A stretch of 52,564 nt of DNA from NCBI GenBank assembly GCA_937957975.1, contig CALFFK010000021.1, positions 1-52,564 on the forward strand, read 5' to 3'. Both the position numbers and the translations under genes were made by a program. Position 1 is the stretch's first letter. Every line of letters starts with the position of its first letter. The DNA is from an uncultured Neomegalonema sp. (GTDB lineage Bacteria; Pseudomonadota; Alphaproteobacteria; Rhodobacterales; Rhodobacteraceae). Shown piece after piece: positions 1-52,564 of this stretch. The notes under the pieces are model-generated. The model was not told the origin of the DNA. It worked only from the letters and a program-made list of their open reading frames with translations, and did not search any database.

Positions 1-1
1 T

Positions 2-313
2 GAGGGTGCGGATGCGGAGGCTCATTCCGAAGCTCTCGCACTGTTGCGTGCAAAGCACATTGCACCCCGGCGCTGGCTGCCCCGGCCCAAAGCCCCGAAA
101 ATCTTTCGCTTTGGTGCATTGCCGGGACGCAAGACGCCAGACCCGAAGCGGGGGCTGCAACGGATGCCGCCCTTGCTGCGCGGGTATCTCAGTCTGGGCG
201 GTTGGGTCAGCGATCACGCTGTGATCGACGAGGACATGAATACGCTTCATGTCTTTACAGGTGTTGAAATGAAGAGAGTACCAAGCCGGATCGCAAAGCT
301 GCTCAGAAGCTGA
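2..313 (+). CDS. C-terminal part of an OlsB-like GNAT acyltransferase (partial)
   Basis: The reading frame is open from the window edge, so the gene begins outside. The visible 103 residues end with PPLLRGYLSLGGWVSDHAVI and then DEDMNTLHVFTGVE. This matches the C-terminal signature of the ornithine-acyl-ACP N-acyltransferase (OlsB)/hemolysin-like family, in which a GYLRLGA-type stretch is followed by an acidic D-x-D-F-N-T segment. OlsB proteins transfer a 3-hydroxy fatty acid to ornithine as the first step of ornithine-lipid synthesis at the inner membrane. The match is to the conserved tail only, so substrate is inferred, and a generic GNAT acyltransferase is the alternative. OlsA is not visible here. 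Confidence 0.6.
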   Translation, partial: EGADAEAHSEALALLRAKHIAPRRWLPRPKAPKIFRFGALPGRKTPDPKRGLQRMPPLLRGYLSLGGWVSDHAVIDEDMNTLHVFTGVEMKRVPSRIAKLLRS

Positions 314-455
314 ACGAAAGACGAAAATGTTCTGATATGGTACAAAGAAAGCAACGTATACGGTTGTGATTGCTGTAGGAATCGCGAATCCTTACTGGCG
401 AATCGTTTTGGGCGACGATATGCTTAACAAGCAGTTAATTCAGGGAGTATCAGCT

Positions 456-950
456 GTGAAGAATATCATCCTTTCTGCTGTCGCGGCGGTTGCGCTATTC
501 GCAACACAGGCTTCGGCGCAGTCATATTTAAGCCCTTTCAGTGGCTATTCGAGCTATGGGTTCCGTTCGCCTTATGCCGCGAACGGACCTTATGTGCATA
601 TCGGATCTCTCGATTCGTTTAGCAGCTACAATAACTTCGGGTATGGCCGGGGTATCGTTGCGGCTGGCTATCGCACGCCGAGCTACAGCTATCCGACCAC
701 GTCGAACTATAGCTATCCAACCACGTTTGGTTCGAGCTATTCGTATCCGACCGCGTCGAGCTATAGCTATCCAACCACGATTGGTTCGACTTATTCGTAC
801 CCGACCACGTCGAGCTATAGCTATCCGACCACGTATTCGTATCCTACCACATCCAGTTACATCAGCCCTGCATCCTATCGTAGCGGCGTTGTATCGACCG
901 TGCCCTATTCTGGCGGATACTCCAGCTATTACAATGGCTGCCGCTGCTAG
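456..950 (+). CDS. Secreted Ser/Tyr/Pro/Thr-rich tandem-repeat protein
   Basis: I do not recognise a named family. The start is GTG at 456, preceded by AGGGAG at 442–447. It is chosen because the protein then opens with a clean Sec signal peptide: VKN, a hydrophobic run IILSAVAAVALFA, and cleavage near TQASA-Q. An in-frame ATG at 420 would put unsuitable residues before the signal. The mature part (about 142 aa) is almost entirely S, Y, P, T and G. It carries an 18-residue repeat built on SYSYPTT, followed by a Tyr/Gly tail ending NGCRC. Two cysteines in the last three residues could form an intermolecular disulfide or a surface attachment. Such composition suggests a disordered or fibrous extracellular or outer-surface protein. 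A Rho-independent terminator lies 96 nt downstream, so the gene is probably monocistronic. Confidence 0.7.
   Translation: MKNIILSAVAAVALFATQASAQSYLSPFSGYSSYGFRSPYAANGPYVHIGSLDSFSSYNNFGYGRGIVAAGYRTPSYSYPTTSNYSYPTTFGSSYSYPTASSYSYPTTIGSTYSYPTTSSYSYPTTYSYPTTSSYISPASYRSGVVSTVPYSGGYSSYYNGCRC
702..858 (+). repeat. 54-bp tandem repeat inside the secreted protein gene
   Basis: Two full copies (702–755 and 756–809) and a shortened third copy from 810 keep a 54-bp, 18-codon period. Each unit encodes two SYSYPT blocks separated by a short FGS/IGS spacer. The third copy lacks the spacer, so two YSYPTT blocks abut. Because the unit is a multiple of three, copy-number change by slippage would keep the frame. 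Other frames on both strands are also open across it, which makes misleading shadow ORFs. Confidence 0.85.
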
Positions 951-1045
951 AGTATAAAACACGATCAGGTTTGTATGTTCTATTATTCGCCTGATCGCGT
1001 TCCACACTGACTGGCGACGATCTGCCTCAATATCTATCTGCCTTT

Positions 1046-1074
1046 CGCCCTTCCCCTGTGGAGGGCGTTTTTTT
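1046..1074 (+). terminator. Rho-independent terminator after the repeat protein
   Basis: CGCCC (1046–1050) pairs with GGGCG (1063–1067), extended by an inner TCC/GGA, and the stem is followed directly by seven T residues (1068–1074). The rest of the 951–1267 gap holds the palindromic repeats described upstream of cobS. Confidence 0.75.
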
Positions 1075-1182
1075 GTTCGCGGTCAACCCATTGTAGAAGC
1101 CGCCAGAAGCTGTGTTTTTCCTGCCTTTCTTTGGCCCGATCTGATTGCGTTTTGCGCTGAACGGGGAGGGCTTTGGAAATGA

Positions 1183-1217
1183 AACCGGAATTTCCGGTTG
1201 CCGAAACGGTATTTCCG
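1183..1217. promoter_or_regulatory. 17-bp palindrome plus direct repeat upstream of cobS (candidate operator)
   Basis: A perfect inverted repeat AACCGGAA-T-TTCCGGTT occupies 1183–1199. Its core CGGAATTTCCG (1186–1196) recurs with one mismatch as CGGTATTTCCG (1207–1217). The two copies start 21 bp apart, two helical turns, so dimers bound to both would face the same side of the DNA. The element ends 50 nt before the cobS start codon. Which regulator binds, if any, is unknown; an RNA hairpin is the alternative reading. Confidence 0.4.
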
Positions 1218-1267
1218 CGCCAGTTATCAGCGGAATTGTTCTCTCCCCCGACCCCTGAGGAGTTCCC

Positions 1268-2251
1268 ATGCCAGACGGACTGGATTTCGACGCAATGCCG
1301 ACCGCGCCGGACACGACCATTTCCGCGCGCGAGGTCTTTGGTATCGAAACGGATATGCAGGTTCCGGCCTTCTCGTCCCCGAACCGCTACACCCCCGATC
1401 TGGATAAAAGTTATAAGTTTGATCCAGAGACTACACGCGCCATCCTCGCAGGCTTTGCCCATAATCGCCGGGTCATGGTGCAGGGCTATCACGGCACGGG
1501 GAAATCGACGCATATCGAGCAGGTCGCGGCACGGCTGCACTGGCCCTGTGTGCGCGTCAATCTTGACAGCCATATCAGCCGCATCGACCTGATCGGCAAG
1601 GACGCCATCGTCATCAAGGACGGCAAACAGGTTACGGATTTCCGCGAAGGCGTGTTGCCCTGGGCGCTGCGTAATCCGGTTGCGCTGGTTTTTGATGAAT
1701 ATGATGCGGGCCGCCCGGATGTGATGTTCGTGATCCAGCGCGTGCTGGAGGTTGAGGGCAAACTGACACTGCTCGATCAGAACGAGGTGATCCGTCCGAA
1801 TGCCGGTTTCCGCCTGTTTGCCACGGCCAATACTGTGGGCCTTGGCGATACCACCGGCCTGTATCACGGGACGCAGCAGATCAACCAGGGCCAGATGGAC
1901 CGCTGGTCAATGGTCGTGACGCTGAACTATTTGAGCCACAAGGCCGAAACGGATATTGTTGCGTCGAAGACCCCGGAAGCCGACCGCAAGATGCTGGAGC
2001 ATATGGTACAGGTCGCAAATCTGACGCGGCAGGGCTTTATGAACGGGGAAATTTCAACCGTCATGTCGCCGCGCACCGTGATCTCATGGGCGCAGAATGT
2101 TAGTATCTTCGCCGGAGATGTGGCGTTCGCTTTCCGCCTGACGTTCCTGAACAAATGTGATGAGATGGAGCGCGCGACGGTGGCGGAATATTACCAGCGT
2201 TGCTTTGATGAGGAACTGCCGGAAAGTGCGGTTTCGATCAGCCTGGGTTGA
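1268..2251 (+). CDS. cobS: Cobaltochelatase-type AAA+ ATPase subunit CobS
   Basis: CobS is the AAA+ subunit which, with CobT and CobN, inserts cobalt into hydrogenobyrinate diamide in aerobic cobalamin synthesis. The 327-aa protein has the family's usual length. It shows Walker A GYHGTGKS (residues 73–80), Walker B ALVFDEYD (139–146) and the [18 protein letters not shown] sensor region typical of CobS. GAGGAG lies 5 nt before the ATG. CobT normally follows CobS; here the next gene is unrelated and on the other strand, so the partner must be elsewhere, or the protein may serve another MoxR-like remodelling role. An inverted-repeat element upstream may control it. Confidence 0.9.
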
Positions 2252-2343
2252 CGCGCCTCGCCAAAGCCTGCCGCTGTTGGATTGTTGCCTCTATAGCGGT
2301 TTTGTCATCCCGGAAGATGTTGCGGGATGATGAAATCCGTGTG

Positions 2344-3867
2344 TCATAGTTTGCCATCAACCAGCGCTGCCCATTTGGCGAATAGATCGTCGATGTCGGT
2401 AAGCGTCTCCGCAAAGGCAGAGTCGAGTGACCGATCATCGGTGATGCGCGATGCTATATCCGTGATGCGGGGGGCGTCGATACAGACGCAGAGGGCAGCA
2501 TGTTCACCTACCGCAACCGGCTCTCCGATATGAACGATCCGCTGTCGGATGGTATCCGACGCCGCGCCGAGAGGCGACCGGAGCGCCCGGCACAGCTCTG
2601 CCGCCTGGGACATTGATAGCGGTGAACCATTGGGTCGGAGCGTAACGAGCGGCACAATGGATCGGGAGCGGGGCGTGCTGTCGTCTTTCTGAAAAAGTGG
2701 CGCGGCGAAGGGGGTGGTGCTTGCCCGTGCCAGAATCTCCGCCTCAAAACGAGCTATGATTGCCTCGGTGATGCCGGGGTCAACCCGGTCAAAGGCATCG
2801 AGTTCAGCCAATGCCGCGACCCATCGCAAAGGGACGCCGCCATTGTGGGGCAACATCCCGTCACACAGAGTATCGCGCAACGTCTTTGGCCAATCGTGGG
2901 CGGCACAATAATCGCGCAGACCCATCGGGAGAGGGGGAGCCGATTGCATGGCCGTTGCCAATGCGGGGGGCAGGATCATGGCCGCCGAAAAGGGCGGGCC
3001 ACCCGCGAAATTCGAGCCGCTGACGATGACTGCGAACCCGTTTTTGAGATCGATACGTACCTGCGCGGCATCGCAACGGAGCTGGCAGGCATCGACCACA
3101 CCATGAACCTGCCCCGGCGCGGCCTGCATCAATCGTTGCGCTGTGCCGCGTGTTGAAACCTGTAGGCCGGTTCTGGAGGTGTCGAGGACGTGCAACAGCA
3201 CGGTTCGGCCTTCCGAGAGGGCCATCCGGGTAAGGGCCGTAATTTCGGTATCGAGATCATCGCGGGAGCGGGCGGCCCCTTTGGGGGTGCGAATATCTAC
3301 GGTTTCGGTTCTGATGTCTGCCGCTTCCCACCCCGTAAGCCGTGTGCCCTTTTCGATCATCGCGCCAAGGCAGGTGCGGGCGCGGGAGTGTCGCCCGTCG
3401 CAAGCGACCATCACGTCGCTGCCACATTCTCCGGGGGCCATGACGATATTCGTGATCGGCGTGCCGGTTCCACGCTCGGTGACGGCAAGCATGAGTAATT
3501 CGGCATCCGTACCCGAAGAAGACAGGATCGTGGCGGAGCCTTCGATGCCCATTCGCGCCTGAATGCGGCTGCGGATGCTGCCACACAGGGCATTGAACCC
3601 TGCCTGACCCCAACGCCCGCCCTGTCCCAGTGTGGCCTCGATGTCCTGAAGTGCCTGCCAGCCGCGTGGCCCGATCCCCGTGGCGGTGGAGGAGGAGAAC
3701 CACACCTCATCCGGGGCTGGTACCGATGGTATTCCGTATGCATTCTGACCTGTCGCTCGATCACGATCCAGTCGCTCATCACCGGCTGAAACGATCCGGT
3801 CCGCCATTGCAATAATATGATCGCTTCGACGTTGGGTATACTGGATGGGGCTTTTTTTCAGCGACAC
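2344..3867 (-). CDS. PLP-dependent transferase-fold protein with Asn at the Schiff-base lysine position
   Basis: The fold is inferred to be the fold-type I PLP family (class V-like). SSSGTDAELL looks like the phosphate-binding turn, VVDACQLR supplies the aspartate that contacts the pyridine nitrogen, and GSNFAGGPPFSAAM sits where the family has GSKF-GGPPF with the PLP-binding lysine. Here that residue is Asn (codon AAT; plus-strand 3010–3012). If real, the protein cannot form the usual internal aldimine. The start is taken as GTG at 3867 because AAAGAGGAG lies 6 nt upstream; an ATG at 3891 in frame has no comparable site. The chosen protein is 507 aa. No metabolic neighbour indicates a substrate, and the gene converges on cobS. 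Confidence 0.55.
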   Translation of the reverse strand: MSLKKSPIQYTQRRSDHIIAMADRIVSAGDERLDRDRATGQNAYGIPSVPAPDEVWFSSSTATGIGPRGWQALQDIEATLGQGGRWGQAGFNALCGSIRSRIQARMGIEGSATILSSSGTDAELLMLAVTERGTGTPITNIVMAPGECGSDVMVACDGRHSRARTCLGAMIEKGTRLTGWEAADIRTETVDIRTPKGAARSRDDLDTEITALTRMALSEGRTVLLHVLDTSRTGLQVSTRGTAQRLMQAAPGQVHGVVDACQLRCDAAQVRIDLKNGFAVIVSGSNFAGGPPFSAAMILPPALATAMQSAPPLPMGLRDYCAAHDWPKTLRDTLCDGMLPHNGGVPLRWVAALAELDAFDRVDPGITEAIIARFEAEILARASTTPFAAPLFQKDDSTPRSRSIVPLVTLRPNGSPLSMSQAAELCRALRSPLGAASDTIRQRIVHIGEPVAVGEHAALCVCIDAPRITDIASRITDDRSLDSAFAETLTDIDDLFAKWAALVDGKL

Positions 3868-4063
3868 GGCGCACTCCTCTTTATGGCTCACCGATAGGAT
3901 GCCGTCGAAAGCTTACCAGATCGAATACAGGCGGAATTCCCAGACCCGCAAACGGGCTTTCCGCGACCGTCCGGGGCAAGGGTGTGGGGGCCATTAACCT
4001 AAAAACAAGGCGTATCCGGCAAATCTGGCACAATGCAGAATTTTTGAATGAAGGACCGATTCC

Positions 4064-4363
4064 ATGCACAATGCCAAGGAAGGTGCGCCTGTTCAGCGTA
4101 CAGGGCCGGAAGAAAACGCGGCCCTCGTGCAAATCCGTGATCTGATCTATGGCGAGTCCAAACGTGAGATGGACGATCAACTCACGTATCTGATTGATCG
4201 ACAGCGCGATTTCGAGGATGCAGCCCGGCGTGAGATGCGCAAGGTGGTCGAAGATATTCGCAGCGTCGAACGCCGCAACGAGGAAGCACGTCGCGCCCTG
4301 CTCAAGGATCTGAGCAAAACCGTAGACGAGATGGCGAAAAGCATTGCGAAGCTGGCGGAATAA
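4064..4363 (+). CDS. Small charged coiled-coil protein, unknown function
   Basis: I do not recognise the family. AAGGA precedes the ATG with normal spacing. The 99-aa product has no signal peptide or membrane segment. From about residue 25 onward it is nearly all helix-forming and highly charged, with heptad-like hydrophobic spacing up to the C-terminus (LSKTVDEMAKSIAKLAE). This predicts a long cytoplasmic coiled coil, probably a dimer. It stands alone: the gene upstream is divergent and the dehydrogenase downstream begins 163 nt later with its own ribosome site. Confidence 0.65.
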   Translation: MHNAKEGAPVQRTGPEENAALVQIRDLIYGESKREMDDQLTYLIDRQRDFEDAARREMRKVVEDIRSVERRNEEARRALLKDLSKTVDEMAKSIAKLAE

Positions 4364-4525
4364 ACCCCTTCCCCATAGCTGTTTGTCGAAAAGCGGGCGG
4401 AGAGCATCGCCGCCGCCGCCGTAATCTGATTGGATTATGGCGGTATCCCTTCACCACAGTCGATCAAATTGACATCCCTGCAGAAGCAGCCGACCGTGGA
4501 TCGACACGGAAAAGGGGTAATCGAC

Positions 4526-5224
4526 ATGACTGGAAAATCAGACTCTGCGATCATTGCGGGCTTTGGGCGAGGCTTGGGTGAATCCACTGCGGAAGCTTTG
4601 GTGAGAGACGGCCTTAAGGTTGGCTTGCTTGCACGATCCAGTGAAAATCTTGACCGTATTGCCGCGCCGCATGGGGGTAACTTTTTGCCAGTGCCCGCCG
4701 ATGTGACTGACCCGGAAGCTGTGGAGGCAGCGGTTGAAAAGGTTGAGCAGACGCTTGGGCCGATCAAATGCGCCATCTTCAATGCAAAGCAATTCCTGAA
4801 AGGCTCGATCCTCGATTTCCCGCCAGGTGAGTTTGAACGTGCCTGGCGTGTTGGCGCTTTCGGGGGGTTTGTTTTTGGTCAGGCCGTTGCAAAACGCATG
4901 GTCGCGCGGGAAGAAGGAACAATAATCTTCACCGGGGCGACCGCCTCACTGCGGGGGAATCCAACATCCTACGGGTTTTCTTCCCCGAAATTTGCCCTGC
5001 GCTCTGTTGCCCAAAGCATGGCACGCGAACTTGGACCGCGCGGCATTCATGTGACTCATGTCATTCTTGATGGCGCTATCGAAGGCCCGAAACATCCAGC
5101 AACCGGAAATGATGCCCAGTTCAAACCGGAGGAACTGGCCGAGGTGTATTTGCATCTGCATAAGCAACCCCGGTCAACCTGGACCCATGAACTGGATGTT
5201 CGCCCGTGGTGTGAAAAATTCTGA
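4526..5224 (+). CDS. Short-chain dehydrogenase/reductase (SDR), atypical active site
   Basis: This is a Rossmann-fold NAD(P)-dependent oxidoreductase of 232 aa. The glycine-rich loop is GFGRGLGE (residues 12–19), and IIFTGATASLRG carries the serine-containing strand. At the catalytic YxxxK position the sequence is FSSPK, with K155 present but Phe at 151. A nearby Tyr lies two residues too early. The C-terminal LDVRPWCEKF is typical of a subfamily that I believe often lacks the Tyr. AAGGGG (4512–4517) sets the ATG at 4526; the frame is open further upstream without a better site. The substrate is unknown. Confidence 0.8.
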   Translation: MTGKSDSAIIAGFGRGLGESTAEALVRDGLKVGLLARSSENLDRIAAPHGGNFLPVPADVTDPEAVEAAVEKVEQTLGPIKCAIFNAKQFLKGSILDFPPGEFERAWRVGAFGGFVFGQAVAKRMVAREEGTIIFTGATASLRGNPTSYGFSSPKFALRSVAQSMARELGPRGIHVTHVILDGAIEGPKHPATGNDAQFKPEELAEVYLHLHKQPRSTWTHELDVRPWCEKF

Positions 5225-5288
5225 TACGGTTTGCATTGCTCCCCCGCTCCGGTGATGGATAGGGAGACGCGAAACCGAGGGCAGGATC

Positions 5289-6494
5289 ATGCAGCCATTC
5301 ACCGGCAACTTCACCCAGCAGGAACCCATCTCTGACGAGGCCATCGCGGCGGCGGTGGCGGTGATGCAAAGCGGGCGGCTGCATCGTTATAATACCGGCG
5401 AGGGAGAGATTGCGCCTGTTTCGCAGCTTGAGGCGGCTTATGCGCGCTATCAGGGGGCAAAATATTGCCTCGCCTGTGCATCGGGCGGCTATGCGCTGTC
5501 GGTGTCGCTGCGGGCGGCGGGGGTAAAGCCGGGCGACAGGGTGCTGACCAACGGATTCACCCTTGCGCCAGTACCGGGGGCCATTGCCGCCGTGGGGGCC
5601 GAGCCGGTGCTGGTGGAAATCACCCGTGATCTGGTCATTGATCTTGATAATCTGGAACGGCGGATCGGGGAGAGCGGGGCCAAAGTGCTGATGCTGTCTC
5701 ACATGCGCGGGCATCTGGTGGATATGGAGGCGCTGGGGGCGCTATGCGATGCCACGGGCGTGACGGTCATCGAGGATTGCGCGCATACCATGGGCGCAAA
5801 ATGGAATGGCAAGCCAAGTGGTGGCTTTGGATTGGCCGGGTGCTTTTCAACCCAGACCTACAAGCATATCAATTCAGGTGAGGGAGGACTGCTGACCTCT
5901 GACGATCCTGAATTCATGGCGCGGGCGATTATGATGTCCGGCTCTTACATGCTGTATGAGCGGCACGGGGCCGCACCGCCGCCGGAGGTTTTTGAGACGA
6001 TCCGGCTGGAGACGCCAAATATGTCGGGGCGGATGGATAATCTGCGCGCCGCTATCCTGTTGCCACAACTGGAGACGCTCGACGCGAATGCGGCCCGATG
6101 GAGCGCGCGCTATGAAGCGATTGCGTCCCGGCTGTCATCGGTCAATGCGCTCTATATGCCGCATCGTCCGCCGGAAGAATTTTTTGTGGCCAGTTCGATT
6201 CAGTTTCTCGCCCCCGGCTTTTCGCCGGAAGAGTGCCAACGGTTTGTCGCGCGCATGAAGGATGTCGGGGTCGAGCTGAAATGGTTCGGTGCGGAGGAGC
6301 CGGTGGCGTTCACTTCGAACCATCGAAGCTGGCATTACGTTCCTGCGCAGGATTTACCGCAGACTGATGCGATCCTCGCAGGATTGTTCGATATGCGTCT
6401 GCCCCTGACCTTCAGCGTAGAGGATTGCGCCCATATCGCAGACCTGATCGCGGCGGAAACCGGGGGTATGGTGCAGGCCACTAATGTTCGGTAG
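5289..6494 (+). CDS. DegT/DnrJ/EryC1-family PLP aminotransferase
   Basis: The protein (401 aa) belongs to the sugar-aminotransferase-like DegT family, which transaminates keto-sugars or related carbonyl compounds with PLP. VIEDCAHTMGA contains the aspartate that contacts the cofactor, and K192 in TQTYKHINSGEGG is the expected Schiff-base lysine. GAGGG lies upstream of the ATG. No nucleotide-sugar genes surround it, so the substrate cannot be read from context. It is 64 nt downstream of the SDR on the same strand and might share its transcript. A second, distinct DegT protein occurs in the glycan cluster at 37475. Confidence 0.85.
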   Translation: MQPFTGNFTQQEPISDEAIAAAVAVMQSGRLHRYNTGEGEIAPVSQLEAAYARYQGAKYCLACASGGYALSVSLRAAGVKPGDRVLTNGFTLAPVPGAIAAVGAEPVLVEITRDLVIDLDNLERRIGESGAKVLMLSHMRGHLVDMEALGALCDATGVTVIEDCAHTMGAKWNGKPSGGFGLAGCFSTQTYKHINSGEGGLLTSDDPEFMARAIMMSGSYMLYERHGAAPPPEVFETIRLETPNMSGRMDNLRAAILLPQLETLDANAARWSARYEAIASRLSSVNALYMPHRPPEEFFVASSIQFLAPGFSPEECQRFVARMKDVGVELKWFGAEEPVAFTSNHRSWHYVPAQDLPQTDAILAGLFDMRLPLTFSVEDCAHIADLIAAETGGMVQATNVR

Positions 6495-6495
6495 A

Positions 6496-6540
6496 ATTTT
6501 ATTCAAATTACGATATACTTCAATTTACATAGAATAAAAT
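6496..6540. repeat. AT-rich inverted repeat after the DegT gene
   Basis: ATTTTATTC (6496–6504) and GAATAAAAT (6532–6540) form a 9-bp stem with a 27-nt loop. It lies at the start of an AT-rich stretch (about 6490–6620) that contrasts with the GC-rich surroundings. It may be a weak terminator or part of the protease gene's promoter region; nothing else is visible there. Confidence 0.4.
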
Positions 6541-6672
6541 ACCCTGCGATTGCAAGATAGATCAAATTCTAACTCTTATTACTTCTGATGTTCTTCGATA
6601 TGTTTACTTTCAACTGTCATGGTCGTTCTCAAGCCCAAGGGGGGGCATCGTAGACCGAGGGACACCGGGATA

Positions 6673-7686
6673 ATGACCACATTAAAAGCCATCGCCGCCG
6701 CCGCCGCACTGACTGTTGCCAGTCTTCCCGGTGCGGCCGCAGAATCTCTGACGGATTTGAACGCGGTTTCCGTTCTTGCGGCGGAAACGTTCGGAAAACG
6801 CGTGGGGTCGGCCAAAGGTGCTCATTTCAGGCGTGGTCAGCAGGCGCGTTTTGGTCAAGCGGCAGATCCGACCTTTCGCTCGATGGTCAAACTTCAGATA
6901 CGTTATGATGATGGGGGTTATGTCCTGACCGAGCATTGCGGGGGGACCGTGATTTCGTCTCGCTGGGTCGTGACCGCCGCCCACTGCCTCTCCCCTGCCG
7001 ATGGCTCGAAATGGTCGCATATCGACCTGACGACCGGCGACCGGGAGCATACAGGCAAGGGCGCGATCCGTCGCAAGGCAAGCTGGGCTGTAGTCCATGC
7101 GGGGTTTGAATACAGTTCCCTGAGCAACGACATTGCGTTGATCCGCCTGTCCGAGCCGCTGCCCAGTGACATTGTTCCCGCAAAGATGGATGAGTATCGC
7201 AGACCTACAGTAGTGCCGGGGGGCATTGCCATGGCGGCGGGGTGGCCGGTGACGGGTCCATTGGCCGATCAACCGACGCTTCAGACCGTTGCGCTGGCGG
7301 TGACGGATGTGGAATGGCCTGGCTATATCACCGTGACCAGCCCACAGGGGCGGCTGGAGGGCGTGTGCCGGGGCGAAAGCGGGGGACCACTTGTCAGCCA
7401 TGGTCTTGACGGGAAGCCATCCCTTGCCGGGGTACTGTCGGGCATTGAGCCGGGGACAGAGGATAGCACGGGCAATAGCTGTATGGTCGCGGGCTACGAT
7501 ATGTATTTCACGCCCATCGCCGCCTATCGTCAGTGGATCGAAGAGGTTCAGGAATTCTGCAACGGTGATCCCGATGCGTGCCGGACGCGGAAATCATCCA
7601 GCTTCTTCTTCGCGGCCACGACGCCTGACGAGCGGGCGGCAAGCTGGCGCAGTAAGCCCGTTCCTGCGCGCTTCGCGACCCCGTAA
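6673..7686 (+). CDS. Exported trypsin-like serine protease (S1 family)
   Basis: The protein (337 aa) starts at ATG 6673, giving a Sec signal peptide (MTTLKAIAAAAALTVASLPG, cleavage near AAA-E). An in-frame ATG at 6619 would bury the signal and is rejected. The catalytic triad is complete: H104 in VVTAAHC, D153 in SNDIALIRL and S236 in CRGESGGPL. The last motif has Glu in place of the usual Asp of GDSGGP. Paired cysteines suggest disulfides and a periplasmic or extracellular location. The C-terminal 50 residues (after QEFCNGDPDAC) extend beyond the protease domain and are basic and Ser-rich. The target is unknown. Confidence 0.9.
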   Translation: MTTLKAIAAAAALTVASLPGAAAESLTDLNAVSVLAAETFGKRVGSAKGAHFRRGQQARFGQAADPTFRSMVKLQIRYDDGGYVLTEHCGGTVISSRWVVTAAHCLSPADGSKWSHIDLTTGDREHTGKGAIRRKASWAVVHAGFEYSSLSNDIALIRLSEPLPSDIVPAKMDEYRRPTVVPGGIAMAAGWPVTGPLADQPTLQTVALAVTDVEWPGYITVTSPQGRLEGVCRGESGGPLVSHGLDGKPSLAGVLSGIEPGTEDSTGNSCMVAGYDMYFTPIAAYRQWIEEVQEFCNGDPDACRTRKSSSFFFAATTPDERAASWRSKPVPARFATP

Positions 7687-7725
7687 CTGCGCCGATACGA
7701 AAATAACGGCCCATTTTTAGAGTAT

Positions 7726-7803
7726 TCGGCGATCAAGATGAGTCAGGAATTGCGCCAAGAGCCGCGCATTTCCTGACACTCTTTGGCTTAACCTGATCGC
7801 CGA
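7726..7803. repeat. Nested inverted repeat between convergent protease and dgcA
   Basis: An outer 10-bp arm TCGGCGATCA (7726–7735) matches TGATCGCCGA (7794–7803), enclosing an inner 8-bp arm GTCAGGAA (7742–7749)/TTCCTGAC (7770–7777). The inner loop contains GCGCC and GCCGCGC. It fills the gap between two convergent genes, so a bidirectional terminator or a small mobile palindromic element are both possible. No T-run follows the outer stem. Confidence 0.55.
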
Positions 7804-7808
7804 TTACT

Positions 7809-8777
7809 TTAACCCCACAACTCGCGGGTGGCCGGATGCACGATGCTGCCCTCGAAGACCAGCGGTACCGCGCGATCCCTTGCCAGAAGAAGCGGGCCAT
7901 CAAGGTCGATGATCTCGGCACCCTGTGCCGCCAGCAGGGCCGGGGCCATGGCCAGCGATGTGCCGACCATGCAGCCGACCATGATCTGAAAGCCCATCTC
8001 GCGGGCCGCGTCGCGCAAGGCCAGCGCCTCGGTCAGGCCGCCGGTCTTGTCGAGCTTGATGTTCACCATGTCATACTTGCCGACGAGATCGGGCAGGGAG
8101 GCACGGTCATGGCAGGCTTCATCGGCACAGACGGGCAAGGGGCGCTGCATCCCGCGCAAGGCATCGTCATCCCCGGCGGGCAGGGGTTGCTCGACCATCG
8201 CAACACCGAGGGCCAGCAGTTCGGGTGCAAGGGCGGCGTAGATTTCAGGCGTCCACCCCTCGTTTGCATCAATGATGAGCGTGGCATCGGGCGCACCCGC
8301 GCGAACGGCGCGCAGTCGCTCCAGATCGCCTTCCCCGCCTAGTTTGATTTTCAGGAGTGGGCGGTGGGCGTTCTCTGCCGCCTTGGCGCGCATCGTGTCG
8401 GGAGTTTCCAGCGAGAGGGTGTAGGCGGTGGTGACGGGGGCAGGTTCAGGGAGGTCGAGGAGTTGCCAGACCGGCTCTCCGCTGCGTTTCGCTTCCAGAT
8501 CCCACAAGGCGCAATCGACCGCGTTGCGCGCGGCCCCGGCGGGCATGGATTGCGCGTCGCGGGGGGTGGCCATTGGCCCCGCTGCCCCGACCTGCGCGAT
8601 CACGCTCTCCACTGTCTCGCCATAGCGAGCATAAGGGACACATTCGCCATAGCCCGTGTGATCGCCATCCGTGACCGTGACCGTCACCACCTGCGCCTCT
8701 GTCCGGCTGCCCCGCGAGATCGTGAAAGTGCCGTCCATGGGGAAGGTTTCGGGGGTGGCGGTGAGGGTGGGGGGCAT
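7809..8777 (-). CDS. dgcA: Enolase-superfamily epimerase, probable N-acetyl-D-glutamate racemase DgcA
   Basis: This 322-aa protein has the active-site set of the dipeptide (L-Ala-D/L-Glu) epimerase group of the enolase superfamily. K143 and K145 form KIK, metal ligands are D170 (DANEGW), E196 (VEQPLP) and D219 (DEACHD), and K241 (NIKLDK) is the opposite base. Annotation pipelines usually call this dipeptide epimerase. The neighbour 142 nt upstream on the same strand is DUF1611/DgcN, and DgcA in the published D-glutamate pathway is a racemase of N-acetyl-D-Glu, so that role is preferred. The start at 8777 is set by homology; the frame is open 34 codons further upstream. Confidence 0.75.
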   Translation of the reverse strand: MPPTLTATPETFPMDGTFTISRGSRTEAQVVTVTVTDGDHTGYGECVPYARYGETVESVIAQVGAAGPMATPRDAQSMPAGAARNAVDCALWDLEAKRSGEPVWQLLDLPEPAPVTTAYTLSLETPDTMRAKAAENAHRPLLKIKLGGEGDLERLRAVRAGAPDATLIIDANEGWTPEIYAALAPELLALGVAMVEQPLPAGDDDALRGMQRPLPVCADEACHDRASLPDLVGKYDMVNIKLDKTGGLTEALALRDAAREMGFQIMVGCMVGTSLAMAPALLAAQGAEIIDLDGPLLLARDRAVPLVFEGSIVHPATRELWG

Positions 8778-8919
8778 GAGGGTATTCCGAAAATTTGATA
8801 AAACGGCATATTTTTGCTCATTCGTCGCATAGCTCATCTGCCATGTGTAGAAAGAGTTTTGGAAGCCGTCGTATTCCATGTGGCGGCTTCAGTTATTTCC
8901 TGCTTCCGCCGATTTATTT

Positions 8920-9915
8920 TCAGGCCAGCCCATCCACGATCCGCCCCACTCCCGTGCGTACCGGGTCCACGGTTGGCAAGCCGAAGCGGTCTTCGGTTTC
9001 TTTCAGGAACCGCTCCGCCGCTGCTTCATCGAGGTTTTTGGTGTTCACTGCGACGCCCACGAATTTTGCGTCGGGGTTGGTCAGGCGGGCGTGGGGGAGG
9101 GCCATATCCATGACGTCGCCCATATCCGGCACGGGATAATCGGGCAGCGCCCGCATGTGGGTGCGGGTGGGTTCGTGGCAGAGGACGAGCGCGTCCGCCT
9201 GTGCGCCGTGGATCAGGCCCAGTGTCACGCCCGCATAGGCGGGGTGGTAGAGCGAGCCTTGCCCCTCCACCAGATCCCAGTGGTCGGGGTCGTTCGCGGG
9301 GGCCAGTGTTTCGACGGCTCCGGCGATGAAATCCGAGACAACGGCGTCGATGCTGACGCCCTCGCCGGTGATGAGGATGCCGGTCTGGCCCGTGGCGCGG
9401 AAGTCGGCTTTCCAGCCGCGTGCGCGCATTTCCTTTTCGATGGCCAGCGCCGTGTACATCTTGCCACAGGAGCAATCGGTCCCAACGGGGAGCAGGCGTT
9501 TTCCGGGGCGTTTTGCGCCGCTGCCGACGGGATAGCTTTCGGTCGGATGGCGGACATCGTGCAGAGTGCGGCCCAGTCGCTGTGCGGTGTCAGCGAGGCG
9601 GGGGATGTCGGCAAGCTTGTTGTGCAGGCCAGCGGCGAGGTCCATGCCTGCCTCCAGCGCGCGCTCCAGCACATCAATCCATTCGTCAGCGATGAAACCG
9701 CCCCGGTTCGCGACCCCCACGACCAGTGTGCGCGCGCCTTTCTCCATGGAGTCGGCAATCGTCATGTCCGGGATGCCGAGATCGGCAACGCATCCTGGCA
9801 GGCGCATCTGTCCCACGGCGTTTTCCGGCCGCCAATCATGGATGCCCTGCGCAACCTTGGCGGCCAATGCGTCCTTCGCATCGCCCAGAAACAGAAGATA
9901 TGGCGTTTTCAACAT
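8920..9915 (-). CDS. dgcN: DUF1611 family protein, probable D-glutamate N-acetyltransferase DgcN
   Basis: The 331-aa protein opens MLKTPYLLFLGDAKDALAAK and contains a P-loop-like GTDCSCGK (145–152) and VEGQGSLYHPAYAG, features of the DUF1611 family. DgcN acetylates D-glutamate; DgcA then racemises N-acetyl-D-Glu, which is deacetylated to L-Glu. This pathway has been described in marine Proteobacteria. GGGGAG lies 9 nt before the ATG at 9915; the open frame continues another 112 codons but is non-conserved. It is the first gene of a two-gene minus-strand unit with dgcA, and it diverges from glcB. No dgcR-like regulator is visible. Confidence 0.75.
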   Translation of the reverse strand: MLKTPYLLFLGDAKDALAAKVAQGIHDWRPENAVGQMRLPGCVADLGIPDMTIADSMEKGARTLVVGVANRGGFIADEWIDVLERALEAGMDLAAGLHNKLADIPRLADTAQRLGRTLHDVRHPTESYPVGSGAKRPGKRLLPVGTDCSCGKMYTALAIEKEMRARGWKADFRATGQTGILITGEGVSIDAVVSDFIAGAVETLAPANDPDHWDLVEGQGSLYHPAYAGVTLGLIHGAQADALVLCHEPTRTHMRALPDYPVPDMGDVMDMALPHARLTNPDAKFVGVAVNTKNLDEAAAERFLKETEDRFGLPTVDPVRTGVGRIVDGLA

Positions 9916-10102
9916 GGTTTTGGCTCCCCCCGGAAAATCACGGCGACAGGAGACACGGGAGATGGCATTGCGTCCAGTGTTTTCAATACACCGAAGAAAG
10001 GCCGTTTTTTCGTGCAGGCATGATTGCCAAGTCGCGCCCGGTTTCGTAACGCTCGCCTGAATTTCTTGCTGCGGAAGCAGCCATTCGGATGGGCGGACGA
10101 TT

Positions 10103-12241
10103 ATGACGGAACGGACAACGCGACACGGCCTCGATATTGATGCCGGACTGGCCACTTTTGTGGAGGGTAATGTTCTGCCCGGCACGGGGATTGAGGCCGA
10201 TACTTTCTGGCTGGGCTTTGCGAAGCTGTTGGAAGATTTCACGCCCCGCAACCGCGCCTTGCTGGAAAAACGCGCCTCGTTTCAGGCGCAGATTAATGAA
10301 TGGCACAAGGCGCGGAAGGGTCAGCCACATGACCATACCGCCTATAAAGACTTTCTGCGCGAGATTGGTTATCTGCTGCCCGAAGGCGATAATTTCACGA
10401 TCGACACCAGCGGCATTGACCCTGAAATGGCGGTCGTGCCGGGGCCACAGCTTGTGGTGCCCATCACTAATGCGCGCTATGCGCTGAACGCGGCGAATGC
10501 GCGCTGGGGTAGCCTCTATGACGCGTTCTATGGGACCGATGCGCTTGGCACAGCACCGTCCTCGTCCCGCGAGTATGATCAGGGCCGGGGTGCGCGGGTC
10601 GTGGCACGGGCGCGTGTGATCCTCGACGAAGCGTTTCCGCTGGAAGGAACCAGCCATGCGGATGTAAAAAACTATCAGATTCGGGACGGCGCGTTGGTGG
10701 CCGATGACATGCCGTTGATGCAGCCTTCGAAATTTGTCGGGTATCGCGGCGCGCCCACGGCCCCTGAAGCGGTGGTGCTGTGCAATAATGGCCTGCATGT
10801 CGAGCTGGTCTTTGACAGTACGCATCCCATTGGCAGCCGGGACCAGGCCTCCCTCGCTGATATACAGATCGAGTCGGCGGTTACGGCGATCATGGATTGC
10901 GAGGATTCTGTCGCGTGTGTTGATGCCGAAGACAAGGTGCTGGCCTATCGCAATTGGCTGGGCCTGATGAAAGGCGATCTGGAGGAAACTTTCCAGAAGG
11001 GCGGAAAAGCCGTCACCCGCGCGCTGAACCCTGACCGTACCTATACGGCCCCGGATGGTGGCGAGATCACGCTGAAAGGCCGGGTGCTGATGCTGGTGCG
11101 CAATGTTGGCCACCTGATGACCAACCCTGCGATCACGGTGGAAGGTGCGGAGGTCTATGAAGGCCTGATGGATGCGATGATTACCACGGCCATCGCGATG
11201 CATGACCTGAAACGCGAGGGCGGCAACTCGCTCGCCGGGTCGATCTATGTCGTGAAACCCAAGATGCATGGGCCGGAAGAGGTGGCCCTGGCTGATGAAA
11301 CCTTCACTGCGGTCGAGAAAGTGCTCGGCCTGCCGCAATATACCGTGAAACTGGGCATCATGGATGAGGAACGCCGCACGAGTGTGAACCTCAAGGAATG
11401 TATCCGTGCGGCGAAGCACCGGGTTGCCTTCATCAACACAGGCTTTCTGGATCGCACCGGGGATGAGATTCATACGTCGATGGAGGCGGGGCCGTTCAGC
11501 CGCAAGGACTTCATCAAGCGGAAAGCGTGGATCAGCGGTTACGAAAACCAGAATGTCGATATTGGCCTTGAATGTGGCTTGTCGGGCCGGGCGCAGATCG
11601 GCAAGGGCATGTGGGCGATGCCCGACCTGATGGCCGCAATGCTGGAACAGAAGATCGAGCACCCGAAAGCGGGCGCGAATTGCGCGTGGGTTCCAAGCCC
11701 TACGGCGGCGACCCTGCACGCGTTGCATTATCACAAGGTCGATGTGATGGCGGTGCAGGAGAAGTTGGCCAGGGGTGGACGACGTGCGTATGTCGATACG
11801 TTGCTCGACATCCCGCTGGCGGCCTATCGGCAGTGGAGCAAGGAACAGATCATCCGCGAGGTCGAGAACAATGCGCAGGGCATTCTCGGCTATGTTGTGC
11901 GCTGGGTCGATCAGGGGGTGGGGTGTTCCAAAGTGCCGGACATCAATGATGTGGGGTTGATGGAGGATCGCGCGACCTGTCGTATTTCCTCGCAGCATAT
12001 CGCCAACTGGCTGCATCATGGGGTTGTCAGCGAAGCGGATGCCATGGCGGCAATGAAGCGTATGGCCGAAGTCGTGGATCACCAGAATGCGGGCGATGCA
12101 GCTTATCGCCCGATGGCCCCCGGTTTTGACGGTATCGCGTTTCAGGCGGCCTGTGATCTGGTGTTCAAGGGGGCTGAACAGCCCTCCGGTTATACCGAAC
12201 CTGTTCTCCATGCACGGCGGTTACAGCTCAAGGCGGGGTGA
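10103..12241 (+). CDS. glcB: Malate synthase G
   Basis: Malate synthase condenses glyoxylate with acetyl-CoA to malate. At 712 aa it is the G isoform (about 720 aa) rather than the shorter A isoform. The Mg-binding region includes [14 protein letters not shown], and the C-terminal block [20 protein letters not shown] contains D622, aligned with the catalytic Asp631 of the E. coli enzyme. [20 protein letters not shown] is also diagnostic. Isocitrate lyase is not in the window, so the glyoxylate may come from glycolate or from a distant aceA. The gene faces away from dgcN and ends at a strong hairpin. Confidence 0.97.
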
Positions 12242-12249
12242 TTTCCCTT

Positions 12250-12277
12250 GAAAGGCCGCGCTCTGGTGCGGCCTTTC
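12250..12277. terminator. Bidirectional hairpin between glcB and the NUDIX gene
   Basis: GAAAGGCCGC (12250–12259) and GCGGCCTTTC (12268–12277) form a perfect 10-bp stem with an 8-nt loop. It starts 8 nt after the glcB stop and overlaps the end of the convergent NUDIX gene (stop at 12276). Short T-rich flanks on both arms fit use from either side. Confidence 0.7.
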
Positions 12278-12767
12278 AGACGACCTGAAACTGGCCCGTT
12301 TCGCAGAACCTGCGCCAGAGGCCAAAGACGGGAACCTCCGACGGAACAAAACTTGCCCAATCAATGTCGTGTTCCGTGCTGAACCGAAAATTGGTGGCCT
12401 CCCCATCATTCGATTTCACGTCGTCGCCATCGGAATATCCATGCGCGATCAGTGAGACGAATTGGGCAATGTCCCCGTTGGGATAGGTGTGGCGTTCTCT
12501 TGCCGGATTGGAGGACAGCGCGAAGGGCGTGACCGAGCGGAGCGTCACATTGGCCTCCTCGAAGGCTTCGCGATGGACGGTATCCATAAGGGATTCGTCC
12601 AGCTCCATCGCGCCACCGGGCAGACCCCAGCTTCCGTCGTCGCTGCGCTTGATGAGCAGGAATTTACCATCCCCGTTTTCGACGAGAACACGAACGCCAA
12701 CCGAAATGAGCGGTGTGCTGCCCATGGCAGCCCGTAGTTTTCCGGTATAGCTGTCGCTGAAATCCAT
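12276..12767 (-). CDS. NUDIX hydrolase
   Basis: The 163-aa protein has the NUDIX box starting at GG-AMELDE and ending REAFEEANV, with the R-E-x-x-E-E metal-binding glutamates in place. The Gly that usually follows the second glutamate pair is Asn. The family cleaves nucleoside diphosphates linked to another group; the substrate is not evident. It starts at 12767, where AGGGAG stands 7 nt upstream; an ATG six codons earlier has no such site. A likely single-gene unit convergent with glcB. Confidence 0.85.
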   Translation of the reverse strand: MDFSDSYTGKLRAAMGSTPLISVGVRVLVENGDGKFLLIKRSDDGSWGLPGGAMELDESLMDTVHREAFEEANVTLRSVTPFALSSNPARERHTYPNGDIAQFVSLIAHGYSDGDDVKSNDGEATNFRFSTEHDIDWASFVPSEVPVFGLWRRFCETGQFQVV

Positions 12768-13033
12768 CGCTTTTCTCCCTGTCATCTATGGCCCGTGATG
12801 ACCTGGTGGATTGTTTCTGACGAAACGAACCCACTGTTTTTTTGTTTGGTGGATCAACTTATCCTGGTATTTGAATGGCTTACATTAAACGCCTGTTTTT
12901 CAAAACCGGGACTCAAATGCCTCGGTCGATCCACTGGTTATGGCATCCATCACATGAAATCATTTGCGCTGGCCGCGCAATCAGCTAGGTGTGTAGGCTT
13001 CTTAATTCCTTGAAAAACACCGGAGTATACGCG

Positions 13034-14056
13034 ATGGGCTATCGTGTTGCCGTCGTCGGGGCCACGGGCAATGTGGGCCGCGAACTTCTCAACATCCTCG
13101 CTGAACGGGAATTCCCGACGACGGAGGTTGCCGCGCTGGCGTCGCGCCGGTCAGTGGGGTCAGAGGTGACGTTCGGGGATGAGGTGCTGAAGGTTCAGGA
13201 TCTCGAACGCTTTGATTTCACGGGCTGGGACATAGCGTTGTTCGCCATAGGCTCTGACGGATCGAAGACCTATGCGCCAAAGGCCGCCGCCGCCGGGTGT
13301 GTGGTGATCGATAACTCGTCGCTCTATCGCTATGATCCGCAAGTACCGTTGATCGTACCGGAAGTGAACCCGGATGCCATCGAAGGGTATTCGAAGAAGA
13401 ATATCATCGCGAACCCGAACTGCTCGACTGCGCAGATGGTGGTGGCGCTAAAGCCCCTGCATGACCGGGCCACGATCACCCGCGTCGTTGTCTCGACCTA
13501 TCAATCGGTTTCGGGCAGTGGAAAATCGGCAATGGATGAGCTGTGGAACCAGACCAAGGGCGTGTTCGTGCCGGGGCAGGAGGTTGCGCCGAAGGTGTAT
13601 CCGAAGCAGATCGCCTTCAACGTCATCCCTCATATCGACGTGTTCATGGAAGACGGGTCCACCAAGGAAGAGTGGAAGATGGTGGTCGAGACGAAGAAGA
13701 TCGTCGATAAATCCATCAAGGTTTCCGCGACCTGCGTGCGGGTGCCGGTGTTTGTTGGCCATGCGGAATCGATCAATATTGAATTTGAACAACCGCTTGA
13801 TGCCGATGAGGCACGCGACATCCTGCGTCAGTCACCGGGGATTCTGGTGGTCGATACGCGCGAAGATGGTGGATATATCACGCCCATTGATTGCGTGGGC
13901 GAATTCGCCACTTATGTCAGCCGCATCCGGGATGACCAGACCCGCGATAATGCGATCAACCTGTGGTGCGTGAGCGATAATCTGCGCAAGGGGGCCGCAC
14001 TGAACGCGGTGCAAATCGCGGAGCTGCTGGGGCGGCGGGTGCTCAAAAAGGGCTGA
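13034..14056 (+). CDS. asd: Aspartate-semialdehyde dehydrogenase
   Basis: Asd reduces aspartyl phosphate to aspartate semialdehyde, the branch point to diaminopimelate/lysine, threonine and methionine. The protein (340 aa) has the N-terminal NADP loop GATGNVGRE, the catalytic C130 in NPNCSTAQM, the QSVSGSGKSAMDEL segment and the active-site His in VFVGHAESI. ATG 13034 is preceded by GGAG and starts directly with the conserved MGYRVAVVGATGN; the frame is open 15 codons upstream. It is flanked by a 248-nt leader gap in which I see no gene, and by a strong terminator, so it is probably a single-gene transcript. Confidence 0.97.
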   Translation: MGYRVAVVGATGNVGRELLNILAEREFPTTEVAALASRRSVGSEVTFGDEVLKVQDLERFDFTGWDIALFAIGSDGSKTYAPKAAAAGCVVIDNSSLYRYDPQVPLIVPEVNPDAIEGYSKKNIIANPNCSTAQMVVALKPLHDRATITRVVVSTYQSVSGSGKSAMDELWNQTKGVFVPGQEVAPKVYPKQIAFNVIPHIDVFMEDGSTKEEWKMVVETKKIVDKSIKVSATCVRVPVFVGHAESINIEFEQPLDADEARDILRQSPGILVVDTREDGGYITPIDCVGEFATYVSRIRDDQTRDNAINLWCVSDNLRKGAALNAVQIAELLGRRVLKKG

Positions 14057-14096
14057 AGGCCTTCGGGTCGGCAGTTTGTTGTGCCAGAAAAAATTC

Positions 14097-14130
14097 AGCC
14101 CGCCACCGGAATTTGGTGGCGGGCTTTTTT
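14097..14130 (+). terminator. Rho-independent terminator of asd
   Basis: AGCCCGCCACC (14097–14107) pairs perfectly over 11 bp with GGTGGCGGGCT (14115–14125), with a 7-nt loop, and runs into T(6) ending at 14130. It starts 41 nt after the asd stop codon. Confidence 0.9.
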
Positions 14131-14174
14131 AAAAGCGGGGGATTGTTCCCCCACTGACTTTAAAGCCGGTCGCT

Positions 14175-14795
14175 TCAGAAGCGGCGACGGACTTCTTCTT
14201 CCGGGTATCCCATGTAATCGCTGTCAGCGAAGCCTTCGTGGCAGTCATTGCAAGCCCTGAAGACGTTGACCGACAAAGGCTTACCCTTCGGCGATACCAT
14301 CATGTAGTACCAGTCGTTGGTCTTCGGGGATGCGCCAGCAGCAGCCTTCTGCATGATGAAGAGAGGGCCGGGCTTTGCCTTGCCTTTTTTGGTGACAGAG
14401 AAGCTTTCCTTCGCGATGACGCTGCCTACAGGCATCGTGAAGTTACTTTCCTGATACTTTGTGTACTGTGCTGCGCCAACCTGGTTCACATAAGTGAAGA
14501 GGAACCGGCCACTGTGAGTGCCTGGATCAGCGGGCAGGGTGCTCGCAGGAGTCCAGGTGCGGAAGTCCTGAACGAACTCACGGGGAATCCAGCGTTTGTC
14601 GCCTGTCAGGTAGCCACGGCTCAGGGTATCGGCAAGACAAAGATAAACGTCGTGAGCATCGCGATTGGTCATGTTGTCGCGGGGAATGGTCAGATTGCAA
14701 TTTGCATCGACATGACTATTCGCAGCCTGTGGCGCATTGGCGACGGCAAAAAGGCCGGTAAATGCGACGGCTGCGGACAGAATAATACGTTTCAT
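14175..14795 (-). CDS. Cytochrome P460-like periplasmic c-type haem protein
   Basis: The 206-aa protein has a Sec signal peptide (MKRIILSAAVAFTGLFAVAN, cleavage near APQAA) and one c-type haem site CNDCH (residues 182–186). The mid-region YTKYQESNFTMPVGSVIAKE followed by SFSVTKKGK resembles the cytochrome P460 family, where a lysine cross-links to the haem. Members oxidise hydroxylamine or detoxify NO-type species; others are uncharacterised. The electron partner and substrate are unknown here. It is convergent with asd, with the terminator between them, and seems monocistronic. Confidence 0.75.
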   Translation of the reverse strand: MKRIILSAAVAFTGLFAVANAPQAANSHVDANCNLTIPRDNMTNRDAHDVYLCLADTLSRGYLTGDKRWIPREFVQDFRTWTPASTLPADPGTHSGRFLFTYVNQVGAAQYTKYQESNFTMPVGSVIAKESFSVTKKGKAKPGPLFIMQKAAAGASPKTNDWYYMMVSPKGKPLSVNVFRACNDCHEGFADSDYMGYPEEEVRRRF

Positions 14796-15354
14796 GGGTG
14801 TCTCCCCTTAGAGGTCAGTTTAGTTTTGGCGCAGGTATCAGGGTACGGAGTATCAGATAAACCGGAAGACAAAAAGTAGCACATTGTCGTGAGCGGGTAA
14901 TTTGAAAATTCCTGATGTATCCAAAAAGTGACGGCTCAGGGTTGAGCGAGCATGGCCGTTTGGAGGCTTAAAAGGGTTTTGGGGCGAGATTTTATGCGGG
15001 AAGAGACGATTATTGAAATTACAAGAGGCGGATTGCAGCGGAGTAGATCGTCCTGGTGGTGGAGCGCTGGGTGTCGATTTTTTATTGATTTTCTATGATG
15101 GGAAGCCTTGTGCTTTCCTGACCTGATTCGGCCAGATGCTCCAGGGCCGCGAATGGGGGTAGTAACGTGAATAACACTCCCGTCAGGATTGCTGTGGAGG
15201 ATGTCACAGCTTAATCGGGTGGAATCGTTACGTGGGGAAATCGGTTTCCCTGCTGCGGCAGACAACCTATGACGGCCTCAATGTATGGTTTGGCGATCTC
15301 ACAACCCGCTTGGTGGGGATGAGTGCGCCCTCGGATGAACTGGAAGACACGGAA
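14796..15354. other. 559-nt intergenic region before argS, nothing identified
   Basis: No coding region with a plausible product is visible. The region is moderately AT-rich near 14860–15000 and presumably carries promoters for the cytochrome gene and for argS. The argS frame stays open back to 15232, but those 41 codons do not resemble the ArgRS N-terminus. Confidence 0.5.
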
Positions 15355-17091
15355 ATGGACGTTTTTGCTGAATTCAGAGAAACGGTGCTGGCGGCGCTGA
15401 AGCAGGTCGATCTGCCCGAAGGAGTGAAGACGGACGCAGTGAGTGCCGAGCCGCCGCGCGATGCCTCGCATGGAGATGTGGCGACGAATGCGGCAATGGT
15501 GGTTGCCAAACAGGCGAAGATGAAGCCGCGTGAAGTGGCTGAAAAGATTGCAGAAATTCTGTCAGGGGATGTGCGGATTGCCTCCGTGGATGTGGCGGGA
15601 CCGGGGTTTATCAACCTGCGGCTGTCACCGGAGTTCTGGCGCTCGCGGATCGTGGCGGCGCTGGAGGCTGGGGCGGATTACGGGCGACTTAATCCTGAAA
15701 ATCCAAGCAAAATCAACGTTGAATACGTCTCCGCCAACCCAACCGGACCGTTGCATGTGGGCCATACACGGGGGGCGGTGTTCGGGGATGCGCTGGCTTC
15801 GTTGCTGGAATTCGCCGGGCATGAGGTCGTGCGGGAATATTACATCAATGATGGCGGAAGTCAGGTGGACACGCTGGCCCGCTCGGCTTACTTGCGGTAT
15901 CAGGAAGCCCATGGTCAAGATATTGAAATCGCTGAGGGATTATATCCCGGTGATTATCTCGTTCCTGTTGGCGAAGCAATGAAGGAAACCTTCGGTGAAC
16001 GGTTTCTCGATCAGCCGGAAGAAGAATGGCTGCCTGTCGTTCGCGATTTTGCCACCGAAAAGATGATGGATCTGATCCGCGCCGACCTGGGCAGTCTGGG
16101 CGTGGTAATGGACGAATTCTTCTCGGAAAAATCGCTTTATGGAACAGGGCGGATCGAGGAGGCCGTGGCGGCGTTGGACAAGAAAGGTCTGATTTATCAA
16201 GGCGTTTTGGAGCCGCCAAAGGGCATGAAACCTGAAGATTGGGAGCCGCGTGAGCAAACGCTATTTAAATCGACTGATTACGGCGATGATGTGGACCGGC
16301 CTATCAAGAAATCAGACGGATCATGGACCTATTTCGCACCGGATATCGCGTATCACTATAACAAGTTACAACGGGCCGATGAACTCATTAATGTCTTTGG
16401 CGCGGATCATTCCGGCTACGTGAAAAGAATGAAAGCGGCTTGCAAGGCGCTTGGGAATGGCACTGACCGGCTCGATATTAAGCTTACGCAACTCGTGAAA
16501 TTGATGCGCGATGGTGAAGAAGTGAAGATGTCCAAGCGCTCTAATAACTTTGTGTTGTTGAGCGAATTGATCGAAGAAGTCGGGGCCGGGGTCGTGCGGT
16601 TCGTGATGCTGACCCGCAAGAATGATGCGCCGCTTGATTTCGATTTCTCGAAAGCACTGGAACAATCAAAGGATAACCCGGTTTTTTACGTGCAATATGC
16701 TCATGCGAGAGTGTGTTCGCTGTTGCGGCGGGCGCGGGATGAAGCCGGAATCGAAGTGCCGGATGATGCGGTTTTGGCTCAAGCTGACCTGTCGTGCCTG
16801 ACCCATGAAGCCGATTTGGCATTGGTCTCGAAAATTGCGGAATGGCCGAGGCAAGTGCGTCTGGCGGCAGAAGCGCATGAACCGCATCGGATTGCATTTT
16901 ACCTCTATGATCTTGCGAGTGCTTTCCATTCGCTGTGGAATCGGGGCAACGCAGACGAATCACTCCGCTTTGTACAACCGGATGAAAATGCGGTGACTTT
17001 TGCCCGTTTGGCCCTCGCACGCTCTTGCGCGCTCACTATTTTCAATGGGTTGTGCATCTTGGGCGTGACGCCGATGCAGGAAATGCGGTAA
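15355..17091 (+). CDS. argS: Arginyl-tRNA synthetase
   Basis: ArgRS charges tRNA-Arg. The 578-aa protein has the class I signatures HVGH (134–137, in NPTGPLHVGHTRGAVFGD) and KMSKR (391–395), and the C-terminal anticodon-binding DALR domain. The start at ATG 15355 gives MDVFAEFRETV, the expected ArgRS beginning and normal length. It leads the argS–SPOR–nagZ–scpA–scpB cluster, an arrangement common in Alphaproteobacteria, with 87 nt before the next gene. Confidence 0.96.
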   Translation: MDVFAEFRETVLAALKQVDLPEGVKTDAVSAEPPRDASHGDVATNAAMVVAKQAKMKPREVAEKIAEILSGDVRIASVDVAGPGFINLRLSPEFWRSRIVAALEAGADYGRLNPENPSKINVEYVSANPTGPLHVGHTRGAVFGDALASLLEFAGHEVVREYYINDGGSQVDTLARSAYLRYQEAHGQDIEIAEGLYPGDYLVPVGEAMKETFGERFLDQPEEEWLPVVRDFATEKMMDLIRADLGSLGVVMDEFFSEKSLYGTGRIEEAVAALDKKGLIYQGVLEPPKGMKPEDWEPREQTLFKSTDYGDDVDRPIKKSDGSWTYFAPDIAYHYNKLQRADELINVFGADHSGYVKRMKAACKALGNGTDRLDIKLTQLVKLMRDGEEVKMSKRSNNFVLLSELIEEVGAGVVRFVMLTRKNDAPLDFDFSKALEQSKDNPVFYVQYAHARVCSLLRRARDEAGIEVPDDAVLAQADLSCLTHEADLALVSKIAEWPRQVRLAAEAHEPHRIAFYLYDLASAFHSLWNRGNADESLRFVQPDENAVTFARLALARSCALTIFNGLCILGVTPMQEMR

Positions 17092-17178
17092 GGTTGACGA
17101 AATATCGCTTTTTGCAGGAAGCGCGCCGAACTGGGCGGGACAGCGTGCGATGTATAAAAAAGACCGCCGGGCAGTACG

Positions 17179-18414
17179 ATGAGCACAAGTGAAAGCTATC
17201 CGGGCCTCGTGTCCGATGAATATGATGATCGCAGGGAAACCGCAGGGGGCAGCGGGGGGGCTATCCTCGGCGTTTTGATGACTCTCCTGATAGGCTGCGG
17301 ACTGGTTTTTGCGGCCTATAAGCTGGGCCAAAGAACCAGCGTGGACGACCCCCCCCTCATTAACGCCAATCTTGGCGAGGCGAAGATGGCCCCGATCAAC
17401 GAGGGTGGAACACCCATCGTCAATCAGGACAATGACGCCTACACGATGATTGATGAGATACGTCGAACAGGGACTTCAATCGGTCAACAGGACGGGATCG
17501 TAGTGGGTGAGCGTCTTCCCGAACGGGCACTTGATCCGGCGGGAACGCTGTCGGTGACGGCGGCACAAGAGGATGCGTTGCGGATCGAAGAACTGCAACT
17601 CGCTTCCTCGCTGGATGGACAGCCATCGCTGACAGATAATTCCGCGCCGGATCGCACCGGCGATCTTGAACTGGCAGGTGGGGCCGAAGTACAGGTCGCA
17701 GATTCCGAAGCAGTCTTGCGCGCGGAAACAGCGGCGAGTGCGGCGACCCGCTCCGCAGAAGCGGAGGCGCGTGCTGCGGCTGAACGCGATGTTGCCTCTA
17801 TCGTAGCACCCGGTCTTGGTTCCGGTGCGCAAACTCCCTCTCCATCCGCACCTTCCGTGACGCCACTGACCAGAGCGGCAGATACGACCGTTGCCGTTGC
17901 TCCTGTAGCGCCAACATCTGACTCGCTGACCGAGGCCGATTTCGGGAGAGGGCTGGTTCTTTTCCCTGTTCCGCGTGCGAAGCCTGATCTTGCACAGCGT
18001 CCACCACGTCCGGCAGGCTTGCGGACGGCAAGCCCCCAACCTTCTGCTGCCGTTGCGACAACCATTGTACCGGGGGTCGTTCCCCTGCCGGGTACAGCAT
18101 TGCCGGGACAGGCTCCTGCGCCCAGACTTCAGGCGCAGCCAGTCGGAGTGCCAGCACAGCCGGTTGGCGATGCGCAGGTGCAGCTTGGTGCCATGCCGAC
18201 CGGCGATCTGGTTCGTTCCCGTTGGCAGCAGCTTCGCACACAGCATCCCGACTTGCTTGGGCAATTGGGCATTCAGGTGCAACCGGTTCGTACGGCACAG
18301 GGGCAGAGCCTTTTCCGTTTGCGTGCCGGACCCTTGAGGGATTCCCGTCAAGCGGCGCAACTCTGCGATCAACTCAGGGTGCGGGGCGTCGATTGCTTCG
18401 TTCCGGCGCGCTGA
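17179..18414 (+). CDS. Membrane-anchored SPOR-domain protein
   Basis: The 411-aa protein has an N-in cytoplasmic tail, one transmembrane segment (GGAILGVLMTLLIGCGLVFA, about residues 27–46), a long low-complexity Ala/Pro/Gln-rich periplasmic linker, and a C-terminal SPOR domain (from about VQLGAMPTGDL to the end). SPOR domains bind denuded glycan strands at the division septum. It sits directly before nagZ, a peptidoglycan-recycling enzyme, so a cell-wall role fits. The function of this particular family member is not known. Confidence 0.9.
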   Translation: MSTSESYPGLVSDEYDDRRETAGGSGGAILGVLMTLLIGCGLVFAAYKLGQRTSVDDPPLINANLGEAKMAPINEGGTPIVNQDNDAYTMIDEIRRTGTSIGQQDGIVVGERLPERALDPAGTLSVTAAQEDALRIEELQLASSLDGQPSLTDNSAPDRTGDLELAGGAEVQVADSEAVLRAETAASAATRSAEAEARAAAERDVASIVAPGLGSGAQTPSPSAPSVTPLTRAADTTVAVAPVAPTSDSLTEADFGRGLVLFPVPRAKPDLAQRPPRPAGLRTASPQPSAAVATTIVPGVVPLPGTALPGQAPAPRLQAQPVGVPAQPVGDAQVQLGAMPTGDLVRSRWQQLRTQHPDLLGQLGIQVQPVRTAQGQSLFRLRAGPLRDSRQAAQLCDQLRVRGVDCFVPAR

Positions 18415-18424
18415 CCGGCGCGCT

Positions 18425-19435
18425 GTGACCTCCGCTGCAATCTTTGGATGTGCGGGGATTGATCTGTCGGCGGATGAACGGATGTTCTTCCGTGACAGTG
18501 ATCCATGGGGGTTCATCCTCTTCGCCCGCAATGTTGATACGCCGGAACAGGTGCGCGCCCTGACAAGCGCATTGCGCGACAGTGTGGGCCGAAATGCGCC
18601 TGTTCTGATTGATCAGGAAGGTGGGAGGGTGGCGCGATTACGGCCACCTCATTGGCGGGGCTGGCCCCCCGCGCTCGCTACAGCCGCCGCAACTTCGTTG
18701 AGCGAGGGCGAGCGGTGCGAGGCCTTACAGCTACGTTATCGCTTGATCGGGGCCGAACTGTCCGGGGTCGGGATCGACGTGGACTGTGCGCCGTTACTGG
18801 ATGTTCCTGTTCCTGGCGCGCATGATGTTATTGGCGATCGGGCGCTGGGGAGTACCGCCGCAGAGGTCAATCGCCGGGGCAGAGCTGTATATGATGGCCT
18901 GCTCGATGTTGGAGTTCTGCCCGTTATCAAGCATGTGCCGGGCCATGGACGGGCGGGGGCGGACAGCCACGAAGCCCTGCCGCGCGTTGATACGCCACTT
19001 GCCGTTTTGGAAGACACGGATTTTCATCCATTTGCGCAGTTCAACGATGCGCCCCTCGCGATGACTGCGCATATCGTTTATGAGGCCTTGGACCCTGATG
19101 CCTGTGCCACGCTCTCGCCGGCGGTCATCGGCTATATCCGCGAGACACTGGGCTTGTCCGGTCTGTTGATGAGCGATGATCTGTCGATGAAGGCGCTTGC
19201 AGGAAGCTTTGGTGAACGCACCACCCGTGCGCTGGATGCCGGATGCGATCTGATCCTGCATTGTAATGGTGACAGGGGCGAGATGGATTCTATTGCCGTT
19301 GATCTGCGCCCTCTCACTGATGCCGCACAAAGGCGCAGCGAGTTGGCGCTTCGGCTACGCAAACCCGGTTTCGATGTGTCGGAGAGTGCCGACCGCTATG
19401 CGGTGCTTGCCGACAAGGGCGGGTTCCATGTCTGA
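18425..19435 (+). CDS. nagZ: Beta-N-acetylhexosaminidase (NagZ, GH3)
   Basis: NagZ removes N-acetylglucosamine from anhydromuropeptides in peptidoglycan recycling. The 336-aa protein has the GH3 core KHVPGHGRAGADSHEALP (from residue 169), with the acid/base His-Asp loop, and the nucleophile D251 in LLMSDDLSM. The start is GTG at 18425, 10 nt after the SPOR gene's stop. Its last 8 nt overlap scpA (ATGTCTGA), so the two are translationally coupled. Confidence 0.95.
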   Translation: MTSAAIFGCAGIDLSADERMFFRDSDPWGFILFARNVDTPEQVRALTSALRDSVGRNAPVLIDQEGGRVARLRPPHWRGWPPALATAAATSLSEGERCEALQLRYRLIGAELSGVGIDVDCAPLLDVPVPGAHDVIGDRALGSTAAEVNRRGRAVYDGLLDVGVLPVIKHVPGHGRAGADSHEALPRVDTPLAVLEDTDFHPFAQFNDAPLAMTAHIVYEALDPDACATLSPAVIGYIRETLGLSGLLMSDDLSMKALAGSFGERTTRALDAGCDLILHCNGDRGEMDSIAVDLRPLTDAAQRRSELALRLRKPGFDVSESADRYAVLADKGGFHV

Positions 19436-20171
19436 GGAGGCAGATGGCCTCCTGCTCGATATTGATGGGTATGAAGGGCCGCTCGATTTGCTGCTCACGC
19501 TCGCGCGGCAACAGAAGGTTGATTTGCGCGAAGTATCAATTTTGCAACTTGCCGACCGCTATCTTGCGTTCATTGATGCCGCCCGACATTTGCGGCTGGA
19601 GATTGCCGCTGATTACCTCGTGACTGCGGCATGGCTTGCTTATCTTAAATCGCGTTTGTTGTTGCCGTCTGATCCCAGTGAAGATGACGGACCAGATGCT
19701 GAAGAGATGGCCGCACGGCTGGCGTTTCAGTTGCGGCGGCTTGAAGCGATGCGCGGTGCGGCGGCGCGGCTGATGGCGCGGGACCGGCTGGGGCGGGATG
19801 TCTTTGCGCGTGGTGCGCCTGATCCACTGGTCGTGGAACGACAGACAGAATGGCGCGTCACGTTGCTCGATTTGTTGCAGGGTTATGCCCGTAGCAGCAC
19901 GCGTGCGGCCTATACGCCGCTGCATGTTGAACGCCCGAAGATATATGCGATGGAAGATGCCTTGCGCCGCCTCGGTCAGAACCTTGGTATTGCCCTCGAC
20001 TGGATGCAGATAGAGGCATTTCTGCCTCCCGATTGGCGCGAGCCGCGCATGGTGCGTTCGGCAGTGGCCAGCACGTTCGCGGCGACGCTTGAGCTTGCTC
20101 GTGACGGTGCGCTCGCCTTGCGTCAGGCGGAGCCATTCGGTCCCATTGAACTGCGCCGGATATCTCCATGA
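19428..20171 (+). CDS. scpA: Segregation and condensation protein A
   Basis: ScpA is the kleisin of the bacterial SMC–ScpAB complex that organises and segregates chromosomes. The 247-aa product begins with the typical LLLDIDGYEGPLDLLLTLAR, followed by the middle helical region and the winged-helix C-terminus. The start ATG at 19428 lies inside the nagZ end, and the stop overlaps scpB by ATGA. The frame is open far upstream but that part lies in nagZ. The smc gene is not in the window. Confidence 0.95.
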   Translation: MSEEADGLLLDIDGYEGPLDLLLTLARQQKVDLREVSILQLADRYLAFIDAARHLRLEIAADYLVTAAWLAYLKSRLLLPSDPSEDDGPDAEEMAARLAFQLRRLEAMRGAAARLMARDRLGRDVFARGAPDPLVVERQTEWRVTLLDLLQGYARSSTRAAYTPLHVERPKIYAMEDALRRLGQNLGIALDWMQIEAFLPPDWREPRMVRSAVASTFAATLELARDGALALRQAEPFGPIELRRISP

Positions 20172-20818
20172 GCGATGGTAGTGAGCAGAAAGGTCTGGGG
20201 TTTGCCCCGCCTGATGCCGACGAACAGGAGAGGATGGTGGAAGCCATGCTGTTCTCCACGGTCGAACCGCTGTCAGTGGAAGCGATGGAAAAGCGAATGC
20301 CGCGCGGTTCGGATGCTGCTGAAGCGGTGCGGCGGCTGGAGGCGCGTTATGCGGGCCGAGGCGTTACGCTTATCCGTGTGGCTGGAAAATGGGCGTTTCG
20401 CACGGCTTCCGATCTTGGGTTTCTTCTGCGTAGCGAAGAGACGGCGACCCGAAAATTGTCGCGTGCCGCTGTGGAGACATTGTCGATCATTGCTTATCAT
20501 CAGCCCGCTACCCGCGCAGAGATTGAGGAAGTGCGCGGGGTGGCGGTTTCGCGAGGGACGCTTGACCTGTTACTTGATCTGGAATGGATACGCTTGGGGC
20601 GGCGGCGCGAAACGCCTGGTCGCCCCGTTACTTTCGTAACGACGGAAATGTTTCTCGATCATTTTGGATTGGAAAGCGTGCGCGATCTGCCGGGTATTCA
20701 GGAACTCAAGGCCGCCGGATTGCTGGATGCGCAACCGCAGGGCGGTATCGCCGTTCGCGAGACGGAAGAGGATGATGACGACGAAACGGTAGATGAGGAT
20801 CAATCTGATCTCTTCTGA
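20168..20818 (+). CDS. scpB: Segregation and condensation protein B
   Basis: ScpB is a winged-helix dimer that binds ScpA in the condensin complex. The 216-aa protein shows the conserved LSIIAYHQPATRAEIEEVRG and the GRPVTFVTTEMFLDHFGL block; its C-terminus is an acidic tail (EEDDDDETVDEDQSDLF). It starts at an ATGA overlap with scpA and is probably the last gene of the plus-strand cluster. Its stop is 4 nt from the convergent dcd stop. Confidence 0.95.
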   Translation: MSDGSEQKGLGFAPPDADEQERMVEAMLFSTVEPLSVEAMEKRMPRGSDAAEAVRRLEARYAGRGVTLIRVAGKWAFRTASDLGFLLRSEETATRKLSRAAVETLSIIAYHQPATRAEIEEVRGVAVSRGTLDLLLDLEWIRLGRRRETPGRPVTFVTTEMFLDHFGLESVRDLPGIQELKAAGLLDAQPQGGIAVRETEEDDDDETVDEDQSDLF

Positions 20819-20822
20819 CCGT

Positions 20823-21944
20823 TCAGGGGTTCGCGAAATGCTTGGAGAGTTTGAGACCCTGTCCCTGATAATTCGACTTCATTGCGCCGCCGCCATAGAG
20901 AATATCCGGCTCGGCCTGCATCGGTTCATAGAGAAGCCGCCCAACGACTTGCCCGTGTTCCAGCGCGAAGGGGGTTTCGTGACAGCGAACTTCCAACACG
21001 CCCCGCGCCCCGCTGCCACCCGCTGCCGCATGGCCGAACCCCGGATCGAAAAACCCCGCATAATGGACGCGAAACTCACCGACGAGAGCCGAATAGGGAA
21101 CCATTTCCGCTGCCGTTGAAGGGGGAACATGCACGGCTTCGCGAGAGGCGAGGATATAGAAGGCTCCGGGATCGAGGATCAGGCGACCGTGGCGATCAGT
21201 GTAGAGCGTGTCCCAGAACTCATCGATCGGGTATGCGCCGATGCGGTCGAGATCAATCAGAGCGGAGTGGCGTTTGGCGCGATAGCCGATGGGGCCGCCA
21301 CCTCCGTGCCCGCGTAGATCAACACTGAAGCCAACCCCACCTTCTGCGGCGGCGGCATCCATGGGAACGGGGACGTCATCTACGGTGACGAGGCAGTGCT
21401 GCCGGTGCAGGGAAACAAGGGTTTCCGGTGCGTATCCGGTTTCACCAGTACGGAAACGGATTTGATTCAACCGTACGCCAGTGCGTGCCAGCACGCTGAA
21501 CGTACGCGGTGAAATCTCGGCGTAGAGCGGGCCGGTATATCCGGCATCGAGGCGATCAAACTCAGTGGCGCGATCCGCGATCAGGCGTGTGAACAGATCA
21601 AGGCGTCCGGTTGAGCTTTTCGCATTGGCCGCTGCGCTGACGGTGGGGGGGAGTGCGAGTTTCTCCTGAAGCGGGACAAGGTAAACGCACCCTGTCTCCA
21701 ACACTGCGCCGTTGCGCAGGTCGATGCGGTGCATCGCAAAATCGTCGAGTCGTTCAGCGACAGTGGCTGTGCTGCCGGGTAGAAAGCTGGCCCGAACGCG
21801 CCAGGCGGTATCGCCAAGTCGCAGATCAAGGCTGGCAGGTTGTATCTGACCTTGCTCAATCGGCATTTCTGAGCGGATCGCACCATCTGCGATCAGCGAC
21901 CGTATATGCTGAGAAGGCAAAACGCCAAAATCACCGCTTTGCAT
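20823..21944 (-). CDS. dcd: dCTP deaminase, long alphaproteobacterial form
   Basis: Dcd deaminates dCTP to dUTP for thymidylate synthesis. The 373-aa protein is about twice the length of the E. coli enzyme, as is usual in Alphaproteobacteria, where two dUTPase-like halves are fused. Conserved elements include QGQIQPASLDLRLGD and AKSSTGRLDLFTRLIAD, and the second half ends in a Gly-rich KSNYQGQGLKLS tail. The start at 21944 is used because the same frame upstream reads straight through the tRNA gene, which cannot be coding. Confidence 0.9.
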   Translation of the reverse strand: MQSGDFGVLPSQHIRSLIADGAIRSEMPIEQGQIQPASLDLRLGDTAWRVRASFLPGSTATVAERLDDFAMHRIDLRNGAVLETGCVYLVPLQEKLALPPTVSAAANAKSSTGRLDLFTRLIADRATEFDRLDAGYTGPLYAEISPRTFSVLARTGVRLNQIRFRTGETGYAPETLVSLHRQHCLVTVDDVPVPMDAAAAEGGVGFSVDLRGHGGGGPIGYRAKRHSALIDLDRIGAYPIDEFWDTLYTDRHGRLILDPGAFYILASREAVHVPPSTAAEMVPYSALVGEFRVHYAGFFDPGFGHAAAGGSGARGVLEVRCHETPFALEHGQVVGRLLYEPMQAEPDILYGGGAMKSNYQGQGLKLSKHFANP

Positions 21945-21973
21945 CGATGTGCCCCGCTTGCGGTGGGAGATAT

Positions 21974-22050
21974 TGGTCGGGCTAGCAGGATTCGAACCTA
22001 CGACCTTTCGTCCCCCAGACGAACGCGCTACCAAGCTGCGCTATAGCCCG
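21974..22050 (-). tRNA. tRNA-Pro (anticodon GGG)
   Basis: The minus strand reads CGGGCTATAGCGCAGC and folds into a cloverleaf. The acceptor stem is CGGGCTA/TAGCCCG, the anticodon arm is TTCGT-CTGGGGG-ACGAA with anticodon GGG, the T arm contains GGTTCGAATCC, and the 3' end ACCA is encoded. It is 77 nt including CCA, and sits between merR and dcd on the same strand, 42 and 29 nt away. Confidence 0.95.
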
Positions 22051-22092
22051 ACTGGCGGTTTCATAGCGCCCGCACGATGCGAGCGCAATCAT

Positions 22093-22542
22093 TTACGCCG
22101 CCTTGCGACCGTTTTCCAACAGCGATTCGCGTAAGGCAACGAGAGCTTCGAGTGCCTTGCGCAATGCCTTGCGGTCGGCGGTTGACATTGGAATGAGGCC
22201 GTCCGAACGCTGGGCCGCTGCTGTGGCGGCTTCGATTGGCACTTCCTGTTGAGAGAGAGTCGTTATCGGCACACCTTCAGAGCGTTCGGCAATGGCCTTC
22301 ACGCCCTGTTCCTTGAGTGCCTTTTGCACACCCTTGATAGAAAAGCCGTCCACATGAAGCATTTCGCGTACGCCGCGCAGCAACGAAACGTCTTCGGGGC
22401 GGTAATAGCGGCGGCCACCCCCCCGCTTCATTGGCTTGACCTGTGGGAATTTCGTCTCCCAAAAGCGCAGGACATGCGCCGGAACCTCCAGTTCCTTTGA
22501 GACTTCGCTTATAGTGCGAAAGGCTTTCTCGGATTTCGTCAT
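22093..22542 (-). CDS. MerR-family transcriptional regulator
   Basis: The 149-aa protein has an N-terminal MerR winged-helix domain: [20 protein letters not shown] followed by [10 protein letters not shown] and [19 protein letters not shown]. The C-terminal half is a short dimerisation helix and a variable tail with no cysteine effector site. It lies 60 nt after ihfA on the same strand, an arrangement conserved in Alphaproteobacteria (plsX–fabH–ihfA–merR), which suggests a housekeeping role. The regulated genes are unknown. Confidence 0.9.
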
Positions 22543-22602
22543 TCAGTCGCTCCAGCCACCCGTAGCCCCAATTCAATCTTGTTCGGCATCTGCCGAACTT
22601 GC

Positions 22603-22911
22603 TCATCCGGCGTTTATCGTCTCGCCGTTTATTTTGTCTTTCAACACATGCGAAGGGCGAAAAACAAGCACCCTGCGCGGGTGTATCGGCGCTTCTTCTC
22701 CCGTTTTGGGATTGCGCCCAATTCGCCCCTTTTTCTCGCGCACGCTAAAGGTACCGAAGGATGAAATCTTGACTTTGTCGCCCTGCGTCAGAACACCAGA
22801 GATATGTTCCAGAACTGATTCCACCATCTGCGCGGATTCGTTTCGGGACAGGCCAAGCTCACGGTAAACCGCCTCGCTGAGATCCGCGCGCGTTATCGTT
22901 TTGGACGTCAT
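22603..22911 (-). CDS. ihfA: Integration host factor subunit alpha
   Basis: IHF-alpha pairs with IHF-beta to bend DNA sharply at specific sites. The 102-aa protein is a full-length HU/IHF family member: [20 protein letters not shown], then [20 protein letters not shown] and the DNA-intercalating arm [29 protein letters not shown] lies upstream of the ATG. A palindromic element lies 26 nt before the gene. Confidence 0.95.
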
Positions 22912-22936
22912 TGTGGCACTCGCTCCCCCAGTTAAC

Positions 22937-22949
22937 CTAGTTAAACTAG
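22937..22949. promoter_or_regulatory. CTAGTT-A-AACTAG inverted repeat upstream of ihfA
   Basis: A 6-bp inverted repeat with one central base lies upstream of ihfA, next to a further AGTTAAC, giving AGTTAACCTAGTTAAACTAG in a row. Position and symmetry fit an operator or promoter element. No known consensus is claimed. Confidence 0.3.
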
Positions 22950-23039
22950 TCGTGAAACCGGAAAAGAGTCAATATACAAAGGTGCTTAGTCGATGGCGAA
23001 TACGCATGGAAAAATGTGTAACTGTGTCACAAATGCGAC

Positions 23040-24017
23040 TCACCACCGTACTGCCGCTGCGCCCCATGTAAAACCGCCGCCCATGGCCTCCAGTAATAAC
23101 AGGTCGCCTTGCCGGATACGCCCATCCCGCACGGCAACGTCGAGCGCCAGTGGAATCGAGGCGGCAGAGGTATTGGCATGATCCTGAACCGTGACGATGA
23201 CGCGATTCATTTCAACGCCGATCTTCTGGGCCGTGCTGGCGATGATGCGGGCATTGGCCTGATGTGGAACGACCCATTGCACATCGGATGACGTCAGGTT
23301 TGCCGTTGCCAATGCTGCCTCGCCGATCTCCGCAAGGTTGCGAACGGCATGTTTGAAAACCTCGCGCCCGTTCATGCGTAATTGTCCGGCAAGTCCCGTG
23401 GTCGAGGGGCCACCATCGACATAAAGCGAGGCATTATGCGCCCCGTCCGAGCGCAGTTCAGTGCTTAGAACGCCCCGGTCGGCGGTCGTTCCCGTTCCTG
23501 CCTCACCCTTCAGAACGACCGCGCCGGCTCCGTCCCCAAAGAGAACGCAGGTGGTCCGGTCAGACCAATCGAGGATACGCGAGAAGGTCTCCGACCCGAT
23601 CACGATGGCTCCGCGTGCCTTACCGGTTTCGATGAACTGCGTTGCGACAGACAGCGCGTAGACAAAGCCTGAGCAGACGGCCTGTACATCAAAGGCAAAC
23701 CCGTGATGCATCCCCAGACGATTCTGCACCCGTGTGGCGGTTGAAGGGAAGGTTTGGTCCGGTGTTGCGGTTGCGACGACGATCAGGTCAATCTCCCCGA
23801 TCTCCATCGCGGCCATATCAAGCGCCTGGCTGGCTGCGTGCAAGGCGAGGTCTGAAGTCATCTCACCATCGGCGGCGATATGTCGGCGATGGATGCCGGT
23901 GCGTTCGACAATCCAGTCATGGGTTGTATCAACGGTTTTTGAGAGCTCGTCATTCGTCATAATACGCTCAGGCAAATACGAGCCAACCCCTGCCGGAACT
24001 GCACGAATGATAGTCAT
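23040..24017 (-). CDS. fabH: 3-oxoacyl-ACP synthase III (FabH)
   Basis: FabH starts fatty-acid chains by condensing acetyl-CoA with malonyl-ACP. The 325-aa protein has the catalytic triad C115 (AVCSGFVYA), H250 ([10 protein letters not shown]) and N280 ([10 protein letters not shown]), and the C-terminal [11 protein letters not shown]. Its start overlaps the plsX stop by 4 nt, so translation is coupled to the phospholipid gene, as in many bacteria. Confidence 0.97.
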
Positions 24018-25069
24018 TTTCTGGTCCCGGCGATTGTAGAGGATGGGGTTTCAAGCTGGGCGGCGATTCGATTTATAACATCAGCGCGGGACATGGTGGC
24101 GGCAAGTTCAACCGCCGCATCAAAGCCGATGGCATCTGCCGAGCCGTGACTCTTTACTGCCAACCCATCCAGACCAAGAAACACGCCACCATTGACCCGG
24201 CGCGGGTCAATCCGGCGTTTGAGGCGCCGTAGCGATGCAACCGCGAGCAAAGCCACAAGGCGGCTGCTCCAGTTGGCTTCGAACGCACCGCGTAAGTGAT
24301 CGCCAACGAAACGGGCGGTACCTTCGGCTGCTTTCAGCGCCACATTGCCGGTGAAACCGTCAGTGACGACCACATCCGCAAGACCCATGGGAATCGCATT
24401 GGCCTCGATGAAACCTTCGAATCGGAAGGCACAATCGGGATGTGATGCCATTTCGCGCAGGACTTCGGCAGCTTCCTTGACCTCCGGTCGGCCCTTGTTT
24501 TCTTCGGTCCCGACATTGAGGACTGCGACGCGGGGGCGGTCTGTGTTCAGGGCGATACGCGCATATTCTGTGCCCATTACGGCATATTTGACGAGATCAG
24601 ACGCATCGGCGCGAACATCTGCCCCCATATCAAGAACGATGCAGTATTCATGTGCGCCTTTGGTCGGCCAGAGGGCTGCAATGGCAGGGCGATCAACGCC
24701 ACTGGCACGGCGCAGGCAAAACAGCGCCATGGCCATCATCGCGCCGGTATTCCCGGCAGAAACCATCGCTGAGGCTTCGCCATCGCGTACTGATTCGAGA
24801 GCGCGCCAAAGACTGGAACCACGGCCCCGGCGTACTGCAACAGACGGCTTGGCATCCATTTCGATGATGTCGTCTGCATGCCGGATTTCAACGCGGCCTT
24901 CAAGAGCCTTGCGTTTCGCAAGCAACGTCTCGATGACAGCTGCATCGCCATGCAGCAGGAACCGGATATTGGGGTCCGAACTTGCTCGCTTGGCAATTCC
25001 ATCAATAACACTGGCAGGTGCGTTATCACCGCCCATTGCATCAATCGAGAGGGTTATTCCATGGCCCAT
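24014..25069 (-). CDS. plsX: Phosphate acyltransferase PlsX
   Basis: PlsX makes acyl phosphate from acyl-ACP for lysophosphatidate synthesis at the membrane. The 351-aa protein opens with the characteristic [13 protein letters not shown] and contains [19 protein letters not shown] and [20 protein letters not shown], all standard for the family. It follows rpmF by 65 nt and overlaps fabH. Confidence 0.97.
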
Positions 25070-25134
25070 CGCCGGGTATCTCTCTCGTTAGCGGGCCATG
25101 TTCGCTTGATCCTGCAAGATCATGAGGGACTTGT

Positions 25135-25341
25135 CTATGCCGCCTCGTCGTCATCGTAATCGGATTCGACGGCGGCGATGACTTCACGGTCACGATAATG
25201 ACCGCAAGCGCCACAAACGTGATGCGGGCGTTTCAGTTCGCCGCAGTTGTCACATTCGGCATGGGAGGGCGCGCGTAGGGCGTCATGCGAACGGCGCATA
25301 CCGCGTTTGGAGCGCGTGATCTTTGACTTTGGGACAGCCAT
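25135..25341 (-). CDS. rpmF: Ribosomal protein bL32
   Basis: bL32 is a small protein of the large ribosomal subunit. The 68-aa product starts [20 protein letters not shown] and has the four zinc-type cysteines C30, C33, C43 and C46 (CDNC…CGAC). The ATG at 25341 gives the standard start; the frame is open 14 codons upstream. It has an acidic C-terminal tail ([10 protein letters not shown]). It lies between yceD and plsX. Confidence 0.97.
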
Positions 25342-25444
25342 GGCGATTTCCTTTTGGCCAACGCAACGAACGGTGCGCAGCATAGCGGCATATTAGAGGG
25401 CGCGAAAATAGCGATCCGGCGAGCGAAAACAACTCCTTTTCGCA

Positions 25445-26023
25445 TCAGTCTTCGTTCTTTGCCGTGTTCATCTTTTTTGCAAGGTCCGCGAGGCTGGCAA
25501 AAGGCTTCACATCAGCATCGGTAAGAGGTTCGATTCCAGCGGGTTGCGCGCTGTATGCGGCGCTTTCCAACCCCTCGCTTCGCGGATAGGGATCAAGGGC
25601 AATGCCAAGCTCCTCCGCCAGAATTTCCCCTATGTCGAGAGGGTCTGTCAGGGGTTCGGGAACATCGCCGAGGTCGCTGTCAGTCACAATCTCGTATTCA
25701 GCACCCGGTTTGGAATCATCGTAAAGATCGACAAAGGGCAAAAAACCACGATCAAATCGCTCATGGATTTCTGCCGGAACGGGATCGAGCGTGACGACGC
25801 ATTCCTGAATGACCTGCGCCTGAATGTGGCCGGATAGACGCACTCCGCTGCGCCATGGCTCGCTTTCTATTTGCCAGGACAATGTTTTTACAGCCGGAAG
25901 ATCGAAGCGGGCGGCGAGTGCCAGGAGTTCTTCCTGTGAGGCCGTGCCGTCGTATCGCCGGGGTTCGGCTCGCAGATCCGTGATCGAAACGCTACGTGCC
26001 AGGGCGTTTGGGAGTGTTGTCAT
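25445..26023 (-). CDS. yceD: YceD/DUF177 family protein
   Basis: The 192-aa protein has the DUF177 signature: a GHIQAQVIQECVVTLDPVPA core, an acidic middle section, DPLDIGEILAEELGIALDPYPR, and a C-terminal FASLADL segment. In E. coli YceD is needed for accumulation of 23S rRNA, and the gene is nearly always next to rpmF, as here (103 nt apart). AAGGGGCG precedes the ATG. Confidence 0.9.
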   Translation of the reverse strand: MTTLPNALARSVSITDLRAEPRRYDGTASQEELLALAARFDLPAVKTLSWQIESEPWRSGVRLSGHIQAQVIQECVVTLDPVPAEIHERFDRGFLPFVDLYDDSKPGAEYEIVTDSDLGDVPEPLTDPLDIGEILAEELGIALDPYPRSEGLESAAYSAQPAGIEPLTDADVKPFASLADLAKKMNTAKNED

Positions 26024-26114
26024 AAAGTCGCCCCTTGGTGCGAATACTTGAATTATACCGTGGAAGAGGATAGTCCCGGTTAGTCAAACGTCGATACATT
26101 CAGGGAGTATCAGA

Positions 26115-26603
26115 ATGATCCATTCTGAGTCGATATCTGCCCGCCCGCGCATTTCGTTGCTTCCGGCGCTCATTGTCGCCGGGTTCGTCATCGCCGGATG
26201 CGAGCCGATACGTCAGACCCATGGATACGTCCCCGCAGATGTGTATGTCGAGAGCGTCAAGCTCGGCGAAGATAGTCGCGCGGATATCGTCAGCAAAATC
26301 GGGCGGCCCAGTACGACCGCTGCTTTCGAGAATGACGAATGGTATTATATCGCCCGCACGACCACAACGCGGGCGTTTTTTGCCCCGAAGCCGACCGAGC
26401 AAAAGGTTATGGTCGTGGCATTCAACAGCGATGGCATAGTGGAATCTATTGACCGCTATGCGCTGGAAGACGGGCAGATCATTGATCTTGTGACCCGCAC
26501 GACACCGACACGCGGTAAGCGCCTGACACTCCTGCAACAATTGTTGGGTAATATCGGTCGTTTCACGCCAGGGCAGATTCTCGGCGACGAAGACCCGTTC
26601 TGA
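26115..26603 (+). CDS. bamE: BamE/OmlA-type outer-membrane lipoprotein
   Basis: BamE is a lipoprotein of the outer-membrane beta-barrel assembly (BAM) complex. The 162-aa protein has a lipoprotein signal with lipobox VIAGC (C29), and the SmpA/OmlA fold sequence: LGEDSRADIVSKIGRPSTTA, then ENDEWYYIARTTTTRAFF and VVAFNSDGIVESIDRY. AGGGAG lies 7 nt before the ATG. It diverges from yceD and converges on the anti-sigma gene. Confidence 0.9.
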   Translation: MIHSESISARPRISLLPALIVAGFVIAGCEPIRQTHGYVPADVYVESVKLGEDSRADIVSKIGRPSTTAAFENDEWYYIARTTTTRAFFAPKPTEQKVMVVAFNSDGIVESIDRYALEDGQIIDLVTRTTPTRGKRLTLLQQLLGNIGRFTPGQILGDEDPF

Positions 26604-26658
26604 CAGGTGGGCGGTGGTACGCCGTCGCCGCATCCGTCCATCCCTGAAATGCCTGCGA

Positions 26659-27309
26659 TCATTCGATCCGCATCATTTCCCCATGCCAGCCTGCGTCCGT
26701 AGGCTGACCAGTGGGTGAGCCGCCGGGGGGTTCGATGCTGATGCCGAACAGATCACCGAGGCCGATCTTTACGTCCATATGGCCAGGTTTGTCGGGCATC
26801 AAGCCTATCGAGACAGGTTTCGACGATCCGGCAGGGACGTGCCACATCTGGTAGACATTGCCGTTTGGTGCGTCGGGTATGACCGGGACTATGGTGGCGA
26901 TGCCCGTGCCGGTGTCGAATTGTACAATCATACCCGGCGCACCGCCTTCGTCTGCTGTGACGATAGCAACATAGCGGGTCGCCTCGTGTTCCGGTGCAGA
27001 TCGTGGAGCCAAAAGGGCAAGAGAGAGGCCGACCATAGCGAGACTGGCAACAACGGCAATGCCCTTCCACCGGCGGGCGCTTCTGCGGGTCTTTCCGAGT
27101 GTCTGGCATGTTTCCGTATGAGCCAATCGTTCGGAAATCCGGGCGAACATGCCCGGTGGCGGGGCGACCGACTCAATGGGGCGCAGCAGAGCGGCAAGGC
27201 GGAGTTCCCATGCTTCGCGCTCCCGGCGGGTACGCGCGTTCTCGCCCTTCCGGGGCAGGGTTCCCAAGGCGCGTTCGGCGGCATCGAGATCGCGTTCCTT
27301 TCCCATCAT
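26659..27309 (-). CDS. RskA-like anti-sigma factor
   Basis: The 216-aa protein has a cytoplasmic N-terminal region, one membrane segment (IAVVASLAMVGLSLALLAP, about residues 90–108), and a periplasmic domain with NGNVYQMWHVPAG typical of anti-sigma-K (RskA) proteins. It starts 1 nt after the sigma factor's stop codon, the usual coupling for an ECF sigma with its inhibitor. The signal that releases the sigma factor is unknown. The first codons are two adjacent ATGs, so the exact start is uncertain by one residue. Confidence 0.85.
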   Translation of the reverse strand: MMGKERDLDAAERALGTLPRKGENARTRREREAWELRLAALLRPIESVAPPPGMFARISERLAHTETCQTLGKTRRSARRWKGIAVVASLAMVGLSLALLAPRSAPEHEATRYVAIVTADEGGAPGMIVQFDTGTGIATIVPVIPDAPNGNVYQMWHVPAGSSKPVSIGLMPDKPGHMDVKIGLGDLFGISIEPPGGSPTGQPTDAGWHGEMMRIE

Positions 27310-27310
27310 C

Positions 27311-27856
27311 TTACTCGTCCAGACAGGTTTTGAGGGCGGTCAGACCCCGACGTAGCCAGGTCTTGATTGTGTTGACCGGCGTGTCGAAGGCTCCGGCCAG
27401 TTCCTCGCGCGTGTCGCCCCGGTAATAGGCCCGCAGGATCAGACTGCGCTGACGCTCATCGAGGCGGTTGAGACAGTCGATGAGCGTCAGGTAATCCACT
27501 CTCCCATCGCCCAAAAGCGAGGGAGCAGGAACTGTGGTAAGATCGGCATCACTGCCAGTGGTTGCACCGATAATTCCCCGCCCTTGCCGACGAAGGGCGT
27601 CCACGGAACGGTTTCGGGCAATCACCGCAAGCCATGCCCCTGCTTCACCCCGCCTTGGGTCAAAGTTTCGCGCCTTGCGCCAAACATCGGTGAAAACTTC
27701 CTGTAAAACGTCCTCTGCTGTTGGCCTGTCACGACAGATTTTCAGGGCGATTCCGAACAGCTTTGGTGACGTACGGTCGTAGAGCAGGCGAAAGGCCGCA
27801 CGGTCGCCTGTTGCGGTGGCGCGCAACAAATCATCGATTTCGGCCTCGGCATTCAT
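27311..27856 (-). CDS. ECF-type RNA polymerase sigma factor
   Basis: The 181-aa protein has sigma region 2 (FRLLYDRTSPKLFGIALKIC and AEDVLQEVFTDVWRKARNFD) and region 4 (LDERQRSLILRAYYRGDTRE…NTIKTWLRRGLTAL). It lacks region 3, as expected for ECF sigma factors, and resembles the SigK type paired with RskA. The ATG at 27856 is used because the upstream frame is non-conserved. Downstream the anti-sigma follows immediately. Its targets are not evident; the nearest gene upstream is the MFS transporter, 187 nt away. Confidence 0.9.
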   Translation of the reverse strand: MNAEAEIDDLLRATATGDRAAFRLLYDRTSPKLFGIALKICRDRPTAEDVLQEVFTDVWRKARNFDPRRGEAGAWLAVIARNRSVDALRRQGRGIIGATTGSDADLTTVPAPSLLGDGRVDYLTLIDCLNRLDERQRSLILRAYYRGDTREELAGAFDTPVNTIKTWLRRGLTALKTCLDE

Positions 27857-28043
27857 TTGTTCTGATGTCCCGCATATTTCTAATAGGCCATATATGTCGC
27901 GGCGTGAAACTATCCATGAATTCGCGTCGAAGGAAAGGTAAACGCCCTTCACGAATTCCCGCACCGGCCCCCCACCAGCCGGAGTTTGGGGATAGCGCGT
28001 GCCGTCCTGCCCTCTCCTGGCGGACGGTGCGTGTCTTTAGCTT

Positions 28044-29264
28044 TCAGACATGGCCTGTTATCTGCCCGCGTCGTGCCAATAACGTACCGTAGAGCAAGGC
28101 GGCGGCGGCTATGGCGACCGGTACCATGACTGCCAAAGCGACAAAAGACCATCCTCCCATCGCCATCAACTTACCGGAGCTGAGGGCCGCCGTTGCCATC
28201 ATTGCCATAACCAGAAAATCGTTCAATCCCTGCACTTTCGCGCGATCTTCCGGGCGATTATGGGCGGCCAGAAGGCTGGTTGCGCCAATATAACCGAAGT
28301 TCCAGCCCAGACCGAGTAGGATCAGGGCAATGTAGAAATCATGGATTTCGATCCCACTGAGTGCCACGGCGCAGCAACCGAGCAGCAGCAGCAGGCCCAC
28401 TGCGATCACAGGTCGCGCGCCGACCCGCGCGATGATCGAGCCTGTAAAAAAGCTTGGTGCGAACATCGCGACCACATGCCATTTCACGACATTTGCCGCA
28501 TCAGGTGTTCCGAACCCACAGGCAATCATGGCCAGCGGTGTGGAAGTCATGGTCAGGGTCATCGTGCCATAGACAAACATGGCGCAGAGCATGGCGACAG
28601 GGATATTGCGATCTGCGAGTATCTCCTGCCATGGCCGGGATGGTGTTTGCTGGATCGTAGGCGAAGGTTTCGGAATGTCGAGCAGACAGGTGAGCATCAT
28701 GCCGAGCAAATTCGGCACCACGAGAAAAAGATAAGCCCCGACAAACGGCACGGCAGAGAAAACCCCATCCGTTCGTGAGACAATTTCTGCACTCAACAGG
28801 GCCGCGACAAGACCCCCTGCCAGAACGAGCGAAATAGCCTTTGGCTTGAAATCGTCCGATGCGGTATCCGTTGCGGCAAAGCGGAAATAGCCTTGGGTCG
28901 ATTGATAGACGCCCGCAAACATATAGCCGAAGCACAAGAGCCAGAAATTGCCTTGCAGCATGGCGAGGGCGGCGAAGATACCGGCAAAGCCCGCCAGAGC
29001 ACCGCCAAGCCAAAACCCGGCTTTCCGACCATACCGGCCCATGAACAGCGACATCGGCACAGCGGTCGCCATGCCGGTCAGCATCTGGCAGGCAATAGGC
29101 AGGGTTGCGAGGCTTTTGTCGTCAGCGAGGATCGCCCCGGAAAGTCCGCCAAGGACGATATAGACCGGTAGCTGCGCGCCCTGCACCGCGCTCATTGTCG
29201 CCAGCACCGCCACATTGCGGACGGCGCGAGGGTGGCCGTCTTGTGGTGCTGGCGTATCGGTCAT
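28044..29264 (-). CDS. Major facilitator superfamily (MFS) transporter
   Basis: The 406-aa protein is made of about 12 hydrophobic segments. The loop MGRYGRKAGFWLGGALAG between helices 2 and 3 is the MFS G-x-x-x-D-R-x-G-R-R-type signature. The substrate is not indicated. It begins in a 4-nt overlap with the nusB stop, so it is the last gene of the riboflavin–nusB unit; transport of a flavin precursor would be a guess. Confidence 0.85.
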   Translation of the reverse strand: MTDTPAPQDGHPRAVRNVAVLATMSAVQGAQLPVYIVLGGLSGAILADDKSLATLPIACQMLTGMATAVPMSLFMGRYGRKAGFWLGGALAGFAGIFAALAMLQGNFWLLCFGYMFAGVYQSTQGYFRFAATDTASDDFKPKAISLVLAGGLVAALLSAEIVSRTDGVFSAVPFVGAYLFLVVPNLLGMMLTCLLDIPKPSPTIQQTPSRPWQEILADRNIPVAMLCAMFVYGTMTLTMTSTPLAMIACGFGTPDAANVVKWHVVAMFAPSFFTGSIIARVGARPVIAVGLLLLLGCCAVALSGIEIHDFYIALILLGLGWNFGYIGATSLLAAHNRPEDRAKVQGLNDFLVMAMMATAALSSGKLMAMGGWSFVALAVMVPVAIAAAALLYGTLLARRGQITGHV

Positions 29265-29800
29265 GTGGAAGCGGGAGGATCGGGCGGAGCCACAGGCCGC
29301 AGCTCGCGTGCCATGGCATCAAGCACTGCATTGGCAAAGCGTGCTTCCTCGCCCTCGAAGAACGCTTTTGCGATTTCGATATATTCGTTGATGACGACCT
29401 TCAGCGGTACTTTCGGCATCGTCAGAAATTCAGATCCTGCCGCCCGGAACAGGGCGCGCAGGGTCGGGTCGATGCGTTTGAGCGGCCAGTCGGATTTCAG
29501 CACCGCATCCACGGCGCGGTCGATGCGCGTTTGCTCGCCAACGGCCCCTTCCAGCACTTTTCGGAAGTGGCGGCGGTCGGCTTTCGCGATTTCTTCGTTG
29601 TCGATTTCCTGCACTGCCCGGTGGGTTTGGAATTCAGTCACGATGCTGCGCCATGGTGCGCCGGTCATCTCCATCTGATAGAGCGCCTGCACCCCGTTCA
29701 ACCGGGCAACCGAACGCGCCTGGCGGGAGGCATCCTGTCGTCGTGGTGCAGGTTCGTCGGATGCAGGCGAACCTGCAAGGGATGTGTTGTTGTCAGACAT
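29261..29800 (-). CDS. nusB: Transcription antitermination factor NusB
   Basis: NusB binds boxA RNA with NusE (S10) in rRNA antitermination. The 179-aa protein has an N-terminal unstructured extension of about 25 residues and the conserved helical core ARLNGVQALYQMEM, then IDPTLRALFRAAGSEFLTM and VVINEYIEIAKAFFEGEEARF. It overlaps the end of ribH by 8 nt, the usual ribH–nusB coupling. Confidence 0.95.
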   Translation of the reverse strand: MSDNNTSLAGSPASDEPAPRRQDASRQARSVARLNGVQALYQMEMTGAPWRSIVTEFQTHRAVQEIDNEEIAKADRRHFRKVLEGAVGEQTRIDRAVDAVLKSDWPLKRIDPTLRALFRAAGSEFLTMPKVPLKVVINEYIEIAKAFFEGEEARFANAVLDAMARELRPVAPPDPPAST

Positions 29801-30308
29801 GACGGGTATCGGAATCGCCGTCGGCTATCTGAATATGCTCGGAGTCGGGCAAGAAAGACGAGGGGCGGTTCGCCTGGGCGGTCTCACTGTTGATCATCTT
29901 CATCAGGGCGATGCAGGCATCGGCGGCATCTGCGCCCTTGTTCTTTTGCAACGGATCGGCGCGAACCTGTGCCTGCTCCATGTTCTCGACGGTCAGGATG
30001 CCATTGCCGATGGCCAGCCCTGCACCGATGCCAAGCTCCATGATGCCCCGCGCACTTTCGTTCGAGACGGTATCGTAATGCGAGGTTTCCCCCCGGATCA
30101 CGCAGCCGAGCGCGACATAGCCATCATACCCTTCCATCTCGTCGGCAAGACGAATGGCGATGGGTAATTCCAGCGCGCCGGGGACTTCGGTAACGGTGGC
30201 TTCAACCTCTGCCTCGACCAGCCGATCCACGCAGCCTTGCGTCAGCATATCGGCGATGTCGCGATAGAAGGGGGCAACCACCACCAGAACCCGTTTTGAC
30301 TCAAGCAT
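29793..30308 (-). CDS. ribH: 6,7-dimethyl-8-ribityllumazine synthase
   Basis: RibH condenses the pyrimidine ribitylamine with 3,4-dihydroxy-2-butanone 4-phosphate, the penultimate step of riboflavin synthesis. The 171-aa protein has VTEVPGALELPIAI, YVALGCVIRGETSHYDTVSN (with the active-site His) and the GILTVENMEQAQVR block. It starts 2 nt after ribE ends and overlaps nusB. The C-terminus is slightly longer than usual. Confidence 0.96.
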   Translation of the reverse strand: MLESKRVLVVVAPFYRDIADMLTQGCVDRLVEAEVEATVTEVPGALELPIAIRLADEMEGYDGYVALGCVIRGETSHYDTVSNESARGIMELGIGAGLAIGNGILTVENMEQAQVRADPLQKNKGADAADACIALMKMINSETAQANRPSSFLPDSEHIQIADGDSDTRHV

Positions 30309-30310
30309 TC

Positions 30311-30928
30311 CTAGGTCTCCTGCCGTCCGGCACGCGTTTCATCCAGCCGTGCCACGTATCGTGCAAGCACGTCGATTTCAAGGTTTACCGCCGTTTCGGG
30401 CGTCAACGCGCCCAGTGTCGTTTCGGTTTGTGTATGGGGGATGATATTCACGCCGAATTGCGGGCCATCCACCGCGTTGACGGTCAGGGACGCTCCGTCG
30501 AGCGTGACCGAGCCTTTCGGGGCAATGAACTTCGCTAGGGCATCAGGGGCCACGAACACGAACCGCAGGGAATCGCCTTCGGGCGTGGCAGAGACGACCC
30601 GCGCCGTGCCATCCACATGCCCGCTGACGATATGCCCGCCCAGTTCATCCCCAACCTTCAACGCCCGCTCCAGATTGAGTCGCGTCCCCGCGTGCCAGTG
30701 CTGCGCTGTCGTCAGGGACAGGGTTTCGGCGGAAGCATCGACTGCGAACCAGTCACCCGTCGCATCGCGCCCCTTGTCTGTCACCGTCAGGCAGCACCCC
30801 GAACAGGCAATGGACGCCCCTGTCGCGATCCTTGATGTGTCATAGGTACAGCCGATCACGAATCGCGTATCCCCGCGCGTCTCCACGCTGCGGACGACGC
30901 CGATATCGGTGATGATGCCGGTGAACAT
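30311..30928 (-). CDS. ribE: Riboflavin synthase alpha chain
   Basis: Riboflavin synthase dismutates two lumazines to riboflavin. The 205-aa protein has the MFTGIITDIGVV start and two internal barrel repeats, each with a Thr-containing CCLTV/ASLTV motif (IACSGCCLTVTDKG; VTLDGASLTVNAVD). AGAGGAG lies 8 nt before the ATG at 30928; the frame is open 8 codons upstream. It leads into ribH; a ribBA gene, often present here, is missing from the window. Confidence 0.95.
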   Translation of the reverse strand: MFTGIITDIGVVRSVETRGDTRFVIGCTYDTSRIATGASIACSGCCLTVTDKGRDATGDWFAVDASAETLSLTTAQHWHAGTRLNLERALKVGDELGGHIVSGHVDGTARVVSATPEGDSLRFVFVAPDALAKFIAPKGSVTLDGASLTVNAVDGPQFGVNIIPHTQTETTLGALTPETAVNLEIDVLARYVARLDETRAGRQET

Positions 30929-31005
30929 CAGGAAATCTCCTCTTGGGGTCATGCAGAGTTAGGCTAGAGAAAGGTCCGTGTCGAGAGATCGGTCATGCGA
31001 CGTGC

Positions 31006-31314
31006 TCACTCGTAGGATTTACCCGACAGGATGATCGCCGCACAGGCTTTCCATGGGTTCCCATGGTCACGGTGATGTTTGCCGAGATGCGCCTTTCCGC
31101 AAGACGCTGCGGCTTCGAGAAAGGTTGAGATCATGTTATTCTCCCACCCGCGCGCACCCGATCCGTAAGGCGACGAAGCCTCCTTCTTTTCGAGTGCGTC
31201 CTCGATTTCACGATCTCTCGCCAGTGTCGCAAGGAATTCGAGGAAGCTGGCTTCGTCCTGCACACGCTCCATTGCCTCATAGGGATCATCTGGGTGTTCG
31301 GCAGTATCGTCCAT
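31006..31314 (-). CDS. DUF7660-like hypothetical protein
   Basis: The 102-aa product has the short pattern VQDEASFLEFLATLARDRE followed by GARGWENNMISTFLEAAASC, which I read as DUF7660, a family of unknown function. The chosen ATG at 31314 starts MDDTAEHPDDPYEAMERVQD; the frame runs upstream into ribD without sense. It is inserted between ribD and ribE, 20 nt after the ribD stop codon and 77 nt before the ribE start. No signal peptide or membrane segment is visible. Confidence 0.65.
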   Translation of the reverse strand: MDDTAEHPDDPYEAMERVQDEASFLEFLATLARDREIEDALEKKEASSPYGSGARGWENNMISTFLEAAASCGKAHLGKHHRDHGNPWKACAAIILSGKSYE

Positions 31315-31334
31315 CGCCGCTTTCTCCGCTGCGT

Positions 31335-32429
31335 TCAGTTTGCCTGGCGCTCCCACACGCTCATCGTATCCGGGCCAATGCTTTGCACCGAGACCTGCCG
31401 GAAACGGGGCGCATCCGCAAGATGGTCGATGCCCAGAATATCGAGCGCGTCGCGCCCATCTTTGCCAAAAGCCGTTCCTGCGGTGAACCAGACAAGATGA
31501 TCCACACAATCCTCCCGGATCAGCGCGGCGGCAAGGGCTGCACCCCCCTCGCAGAAAATCGAGGCGTGGCCATGCATGGCGGCAAGCGCGAGAATATCCG
31601 TGGCTGTGGCATCCGGTGGGGCTTGTGCAACGATTGCTCCGGCGGCACGCAGGCTGTTCGCGCGATCGGGATAGCCTTCTGCATCCCCGATGATCAGGGT
31701 ATTGCCATGGGCCAGCACCCGTGCATTTGGCGGCATTCGTAGTGTTCGATCTGCGATGATGGGGGCAGGGCTGGCCCCCTCCATACCGGGCAGACGCACA
31801 TCAAGGCCGGGATCATCGGCCAGCACCGTCCCGATGCCCACGAGAATTGCATCCGATTGCGCCCGCAACAGATGGACGCGACGCCGCGCCTGGATACCCG
31901 TTATCCACTGCGATTCGCCCGTACGTGTAGCGATTTTCCCGTCGAGCGTGGTGGCAAGCTTCAGCGTCAGGGTTGGGCGGCCCGTGGTGCGCATTCTCAG
32001 GTAAGGGGCGAGGAGGGCGCGGGCTTCGGCCTCGCCGGGGCCGACCACCACCGCGATCCCGGCCTCGCGCAGCATCGCGAACCCCTTTCCGGCGACACGG
32101 GGGTCGGGGTCGGCAAAGGGGGCGACAACGCGGGCGATCCCGGCTTTGATCAGGGCATTTGCGCAGGGCGGAGTACATCCGTGATGAGCGCAGGGTTCCA
32201 GCGTGACATAGGCCGTGGCCCCGTGCAGTGCGTCCGCTCCGTATTGTTGCGTCGCATGAGACAAGGCGCGGGTTTCGGCATGGGGCCGTCCGCCCTGTGC
32301 CGTGCGCCCCCGCCCCAGTATCCGCGTGTCGCGCGCAATGATGCAGCCAACGGACGGGTTCGTCCCGGTTCGCCCCAGACCCCTGCGGGCGAGGGCGAGG
32401 GCCATTGACATCCCCCGCTCAGGCGTCAT
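31335..32429 (-). CDS. ribD: Bifunctional riboflavin biosynthesis deaminase/reductase RibD
   Basis: RibD carries out the deaminase and reductase steps that follow GTP cyclohydrolase II. The 364-aa protein has the zinc deaminase site H50-A-E52 ([10 protein letters not shown]), C80 and C89 ([14 protein letters not shown]), and the C-terminal reductase ([20 protein letters not shown] and VSVQSIGPD). The start is taken as ATG 32429, inside the nrdR end; an in-frame ATG at 32438 is a close alternative. The overlap with nrdR suggests coupled translation. Confidence 0.92.
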
Positions 32430-32901
32430 CCGCCGCATCCGGTTCACCCGGCGGGGGTCTGAGTTCCTGCACGAAGGTTTCGAAGTCGCTGGCATTCGAA
32501 AAATTGCGATAAACGCTCGCAAAACGCACATAGGCCACGTTGTCCACGCCCGCGAGCGCCCGCATTACGATCTCGCCAATGCTGTCCGAGGCGATTTCGG
32601 TCTCGCCCTGGGATTCGAGTTGGCGGACAATAGCCGAGACCATGCGCTCGATGCGTTCGGGTTCTATATTGCGCTTGCGAACGGCGACATGGATGGAATG
32701 GGCCAGCTTGTCCCGCTCGAACGGCACGCGCCGCCCGCTTTTCTTGAGCACGGTCAATTCGCGGAGCTGAACTCGCTCGAAGGTTGTGAATCGCGCCCCA
32801 CAATCGGGGCAAAAGCGGCGGCGGCGGATGGCGCTGTGGTCCTCGGCGGGCCGGGAATCCTTCACCTGACTGCTTGTATCCCCACAAAATGGACAGCGCA
32901 T
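32419..32901 (-). CDS. nrdR: Transcriptional repressor NrdR
   Basis: NrdR represses ribonucleotide reductase genes in response to dATP/ATP. The 160-aa protein has the N-terminal zinc ribbon (C3, C6, C31, C34) and the ATP-cone domain that follows [14 protein letters not shown]. The nrdR–ribD overlap is a conserved alphaproteobacterial arrangement. NrdR-box sites would be expected at nrd genes, none of which are in the window. Confidence 0.95.
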
Positions 32902-33264
32902 GTGTCCCTCCCCCGTCCCGTTATCGCGACGAGAAGATGTACAGGAGAATTAATCGCACCGAAAGCCGGGAAAGGATTCATTCTATCTTGTTGCGTCGCT
33001 TGAAATGCGGCTGGAGGTCATTTGCTCTCTCTTCGTTGCCGTCATTTGCAATGGAGTCATCAACCACACCATGTGGGTTGTGGCCCACTCCACCGTGTAT
33101 GAAGAAACCTGTCGTCTCGACCATCATATGCTGTATTCCTGATTCTTGGAGATTATGCGCGGACGCGGCATCGATACCCATTGGGTTTCAAACGCCTCAT
33201 TCAGCGATATGCCCGTTCAGTTTTAGGCCTGGAGTGGCCCGGTTAATATAATGCGTGAGTGAAT
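32902..33264. other. 363-nt divergent intergenic region
   Basis: This lies between nrdR and the glycan cluster. I see no credible gene. It contains a short CCACA-CCA-TGTGG inverted repeat (33064–33076) and should hold the promoters for both directions, but no clear −35/−10 pair is evident. Confidence 0.45.
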
Positions 33265-34476
33265 ATGCGAATTCTGGTTGCCTACCGGCATTTCTGGCCC
33301 GACAGCCCGCCCTACTCGTCGATCCTGCGTAGCCTTGGGGCTGAATTGGTGAAGGATGGACATGACGTCTCTATTCTCGCTGAACAGCCATCGTATAAAT
33401 CGGTGGATCGTGAGAAGGCGGCTCCGGCATCTGAAACTTTCGAGGGGATGCAGGTCCGCCGTCTGGCAGGATTGCCCCTGCCCCGTACCCTGCGCTCGGC
33501 GTTGTTTCCGATTCGTGTGGTGCTGAACGCGGTTGGGCGACGGCTTCGCGGGGAACGGTATGACCTGATGTGGACCACGACTGTTCCGCCGGGCCTCAAC
33601 GGCCCCTGTGTGGCCCTGGCGGCGCGCATTCTGGGCGCGCGTTTCATGTATCATTTGCAGGATGTTTACCCCGATCTGGCCGGTTATGCGGGCGAATGGC
33701 GGCGCGGCAGCCCGGTTTATCGGCTCGTTGGCATGTTGGAGCGCCATGCCAGACGGCGCGCTGCCCGCTGTATCGTCCTGTCCGAAGATATGGCCGATAC
33801 ATTGGTCGAGAACGGAACCCCTCGCGAGAAGATCGTGATCGTGAACAACTTCATCGAGGAATTCCCCGATCCGGTTGCCCTGCCTCCTCAGGAACTAAGA
33901 CCCGCAGAAGGCACTTTCAGGGTGATCTTTGCGGGCAATATAGGCCGGTTTCAGGGGGTTGAGGCATTGGTCGATGCCGCCAGACTTCTCGAACACGAAC
34001 TCCCCGATGTCGAGATCATGTTGTTGGGAGAGGGCAGGGCCTTGCCCTCCCTGCGGGAACGCGGAGCAGGGTTGTCCAATCTGGTTTTCGCGCCGCACAT
34101 GCCTTTTGAACAGGCCCGCACGGTGATCGCGAGTGCTGATCTGGGGTTGGTCTCGCTGCGCCCCGGAATCTACCGCACGGCCTACCCGACGAAGGCTCTG
34201 GGTTATTTCGCTCTTGGCGTACCCGCATTGGCGGTGATGGAGCCTGAAAGCGCCATGGCGCGTCTGATCGTGGATGAGCGGGTCGGGGCCGTCGCGGAGG
34301 GTAATGACGGACCGGCCATCGCCGCCGCAATCCGGCGGATATACGCGGATCGGGCAGATATGCCCGCGATGCGTGAACGGGCGCTTGCGCTGTATGACGC
34401 TGAAATGTCCGAACGGGTATCAATGGAACGCTGGCGGGCGCTGATCGCGGAATTGGAGCGGGACAACCCCTCGTGA
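33265..34476 (+). CDS. GT4-family glycosyltransferase (WbuB-like)
   Basis: The 403-aa protein has the two-Rossmann (GT-B) layout: N-terminal MRILVAYRHFWPDSPPYSSI (WbuB-like acceptor domain), FMYHLQDVYPDLAGYAG, and C-terminal GT4 motifs FAGNIGRFQGVEALVDAARL and LGEGRALPSLRERG. It would transfer a sugar from a nucleotide donor to a lipid-linked glycan at the cytoplasmic face of the membrane. The ATG at 33265 is preferred over GTG 33259; neither has a strong ribosome site. It leads the glycan cluster and overlaps the next gene by GTGA. Confidence 0.88.
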   Translation: MRILVAYRHFWPDSPPYSSILRSLGAELVKDGHDVSILAEQPSYKSVDREKAAPASETFEGMQVRRLAGLPLPRTLRSALFPIRVVLNAVGRRLRGERYDLMWTTTVPPGLNGPCVALAARILGARFMYHLQDVYPDLAGYAGEWRRGSPVYRLVGMLERHARRRAARCIVLSEDMADTLVENGTPREKIVIVNNFIEEFPDPVALPPQELRPAEGTFRVIFAGNIGRFQGVEALVDAARLLEHELPDVEIMLLGEGRALPSLRERGAGLSNLVFAPHMPFEQARTVIASADLGLVSLRPGIYRTAYPTKALGYFALGVPALAVMEPESAMARLIVDERVGAVAEGNDGPAIAAAIRRIYADRADMPAMRERALALYDAEMSERVSMERWRALIAELERDNPS

Positions 34477-36437
34477 CCATCGAGCGCAGGGCATTGCTGG
34501 CGAGTGTGCTGGCAGGGGCCGCCCCTGCCGCGATGATGGCTAATCCCGATTTGTTGCGCCGTGCGCTTGTCTTGGAGGCCGCTGCCGCCGCGCCTGAATA
34601 TGATGCTGTGCCACTTCGGGCAGGGGCGGGATATCCAACACTGGCGCTGGCCAATGCGGCGGCGTCGCGAGGCGAAGTGGCGCAAGACTCTGTCATCACT
34701 GTCGAGGGCTTTACCCGGCCCGGTGATGGCGGTGGATTCGCGGGCGTCGTTGGCTCTCATGCGGTACCGGGCAACCCCGGTGGCGGCAGGGTCCATCCCC
34801 TTCCCCCCTACAATGTTCGCATGTGGGGGGCGTTGGGCGATGGAGAGACAGATGATTTTGCCGCCTGTCAGGCCGCCGCCAATGCATGCAGTTTTGTATC
34901 CAGCCAATCATCAGGCAAGCAATGGGGAGTCGCCGGACAAAACCTGATCTTCCCCCACGGCATCTACAATTTCGGTGATCGCCGCGTGGTCATGCCCAAT
35001 CAGGTTGACCCGGTGACGGGGCCGGGCGGCAATGTCGTCATCAAGCATGGCAGTTTTTTCTGGGAGACGACCTACGGCAATCACATCGCCGGATTCCAGT
35101 TCGTCGATCCGCCGGTGCGACGTGGAAAGGTTGCCCACATTGCCAATACCGCGCCTGTAACCGTCACTGCACCGGGGCATGGCTTCGCGGAAGGCGATTT
35201 CGTACGATTCCGGGGCGTGAACGGCATGACCGAGATCAATGGTCGTGGTTTTGTGGCGGTGAATGTGCAAACCGATGGCTTCACGCTCATGGATTCGGAC
35301 GGGGGCGCGTGGAGCACCTATACAGGTGGCGGAATGATGCATTCCGGCGCGGCGCTGGAATTCGATACAAACAATGTCAGCCGCTCAACCTTTACCGTGG
35401 ACCGGTGCAGTTGCTTTGGACAGGACGGCGGGGGGTACGCTTTCGTCTGCGCCCGTAATTACGGCGCGGCCCGGTCCACCGCTGTCACACTGCGCGATTG
35501 CGTCGCTGGCAGTATTGATCGCATCCTGCATGCACCGTGCGACAGCGTGCGGGTTGATGGCGGTTTCTATTGGCAGGGAACCTCGCAGGAGGCCGCATTC
35601 TATTCGCGGGGCATGACCAATGTGGACGGCGTGGTCATGGTCCCGCGCCATGCCGATCCCGGCTCACATTGGTGGGATTGGGACGTTATGCGCGAACCAT
35701 ACGGGGCCAATCAATGGACCGCGCGGGGGTGTCGTTTTTCAGGCGAGAAGGGCGGGATTACGGCCCTGCGCGTCCTGGCCAACGCGGGCGACCTTGGACA
35801 GCATCTCAATCCCGATGGCGTAGCTTTTGAGAATTGCTATATCGCCGCGCGCCGGGGGGGTGTCGCGGATAACAGTGGCGGAGTCGTCGTTCTGGGCCGG
35901 GAGGGGGATCGTCTGGCCACTCCGAATACGATCCGGTTCCACGGATGTGGTGTTAACCTGATGAACAGTTATTTCGTGCGCGGCGAGATCGACATCCCGA
36001 TCCGTCACCGAAAGAGCTATAATTTTCTCATCAGCATCGACGAAGCCACACGCCAGACCTTGGAACGCAACAATCAGGTTCATCCGGTGTCCGCCCCATT
36101 GCTTCCCTATCTCGACCGGACGACCCGCGCGACCCTCACGGGCCGCAGTCAGGTTGCCAGAGGTCGTAACGTGGCCACCCCCGATATTCTGCGCGGGGCG
36201 GTTATCGAATTGGCAGGCGTACCTTATGGGCGCGTTGTCGAGCGCATCGTCAACGCGAAACCCGGCGACCGGATAACCCTGCTTTCTGCTTTGGGAGACG
36301 ATGGTGGCTGGCGAGTTGTGAATGGCGGATCGTCGGGAATGCGCTTTCACTTGCGCGGCGGGCAGGATTTTACGGGGGAGGCAGGGTCGGTCCTCAATCT
36401 TGTGATTGATGCGGCGGGGGATGCCCGCGAAATATGA
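34473..36437 (+). CDS. Exported right-handed beta-helix (pectate-lyase-superfamily) protein
   Basis: The 654-aa protein starts at GTG 34473 within the glycosyltransferase stop. Its N-terminus IERRALLASVLAGAAPAA has a twin Arg and hydrophobic stretch like a Tat signal. The NVRMWGALGDGETDDFAA motif is the usual entry to pectate-lyase-superfamily beta-helix proteins, and the remainder is Gly- and Asn-rich short strands. Catalytic residues cannot be assigned. In an EPS cluster such a protein may trim, epimerise or bind the polymer outside the cell. Confidence 0.75.
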   Translation: MTIERRALLASVLAGAAPAAMMANPDLLRRALVLEAAAAAPEYDAVPLRAGAGYPTLALANAAASRGEVAQDSVITVEGFTRPGDGGGFAGVVGSHAVPGNPGGGRVHPLPPYNVRMWGALGDGETDDFAACQAAANACSFVSSQSSGKQWGVAGQNLIFPHGIYNFGDRRVVMPNQVDPVTGPGGNVVIKHGSFFWETTYGNHIAGFQFVDPPVRRGKVAHIANTAPVTVTAPGHGFAEGDFVRFRGVNGMTEINGRGFVAVNVQTDGFTLMDSDGGAWSTYTGGGMMHSGAALEFDTNNVSRSTFTVDRCSCFGQDGGGYAFVCARNYGAARSTAVTLRDCVAGSIDRILHAPCDSVRVDGGFYWQGTSQEAAFYSRGMTNVDGVVMVPRHADPGSHWWDWDVMREPYGANQWTARGCRFSGEKGGITALRVLANAGDLGQHLNPDGVAFENCYIAARRGGVADNSGGVVVLGREGDRLATPNTIRFHGCGVNLMNSYFVRGEIDIPIRHRKSYNFLISIDEATRQTLERNNQVHPVSAPLLPYLDRTTRATLTGRSQVARGRNVATPDILRGAVIELAGVPYGRVVERIVNAKPGDRITLLSALGDDGGWRVVNGGSSGMRFHLRGGQDFTGEAGSVLNLVIDAAGDAREI

Positions 36438-36587
36438 TGATGTGTCGGTGCGCTCTCCGCCATAATGATCCGGGCCTGTAGACGAAAATGGTCCGATCCT
36501 TTAGGATCAATTGCAGTAGAGTGGAGTACCGCTGCCTTGCGTGAACCGGCGGGCGGCGCAGAGGGTCTGTTGTATGGAAATTATCCG

Positions 36588-37478
36588 ATGAGTTCGCCGG
36601 AATCCGGGCCTGTTATCCTGATTGGAGCTGCCCGCTCTGGCACTAAATTCCTGCGAGATATTCTCAACGAGAGCGAGGCACTGGCACGCACGCCCTATGA
36701 TGCTAGTTATGTCTGGCGATATGGCAATGAGAACCGCCCTGACGATGCCTTCTCCCGCGAGGATGCGGGTGCGCGGGTGCGCGGGTTTGCCTTGCCAACC
36801 CTGCGCCGCATGGCGGGACTGGGCAAGACCGACGACCGGCGGCTGTTGGAAAAGACCGTGGGAAACGCCCTGCGGGTCAGCTTTGTGGATGAGATCCTGC
36901 CTGATGCGCGCTTTATCCATTTGATCCGCGATGGGCGGGCCGTAACGGAATCTGCGATGCGGATGTGGCAGGCTCCGCCGGACTGGAGCAGCCTGCGAAC
37001 CAAGCTGCGCAGCTTGCCACTTTCGAATGCAGGCTATGCCTTGTGGTTCGCGCGTAACTATGTCTCCGGCCTTCTGTCGGGGCGGAGCGGTGGCAAGGTT
37101 TGGGGGCCGCGTTATCCGGGCATGATGGAAGATGCTGTAAAGCTGTCACTGGAAGAAGTCTGCGCGAAACAATGGACTGAATCTGTGGCCAGCGCCCGCG
37201 TTCAACTCGCTGAACTCCCTGCGCAGCGGGTGCATACGGTGCGTTACGAAGACATGCTGGGCGATCCGGCATCCCTTGATGCGTTGCTTGATTTTCTTGC
37301 CCTGCCAGACGCTGACCGGGTGCGAACGGCCTTTGAAGCCAGGGCCGCGCGGGGTAATCTCGACAAATGGCAGGCGTCGCTCTCGCGCGAACAGGCCGAC
37401 ACGATCACGCGCATTGCCGAGCCGGAATTGACAGCTTTTGGTTATCCCCTGAGCGACAACACGGAAAATACCCCATGA
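36588..37478 (+). CDS. Sulfotransferase-family protein
   Basis: The 296-aa protein has the two PAPS-binding signatures: the 5'-phosphosulfate loop ILIGAARSGTKFL (residues about 10–22) and the 3'-phosphate region HLIRDGRAVTES (R114). This family moves sulfate from PAPS to hydroxyl or amino groups, which here would modify the cluster's glycan. GGAAA lies 8 nt before the ATG at 36588; the frame is open 41 codons upstream without a site. It overlaps the next gene by ATGA. No PAPS-synthesis gene is in the window. Confidence 0.8.
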   Translation: MSSPESGPVILIGAARSGTKFLRDILNESEALARTPYDASYVWRYGNENRPDDAFSREDAGARVRGFALPTLRRMAGLGKTDDRRLLEKTVGNALRVSFVDEILPDARFIHLIRDGRAVTESAMRMWQAPPDWSSLRTKLRSLPLSNAGYALWFARNYVSGLLSGRSGGKVWGPRYPGMMEDAVKLSLEEVCAKQWTESVASARVQLAELPAQRVHTVRYEDMLGDPASLDALLDFLALPDADRVRTAFEARAARGNLDKWQASLSREQADTITRIAEPELTAFGYPLSDNTENTP

Positions 37479-38635
37479 ATGAGCCGTTATCCGTTCCGTT
37501 CTTCCGCCCGTCCATCGGCGAGGAGGAGATTGCGGAAGTTGTCGAGTCCATCCGCAGCGGCTGGCTGACCACCGGGCCGAAGACCAGGCAATTCGAGGCC
37601 GATTTCGAGGCCTATATCGGCAATGATGTGCAGGCCGTCGCGGTCAACTCCGCCACTGCCGCGATGCATCTGGCGCTGGAGGCACTCGGCATCGGGCCGG
37701 GGGACGAGGTTATCCTGCCCACGCTGACCTTCACAGCAACCGCCGAAGTGGTGCGGTATATGGGGGCAACCCCGGTACTGGTGGATGTGGACCCGGCCAC
37801 GCTGAACCTGCGCCCTGAGGATGTTGAGGTGGCGATCACGCCGCGCACGAAAGCGGTGATGCCGGTTCATTTTGCGGGGCTACCCTGCGACATGACCCGT
37901 ATCCATGCGATTGCCCGCGCCCATGATCTGAAAGTGGTCGAAGACGCGGCCCATGCCCTGCCTACTGTCCATGCGGGCGGCATGATTGGAACGCATGGCA
38001 GTGATGCGGTGTGCTTCAGCTTCTATGCCAACAAGACGATGACCACAGGCGAAGGCGGGATGCTGGTTTCGACCAATGCGGCCCTGATCGACCGCGCCCG
38101 AAAGATGCGCCTTCACGGGATTGACCGGGATGTGTTCAACCGCTTTACGGATAACAAGGCTTCGTGGCGTTACGATGTCGTCGCGCCGGGCTTCAAATAC
38201 AACATGACCGATGTGGCGGCATCGCTGGGAATTCATCAGTTGCGCCGCTGCGACGGGTTTGGAGAAATTCGCACGGCGCGGGCGGCGCGGTATGACGCGG
38301 CTTTCGCTGACCTGCCCCTGATCCTGCCTCCCCATCCACCGGAGGGGGACAAGCACTCCTGGCATCTCTACATCGTGCGAATGTCGGATGACGCGCCAGT
38401 GGACCGCGACCAGTTCATCGCGGCCTTGCAGGAAGCGAATATCGGGATTTCGGTGCATTACACGCCGTTGCATCTGATGAGCTACTGGCGTGATCTGGGC
38501 AATTATTCGGAAGGCGCATTTCCGGGGGCCGAAGACATCTTCCGCCGTTGCGTGAGCCTGCCGCACTTCATGGCGATGACCGATGCGGAGCAAGACCGGG
38601 TAATCGAGGTCGTACGGACTGTACTGGGTGGATAA
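37475..38635 (+). CDS. DegT/DnrJ/EryC1 sugar aminotransferase
   Basis: The 386-aa protein has the family hallmarks: EDAAHALPTVHAGG with the cofactor-contacting Asp, K187 in FYANKTMTTGEGG as the PLP lysine, and a C-terminal GISVHYTPLHLMSYWRDLG. Such enzymes convert a 4-keto nucleotide sugar to a 4-amino sugar. In this cluster it points to an amino-sugar-containing glycan, as in bacillosamine-type pathways (PglE), but a dehydratase partner is not visible. It starts with ATGA overlapping the sulfotransferase. Confidence 0.92.
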   Translation: MNEPLSVPFFRPSIGEEEIAEVVESIRSGWLTTGPKTRQFEADFEAYIGNDVQAVAVNSATAAMHLALEALGIGPGDEVILPTLTFTATAEVVRYMGATPVLVDVDPATLNLRPEDVEVAITPRTKAVMPVHFAGLPCDMTRIHAIARAHDLKVVEDAAHALPTVHAGGMIGTHGSDAVCFSFYANKTMTTGEGGMLVSTNAALIDRARKMRLHGIDRDVFNRFTDNKASWRYDVVAPGFKYNMTDVAASLGIHQLRRCDGFGEIRTARAARYDAAFADLPLILPPHPPEGDKHSWHLYIVRMSDDAPVDRDQFIAALQEANIGISVHYTPLHLMSYWRDLGNYSEGAFPGAEDIFRRCVSLPHFMAMTDAEQDRVIEVVRTVLGG

Positions 38636-38637
38636 CG

Positions 38638-39291
38638 ATGGCCAAGCGTCTGTTTGATATTATCGTTGTCTCGCTCGTACTGCTTCTGGTTTCGCCGCTG
38701 ATGCTGCTTGGGGCCGTCGGGGTGTGGCTCGGCTCGAAGGGTCCGATCCTCTACCGTGCGACGCGCGCCGGGGTCGGTGGAGCGCCCTTCACCATGTATA
38801 AGTTCCGCTCGATGCATATCGGCAGTGATGCGGGTTCGGCGATCACTGCGCCGGGGGATGCCCGCGTGTTCCCGTTTGGCGCGTTCATTCGCAAGGTCAA
38901 GATCGACGAGCTGCCGCAACTGATAAACATCCTGATCGGAGATATGTCCATCGTTGGCCCCCGCCCCGAAGACGTGCGTATCGTCAACGAGCATTACAGC
39001 GACTGGATGCGCGAAACGCTGGATGTGCGCCCCGGTGTCACCAGTCCGGGGGCGATCTTCGGGTATCTGCACGGGGATGGGTATCTCGACCCGGACGATC
39101 CCGAAGGCTCGTATATCCGCCGCCAGATGCCTGTGAAACTGGCCATCGAGCGCGCATATCTGGAGCGGGCGACTCTCTGGAGCGATATTCTGGTATGTTT
39201 TCGCACGGTGGGGGCCATTATGATGCTGATACTGGGCCGCACCCCAACGCCGGGACCGGAGATCAGGGACGCAGTGCAACGGTGGCAGTGA
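38638..39291 (+). CDS. Initiating sugar transferase (bacterial sugar transferase family)
   Basis: This polyprenyl-phosphate phosphoglycosyl transferase moves a sugar phosphate to a lipid carrier and starts chain assembly. The 217-aa protein begins with a membrane hairpin (RLFDIIVVSLVLLLVSPLML) and has the family motifs YKFRSMH, KIDELPQLINILIGDMSIVG and GPRPED. This is the short PglC/PssY-like form with a single N-terminal membrane segment. It starts 2 nt after the DegT gene, with which it may form the amino-sugar initiation step. Confidence 0.93.
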   Translation: MAKRLFDIIVVSLVLLLVSPLMLLGAVGVWLGSKGPILYRATRAGVGGAPFTMYKFRSMHIGSDAGSAITAPGDARVFPFGAFIRKVKIDELPQLINILIGDMSIVGPRPEDVRIVNEHYSDWMRETLDVRPGVTSPGAIFGYLHGDGYLDPDDPEGSYIRRQMPVKLAIERAYLERATLWSDILVCFRTVGAIMMLILGRTPTPGPEIRDAVQRWQ

Positions 39292-39309
39292 ACGGGCGGA
39301 ATGTGCGTA

Positions 39310-40278
39310 TCAGGCTTCATCCCTGTGGATGAGGTCGAGGAAAACGCCTTCAAGGCTGGGTTCCGCCGTCGTGACATCACGAATTTCCACCCCGGCGGAG
39401 ATGATGAGATCGAGCAGGACACCAAGGCTTGCATTACTGCGCGAATAGGTGATTGCCAGCGCGCCGGTCGGGGTCAGAATTGTCGAGACATCGGTGCGTT
39501 CCGCAAGCATGGCCGGAACTGTGCCGAGGGGTGACGCAGGAACAATCGTCACGGTTTTGCTGTCCAGACGGCCCATAAGCGCGGCCTTGGGTTCGTCCGC
39601 GATAACCTCTCCATGATTGATGATGGCAATGCGGTCGCACATTTCCTCGGCTTCTTCGAGGTAATGGGTCGTCAGGATGACCGTCACCCCCTCGTTGTTC
39701 AGTTCGCGCACATAATCCCAGAGTTGGCGGCGCAGGTCTATATCCACCCCGGCGGTTGGTTCGTCGAGGATAAGAACGGGCGGTGAATGGGCGAGCGCCT
39801 TGCCGATCAGCAAGCGCCGCTTCATGCCACCCGAAAGCGACCGCGCGCCCACATGCATCTTGTCGCCCAACCCCAGCGCGGTCAGCAGCGCCTCGGTGCG
39901 TCGCCCTGCGGGTGGCACGCCATAGAGACCGGCCTGAATCTCCATTGCCTCGCGCGGGGTGAAAAAGGGATCGAGATGAAGTTCCTGCGGCACGACACCA
40001 ATGGAGGCGCGCGACATACGCGGGTTCGTATCCTGATCGAAACCCCAGATGCTGACGCTGCCGCTGGTCTTGTTCACGAGGCCCGCGAGAATATTGATGA
40101 GGGTCGATTTCCCGGCCCCGTTCGGCCCAAGCAGACCATAGATCGAGCCACGCGGGACCATGAGATTGGCCCCTTTCAATGCCTCTTTTTCTGCCTCACC
40201 ACCCCGTGCGGCATAGGTCTTCCGCAAGTCGCGGATTTCGAGGGCATAGGTGGGGGCTTCCGGCGTCGCGGTTGACAT
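39310..40278 (-). CDS. ABC transporter ATP-binding protein (ABC-2/YadG type)
   Basis: The 322-aa protein has Walker A GPNGAGKS (51–58), the signature LSGGMKRR (148–155), Walker B VLILDEPTAGVD, and a C-terminal extension after the ATPase, as in YadG-type exporters. AGGAG lies before the ATG at 40278. No permease gene follows: the next gene downstream is on the opposite strand. The partner must be elsewhere. It converges on the glycan cluster, so glycan export is possible but not shown. Confidence 0.9.
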   Translation of the reverse strand: MSTATPEAPTYALEIRDLRKTYAARGGEAEKEALKGANLMVPRGSIYGLLGPNGAGKSTLINILAGLVNKTSGSVSIWGFDQDTNPRMSRASIGVVPQELHLDPFFTPREAMEIQAGLYGVPPAGRRTEALLTALGLGDKMHVGARSLSGGMKRRLLIGKALAHSPPVLILDEPTAGVDIDLRRQLWDYVRELNNEGVTVILTTHYLEEAEEMCDRIAIINHGEVIADEPKAALMGRLDSKTVTIVPASPLGTVPAMLAERTDVSTILTPTGALAITYSRSNASLGVLLDLIISAGVEIRDVTTAEPSLEGVFLDLIHRDEA

Positions 40279-40379
40279 CGGCACTCCTGATGGCGGAAAG
40301 ACAGGATCACGGTATTGACCCGACGCGCCTTGGCTATCATTCGCGCGTCCCTGCCGCAACGCGCGAAAATGAGGCACCC

Positions 40380-40589
40380 ATGGCCAGCGAAGTAACCGTC
40401 ATCAAACCGGAACAGATTAACCTCGCGACCATCGCAGTCTCGACCCACCTTGTCGCCTGCGATGGCGGGGGCGGGCCGCTTGGGCATCCGATGACGTATT
40501 ATGAAATCGGGTCGGAGGGGACTGCAACCTGCAATTACTGCGACAGGAAATTCGTCCTGACCCCAACAACCGATGGGGCGCATGGATGA
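40380..40589 (+). CDS. Zinc-finger (zf-CHCC) domain protein
   Basis: The 69-aa product has the CHCC zinc pattern C27 (VACDGG), H36 (GHPMTYYEI), C51 and C54 (CNYC), like the NDUFS6-type zinc-binding domain. Short bacterial proteins of this kind have no clear function. It starts 101 nt divergent from the ABC ATPase and overlaps the DUF4139 gene by ATGA, so it is coupled to it. Confidence 0.85.
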   Translation: MASEVTVIKPEQINLATIAVSTHLVACDGGGGPLGHPMTYYEIGSEGTATCNYCDRKFVLTPTTDGAHG

Positions 40590-42256
40590 GAAGGCTCCTG
40601 CTTGCTGTCACTCTTTTTGCCGCTGTTCCCGCCGGGGCCGCAGAAATCGAGACCGAGGCTTCGGTCATTGCGGCCACGCTTTATCCGCAGGGTGCGAGTG
40701 TTGAACGCAGCGCGTCTTTTGAGGCGGAGGCCGGTCGGCACAATGTCCTGATTATCGGGATGCCCGCGCAGTATCACCGCGAATCGTTGCGGATCGAGGG
40801 GTTGGGCGATTTTCGTATCCTGTCCATCGAGGAGCGCCGGGCCGCTACCCGCGCACTGGAGGCGCAGCGACGAAGCCCCCGTCGGGATATTCAGGAGGCA
40901 ATCCTGTCCTTGCGGGACAAACGCATCTTCGCGACCAATGCGGTTGAGGCGGCCCAGCGTCAGATTGAATATATTGATGCGATGACCGAAGCACAGGCGC
41001 TGGCCAGTGCAACCAGGGATGATCCCGCGCTCGTCAATGCCACGCAATGGACGGCGATGTGGGCGAGCATCGGGGAGGGGATGAAAACGGCTCTCGATAC
41101 CCGCCAACGGGCGCAAATAGAAATGCGCGAGATTGACGAACAGATGGCCGAACTGAACGCGCAATTGCGCGATGTCGGGGCAGAGCGGCGTCTTGGGCCA
41201 GTGCTGGCGGTCGAGATCGAGGCGGATGCGGCGGTGTCCGGTACGCTGACGGCGCGGTATCAGATGGATAATGCGAATTGGGCGCCGGTCTATGATGCGC
41301 GGTTGTCGATGGAGGGTGACAAGCCCGAAATGACCCTCGTTCGCCGCGCGCGGGTGCGGCAAGGGACGGGTGAGGACTGGAGCGGAATTGCGTTGACGCT
41401 TTCAACCGCGCGCCCAAGTGGCCGGACGGGAGCGCCCGATCCCCGTCTGCTGTTCGCGCGCATTCAGGAAGAACAACCAGAAGCACTCGCTTTCGATCAA
41501 CGGGGTGGATACCTCGCGGATCAGGCAGTGCAAAAGCAGCTTCGGGCCGCTCCGGCAATGGCTCCTGCCCCGCCGCCCTCGCCGGTGATGGCGGCTCCGG
41601 CAGTGCAGGTTATGGCGGTCGCGCAGCTTCAGGGGGAAACAGTTGAATATGTCATCCCCGGTACTGTTGATGTCGATGGGTCAGGTGAGGCCAAGCAGGT
41701 ACTGATCGACGATATGGATGGCGCTGTGGCGCTGGAAGTGCGGGCAACGCCCTTGCTGGACGCGACGGCCTATCTTTATGCGGAATTCAGGAATGCGAAT
41801 GATGCGCCGGTCCTGCCCGGTACGGCGTCGCTCTATCGCGATGGGGTCTTCGTCGGGACAACGATGCTGGCACGGATAGCCGGGGGCGAAACGACCCATC
41901 TGCCTTTTGGCAGCTATGACAGCATCAGGATCACCCATGCCGAGCGCGAACGGATGGAAGGTGAAAAAGGCTTGATTCGCTCCCGCCAGAGCGAGGAACG
42001 CCGCTATGTCATGTCGGCTGAAAATCTTGGCAGCAAGACAATGCCAATCGTGATCCGCGATTCGATGCCCTATGCGGAAAACGAAGACGTAGAGATTACC
42101 CTGCGCGCCGATCCAAAGCCCGATGAAAGGGATGTGGATGACCGCAAGGGTGCGTTGCTTTGGCGGTTCCCGCTGAAACCGGGCGACAAGCGAGAGATTG
42201 CCCATGGCTACGACGTAACCTATCCAACCGGCGTGACCCTGTTTTTGCCACGTTAA
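40586..42256 (+). CDS. DUF4139 (MuiA-like) exported protein
   Basis: The 556-aa protein has a Sec signal peptide (RRLLLAVTLFAAVPAGAAE), a DUF4140-like N-terminal domain starting ASVIAATLYPQGASVERSAS, a helical segment around residues 85–190, and a DUF4139 beta-rich C-terminal domain (TARYQMDNANWAPVYDARLS; FPLKPGDKREIAHGYDVTYP). The middle has a Pro/Ala linker. Function is unknown; the family is named for mucoidy inhibitor A. It is coupled to the zinc-finger gene. Confidence 0.85.
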   Translation: MRRLLLAVTLFAAVPAGAAEIETEASVIAATLYPQGASVERSASFEAEAGRHNVLIIGMPAQYHRESLRIEGLGDFRILSIEERRAATRALEAQRRSPRRDIQEAILSLRDKRIFATNAVEAAQRQIEYIDAMTEAQALASATRDDPALVNATQWTAMWASIGEGMKTALDTRQRAQIEMREIDEQMAELNAQLRDVGAERRLGPVLAVEIEADAAVSGTLTARYQMDNANWAPVYDARLSMEGDKPEMTLVRRARVRQGTGEDWSGIALTLSTARPSGRTGAPDPRLLFARIQEEQPEALAFDQRGGYLADQAVQKQLRAAPAMAPAPPPSPVMAAPAVQVMAVAQLQGETVEYVIPGTVDVDGSGEAKQVLIDDMDGAVALEVRATPLLDATAYLYAEFRNANDAPVLPGTASLYRDGVFVGTTMLARIAGGETTHLPFGSYDSIRITHAERERMEGEKGLIRSRQSEERRYVMSAENLGSKTMPIVIRDSMPYAENEDVEITLRADPKPDERDVDDRKGALLWRFPLKPGDKREIAHGYDVTYPTGVTLFLPR

Positions 42257-42327
42257 GAGCGTAGCTCTTTGCAATGATGATTCCGTGTCATGCGGGATCG
42301 TGAGTTTATGAGTTTGGGAGTAACCTC

Positions 42328-42741
42328 ATGCGTTTCATCGTTTTGACCTTCGTCTCTTTGGCTCTCGTCGGCTGTGCCGCTTCCGGCCCCGGGTTTCAGA
42401 ATCTTGCAACTCAGCCTGTGCCGACACCGCCGAAAGTGCTGGCCGCCTGCACACCGCAGACGGTGTTGCAGGAAGGGCGCGAGACGCGCCAATACCCCGC
42501 CAACTGCCCCGCTACCCCGCAATTTCAGGACCGCTATGCCCTTGGCCGCGAGATCGCGCGGCTGGAGGAGGAATTGCGCGAGGTGAACTACCTCATCGCT
42601 TCCCGCGATGGCCCTCGCCTCATCGGTGGCCCGAACCGGGTGTTCGGTCGCGGCTTTGGATCACGCGGCTTTCTGATTGGCCGCCGGGTCGAGATCAGGA
42701 ACGCACTGCGCGCACTGGAGGCCGAAGCGGCGCGGACGTAG
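42328..42741 (+). CDS. Small lipoprotein, unknown function
   Basis: The 137-aa protein has a lipoprotein signal with lipobox LVGC (C16) and a short mature domain with a helical stretch (YALGREIARLEEELREVNYL) and a Gly/Arg-rich loop. I do not recognise a family. Two further Cys (near TPPKVLAACTP and PANCPATP) may pair. It follows the DUF4139 gene by 71 nt and could be in the same transcript. Confidence 0.8.
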   Translation: MRFIVLTFVSLALVGCAASGPGFQNLATQPVPTPPKVLAACTPQTVLQEGRETRQYPANCPATPQFQDRYALGREIARLEEELREVNYLIASRDGPRLIGGPNRVFGRGFGSRGFLIGRRVEIRNALRALEAEAART

Positions 42742-42742
42742 C

Positions 42743-43135
42743 CTATCGGATCAATTCAATATCCACGTTCACATTGAGTTTTGCCCAGGCTCTGTCTGCT
42801 GTCACCACGGTCGCGTTGTTCGCTCTGGCAAGGGCAAGACATGCCCGGTCGCCAAGTGAAAGACCAGGTGTGCGCGTTGTCTCACGCAAGAGACCCGCAT
42901 CAATGGCTTGTGCGGCGTCGAAAGCATGTACCCTATCGGCAAAAAAGCCGATCCATGTGCGAATAACGTCTTCGTCTGCGCCCTTATCCAGCAGCTTGGA
43001 GGCAACTTCAGAGAGATTGACGGTGGAGATGATTGCATCCGCGAAGGTCGCTCTAACGCGTTGCGCACCTGTCTCATCGAAAATAACTGCCAGAATGGCA
43101 GAAGCATCCAGAGCGTAGATCACTCCTCGCCCCAC
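42743..43135 (-). CDS. vapC: PIN-domain toxin (VapC family)
   Basis: VapC toxins are Mg-dependent RNases. The 130-aa protein has the PIN acidic residues D10 (ALDASA), E43 (NLSEVA), D96 (LGDRAC) and D114 (VTADRAW). It starts inside the last 16 nt of the antitoxin gene, the usual order for vapBC. Its target RNA is not known. It ends 2 nt from the lipoprotein stop, convergent. Confidence 0.9.
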   Translation of the reverse strand: MGRGVIYALDASAILAVIFDETGAQRVRATFADAIISTVNLSEVASKLLDKGADEDVIRTWIGFFADRVHAFDAAQAIDAGLLRETTRTPGLSLGDRACLALARANNATVVTADRAWAKLNVNVDIELIR

Positions 43136-43419
43136 ATCGCGCGCCGTTCTGCGATAAATTCATCAACGATGCTCTCGCCGTCCTTTTTTAAATGTGCAAA
43201 TGCAGCCTGCGCCCCTAGCAAAGCTGTATCCAGTGACATCAGGCGCAATTCGCCATCGACGATACGGGCTGTCACCTTGCCGTCCTCACCTATCCCCATT
43301 GCTTCGCGAAGGTTTTTGGGGATGACGACGCGACCATTGCCACCGATGGTCAGTGTTGTCTGACCGGCAACAGGATGTTTCGCTGCGCTCTTATCTGACT
43401 TTTCGGAGGGTAATGTCAT
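43120..43419 (-). CDS. vapB: AbrB-type antitoxin (VapB)
   Basis: The 99-aa protein has an AbrB/SpoVT swapped-hairpin domain (LTIGGNGRVVIPKNLREAMG) that binds the operator, followed by a C-terminal helix (AFAHLKKDGESIVDEFIAER) that would occupy the toxin site. GAGGAG lies 6 nt before the ATG at 43419. Upstream in-frame ATGs exist, but the site fixes this start. It probably autoregulates with VapC. It diverges from polA with 191 nt between starts. Confidence 0.88.
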   Translation of the reverse strand: MTLPSEKSDKSAAKHPVAGQTTLTIGGNGRVVIPKNLREAMGIGEDGKVTARIVDGELRLMSLDTALLGAQAAFAHLKKDGESIVDEFIAERRAMWGEE

Positions 43420-43610
43420 TGTGGGCTCCTCTGATACAGGCTCATTAAATGGCATTTGTTCTGAAAATGTCAAATTTGGAGTTTTTGGCATTAATTCGAT
43501 GTTTGTCGGGTGCAACCGCCCGAAGTAGGTCGATAAGAATATTCCTTCGGCCTGATGCAGCGTGTAACCAAAGTAGATCATCGTAGCCCGATCTTGGGTA
43601 AGGAGCGACA

Positions 43611-46460
43611 ATGCCACTCGACAAAGACGATCACCTCTATCTCGTGGATGGCTCTGGCTTCATCTTTCGGGCGTTCCATGCCTTGCCGCCCCTGACGCGA
43701 AAATCGGACGGGGTGCCGATTGGGGCCGTGTCGGGCTTTTGCAACATGATGTGGAAGCTGGTCGCTGATGCCAGGGAAGACAGCGAAGGCGCGCCGACGC
43801 ATATGGCGGTGGTCTTCGATGCGTCATCCAAAACGTTCCGCAACGACCTCTACGATCAATACAAGGCCAACCGCTCCGAGACACCTGAAGACCTGATCCC
43901 CCAGTTTCCGATGATCCGCGATGCCGTGCGTGCCTTTTCCATCGCCTGTGTCGAGCAGGAGGGATACGAGGCCGACGACCTGATCGCGACCTATACGCGT
44001 GAGGCCCGGCAAGTGGGGGCGCGGGTGACGATTGTATCGTCGGACAAGGATCTGATGCAGCTTGTCGGTCCGGGCGTCGTGATGTTCGACGGGATGAAAA
44101 ATGTCACCATTGATGAGGATGGCGTCTATGAAAAATTTGGTGTCACGCCTGATCTGGTGATTGATGTGCAGGCACTGGCCGGGGACAGCGTGGATAATAT
44201 CCCCGGTGCGCCCGGAATCGGGGTCAAGACCGCCGCATTGTTGATGGATGAATTTGGCTCGCTTGATGCTCTGCTGGAACGGGCAGCGGAGGTAAAACAG
44301 CCAAAGCGGCGCCAGACACTTATTGATCATGCCGATCAGATTCGTCTGTCAAAAGTGCTGGTGACGTTGAAGGACGATGTACCTGATGCCGGGTCGGCGG
44401 CGGATTTTATGATCCCTGAGCCGGATGCGACGCCGTTGCTCGATTTTCTTGGCAAGATGGAACTGAACACCCTGACCCGCCGGGTTGCCACCGCTTATGA
44501 CCGTGAAGTGCCGGAACCGAAGGTGGCCCCCGCACCTGTGCTCAATACGACCCCGGCGGGGGAAGATGGGGCGTTGCCGCCCATTGATCCACGACTGTTA
44601 CAGCCTGTGGATCACAGTGCTTATGAAACGGTCACGGACATGGCGGCATTGACCATCTGGCTGGATCGCGCGCGGCAGCGTGGCTACGTCGCCATTGATA
44701 CCGAGACAACATCGCTGAACGAGATGGTGGCGGAATTGGTCGGCGTATCGCTGGCCGTGGAGCCTGGGTCTGCGTGCTACGTGCCGCTTGCCCATATGGA
44801 GGGCGATGGCGATTTACTGGGCGCAATGGAGCGCGCGCCGGGGCAGATAGATTTTGAGATTGGCCTTGCGGCGATCCGGGACGTTCTGGAAGACCCGGCT
44901 ATTCTGAAGATTGGCCATAACCTGAAATACGACGCCAAGGTGTTGGCGAATTACGGTATCGGCATCGCGCCTTTTGATGACACGATGCTGATTGCCTATG
45001 CTCAGGGGAGCGGGGGCGAGATGTCGGGTGGCTATGGGATGGATGCGCTGTCAAAAGCTCATCTGAATCATACACCTATTCCGATCAAGGAGTTGATTGG
45101 AGCAGGAAAATCCCAGGTCACGTTCGACAAGGTAAGTATCGAAAAGGCCGCGCCCTATGCGGCGGAAGATGCTGATGTTACCTTGCGCCTGTGGCATCTG
45201 TTCAAACCCCGCTTGCCTGCCATGCGCGCCACAACGGTTTACGAGACTCTTGAGCGTCCGCTGATGCCGGTATTGGCCGCGATGGAGCGCCATGGCATCG
45301 CCGTGGACCGCGACATGCTCTCGCGTCTGTCCAATGGCTTTTCGCAGCGGATGGCGGAGCTGGAGGACGAGATTTACAAGCTGGCCGATGAGCGGTTCAA
45401 TATCGGCTCACCCAAGCAGCTTGGTGAAATCCTGTTTGGCAAGCTGGGGATGCAGGGCGGCAAGAAGACCAAGACCGGGGCGTATGCAACGGGGGCCGAC
45501 ATTCTCGAAGATCTGGCCATGACATACGACCTGCCGGGCCGCATTCTCGACTGGCGGCAGTTATCGAAACTGAAATCAACCTATACGGACAGTCTGCAAA
45601 CCCATATCAATGCCGATACGGGACGGGTGCATACTTCCTTTTCGATGGCGGCGACCTCAACGGGGCGATTGGCTTCGACTGATCCCAACCTCCAGAATAT
45701 TCCCATCCGCACGCAAGAAGGCCGCGAAATTCGCAAGGCTTTCGTGCCGGAAGATGGCAATGTGCTGGTCAGTCTTGATTACAGCCAGATCGAGCTGCGG
45801 ATTCTCGCGCATATGGCCGATATTGACTCGTTGAAGACAGCTTTCGCGGAGGGGCAGGACATTCACGCCGCGACCGCCAGCGCCATGTTCGGCGTGCCGC
45901 TCGATGAGATGACACCGGAGATTCGCCGCCGGGCGAAAGCGATTAATTTTGGCGTGATCTATGGCATTTCCGGGCATGGGCTGGGTCGCAATCTGCGGAT
46001 TCCGCGCGGCGAAGCACAGGCGTTTATTGATGCCTATTTCGAGAAATTCCCCGGCATCCGGGCCTATATGGACGCGATGAAGGCCAAGGCGCGCGAAGAT
46101 GGCTATGTTGAAACACTGTTCGGACGACGGATTTACACGCCCAACATCAATGCACGTGGGCCACAGCGCGCCTATCAGGAGCGTGCGGCAATCAATGCGC
46201 CGATTCAGGGGACTGCCGCCGACGTGATCCGCCGGGCAATGATCCGGGTTCCGGCGGTACTGGAGGCGCAAAAGCTATCGGCGCGGATGCTGTTGCAGGT
46301 CCATGACGAACTGGTCTTCGAGTGTCCGGCGGGTGAGGCAGAACCGTTGATCGGGCATGTTCGCGCTGTCATGGAAAATGCCGCTGATCCGGTCGTGCAA
46401 TTCTCGACGCCGTTGGTGGTTGATGCGGGGCAGGGGGATAGCTGGCAGGCCGCGCATTGA
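43611..46460 (+). CDS. polA: DNA polymerase I
   Basis: Pol I fills gaps and removes RNA primers. The 949-aa protein carries all three activities: the 5'–3' nuclease domain (1–~300), a 3'–5' proofreading domain (VAIDTETTSL near residue 361, with the catalytic Asp and Glu intact), and the polymerase domain with SLDYSQIELR (about 722–731), RRAKAINFGVIYG and LQVHDELVFE (about 895). The start is ATG 43611 with an upstream AAGGAG. It appears to be a single-gene transcript. Confidence 0.98.
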   Translation: MPLDKDDHLYLVDGSGFIFRAFHALPPLTRKSDGVPIGAVSGFCNMMWKLVADAREDSEGAPTHMAVVFDASSKTFRNDLYDQYKANRSETPEDLIPQFPMIRDAVRAFSIACVEQEGYEADDLIATYTREARQVGARVTIVSSDKDLMQLVGPGVVMFDGMKNVTIDEDGVYEKFGVTPDLVIDVQALAGDSVDNIPGAPGIGVKTAALLMDEFGSLDALLERAAEVKQPKRRQTLIDHADQIRLSKVLVTLKDDVPDAGSAADFMIPEPDATPLLDFLGKMELNTLTRRVATAYDREVPEPKVAPAPVLNTTPAGEDGALPPIDPRLLQPVDHSAYETVTDMAALTIWLDRARQRGYVAIDTETTSLNEMVAELVGVSLAVEPGSACYVPLAHMEGDGDLLGAMERAPGQIDFEIGLAAIRDVLEDPAILKIGHNLKYDAKVLANYGIGIAPFDDTMLIAYAQGSGGEMSGGYGMDALSKAHLNHTPIPIKELIGAGKSQVTFDKVSIEKAAPYAAEDADVTLRLWHLFKPRLPAMRATTVYETLERPLMPVLAAMERHGIAVDRDMLSRLSNGFSQRMAELEDEIYKLADERFNIGSPKQLGEILFGKLGMQGGKKTKTGAYATGADILEDLAMTYDLPGRILDWRQLSKLKSTYTDSLQTHINADTGRVHTSFSMAATSTGRLASTDPNLQNIPIRTQEGREIRKAFVPEDGNVLVSLDYSQIELRILAHMADIDSLKTAFAEGQDIHAATASAMFGVPLDEMTPEIRRRAKAINFGVIYGISGHGLGRNLRIPRGEAQAFIDAYFEKFPGIRAYMDAMKAKAREDGYVETLFGRRIYTPNINARGPQRAYQERAAINAPIQGTAADVIRRAMIRVPAVLEAQKLSARMLLQVHDELVFECPAGEAEPLIGHVRAVMENAADPVVQFSTPLVVDAGQGDSWQAAH

Positions 46461-46531
46461 GCCACATTACGACCGGGCATGAAAAAGGGCACTGACCAAC
46501 GATCAGCACCCCTTTGAAAGACGGATGTGAT

Positions 46532-47845
46532 TCAGCTTCGTGACGCACTCTGGCAATGGGGCGTCCAGCTATCGTTCGCCATTCCCCAGCGATGATCAAG
46601 CGGGGCATGGGGGTCAGAGACCAACCGCCCTGCTGCCAGCCCCCGATACAACTCACGCAGTGTCATATTGCGACCACCGCCGATATCGAACGGCACAGCG
46701 CAGAACGAGCCGACTTCCTGCTCGGTCATCACGTTTTCTGACGCGAAGATGGCTTCGATGACGCCTTTTTCTGTGAAAGTCGCGTTACCCCATTCAGGGT
46801 TGGAGCGCATTGCATCCAATATCCGAAATTGCGCTTCCAGTTTCTTGTCGCGGCTTGGCGTCGAGTATTCGCCATACTCACCGATGCTCATGCATTGACG
46901 GCCATTGTTTTCATTCATCCGGGCCAGATAATTCAGCCCGTGATTGACAATATCGACCCGCTGCACTGCGTAATCACAGAGCGAGGCAAAAAGGCGCGAG
47001 GCTTTTTGTCCCAAAGGCTCCTTGATCGAGGCAAGTGCATCCTGCGTCGCAAGGGCGAAGGCTTCACGGCTTCCACCAAGACGCGCCGCGATTTCCCATT
47101 GTTCCTCGCTTGCACCCGGCACTTTTGCGGGGGCGGTGCGGAGCTGATCAATAGGTTTGAAGCGACGGTAGCCGTCGCGTTTTCTTGAATCTTCGGGCGC
47201 TTCGGCGGGAAAATCGTTGATCTCCGCCATGATGCGCCATGCGCGCGGGCTGGAATGAGAGAGGGTCGTCATTGCGCCGGTTGGTTCAATTTTCTTGACG
47301 ATATAGGCGTGGTTGCGGGGCAGTAAAAACATATCCCCGGCCCGAATATCATCAAGCGCAACCGGATAGGTGTCATTGACGAGGTTCAGTGTGCTGGTAA
47401 CGTCGCTGACATACTCGATGAAGGCACGAACCTTGTCTTCTTCGGTATATTCCGGCCCCTTGTAAGTGGACCATGAGCCATCATCGTTCTCGTGGCGTCG
47501 CGTCTCGCGGTATCCGTCCCATTTCGTGTATTCATTCGAGAGGGTACGGCGCTTGCCGGTCGGATCATTGATCGCGAAGGGCAGCTTGTTCTCGAAGGCA
47601 TACATAATCCGCATCGCATAGATCGCGTCGGAACAATCAAGTGCCAGCCCGAAGACGGTCGTATATTCGGGCCTGTGGAAGAAATCCTTGTCGAAGCGCT
47701 CACGCACCCAGGTGGAATAGGCCTGTTCATGGGCCTCGGTCCATTCGTTTTCTGCCTCCCAGATTGCCGCTTTTGCGGGCAGGGCGGCAAAACATGCCAG
47801 CGCGCATATGGCACCGGCCAGACGATGTGCGAAACGCTTCACCAT
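46532..47845 (-). CDS. Exported protein with a possible Cys/His protease-like fold
   Basis: I do not recognise a named family. The ATG at 47845 has GGGAG 6 nt upstream and gives a signal peptide (VKRFAHRLAGAICALACFAA, cleavage near AKA). The 437-aa protein contains FGLALDCSDAIYAMRI (C71) and GDMFLLPRNHAYIVKK (H179), a Cys then His layout seen in NlpC/P60-like and papain-like amidases. The remaining domain is helical with several Cys. It may act on peptidoglycan or a protein in the periplasm. It converges on polA and is transcribed toward it. Confidence 0.6.
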   Translation of the reverse strand: MVKRFAHRLAGAICALACFAALPAKAAIWEAENEWTEAHEQAYSTWVRERFDKDFFHRPEYTTVFGLALDCSDAIYAMRIMYAFENKLPFAINDPTGKRRTLSNEYTKWDGYRETRRHENDDGSWSTYKGPEYTEEDKVRAFIEYVSDVTSTLNLVNDTYPVALDDIRAGDMFLLPRNHAYIVKKIEPTGAMTTLSHSSPRAWRIMAEINDFPAEAPEDSRKRDGYRRFKPIDQLRTAPAKVPGASEEQWEIAARLGGSREAFALATQDALASIKEPLGQKASRLFASLCDYAVQRVDIVNHGLNYLARMNENNGRQCMSIGEYGEYSTPSRDKKLEAQFRILDAMRSNPEWGNATFTEKGVIEAIFASENVMTEQEVGSFCAVPFDIGGGRNMTLRELYRGLAAGRLVSDPHAPLDHRWGMANDSWTPHCQSASRS

Positions 47846-47966
47846 AACAATCTCCCGCAAAAATATGGTGTACATGACCTAATGTCACCATACGTCACGC
47901 CGGGTGTGTTTGTCCCGGCGTAACCACTGTCTCAAGCCATTGTGACCTTATGGTGTTAAAGCCGTA

Positions 47967-48389
47967 TCAGCCGACGAGTTCAATGCCGGAGAAGAAGTAG
48001 GCGATTTCCGTTGCGGCATTTTCCGCGCTGTCGGAGCCATGCACCGAGTTCTCGCCGATGGACTGTGCAAAAGACTTGCGAACGGTTCCTTCTGCGGCCT
48101 CGGCAGGATTGGTCGCCCCCATGACTTCGCGGTGCCTGTCAACGGCATTCTCGCCTTCCAGAACCTGCACAACAACCGGCGAGCGGGACATGAACTCAGT
48201 CAGTTCGCCGAAGAAAGGACGCTCGGCATGAACTTCATAGAATTTCCCGGCCTGTGCGAGGGTCAGATGCAGGCGTTTCTGTGCGACGATGCGCAGACCG
48301 GCTTCCTCGAAGAGAGTGTTGATTTTGCCGGTCAGGTTCCGTTCGGTGGCGTCGGGTTTGATGATGGAGAGGGTGCGTTGTACGGCCAT
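47967..48389 (-). CDS. ndk: Nucleoside diphosphate kinase
   Basis: Ndk equilibrates nucleoside di- and triphosphates through a phosphohistidine. The 140-aa protein begins [20 protein letters not shown] and has the active-site His in [26 protein letters not shown] lies 9 nt before the ATG at 48389; 16 upstream codons are open but not conserved. It appears to be a single-gene unit. The upstream gap 48390–48673 is AT-rich and holds no gene I can see. Confidence 0.97.
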
Positions 48390-48673
48390 GGATATGGTTC
48401 CTTGGATAAGTGGATGAGGTTGCGGCGCGCTTACCACGGAGCCGGAGTGCAGGGAACCTGCTTTTCCATACAGGGGGGCGATTTGCCCCCTGAAATGCCT
48501 GTTCGCCTCATGCGCGAGTTCGCATTATGTATCAATAAAAATAGCTAACTATAATGAAAATGAACTATGATTCGTGATAGGGGTAGGTGTGTTAAATCTC
48601 TCGAAATGCAAGCATTTTCCGGTTAGAATCTGATCATATCAATTTATGCCTCTACGGTTTTGGAGAACGGACA

Positions 48674-48841
48674 ATGACAATCGCCCTCGCAATCAATGCG
48701 CTCATGGTTATGACCGGTGCAGCCCTCTTTGGATGGCTCGTCCGCTGGAGCTCCGTTCAGGGCAGTGACCCTGTTGATCCGCGTGAATTGGCGCGCCGTG
48801 AAGCCGAACGCCGGGCTGCAGCGCAGGAGCAATCAGTATGA
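48674..48841 (+). CDS. 55-aa membrane peptide coupled to the HhH-repeat protein
   Basis: This short gene begins ATG ACA ATC with GGAGA about 8 nt upstream. The product has one hydrophobic segment (TIALAINALMVMTGAALFGW), then LVRWSS and a charged C-terminus rich in Arg, Glu and Ala. Its stop TGA overlaps the next ATG (ATGA), so it is co-translated with the 1027-aa protein. The segment GAALFGWLVRW matches GGALFGWLARW in that protein's own anchor, so the two may be paralogous anchors that pair in the membrane. No family is known to me. Confidence 0.75.
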   Translation: MTIALAINALMVMTGAALFGWLVRWSSVQGSDPVDPRELARREAERRAAAQEQSV

Positions 48842-51800
48842 AAACGCTATTGCTTTATCTTTTTCCGCTCCTGCTGATGCTGGGTGGTGCACTCTTCGGG
48901 TGGCTTGCGCGTTGGTATAAATATGGCGGGCGCTGCGGCAAAGGGGGCATTGCCGATGGCGTTCCGAATATTGATGCCCGGAGTGGAACCGTAAAACTGG
49001 ATGGTTCCGAGCCGGCAGTTGCCATGCAGGAACGCAAGGCAGGAGCCACCGCCAGTGGCCGTTCAGCCCTTGATTCGCTCAAGGCCGGGTATTTTGAAGG
49101 TAAGGTCAGCGGGGCGACGCCGGAAACCTCCGCCAGTGGTTCGAGTATGGCGAAAGTGGGTGCTGCGGTCGGCGGTGTGGCCGCAACAGTGGGGGCTGGC
49201 ATCGCCAGTGCGTCCAGCAGTGTGCGCGGCGCGGCGAACACTGCCACCGACAAGGCAAAATCGGGGCTTGCGTCGATCAAGGGCGGTTCTTCCGAAAGCA
49301 AGGTTGGCGGCGCAACGCCGGAAAGCCCTGCAAGTGGTTCGACCATGGCGAAAGTGGGCGCTGCTGTTGGCGGTGCGGCTGCAACAGTGGGGGCTGGCAT
49401 CGCCAGTGCGTCCAGCAGTGTGCGCGACGTGGCGAACACTGCCACCGACAAGGCAAAATCGGGGCTTGCGTCGATCAAGGACGGTTCTTCCGAAAGCAAG
49501 GTTTCAGGCGAACCTGCGGGTGGTCCTGCCACGACGACAAGTGGTGGAGCCGCCAGTGGTACAGCTCCTTCCGCAAAGGATGCGGGACCGGGTGGTGTCG
49601 CAAGCGGGAAATCGACCGAGGCGTCCATTTCAGGCGGATCAGCGGCAGAAAAGACCAGTGACGCACCCAAAGATGCGTCCTCGGTAGCCAAGAGCACCGC
49701 ACCGTATACTGCGGGTGGCGCAGGAGCCTCTGCCACGCCGACAAGTGGTGGAACCGCCAGTGGTACAGTTCCTTCCGCAAAGGATGTGGGACCGGGTGGT
49801 GTCGCAAGCGGGAAATCGACCGAGGCGTCCATTTCAGGCGGATCAGCGGCAGAAAAGACCGGTGACGTAACCAAAGATGCGTCCTCGGCGGCCAGGAGCA
49901 CCGCACCGTATACTGCGGGTGGCGCAGGAACCTCTGCCACGACGACAAGTGGTGGGGCCGCCAGTGGTACAGCTCCTTCCGCAAAGGATGCGGGACCGGG
50001 TGTGACCGGGACCACGAAACCAAAGACCGCTTCTGTCGAGGGTGGTGCTGCCAGTGCTGGAGGCATAACCGGGGACGGCACGGCCTCCAAAAAAGAAATT
50101 GACCCTGCTGACGGGGGCAAGACGTCCACGGATGCGAAAGGGGCGTCCTTCAAGGATGCCTCCGGTGATGCGAATACCAACAAGGCATCTGCCGTCCGCG
50201 ATTCGTCGCCGGATGCTGGAAGTCGCACGTCTGCCGGAAATATCGGTGCCGCTGTTGCGGTGGCCGGGGCCGCAGGTGTGGGTGCCGTTTCTGCCAATAC
50301 CGGACAGGCTACCGCGAGCGATCACACCCTTCCCGGTGCAACCATCGGACAGGAAGACGGACACATAGCCTCTGCGGATGAGAACATATCCTCTTCTGGT
50401 GCCGTTGGAATGAACGCCACCCTCTCCAGCAGCGAACGTGAGGCTCTGCGCCTTCTGGAAGGGGACGGAGAGTTGTCACGACCTTCGGTGGCCCTGATGT
50501 CGCCCCGTGTCGATCATACGCCTGACGATCTGACGAAAATCAACGGAATCGGTAAGGCAACCCAGCGCACCCTGAACGACGAAGGCATCTACTATTACGA
50601 TCAGATCGCCGAGTTCGATGCGCAGGACGTTGCCTGGGCTGACCGTAAAATCGACGGCGACGGCCGTGTCGTGAGTGACCGCTGGGTTCCCCAGGCGCGT
50701 GATCTTGCCGCGTCTGGTAATGCCGGAAGTTCGATGTCTGCCGATGTCGACGATTCTGCTGATGGCGGTGCCGTTGAATCCGAAGTGGACGTGCCGGATA
50801 CCCTCAGCGCCGAAGAACAGGAAGCACAGCGCCTGATCGATTCCGGTGCGGAGGTGAGCAAGCCCGCCACAGCACTGGCTGCGCCCCGCGCTGGTCGTTC
50901 GCCTGATGATCTGAAACGGATCAAGGGTATCGGTCCAAAGATCGAAACCACACTGAATGGCGAAGGCATCTATTACTATGACCAGATCGCTGAATTCGGT
51001 GGTCGGGACATAGCGTGGGCTGACAAGACACTGGCGATCAAGGGCCGCGTTGTCCGCGACCGTTGGGTTCCGCAAGCGAAAGGTCTGGCTTCTCTCGGCT
51101 CTGGTGGGGCGGATGCCGGAACCGGGGGCGCGATGCGCAGTCGTTTTGCCTCTCTCTCTGATGAGGCGGAAAGCGATGTAGCGGCGGGAAGCGGCATGGA
51201 TGCAGGGATGATCGATATCCCTGATAGCCTGAGTGCCGATGAGATCGAAGCGAATCGCCTTATCGAATCCGGTGAAACCATCGGCAAACCCCAAAACACG
51301 CTTGCTAAACCCGAAGAAGGTCGCGCTGTCGATGATCTGAAACTCATCAGCGGTATCGGGCCGAAGATCGAGGGGATGCTCAACGATGAGGGCGTCTACT
51401 ATTTCGATCAGATCGCTAATTTCGGAGCACGCGATCTCGCATGGGCCGACCAAACGCTTGGCTTCAAGGGCCGCGTTGTTCGTGATCGTTGGGTTCCCCA
51501 AGCGAGAGGATTGGTCGCACATCGTGACCGTATTGGTCTTGGTGCGACTGTCGGGAAGCCCAGTGCCGGGGCATCCGGTGGTTCTATCGCCAATATGCCA
51601 TTGAGTGCTGCCGAAGCCGAAGCCCTGCGACTGATCGAGCGAGATGGTGGATATGCGGCAACGTCACAGAACCGGCCTGAAGCTCTGGTGCGTGATGGCC
51701 CGGTCAGTGGCAAGCCCGATGACCTCAAACGGATCAAGGGAATTGGTGAAAAGCTGGAAACCGTGCTCAACAAAATGGGTGTCTATTATTTCCATCAGAT

Positions 51801-51921
51801 CGCTAATCTCTCTGCGAATGACATCGCGTGGGTTGATAGCAAGCTGAACTTCAAGGGTCGCGTTATCCGCGATCGTTGGATTCCGCAGGCCGAGAACTTC
51901 GCGAAGAACGGCAACGCCTGA
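48838..51921 (+). CDS. Membrane-anchored protein with repetitive linker and four HhH/H3TH-like domains
   Basis: The 1027-aa protein starts with one membrane segment (LLLYLFPLLLMLGGALFGWL) and then RWYKYGGR. Residues about 60–520 are Ala/Gly/Ser/Thr/Lys-rich, including two 66-aa repeats (89–220), then two-and-a-part 68-aa repeats (231 onward). From residue 562 come four copies of a ~60-aa module: (D)DLKRIKGIGPKIE, then YYYDQIAEF, AWAD and GRVVRDRWVPQA; they start near residues 562, 689, 831 and 960. The KGIG-type hairpin and following helices match the predicted 5' nuclease/H3TH group (COG3743) also seen as a tail on some NuoE proteins. DNA or RNA binding is an inference; a protein-scaffold role is possible. 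Confidence 0.85.
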   Translation: MKTLLLYLFPLLLMLGGALFGWLARWYKYGGRCGKGGIADGVPNIDARSGTVKLDGSEPAVAMQERKAGATASGRSALDSLKAGYFEGKVSGATPETSASGSSMAKVGAAVGGVAATVGAGIASASSSVRGAANTATDKAKSGLASIKGGSSESKVGGATPESPASGSTMAKVGAAVGGAAATVGAGIASASSSVRDVANTATDKAKSGLASIKDGSSESKVSGEPAGGPATTTSGGAASGTAPSAKDAGPGGVASGKSTEASISGGSAAEKTSDAPKDASSVAKSTAPYTAGGAGASATPTSGGTASGTVPSAKDVGPGGVASGKSTEASISGGSAAEKTGDVTKDASSAARSTAPYTAGGAGTSATTTSGGAASGTAPSAKDAGPGVTGTTKPKTASVEGGAASAGGITGDGTASKKEIDPADGGKTSTDAKGASFKDASGDANTNKASAVRDSSPDAGSRTSAGNIGAAVAVAGAAGVGAVSANTGQATASDHTLPGATIGQEDGHIASADENISSSGAVGMNATLSSSEREALRLLEGDGELSRPSVALMSPRVDHTPDDLTKINGIGKATQRTLNDEGIYYYDQIAEFDAQDVAWADRKIDGDGRVVSDRWVPQARDLAASGNAGSSMSADVDDSADGGAVESEVDVPDTLSAEEQEAQRLIDSGAEVSKPATALAAPRAGRSPDDLKRIKGIGPKIETTLNGEGIYYYDQIAEFGGRDIAWADKTLAIKGRVVRDRWVPQAKGLASLGSGGADAGTGGAMRSRFASLSDEAESDVAAGSGMDAGMIDIPDSLSADEIEANRLIESGETIGKPQNTLAKPEEGRAVDDLKLISGIGPKIEGMLNDEGVYYFDQIANFGARDLAWADQTLGFKGRVVRDRWVPQARGLVAHRDRIGLGATVGKPSAGASGGSIANMPLSAAEAEALRLIERDGGYAATSQNRPEALVRDGPVSGKPDDLKRIKGIGEKLETVLNKMGVYYFHQIANLSANDIAWVDSKLNFKGRVIRDRWIPQAENFAKNGNA
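49102..49497 (+). repeat. Two 198-bp tandem repeats in the linker
   Basis: Copies at 49102–49299 and 49300–49497 have an exact 198-bp (66-codon) period. Each encodes MAKVGAAVGG, then ASASSSVR and TATDKAKSGLASIK, an amphipathic helix pattern like LEA or phasin-type proteins. The copies are nearly identical at the DNA level, so the duplication is recent or maintained by gene conversion. Confidence 0.85.
49528..50010 (+). repeat. 204-bp tandem repeats (2.3 copies) in the linker
   Basis: Copies start at 49528, 49732 and (partial) 49936 with a 204-bp (68-codon) period. They encode SAKDAGPGGVASGKSTEASI followed by SGGSAAEKT and STAPYTAGGAG. This part lacks hydrophobic residues and is likely disordered. 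In-frame repeat units allow the tether length to vary. Confidence 0.85.
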
Positions 51922-51936
51922 TTATTGCCCTTCGTA

Positions 51937-51964
51937 ATCCCTTCCCCCACTGCGGGGGGAGGGA
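51937..51964 (+). terminator. Hairpin after the HhH-repeat gene
   Basis: ATCCCT at 51937 pairs with AGGGAT ending at 51964, with an inner CCCCC/GGGGG stem. It begins 16 nt after the stop codon. There is no T-run, so terminator use is uncertain. Confidence 0.4.
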
Positions 51965-52027
51965 TGATCGATCATTCCGTCTTGCTTGGCTGGGCTTATG
52001 ATTGGTCAACTTTATACCAGACAGCAC

Positions 52028-52059
52028 AAATGGCGCGACCCCGGAGGGTCGCGCCATTT
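52028..52059. terminator. Hairpin between the HhH-repeat gene and rpsU
   Basis: AAATGGCGCGACC (52028–52040) and GGTCGCGCCATTT (52047–52059) form a 13-bp perfect stem with a 6-nt loop. It lies 29 nt beyond the rpsU stop codon between convergent genes, and each arm ends in TTT, so it may stop transcription from both sides. Confidence 0.7.
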
Positions 52060-52087
52060 GTATTCCAACATAAAGGTAGATGGAGTC

Positions 52088-52294
52088 TTAGAGGCCGCCT
52101 TCGCGCTGCGCTTTCTTCCGCGCAAGCTTGCGAGCACGACGAATGGCTTCCGCCGATTCACGAGCGCGTCGCTCGGAAGGCTTTTCGTAATGCTGACGAA
52201 GCTTCATTTCGCGGAAGATGCCTTCACGCTGCATCTTCTTCTTGAGCGCCTTGAGCGCTTGATCGACATTGTTGTCGCGAACCAATACCTGCAC
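52088..52294 (-). CDS. rpsU: Ribosomal protein bS21
   Basis: bS21 is a small basic protein of the small ribosomal subunit. The 68-aa product reads [20 protein letters not shown] and then [20 protein letters not shown], with a basic C-terminus. The start is GTG at 52294, which gives the conserved N-terminus; the frame is open far upstream and misses coq9's leader. It diverges from coq9, a common alphaproteobacterial arrangement. Confidence 0.95.
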
Positions 52295-52388
52295 GGGAAC
52301 CGTTCCACCGTCTACGTTTCTGAAATTCGAAGACCGCCCTATATCAGCCAGTATCGTGCTTGTCGACTCGCCCCTGAAGGAAAATTCG

Positions 52389-52564
52389 ATGTCTGACGCC
52401 CCTTTCGACACCACCCGCATAACCATTCTCGATGCTGCCTTGCCGGATGTGCCGTTCGATGGTTGGTCGGAAGCATTGTTTCGCCGGGCTGTAGCGGCGG
52501 CCGGGGTTGATCCCGGTCATGCCCGCCTCGCCTTTCCACGTGGCGCGCTGGACCTTGCCGTTGC
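52389..52564 (+). CDS. coq9: COQ9 family ubiquinone biosynthesis protein (partial, N-terminus)
   Basis: Only the first 58 residues are in the window. They read [20 protein letters not shown] and then [14 protein letters not shown], matching the N-terminal helices of the COQ9 fold, a TetR-like lipid-binding protein needed for ubiquinone hydroxylation. AAGGAA lies before the ATG at 52389. The rest lies beyond the window. Confidence 0.88.

Follow-up and report, generated by a model that had tools for sequence, protein, structure and literature searches.

The gene at positions 456-950 of the window, by which we mean the whole 52,564-nucleotide stretch of DNA that was analysed, encodes a short Tyr-rich protein with a predicted export signal. 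It belongs to what is apparently a conserved, genus-restricted family of uncharacterised proteins, here named A1. The reading that we favour, at a probability of about 45%, is that the protein is an exported, intrinsically disordered Tyr-rich "sticker" of the envelope or extracellular matrix. It is favoured because an export signal is combined with the absence of a confident fold, dense Tyr with Ser/Thr/Gly/Pro spacers, and few Arg. The features of the gene and its surroundings are listed below.

2-313, + strand: 3' end of olsB (L-ornithine N-alpha-acyltransferase), truncated at the start of the window; NCBIfam NF052554, E 7e-15, a match to a fragment that lies below the whole-protein cut-off
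314-455, + strand: leader with conserved blocks (ACAAAGTAA-like, GCGAATC-like and CAGTTAA), from an alignment of eight leaders
442-447, + strand: Shine-Dalgarno site AGGGAG, identical in 8/8 members
456-950, + strand: coding sequence, GTG start, 164 aa, dN/dS <0.3 where dS is computable
456-521, + strand: Sec signal peptide, residues 1-22, read by eye, with predicted cleavage between ASA and QS or one residue earlier; alignable in 8/8 members
591-611, + strand: YVHIGSL box, residues 46-52; Y[VI][HN][IV]Gx[LI] in 8/8 members
657-677, + strand: first A-x-Y-R box (VAAGYRT), residues 68-74, from a pattern search
690-834, + strand: 54-nt (18-residue) tandem repeat array built on SYSYPTT, from Tandem Repeats Finder
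861-884, + strand: second A-x-Y-R box (ISPASYRS), residues 136-143, from the alignment and a pattern search
936-947, + strand: C-terminal GCRC, residues 161-164; GC[RY]C end in 6/9 members
1046-1074, + strand: hairpin and T run, a probable terminator, from a hairpin scan; similar ones seen by eye in relatives
1268-2251, + strand: cobS, the downstream neighbour; TIGR01650, E 6e-170

The open reading frame is a real one, with a GTG start, 164 codons and a stop at 948-950. The mechanical list of open reading frames had used an earlier in-frame GTG at 366. Position 456 is nevertheless the conserved start, because a GTG at the equivalent position with AGGGAG just 5' of it is found in all eight complete members, our own included, and because in one of them (L002) the frame stays open for only nine further upstream codons (158 versus 149 residues). 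A search for CAGTTAATCAGGGAGT gave no match, because the window copy carries one extra base. On the 3' side of the gene, a hairpin and T run can be seen by eye in 8/8 members; the set terminator pattern matched none of the eight, the hairpins there being read by eye, and the terminator scan returned two overlapping sites against 1.2 expected, which by itself is not above chance. An antisense open reading frame (528-1007) and an overlapping one (541-957) appear to be Arg-rich shadows of the Ser/Tyr codons.

A TTAA-N7-TTAA palindrome, which we take to be the CtrA consensus, lies at 424-438, just 5' of the Shine-Dalgarno site. It is the sole copy in the window (0.14 expected; at least one copy in 13 of 100 shuffles) and is exact in six of the eight leaders. 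We make no claim of CtrA control, because the pattern is not enriched genome-wide (13 sites, whereas the control, the pattern reversed, has 26) and no motility or cell-cycle gene set was apparent by eye around the sites.

The encoded protein begins with MKNIILSAVAAVALFATQASAQ. Together, Ser, Tyr, Thr, Gly and Pro account for 74.7% of the 142 residues that come after it (24.6, 19.7, 11.3, 9.9 and 9.2%, respectively). The original prediction, which described the mature protein as nearly all Ser, Tyr, Pro, Thr and Gly, thus had the type of composition right and its extent slightly overstated. It had also called the protein secreted, of which the N-terminal signal peptide stands, export being predicted from sequence. 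As assessed by Tandem Repeats Finder, the array has a period of 54 with 2.7 copies and 90% matches. At the protein level, the self-identity of 0.31 at lag 18 was reached by 0 of 2000 same-residue shuffles at any lag from 2 to 30, and YSYP occurs seven times (shuffle mean 0.12, maximum 2 in 10,000 shuffles). The C terminus reads YNGCRC. The frame, the 18-residue repeat and the terminal CRC had all been read correctly from the outset. When the window protein was folded from its single sequence, the predicted structure was not confident, with a mean pLDDT of 40.3 and 147/164 residues below 50, which, coming from a single sequence, is weak evidence for disorder.

In its own genome (3.27 Mb, 125 contigs), the gene was the only match at E<=1 in a single-sequence search, and no second close copy was found. 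The same search matched 7/13 other genomes of the genus at E 4e-4 or better; one further match (G023, E 0.009), with four internal stops, was taken as chance. We built profile A1 from eight members, and eight complete members, with lengths from 149 to 180 aa, combine a profile match with a place between olsB and cobS. The profile also hit G002 at a contig edge (E 0.14), where a 43-residue open stretch ends in GCRC ~0.18 kb before cobS; owing to its place and its tail, this fragment was counted as a ninth holder. A1 is thus held by 9/14 genomes of the genus, our own included, and has no copy at the olsB/cobS place in G001, G004, G007, G011 and G012. In the own genome, the second profile match (E 0.29, model positions 1-55) falls within a 627-aa frame. 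An exported Tyr-rich protein in G001 (L019) matches the profile at E 2e-6 over positions 1-125. It was not counted as a member, because it carries an additional basic region and its contig differs from those of olsB and cobS in that genome; it may be a distant paralogue.

Beyond the genus, draws of 198 genomes from the family and 385 from the class, with a cut-off of E<=1e-4, returned the own genome alone. A further draw, of 394 family genomes with a cut-off of E<=0.001, gave matches in three others (E 3.5e-4, 4.6e-4 and 0.001); these weak matches were set aside as unrelated proteins with a signal peptide in common, one of them (L189) matching over model positions 1-104. The draws overlap. Plasmids, phages and viral contigs gave no match, and A1 was found in no named genome; these were weak tests, because BLAST was run with its low-complexity filter on and the patterns, including that used for the named genomes, came from the signal peptide only. 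The original prediction recognised no bacterial family, and curated collections agree. Pfam and NCBIfam held no family at E<=1 for the window protein; across the eight members, Pfam gave only LPAM_1 for one (E 0.011), and no member has a Cys near the signal peptide. Two of the four members tried against PHROGs matched phrog_22098 (E 0.023 and 0.026) over residues 1-24 only, and the single match among PDB chains had an E value of 0.43. Of the papers listed in literature searches, none dealt with the protein or the SYSYPTT repeat. A tree of cobS proteins with 110 rows groups all 14 genomes of the genus in a single clade (support 100/99). Its sister (97/83) is a 34-row clade that holds Paracoccaceae and Roseobacteraceae records and the nine other family genomes in the tree. 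From this tree, which covers one gene and so is no proof, we infer that the genus is a deep lineage of the Rhodobacteraceae in the broad sense.

Comparison of the members separates what is kept from what changes. The signal peptide and the Y[VI][HN][IV]Gx[LI] box are present in all eight complete members, as are one to three A-x-[YTA]-R boxes per member (set pattern). Tyr stands at 19.7-27.9% across the eight. After residue 22, Lys and Glu are absent from every one of them, and despite the range in length, six members have five Arg and one Asp, the other two (L007 and L008) having three Arg and no Asp. The repeat itself is not conserved, as its units differ between A1 species. The best lags elsewhere are 9 (L003), 17 (L007), 15 (L008) and 12 (L004), reached by 0, 5, 0 and 12 of 2000 shuffles, respectively; in L002, L005 and L006, periodicity is not clearly above that of shuffles (208, 445 and 120 of 2000). 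The idea of an SYSYPTT repeat protein therefore holds for the window species, the repeat there being real, and for no other member, since the 18-mer is confined to it. Likewise, the homologues sharing the same repeat that the original prediction proposed to look for did not turn up: relatives exist in the genus, but with other repeat units. As judged from these sequences, A1 is defined by its boxes and composition, not by the SYSYPTT repeat.

We estimated dN/dS by the Nei-Gojobori method over all aligned codons. Values were 0.16-0.29 in the seven comparisons with computable dS (own against L002, L003, L004, L005 and L006; L004-L006; L007-L008), and are rough, because dS is near saturation and the repeat alignment uncertain; dS was saturated for own against L007 and L008. 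In every comparison, pS exceeds pN. Together with the invariant Shine-Dalgarno site, these values point to a translated, selected protein, and argue for purifying selection while the repeat units turn over. They bear on two other explanations. That the gene is a chance open frame or a decaying orphan without function would fit its being an orphan outside the genus with fast repeat turnover, but we consider this most improbable in view of the excess of silent change, the ribosome-binding site, and the conserved boxes and charge counts. Indeed, the frame is intact in all eight complete members, and decay in close relatives was the very outcome that had been named beforehand as speaking against the original prediction. 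The other such outcome, assignment to a known family, did not come about in the collections searched. Alternatively, the protein might protect the cell surface from phages, predators or other cells as a decoy or shield, with repeats that turn over as its targets change. The differences in repeat units between closely related species are what such a role predicts, but amino-acid change never exceeds silent change where dS is computable and no defence or phage context was seen near the gene, in searches from which the padloc library was left out, making this very unlikely too.

The C terminus brings in a further alternative, a covalently cross-linked glue in which oxidation would turn Tyr into dityrosine or DOPA and the CxC of most members would join chains by disulphides or cysteinyl-dopa. 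High Tyr and the GC[RY]C end are in keeping with it, and polymerisation through cysteinyldopa is described for a synthetic mussel decapeptide that ends in Gly-Gly-Gly-Cys (PMC6282983). However, three of the nine members (L003, L004 and L006) end in PYSYWR, GYSYGW and GYRFGF, respectively, without Cys, so that a Cys end is dispensable there, and Pfam scans of part of the window's open reading frames made no oxidase apparent beside the gene. We regard a cross-linked glue as improbable.

The surroundings of the gene weigh on a different question, i.e. whether the protein leaves the cell. In 8/8 complete members, A1 directly follows olsB on the same strand at a distance of 133-186 bp (142 bp in the window), and cobS lies downstream of A1 in 9/9 members. 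Beside cobS in the window is a 515-aa open reading frame (2344-3891, - strand) for which neither Pfam nor NCBIfam offered a convincing family (best E 0.0025, below the cut-off). In the five genomes without A1, olsB and cobS are on different contigs. Four of these five have, directly behind olsB, a member of a second orphan exported family (A2), with the core QGYxPRE...APGYEYDxGG and no Pfam match (L143, 875-1366, - strand; L144, 1938-2423, + strand; L145, 1938-2375, + strand; L146, 1908-2336, + strand). A2 was found in none of the nine A1 holders, i.e. no genome has both, and G007 has neither behind olsB. Shared ancestry of A1 and A2 is unsupported at the profile level (hhalign probability 0.8% over 11 columns). 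Before cobS, four of the five genomes without A1 have a protein with, by eye, a J-domain-like end, and G001 has a glycine-zipper-like protein with TYG repeats. Exported Tyr-rich repeat proteins (L130, 3-1325; L019, L021, L023 and L040; with TYGTSQ, TYQQPSYQTP and other units) are also present in the genus, and in G001 one of them lies directly before cobS.

The strongest rival explanation draws on this neighbourhood. It holds that A1 is a periplasm-retained protein tied to OlsB, a flexible Tyr-rich chain that stays in the cell and lines the periplasm or the outer membrane in an envelope with ornithine lipids. The constant place behind olsB and its occupation by an unrelated exported protein where A1 is missing both speak for it. 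So does the export route, as none across the outer membrane was identified, for which reason the protein may remain periplasmic. However, the five genomes without A1 form one clade on the cobS tree (100/100), so that the exchange of A1 and A2 may be a single replacement; G007 breaks the pattern; the conserved leader may hold its own promoter; and neighbourhood alone is weak evidence of function. On balance, we think this explanation unlikely, if worth keeping in mind. A bolder proposal joins the two lines. The place next to olsB would hold interchangeable exported disordered proteins (A1 or A2) working with the ornithine-lipid envelope, and A1, a stand-alone chain of stickers and spacers, would amount to a minimal Tyr-based adhesive or condensate of bacteria. 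Selection would fix its composition, its charge count and a few of its boxes, and would leave the repeat sequence free to change. We put this forward as a speculation that is more probably wrong than right by a wide measure.

According to the sticker reading, the chain would stay unfolded after crossing the inner membrane. Weak multivalent contacts made by its many Tyr and few Arg (Tyr-Tyr, Tyr-Arg and Tyr-sugar) would lead to condensation, gelling or coating of a surface, and the protein would serve at the cell surface or in a biofilm matrix. Selection would hold composition and spacing rather than exact repeats, and the terminal CxC could pair chains by disulphides in most members. Because composition is conserved and the order of the repeats is not, overall stickiness rather than a precise fold may be what is selected, and repeat periods that differ between species are to be expected if composition, and not register, matters. 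Points against the sticker reading include that only two of the five Arg of the window protein sit inside A-x-Y-R boxes, that the Cys end is absent from three of the nine members, and that no route across the outer membrane was identified. If the reading is true, A1 is a very small natural bacterial protein, known from nine sequenced species, whose repeats turn over against a maintained composition. These species could then be compared to learn which features of exported condensing or adhesive proteins matter, be it Tyr count, Arg count, spacing or the terminal CxC, and an orphan family of a sister lineage of Rhodobacteraceae-type bacteria would gain a testable function. Should A1 instead prove to be a filler of the periplasm, it would count as an ordinary orphan of its lineage.

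Two other regions of the window deserve mention. A 1027-aa protein (48838-51921, + strand) has a long Ala/Gly/Ser/Lys-rich stretch and, by eye, four helix-hairpin-helix units (DDLxxIxGIG...YYxxQIA); Pfam HHH_5 matches the whole protein at E 7e-12, with no single stretch passing. At 33259-38635 (+ strand), a glycosyltransferase stands in a row with a 654-aa protein whose E1_FCCH match is odd, a sulfotransferase and a DegT-type aminotransferase; the set looks like a surface-polysaccharide cluster.

Among known systems, RTX and other type I secreted adhesins have Gly/Asp-rich nonapeptide repeats and no N-terminal signal peptide. A1 differs on both counts, its mature parts having no or one Asp and its N-terminal signal peptide being found in 8/8 members. 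The resemblance to adhesive, fibre or gel-forming proteins noted originally holds at the level of composition, which is of the adhesive or gel-forming type. A parallel in idea, not in sequence, is mussel foot protein 1 (Mefp-1), with the decapeptide AKPSYPPTYK (PMC6282983). Both are exported proteins with Tyr-rich repeats containing Ser, Pro and Thr (SYPPT in Mefp-1, SYPTT in the window protein). However, Mefp-1 is an animal protein with Lys in every unit, whereas the mature parts of A1 have no Lys in 8/8 members, and the A1 repeats are built on an 18-residue SYSYPTT unit or on others, not on a decapeptide. Brosi_A1236, an anammox matrix protein, is bacterial and extracellular like the predicted A1, with a repeat-containing, disordered Ser/Thr/Gly-rich region; such Thr/Ser/Gly-rich regions are reported to bind each other, a precedent for the sticker reading (PMC7482068). 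It is a ~1551-aa S-layer-type protein enriched in Thr, Ser and Gly, whereas the window protein has 164 aa and Tyr enrichment is a feature of A1. The anionic domain of LbpB from Moraxella bovis is another exported bacterial low-complexity chain, reported to phase-separate (PMC11022072), but it is anionic and part of a larger protein, whereas A1 has no Glu and at most one Asp. None of the searches run found a relationship between the window protein and Mefp-1, Brosi_A1236 or LbpB, and the composition and low predicted confidence of A1 are compatible, and only compatible, with phase-separating matrix proteins. Nearer by, four proteins of the same genus (L019, L021, L023 and L040) have signal-peptide-like starts and Tyr-rich repeats (TYTTPTY, TYGTP and SYQTP). 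They match A1 weakly (E 2e-6, 0.014, 0.001 and 0.7, respectively), are positioned elsewhere, and in two cases have further segments that set them apart from A1, by eye a basic helical end in L019 and a glycine-zipper-like segment in L021. The function presumed for A1 belongs to a known general kind.
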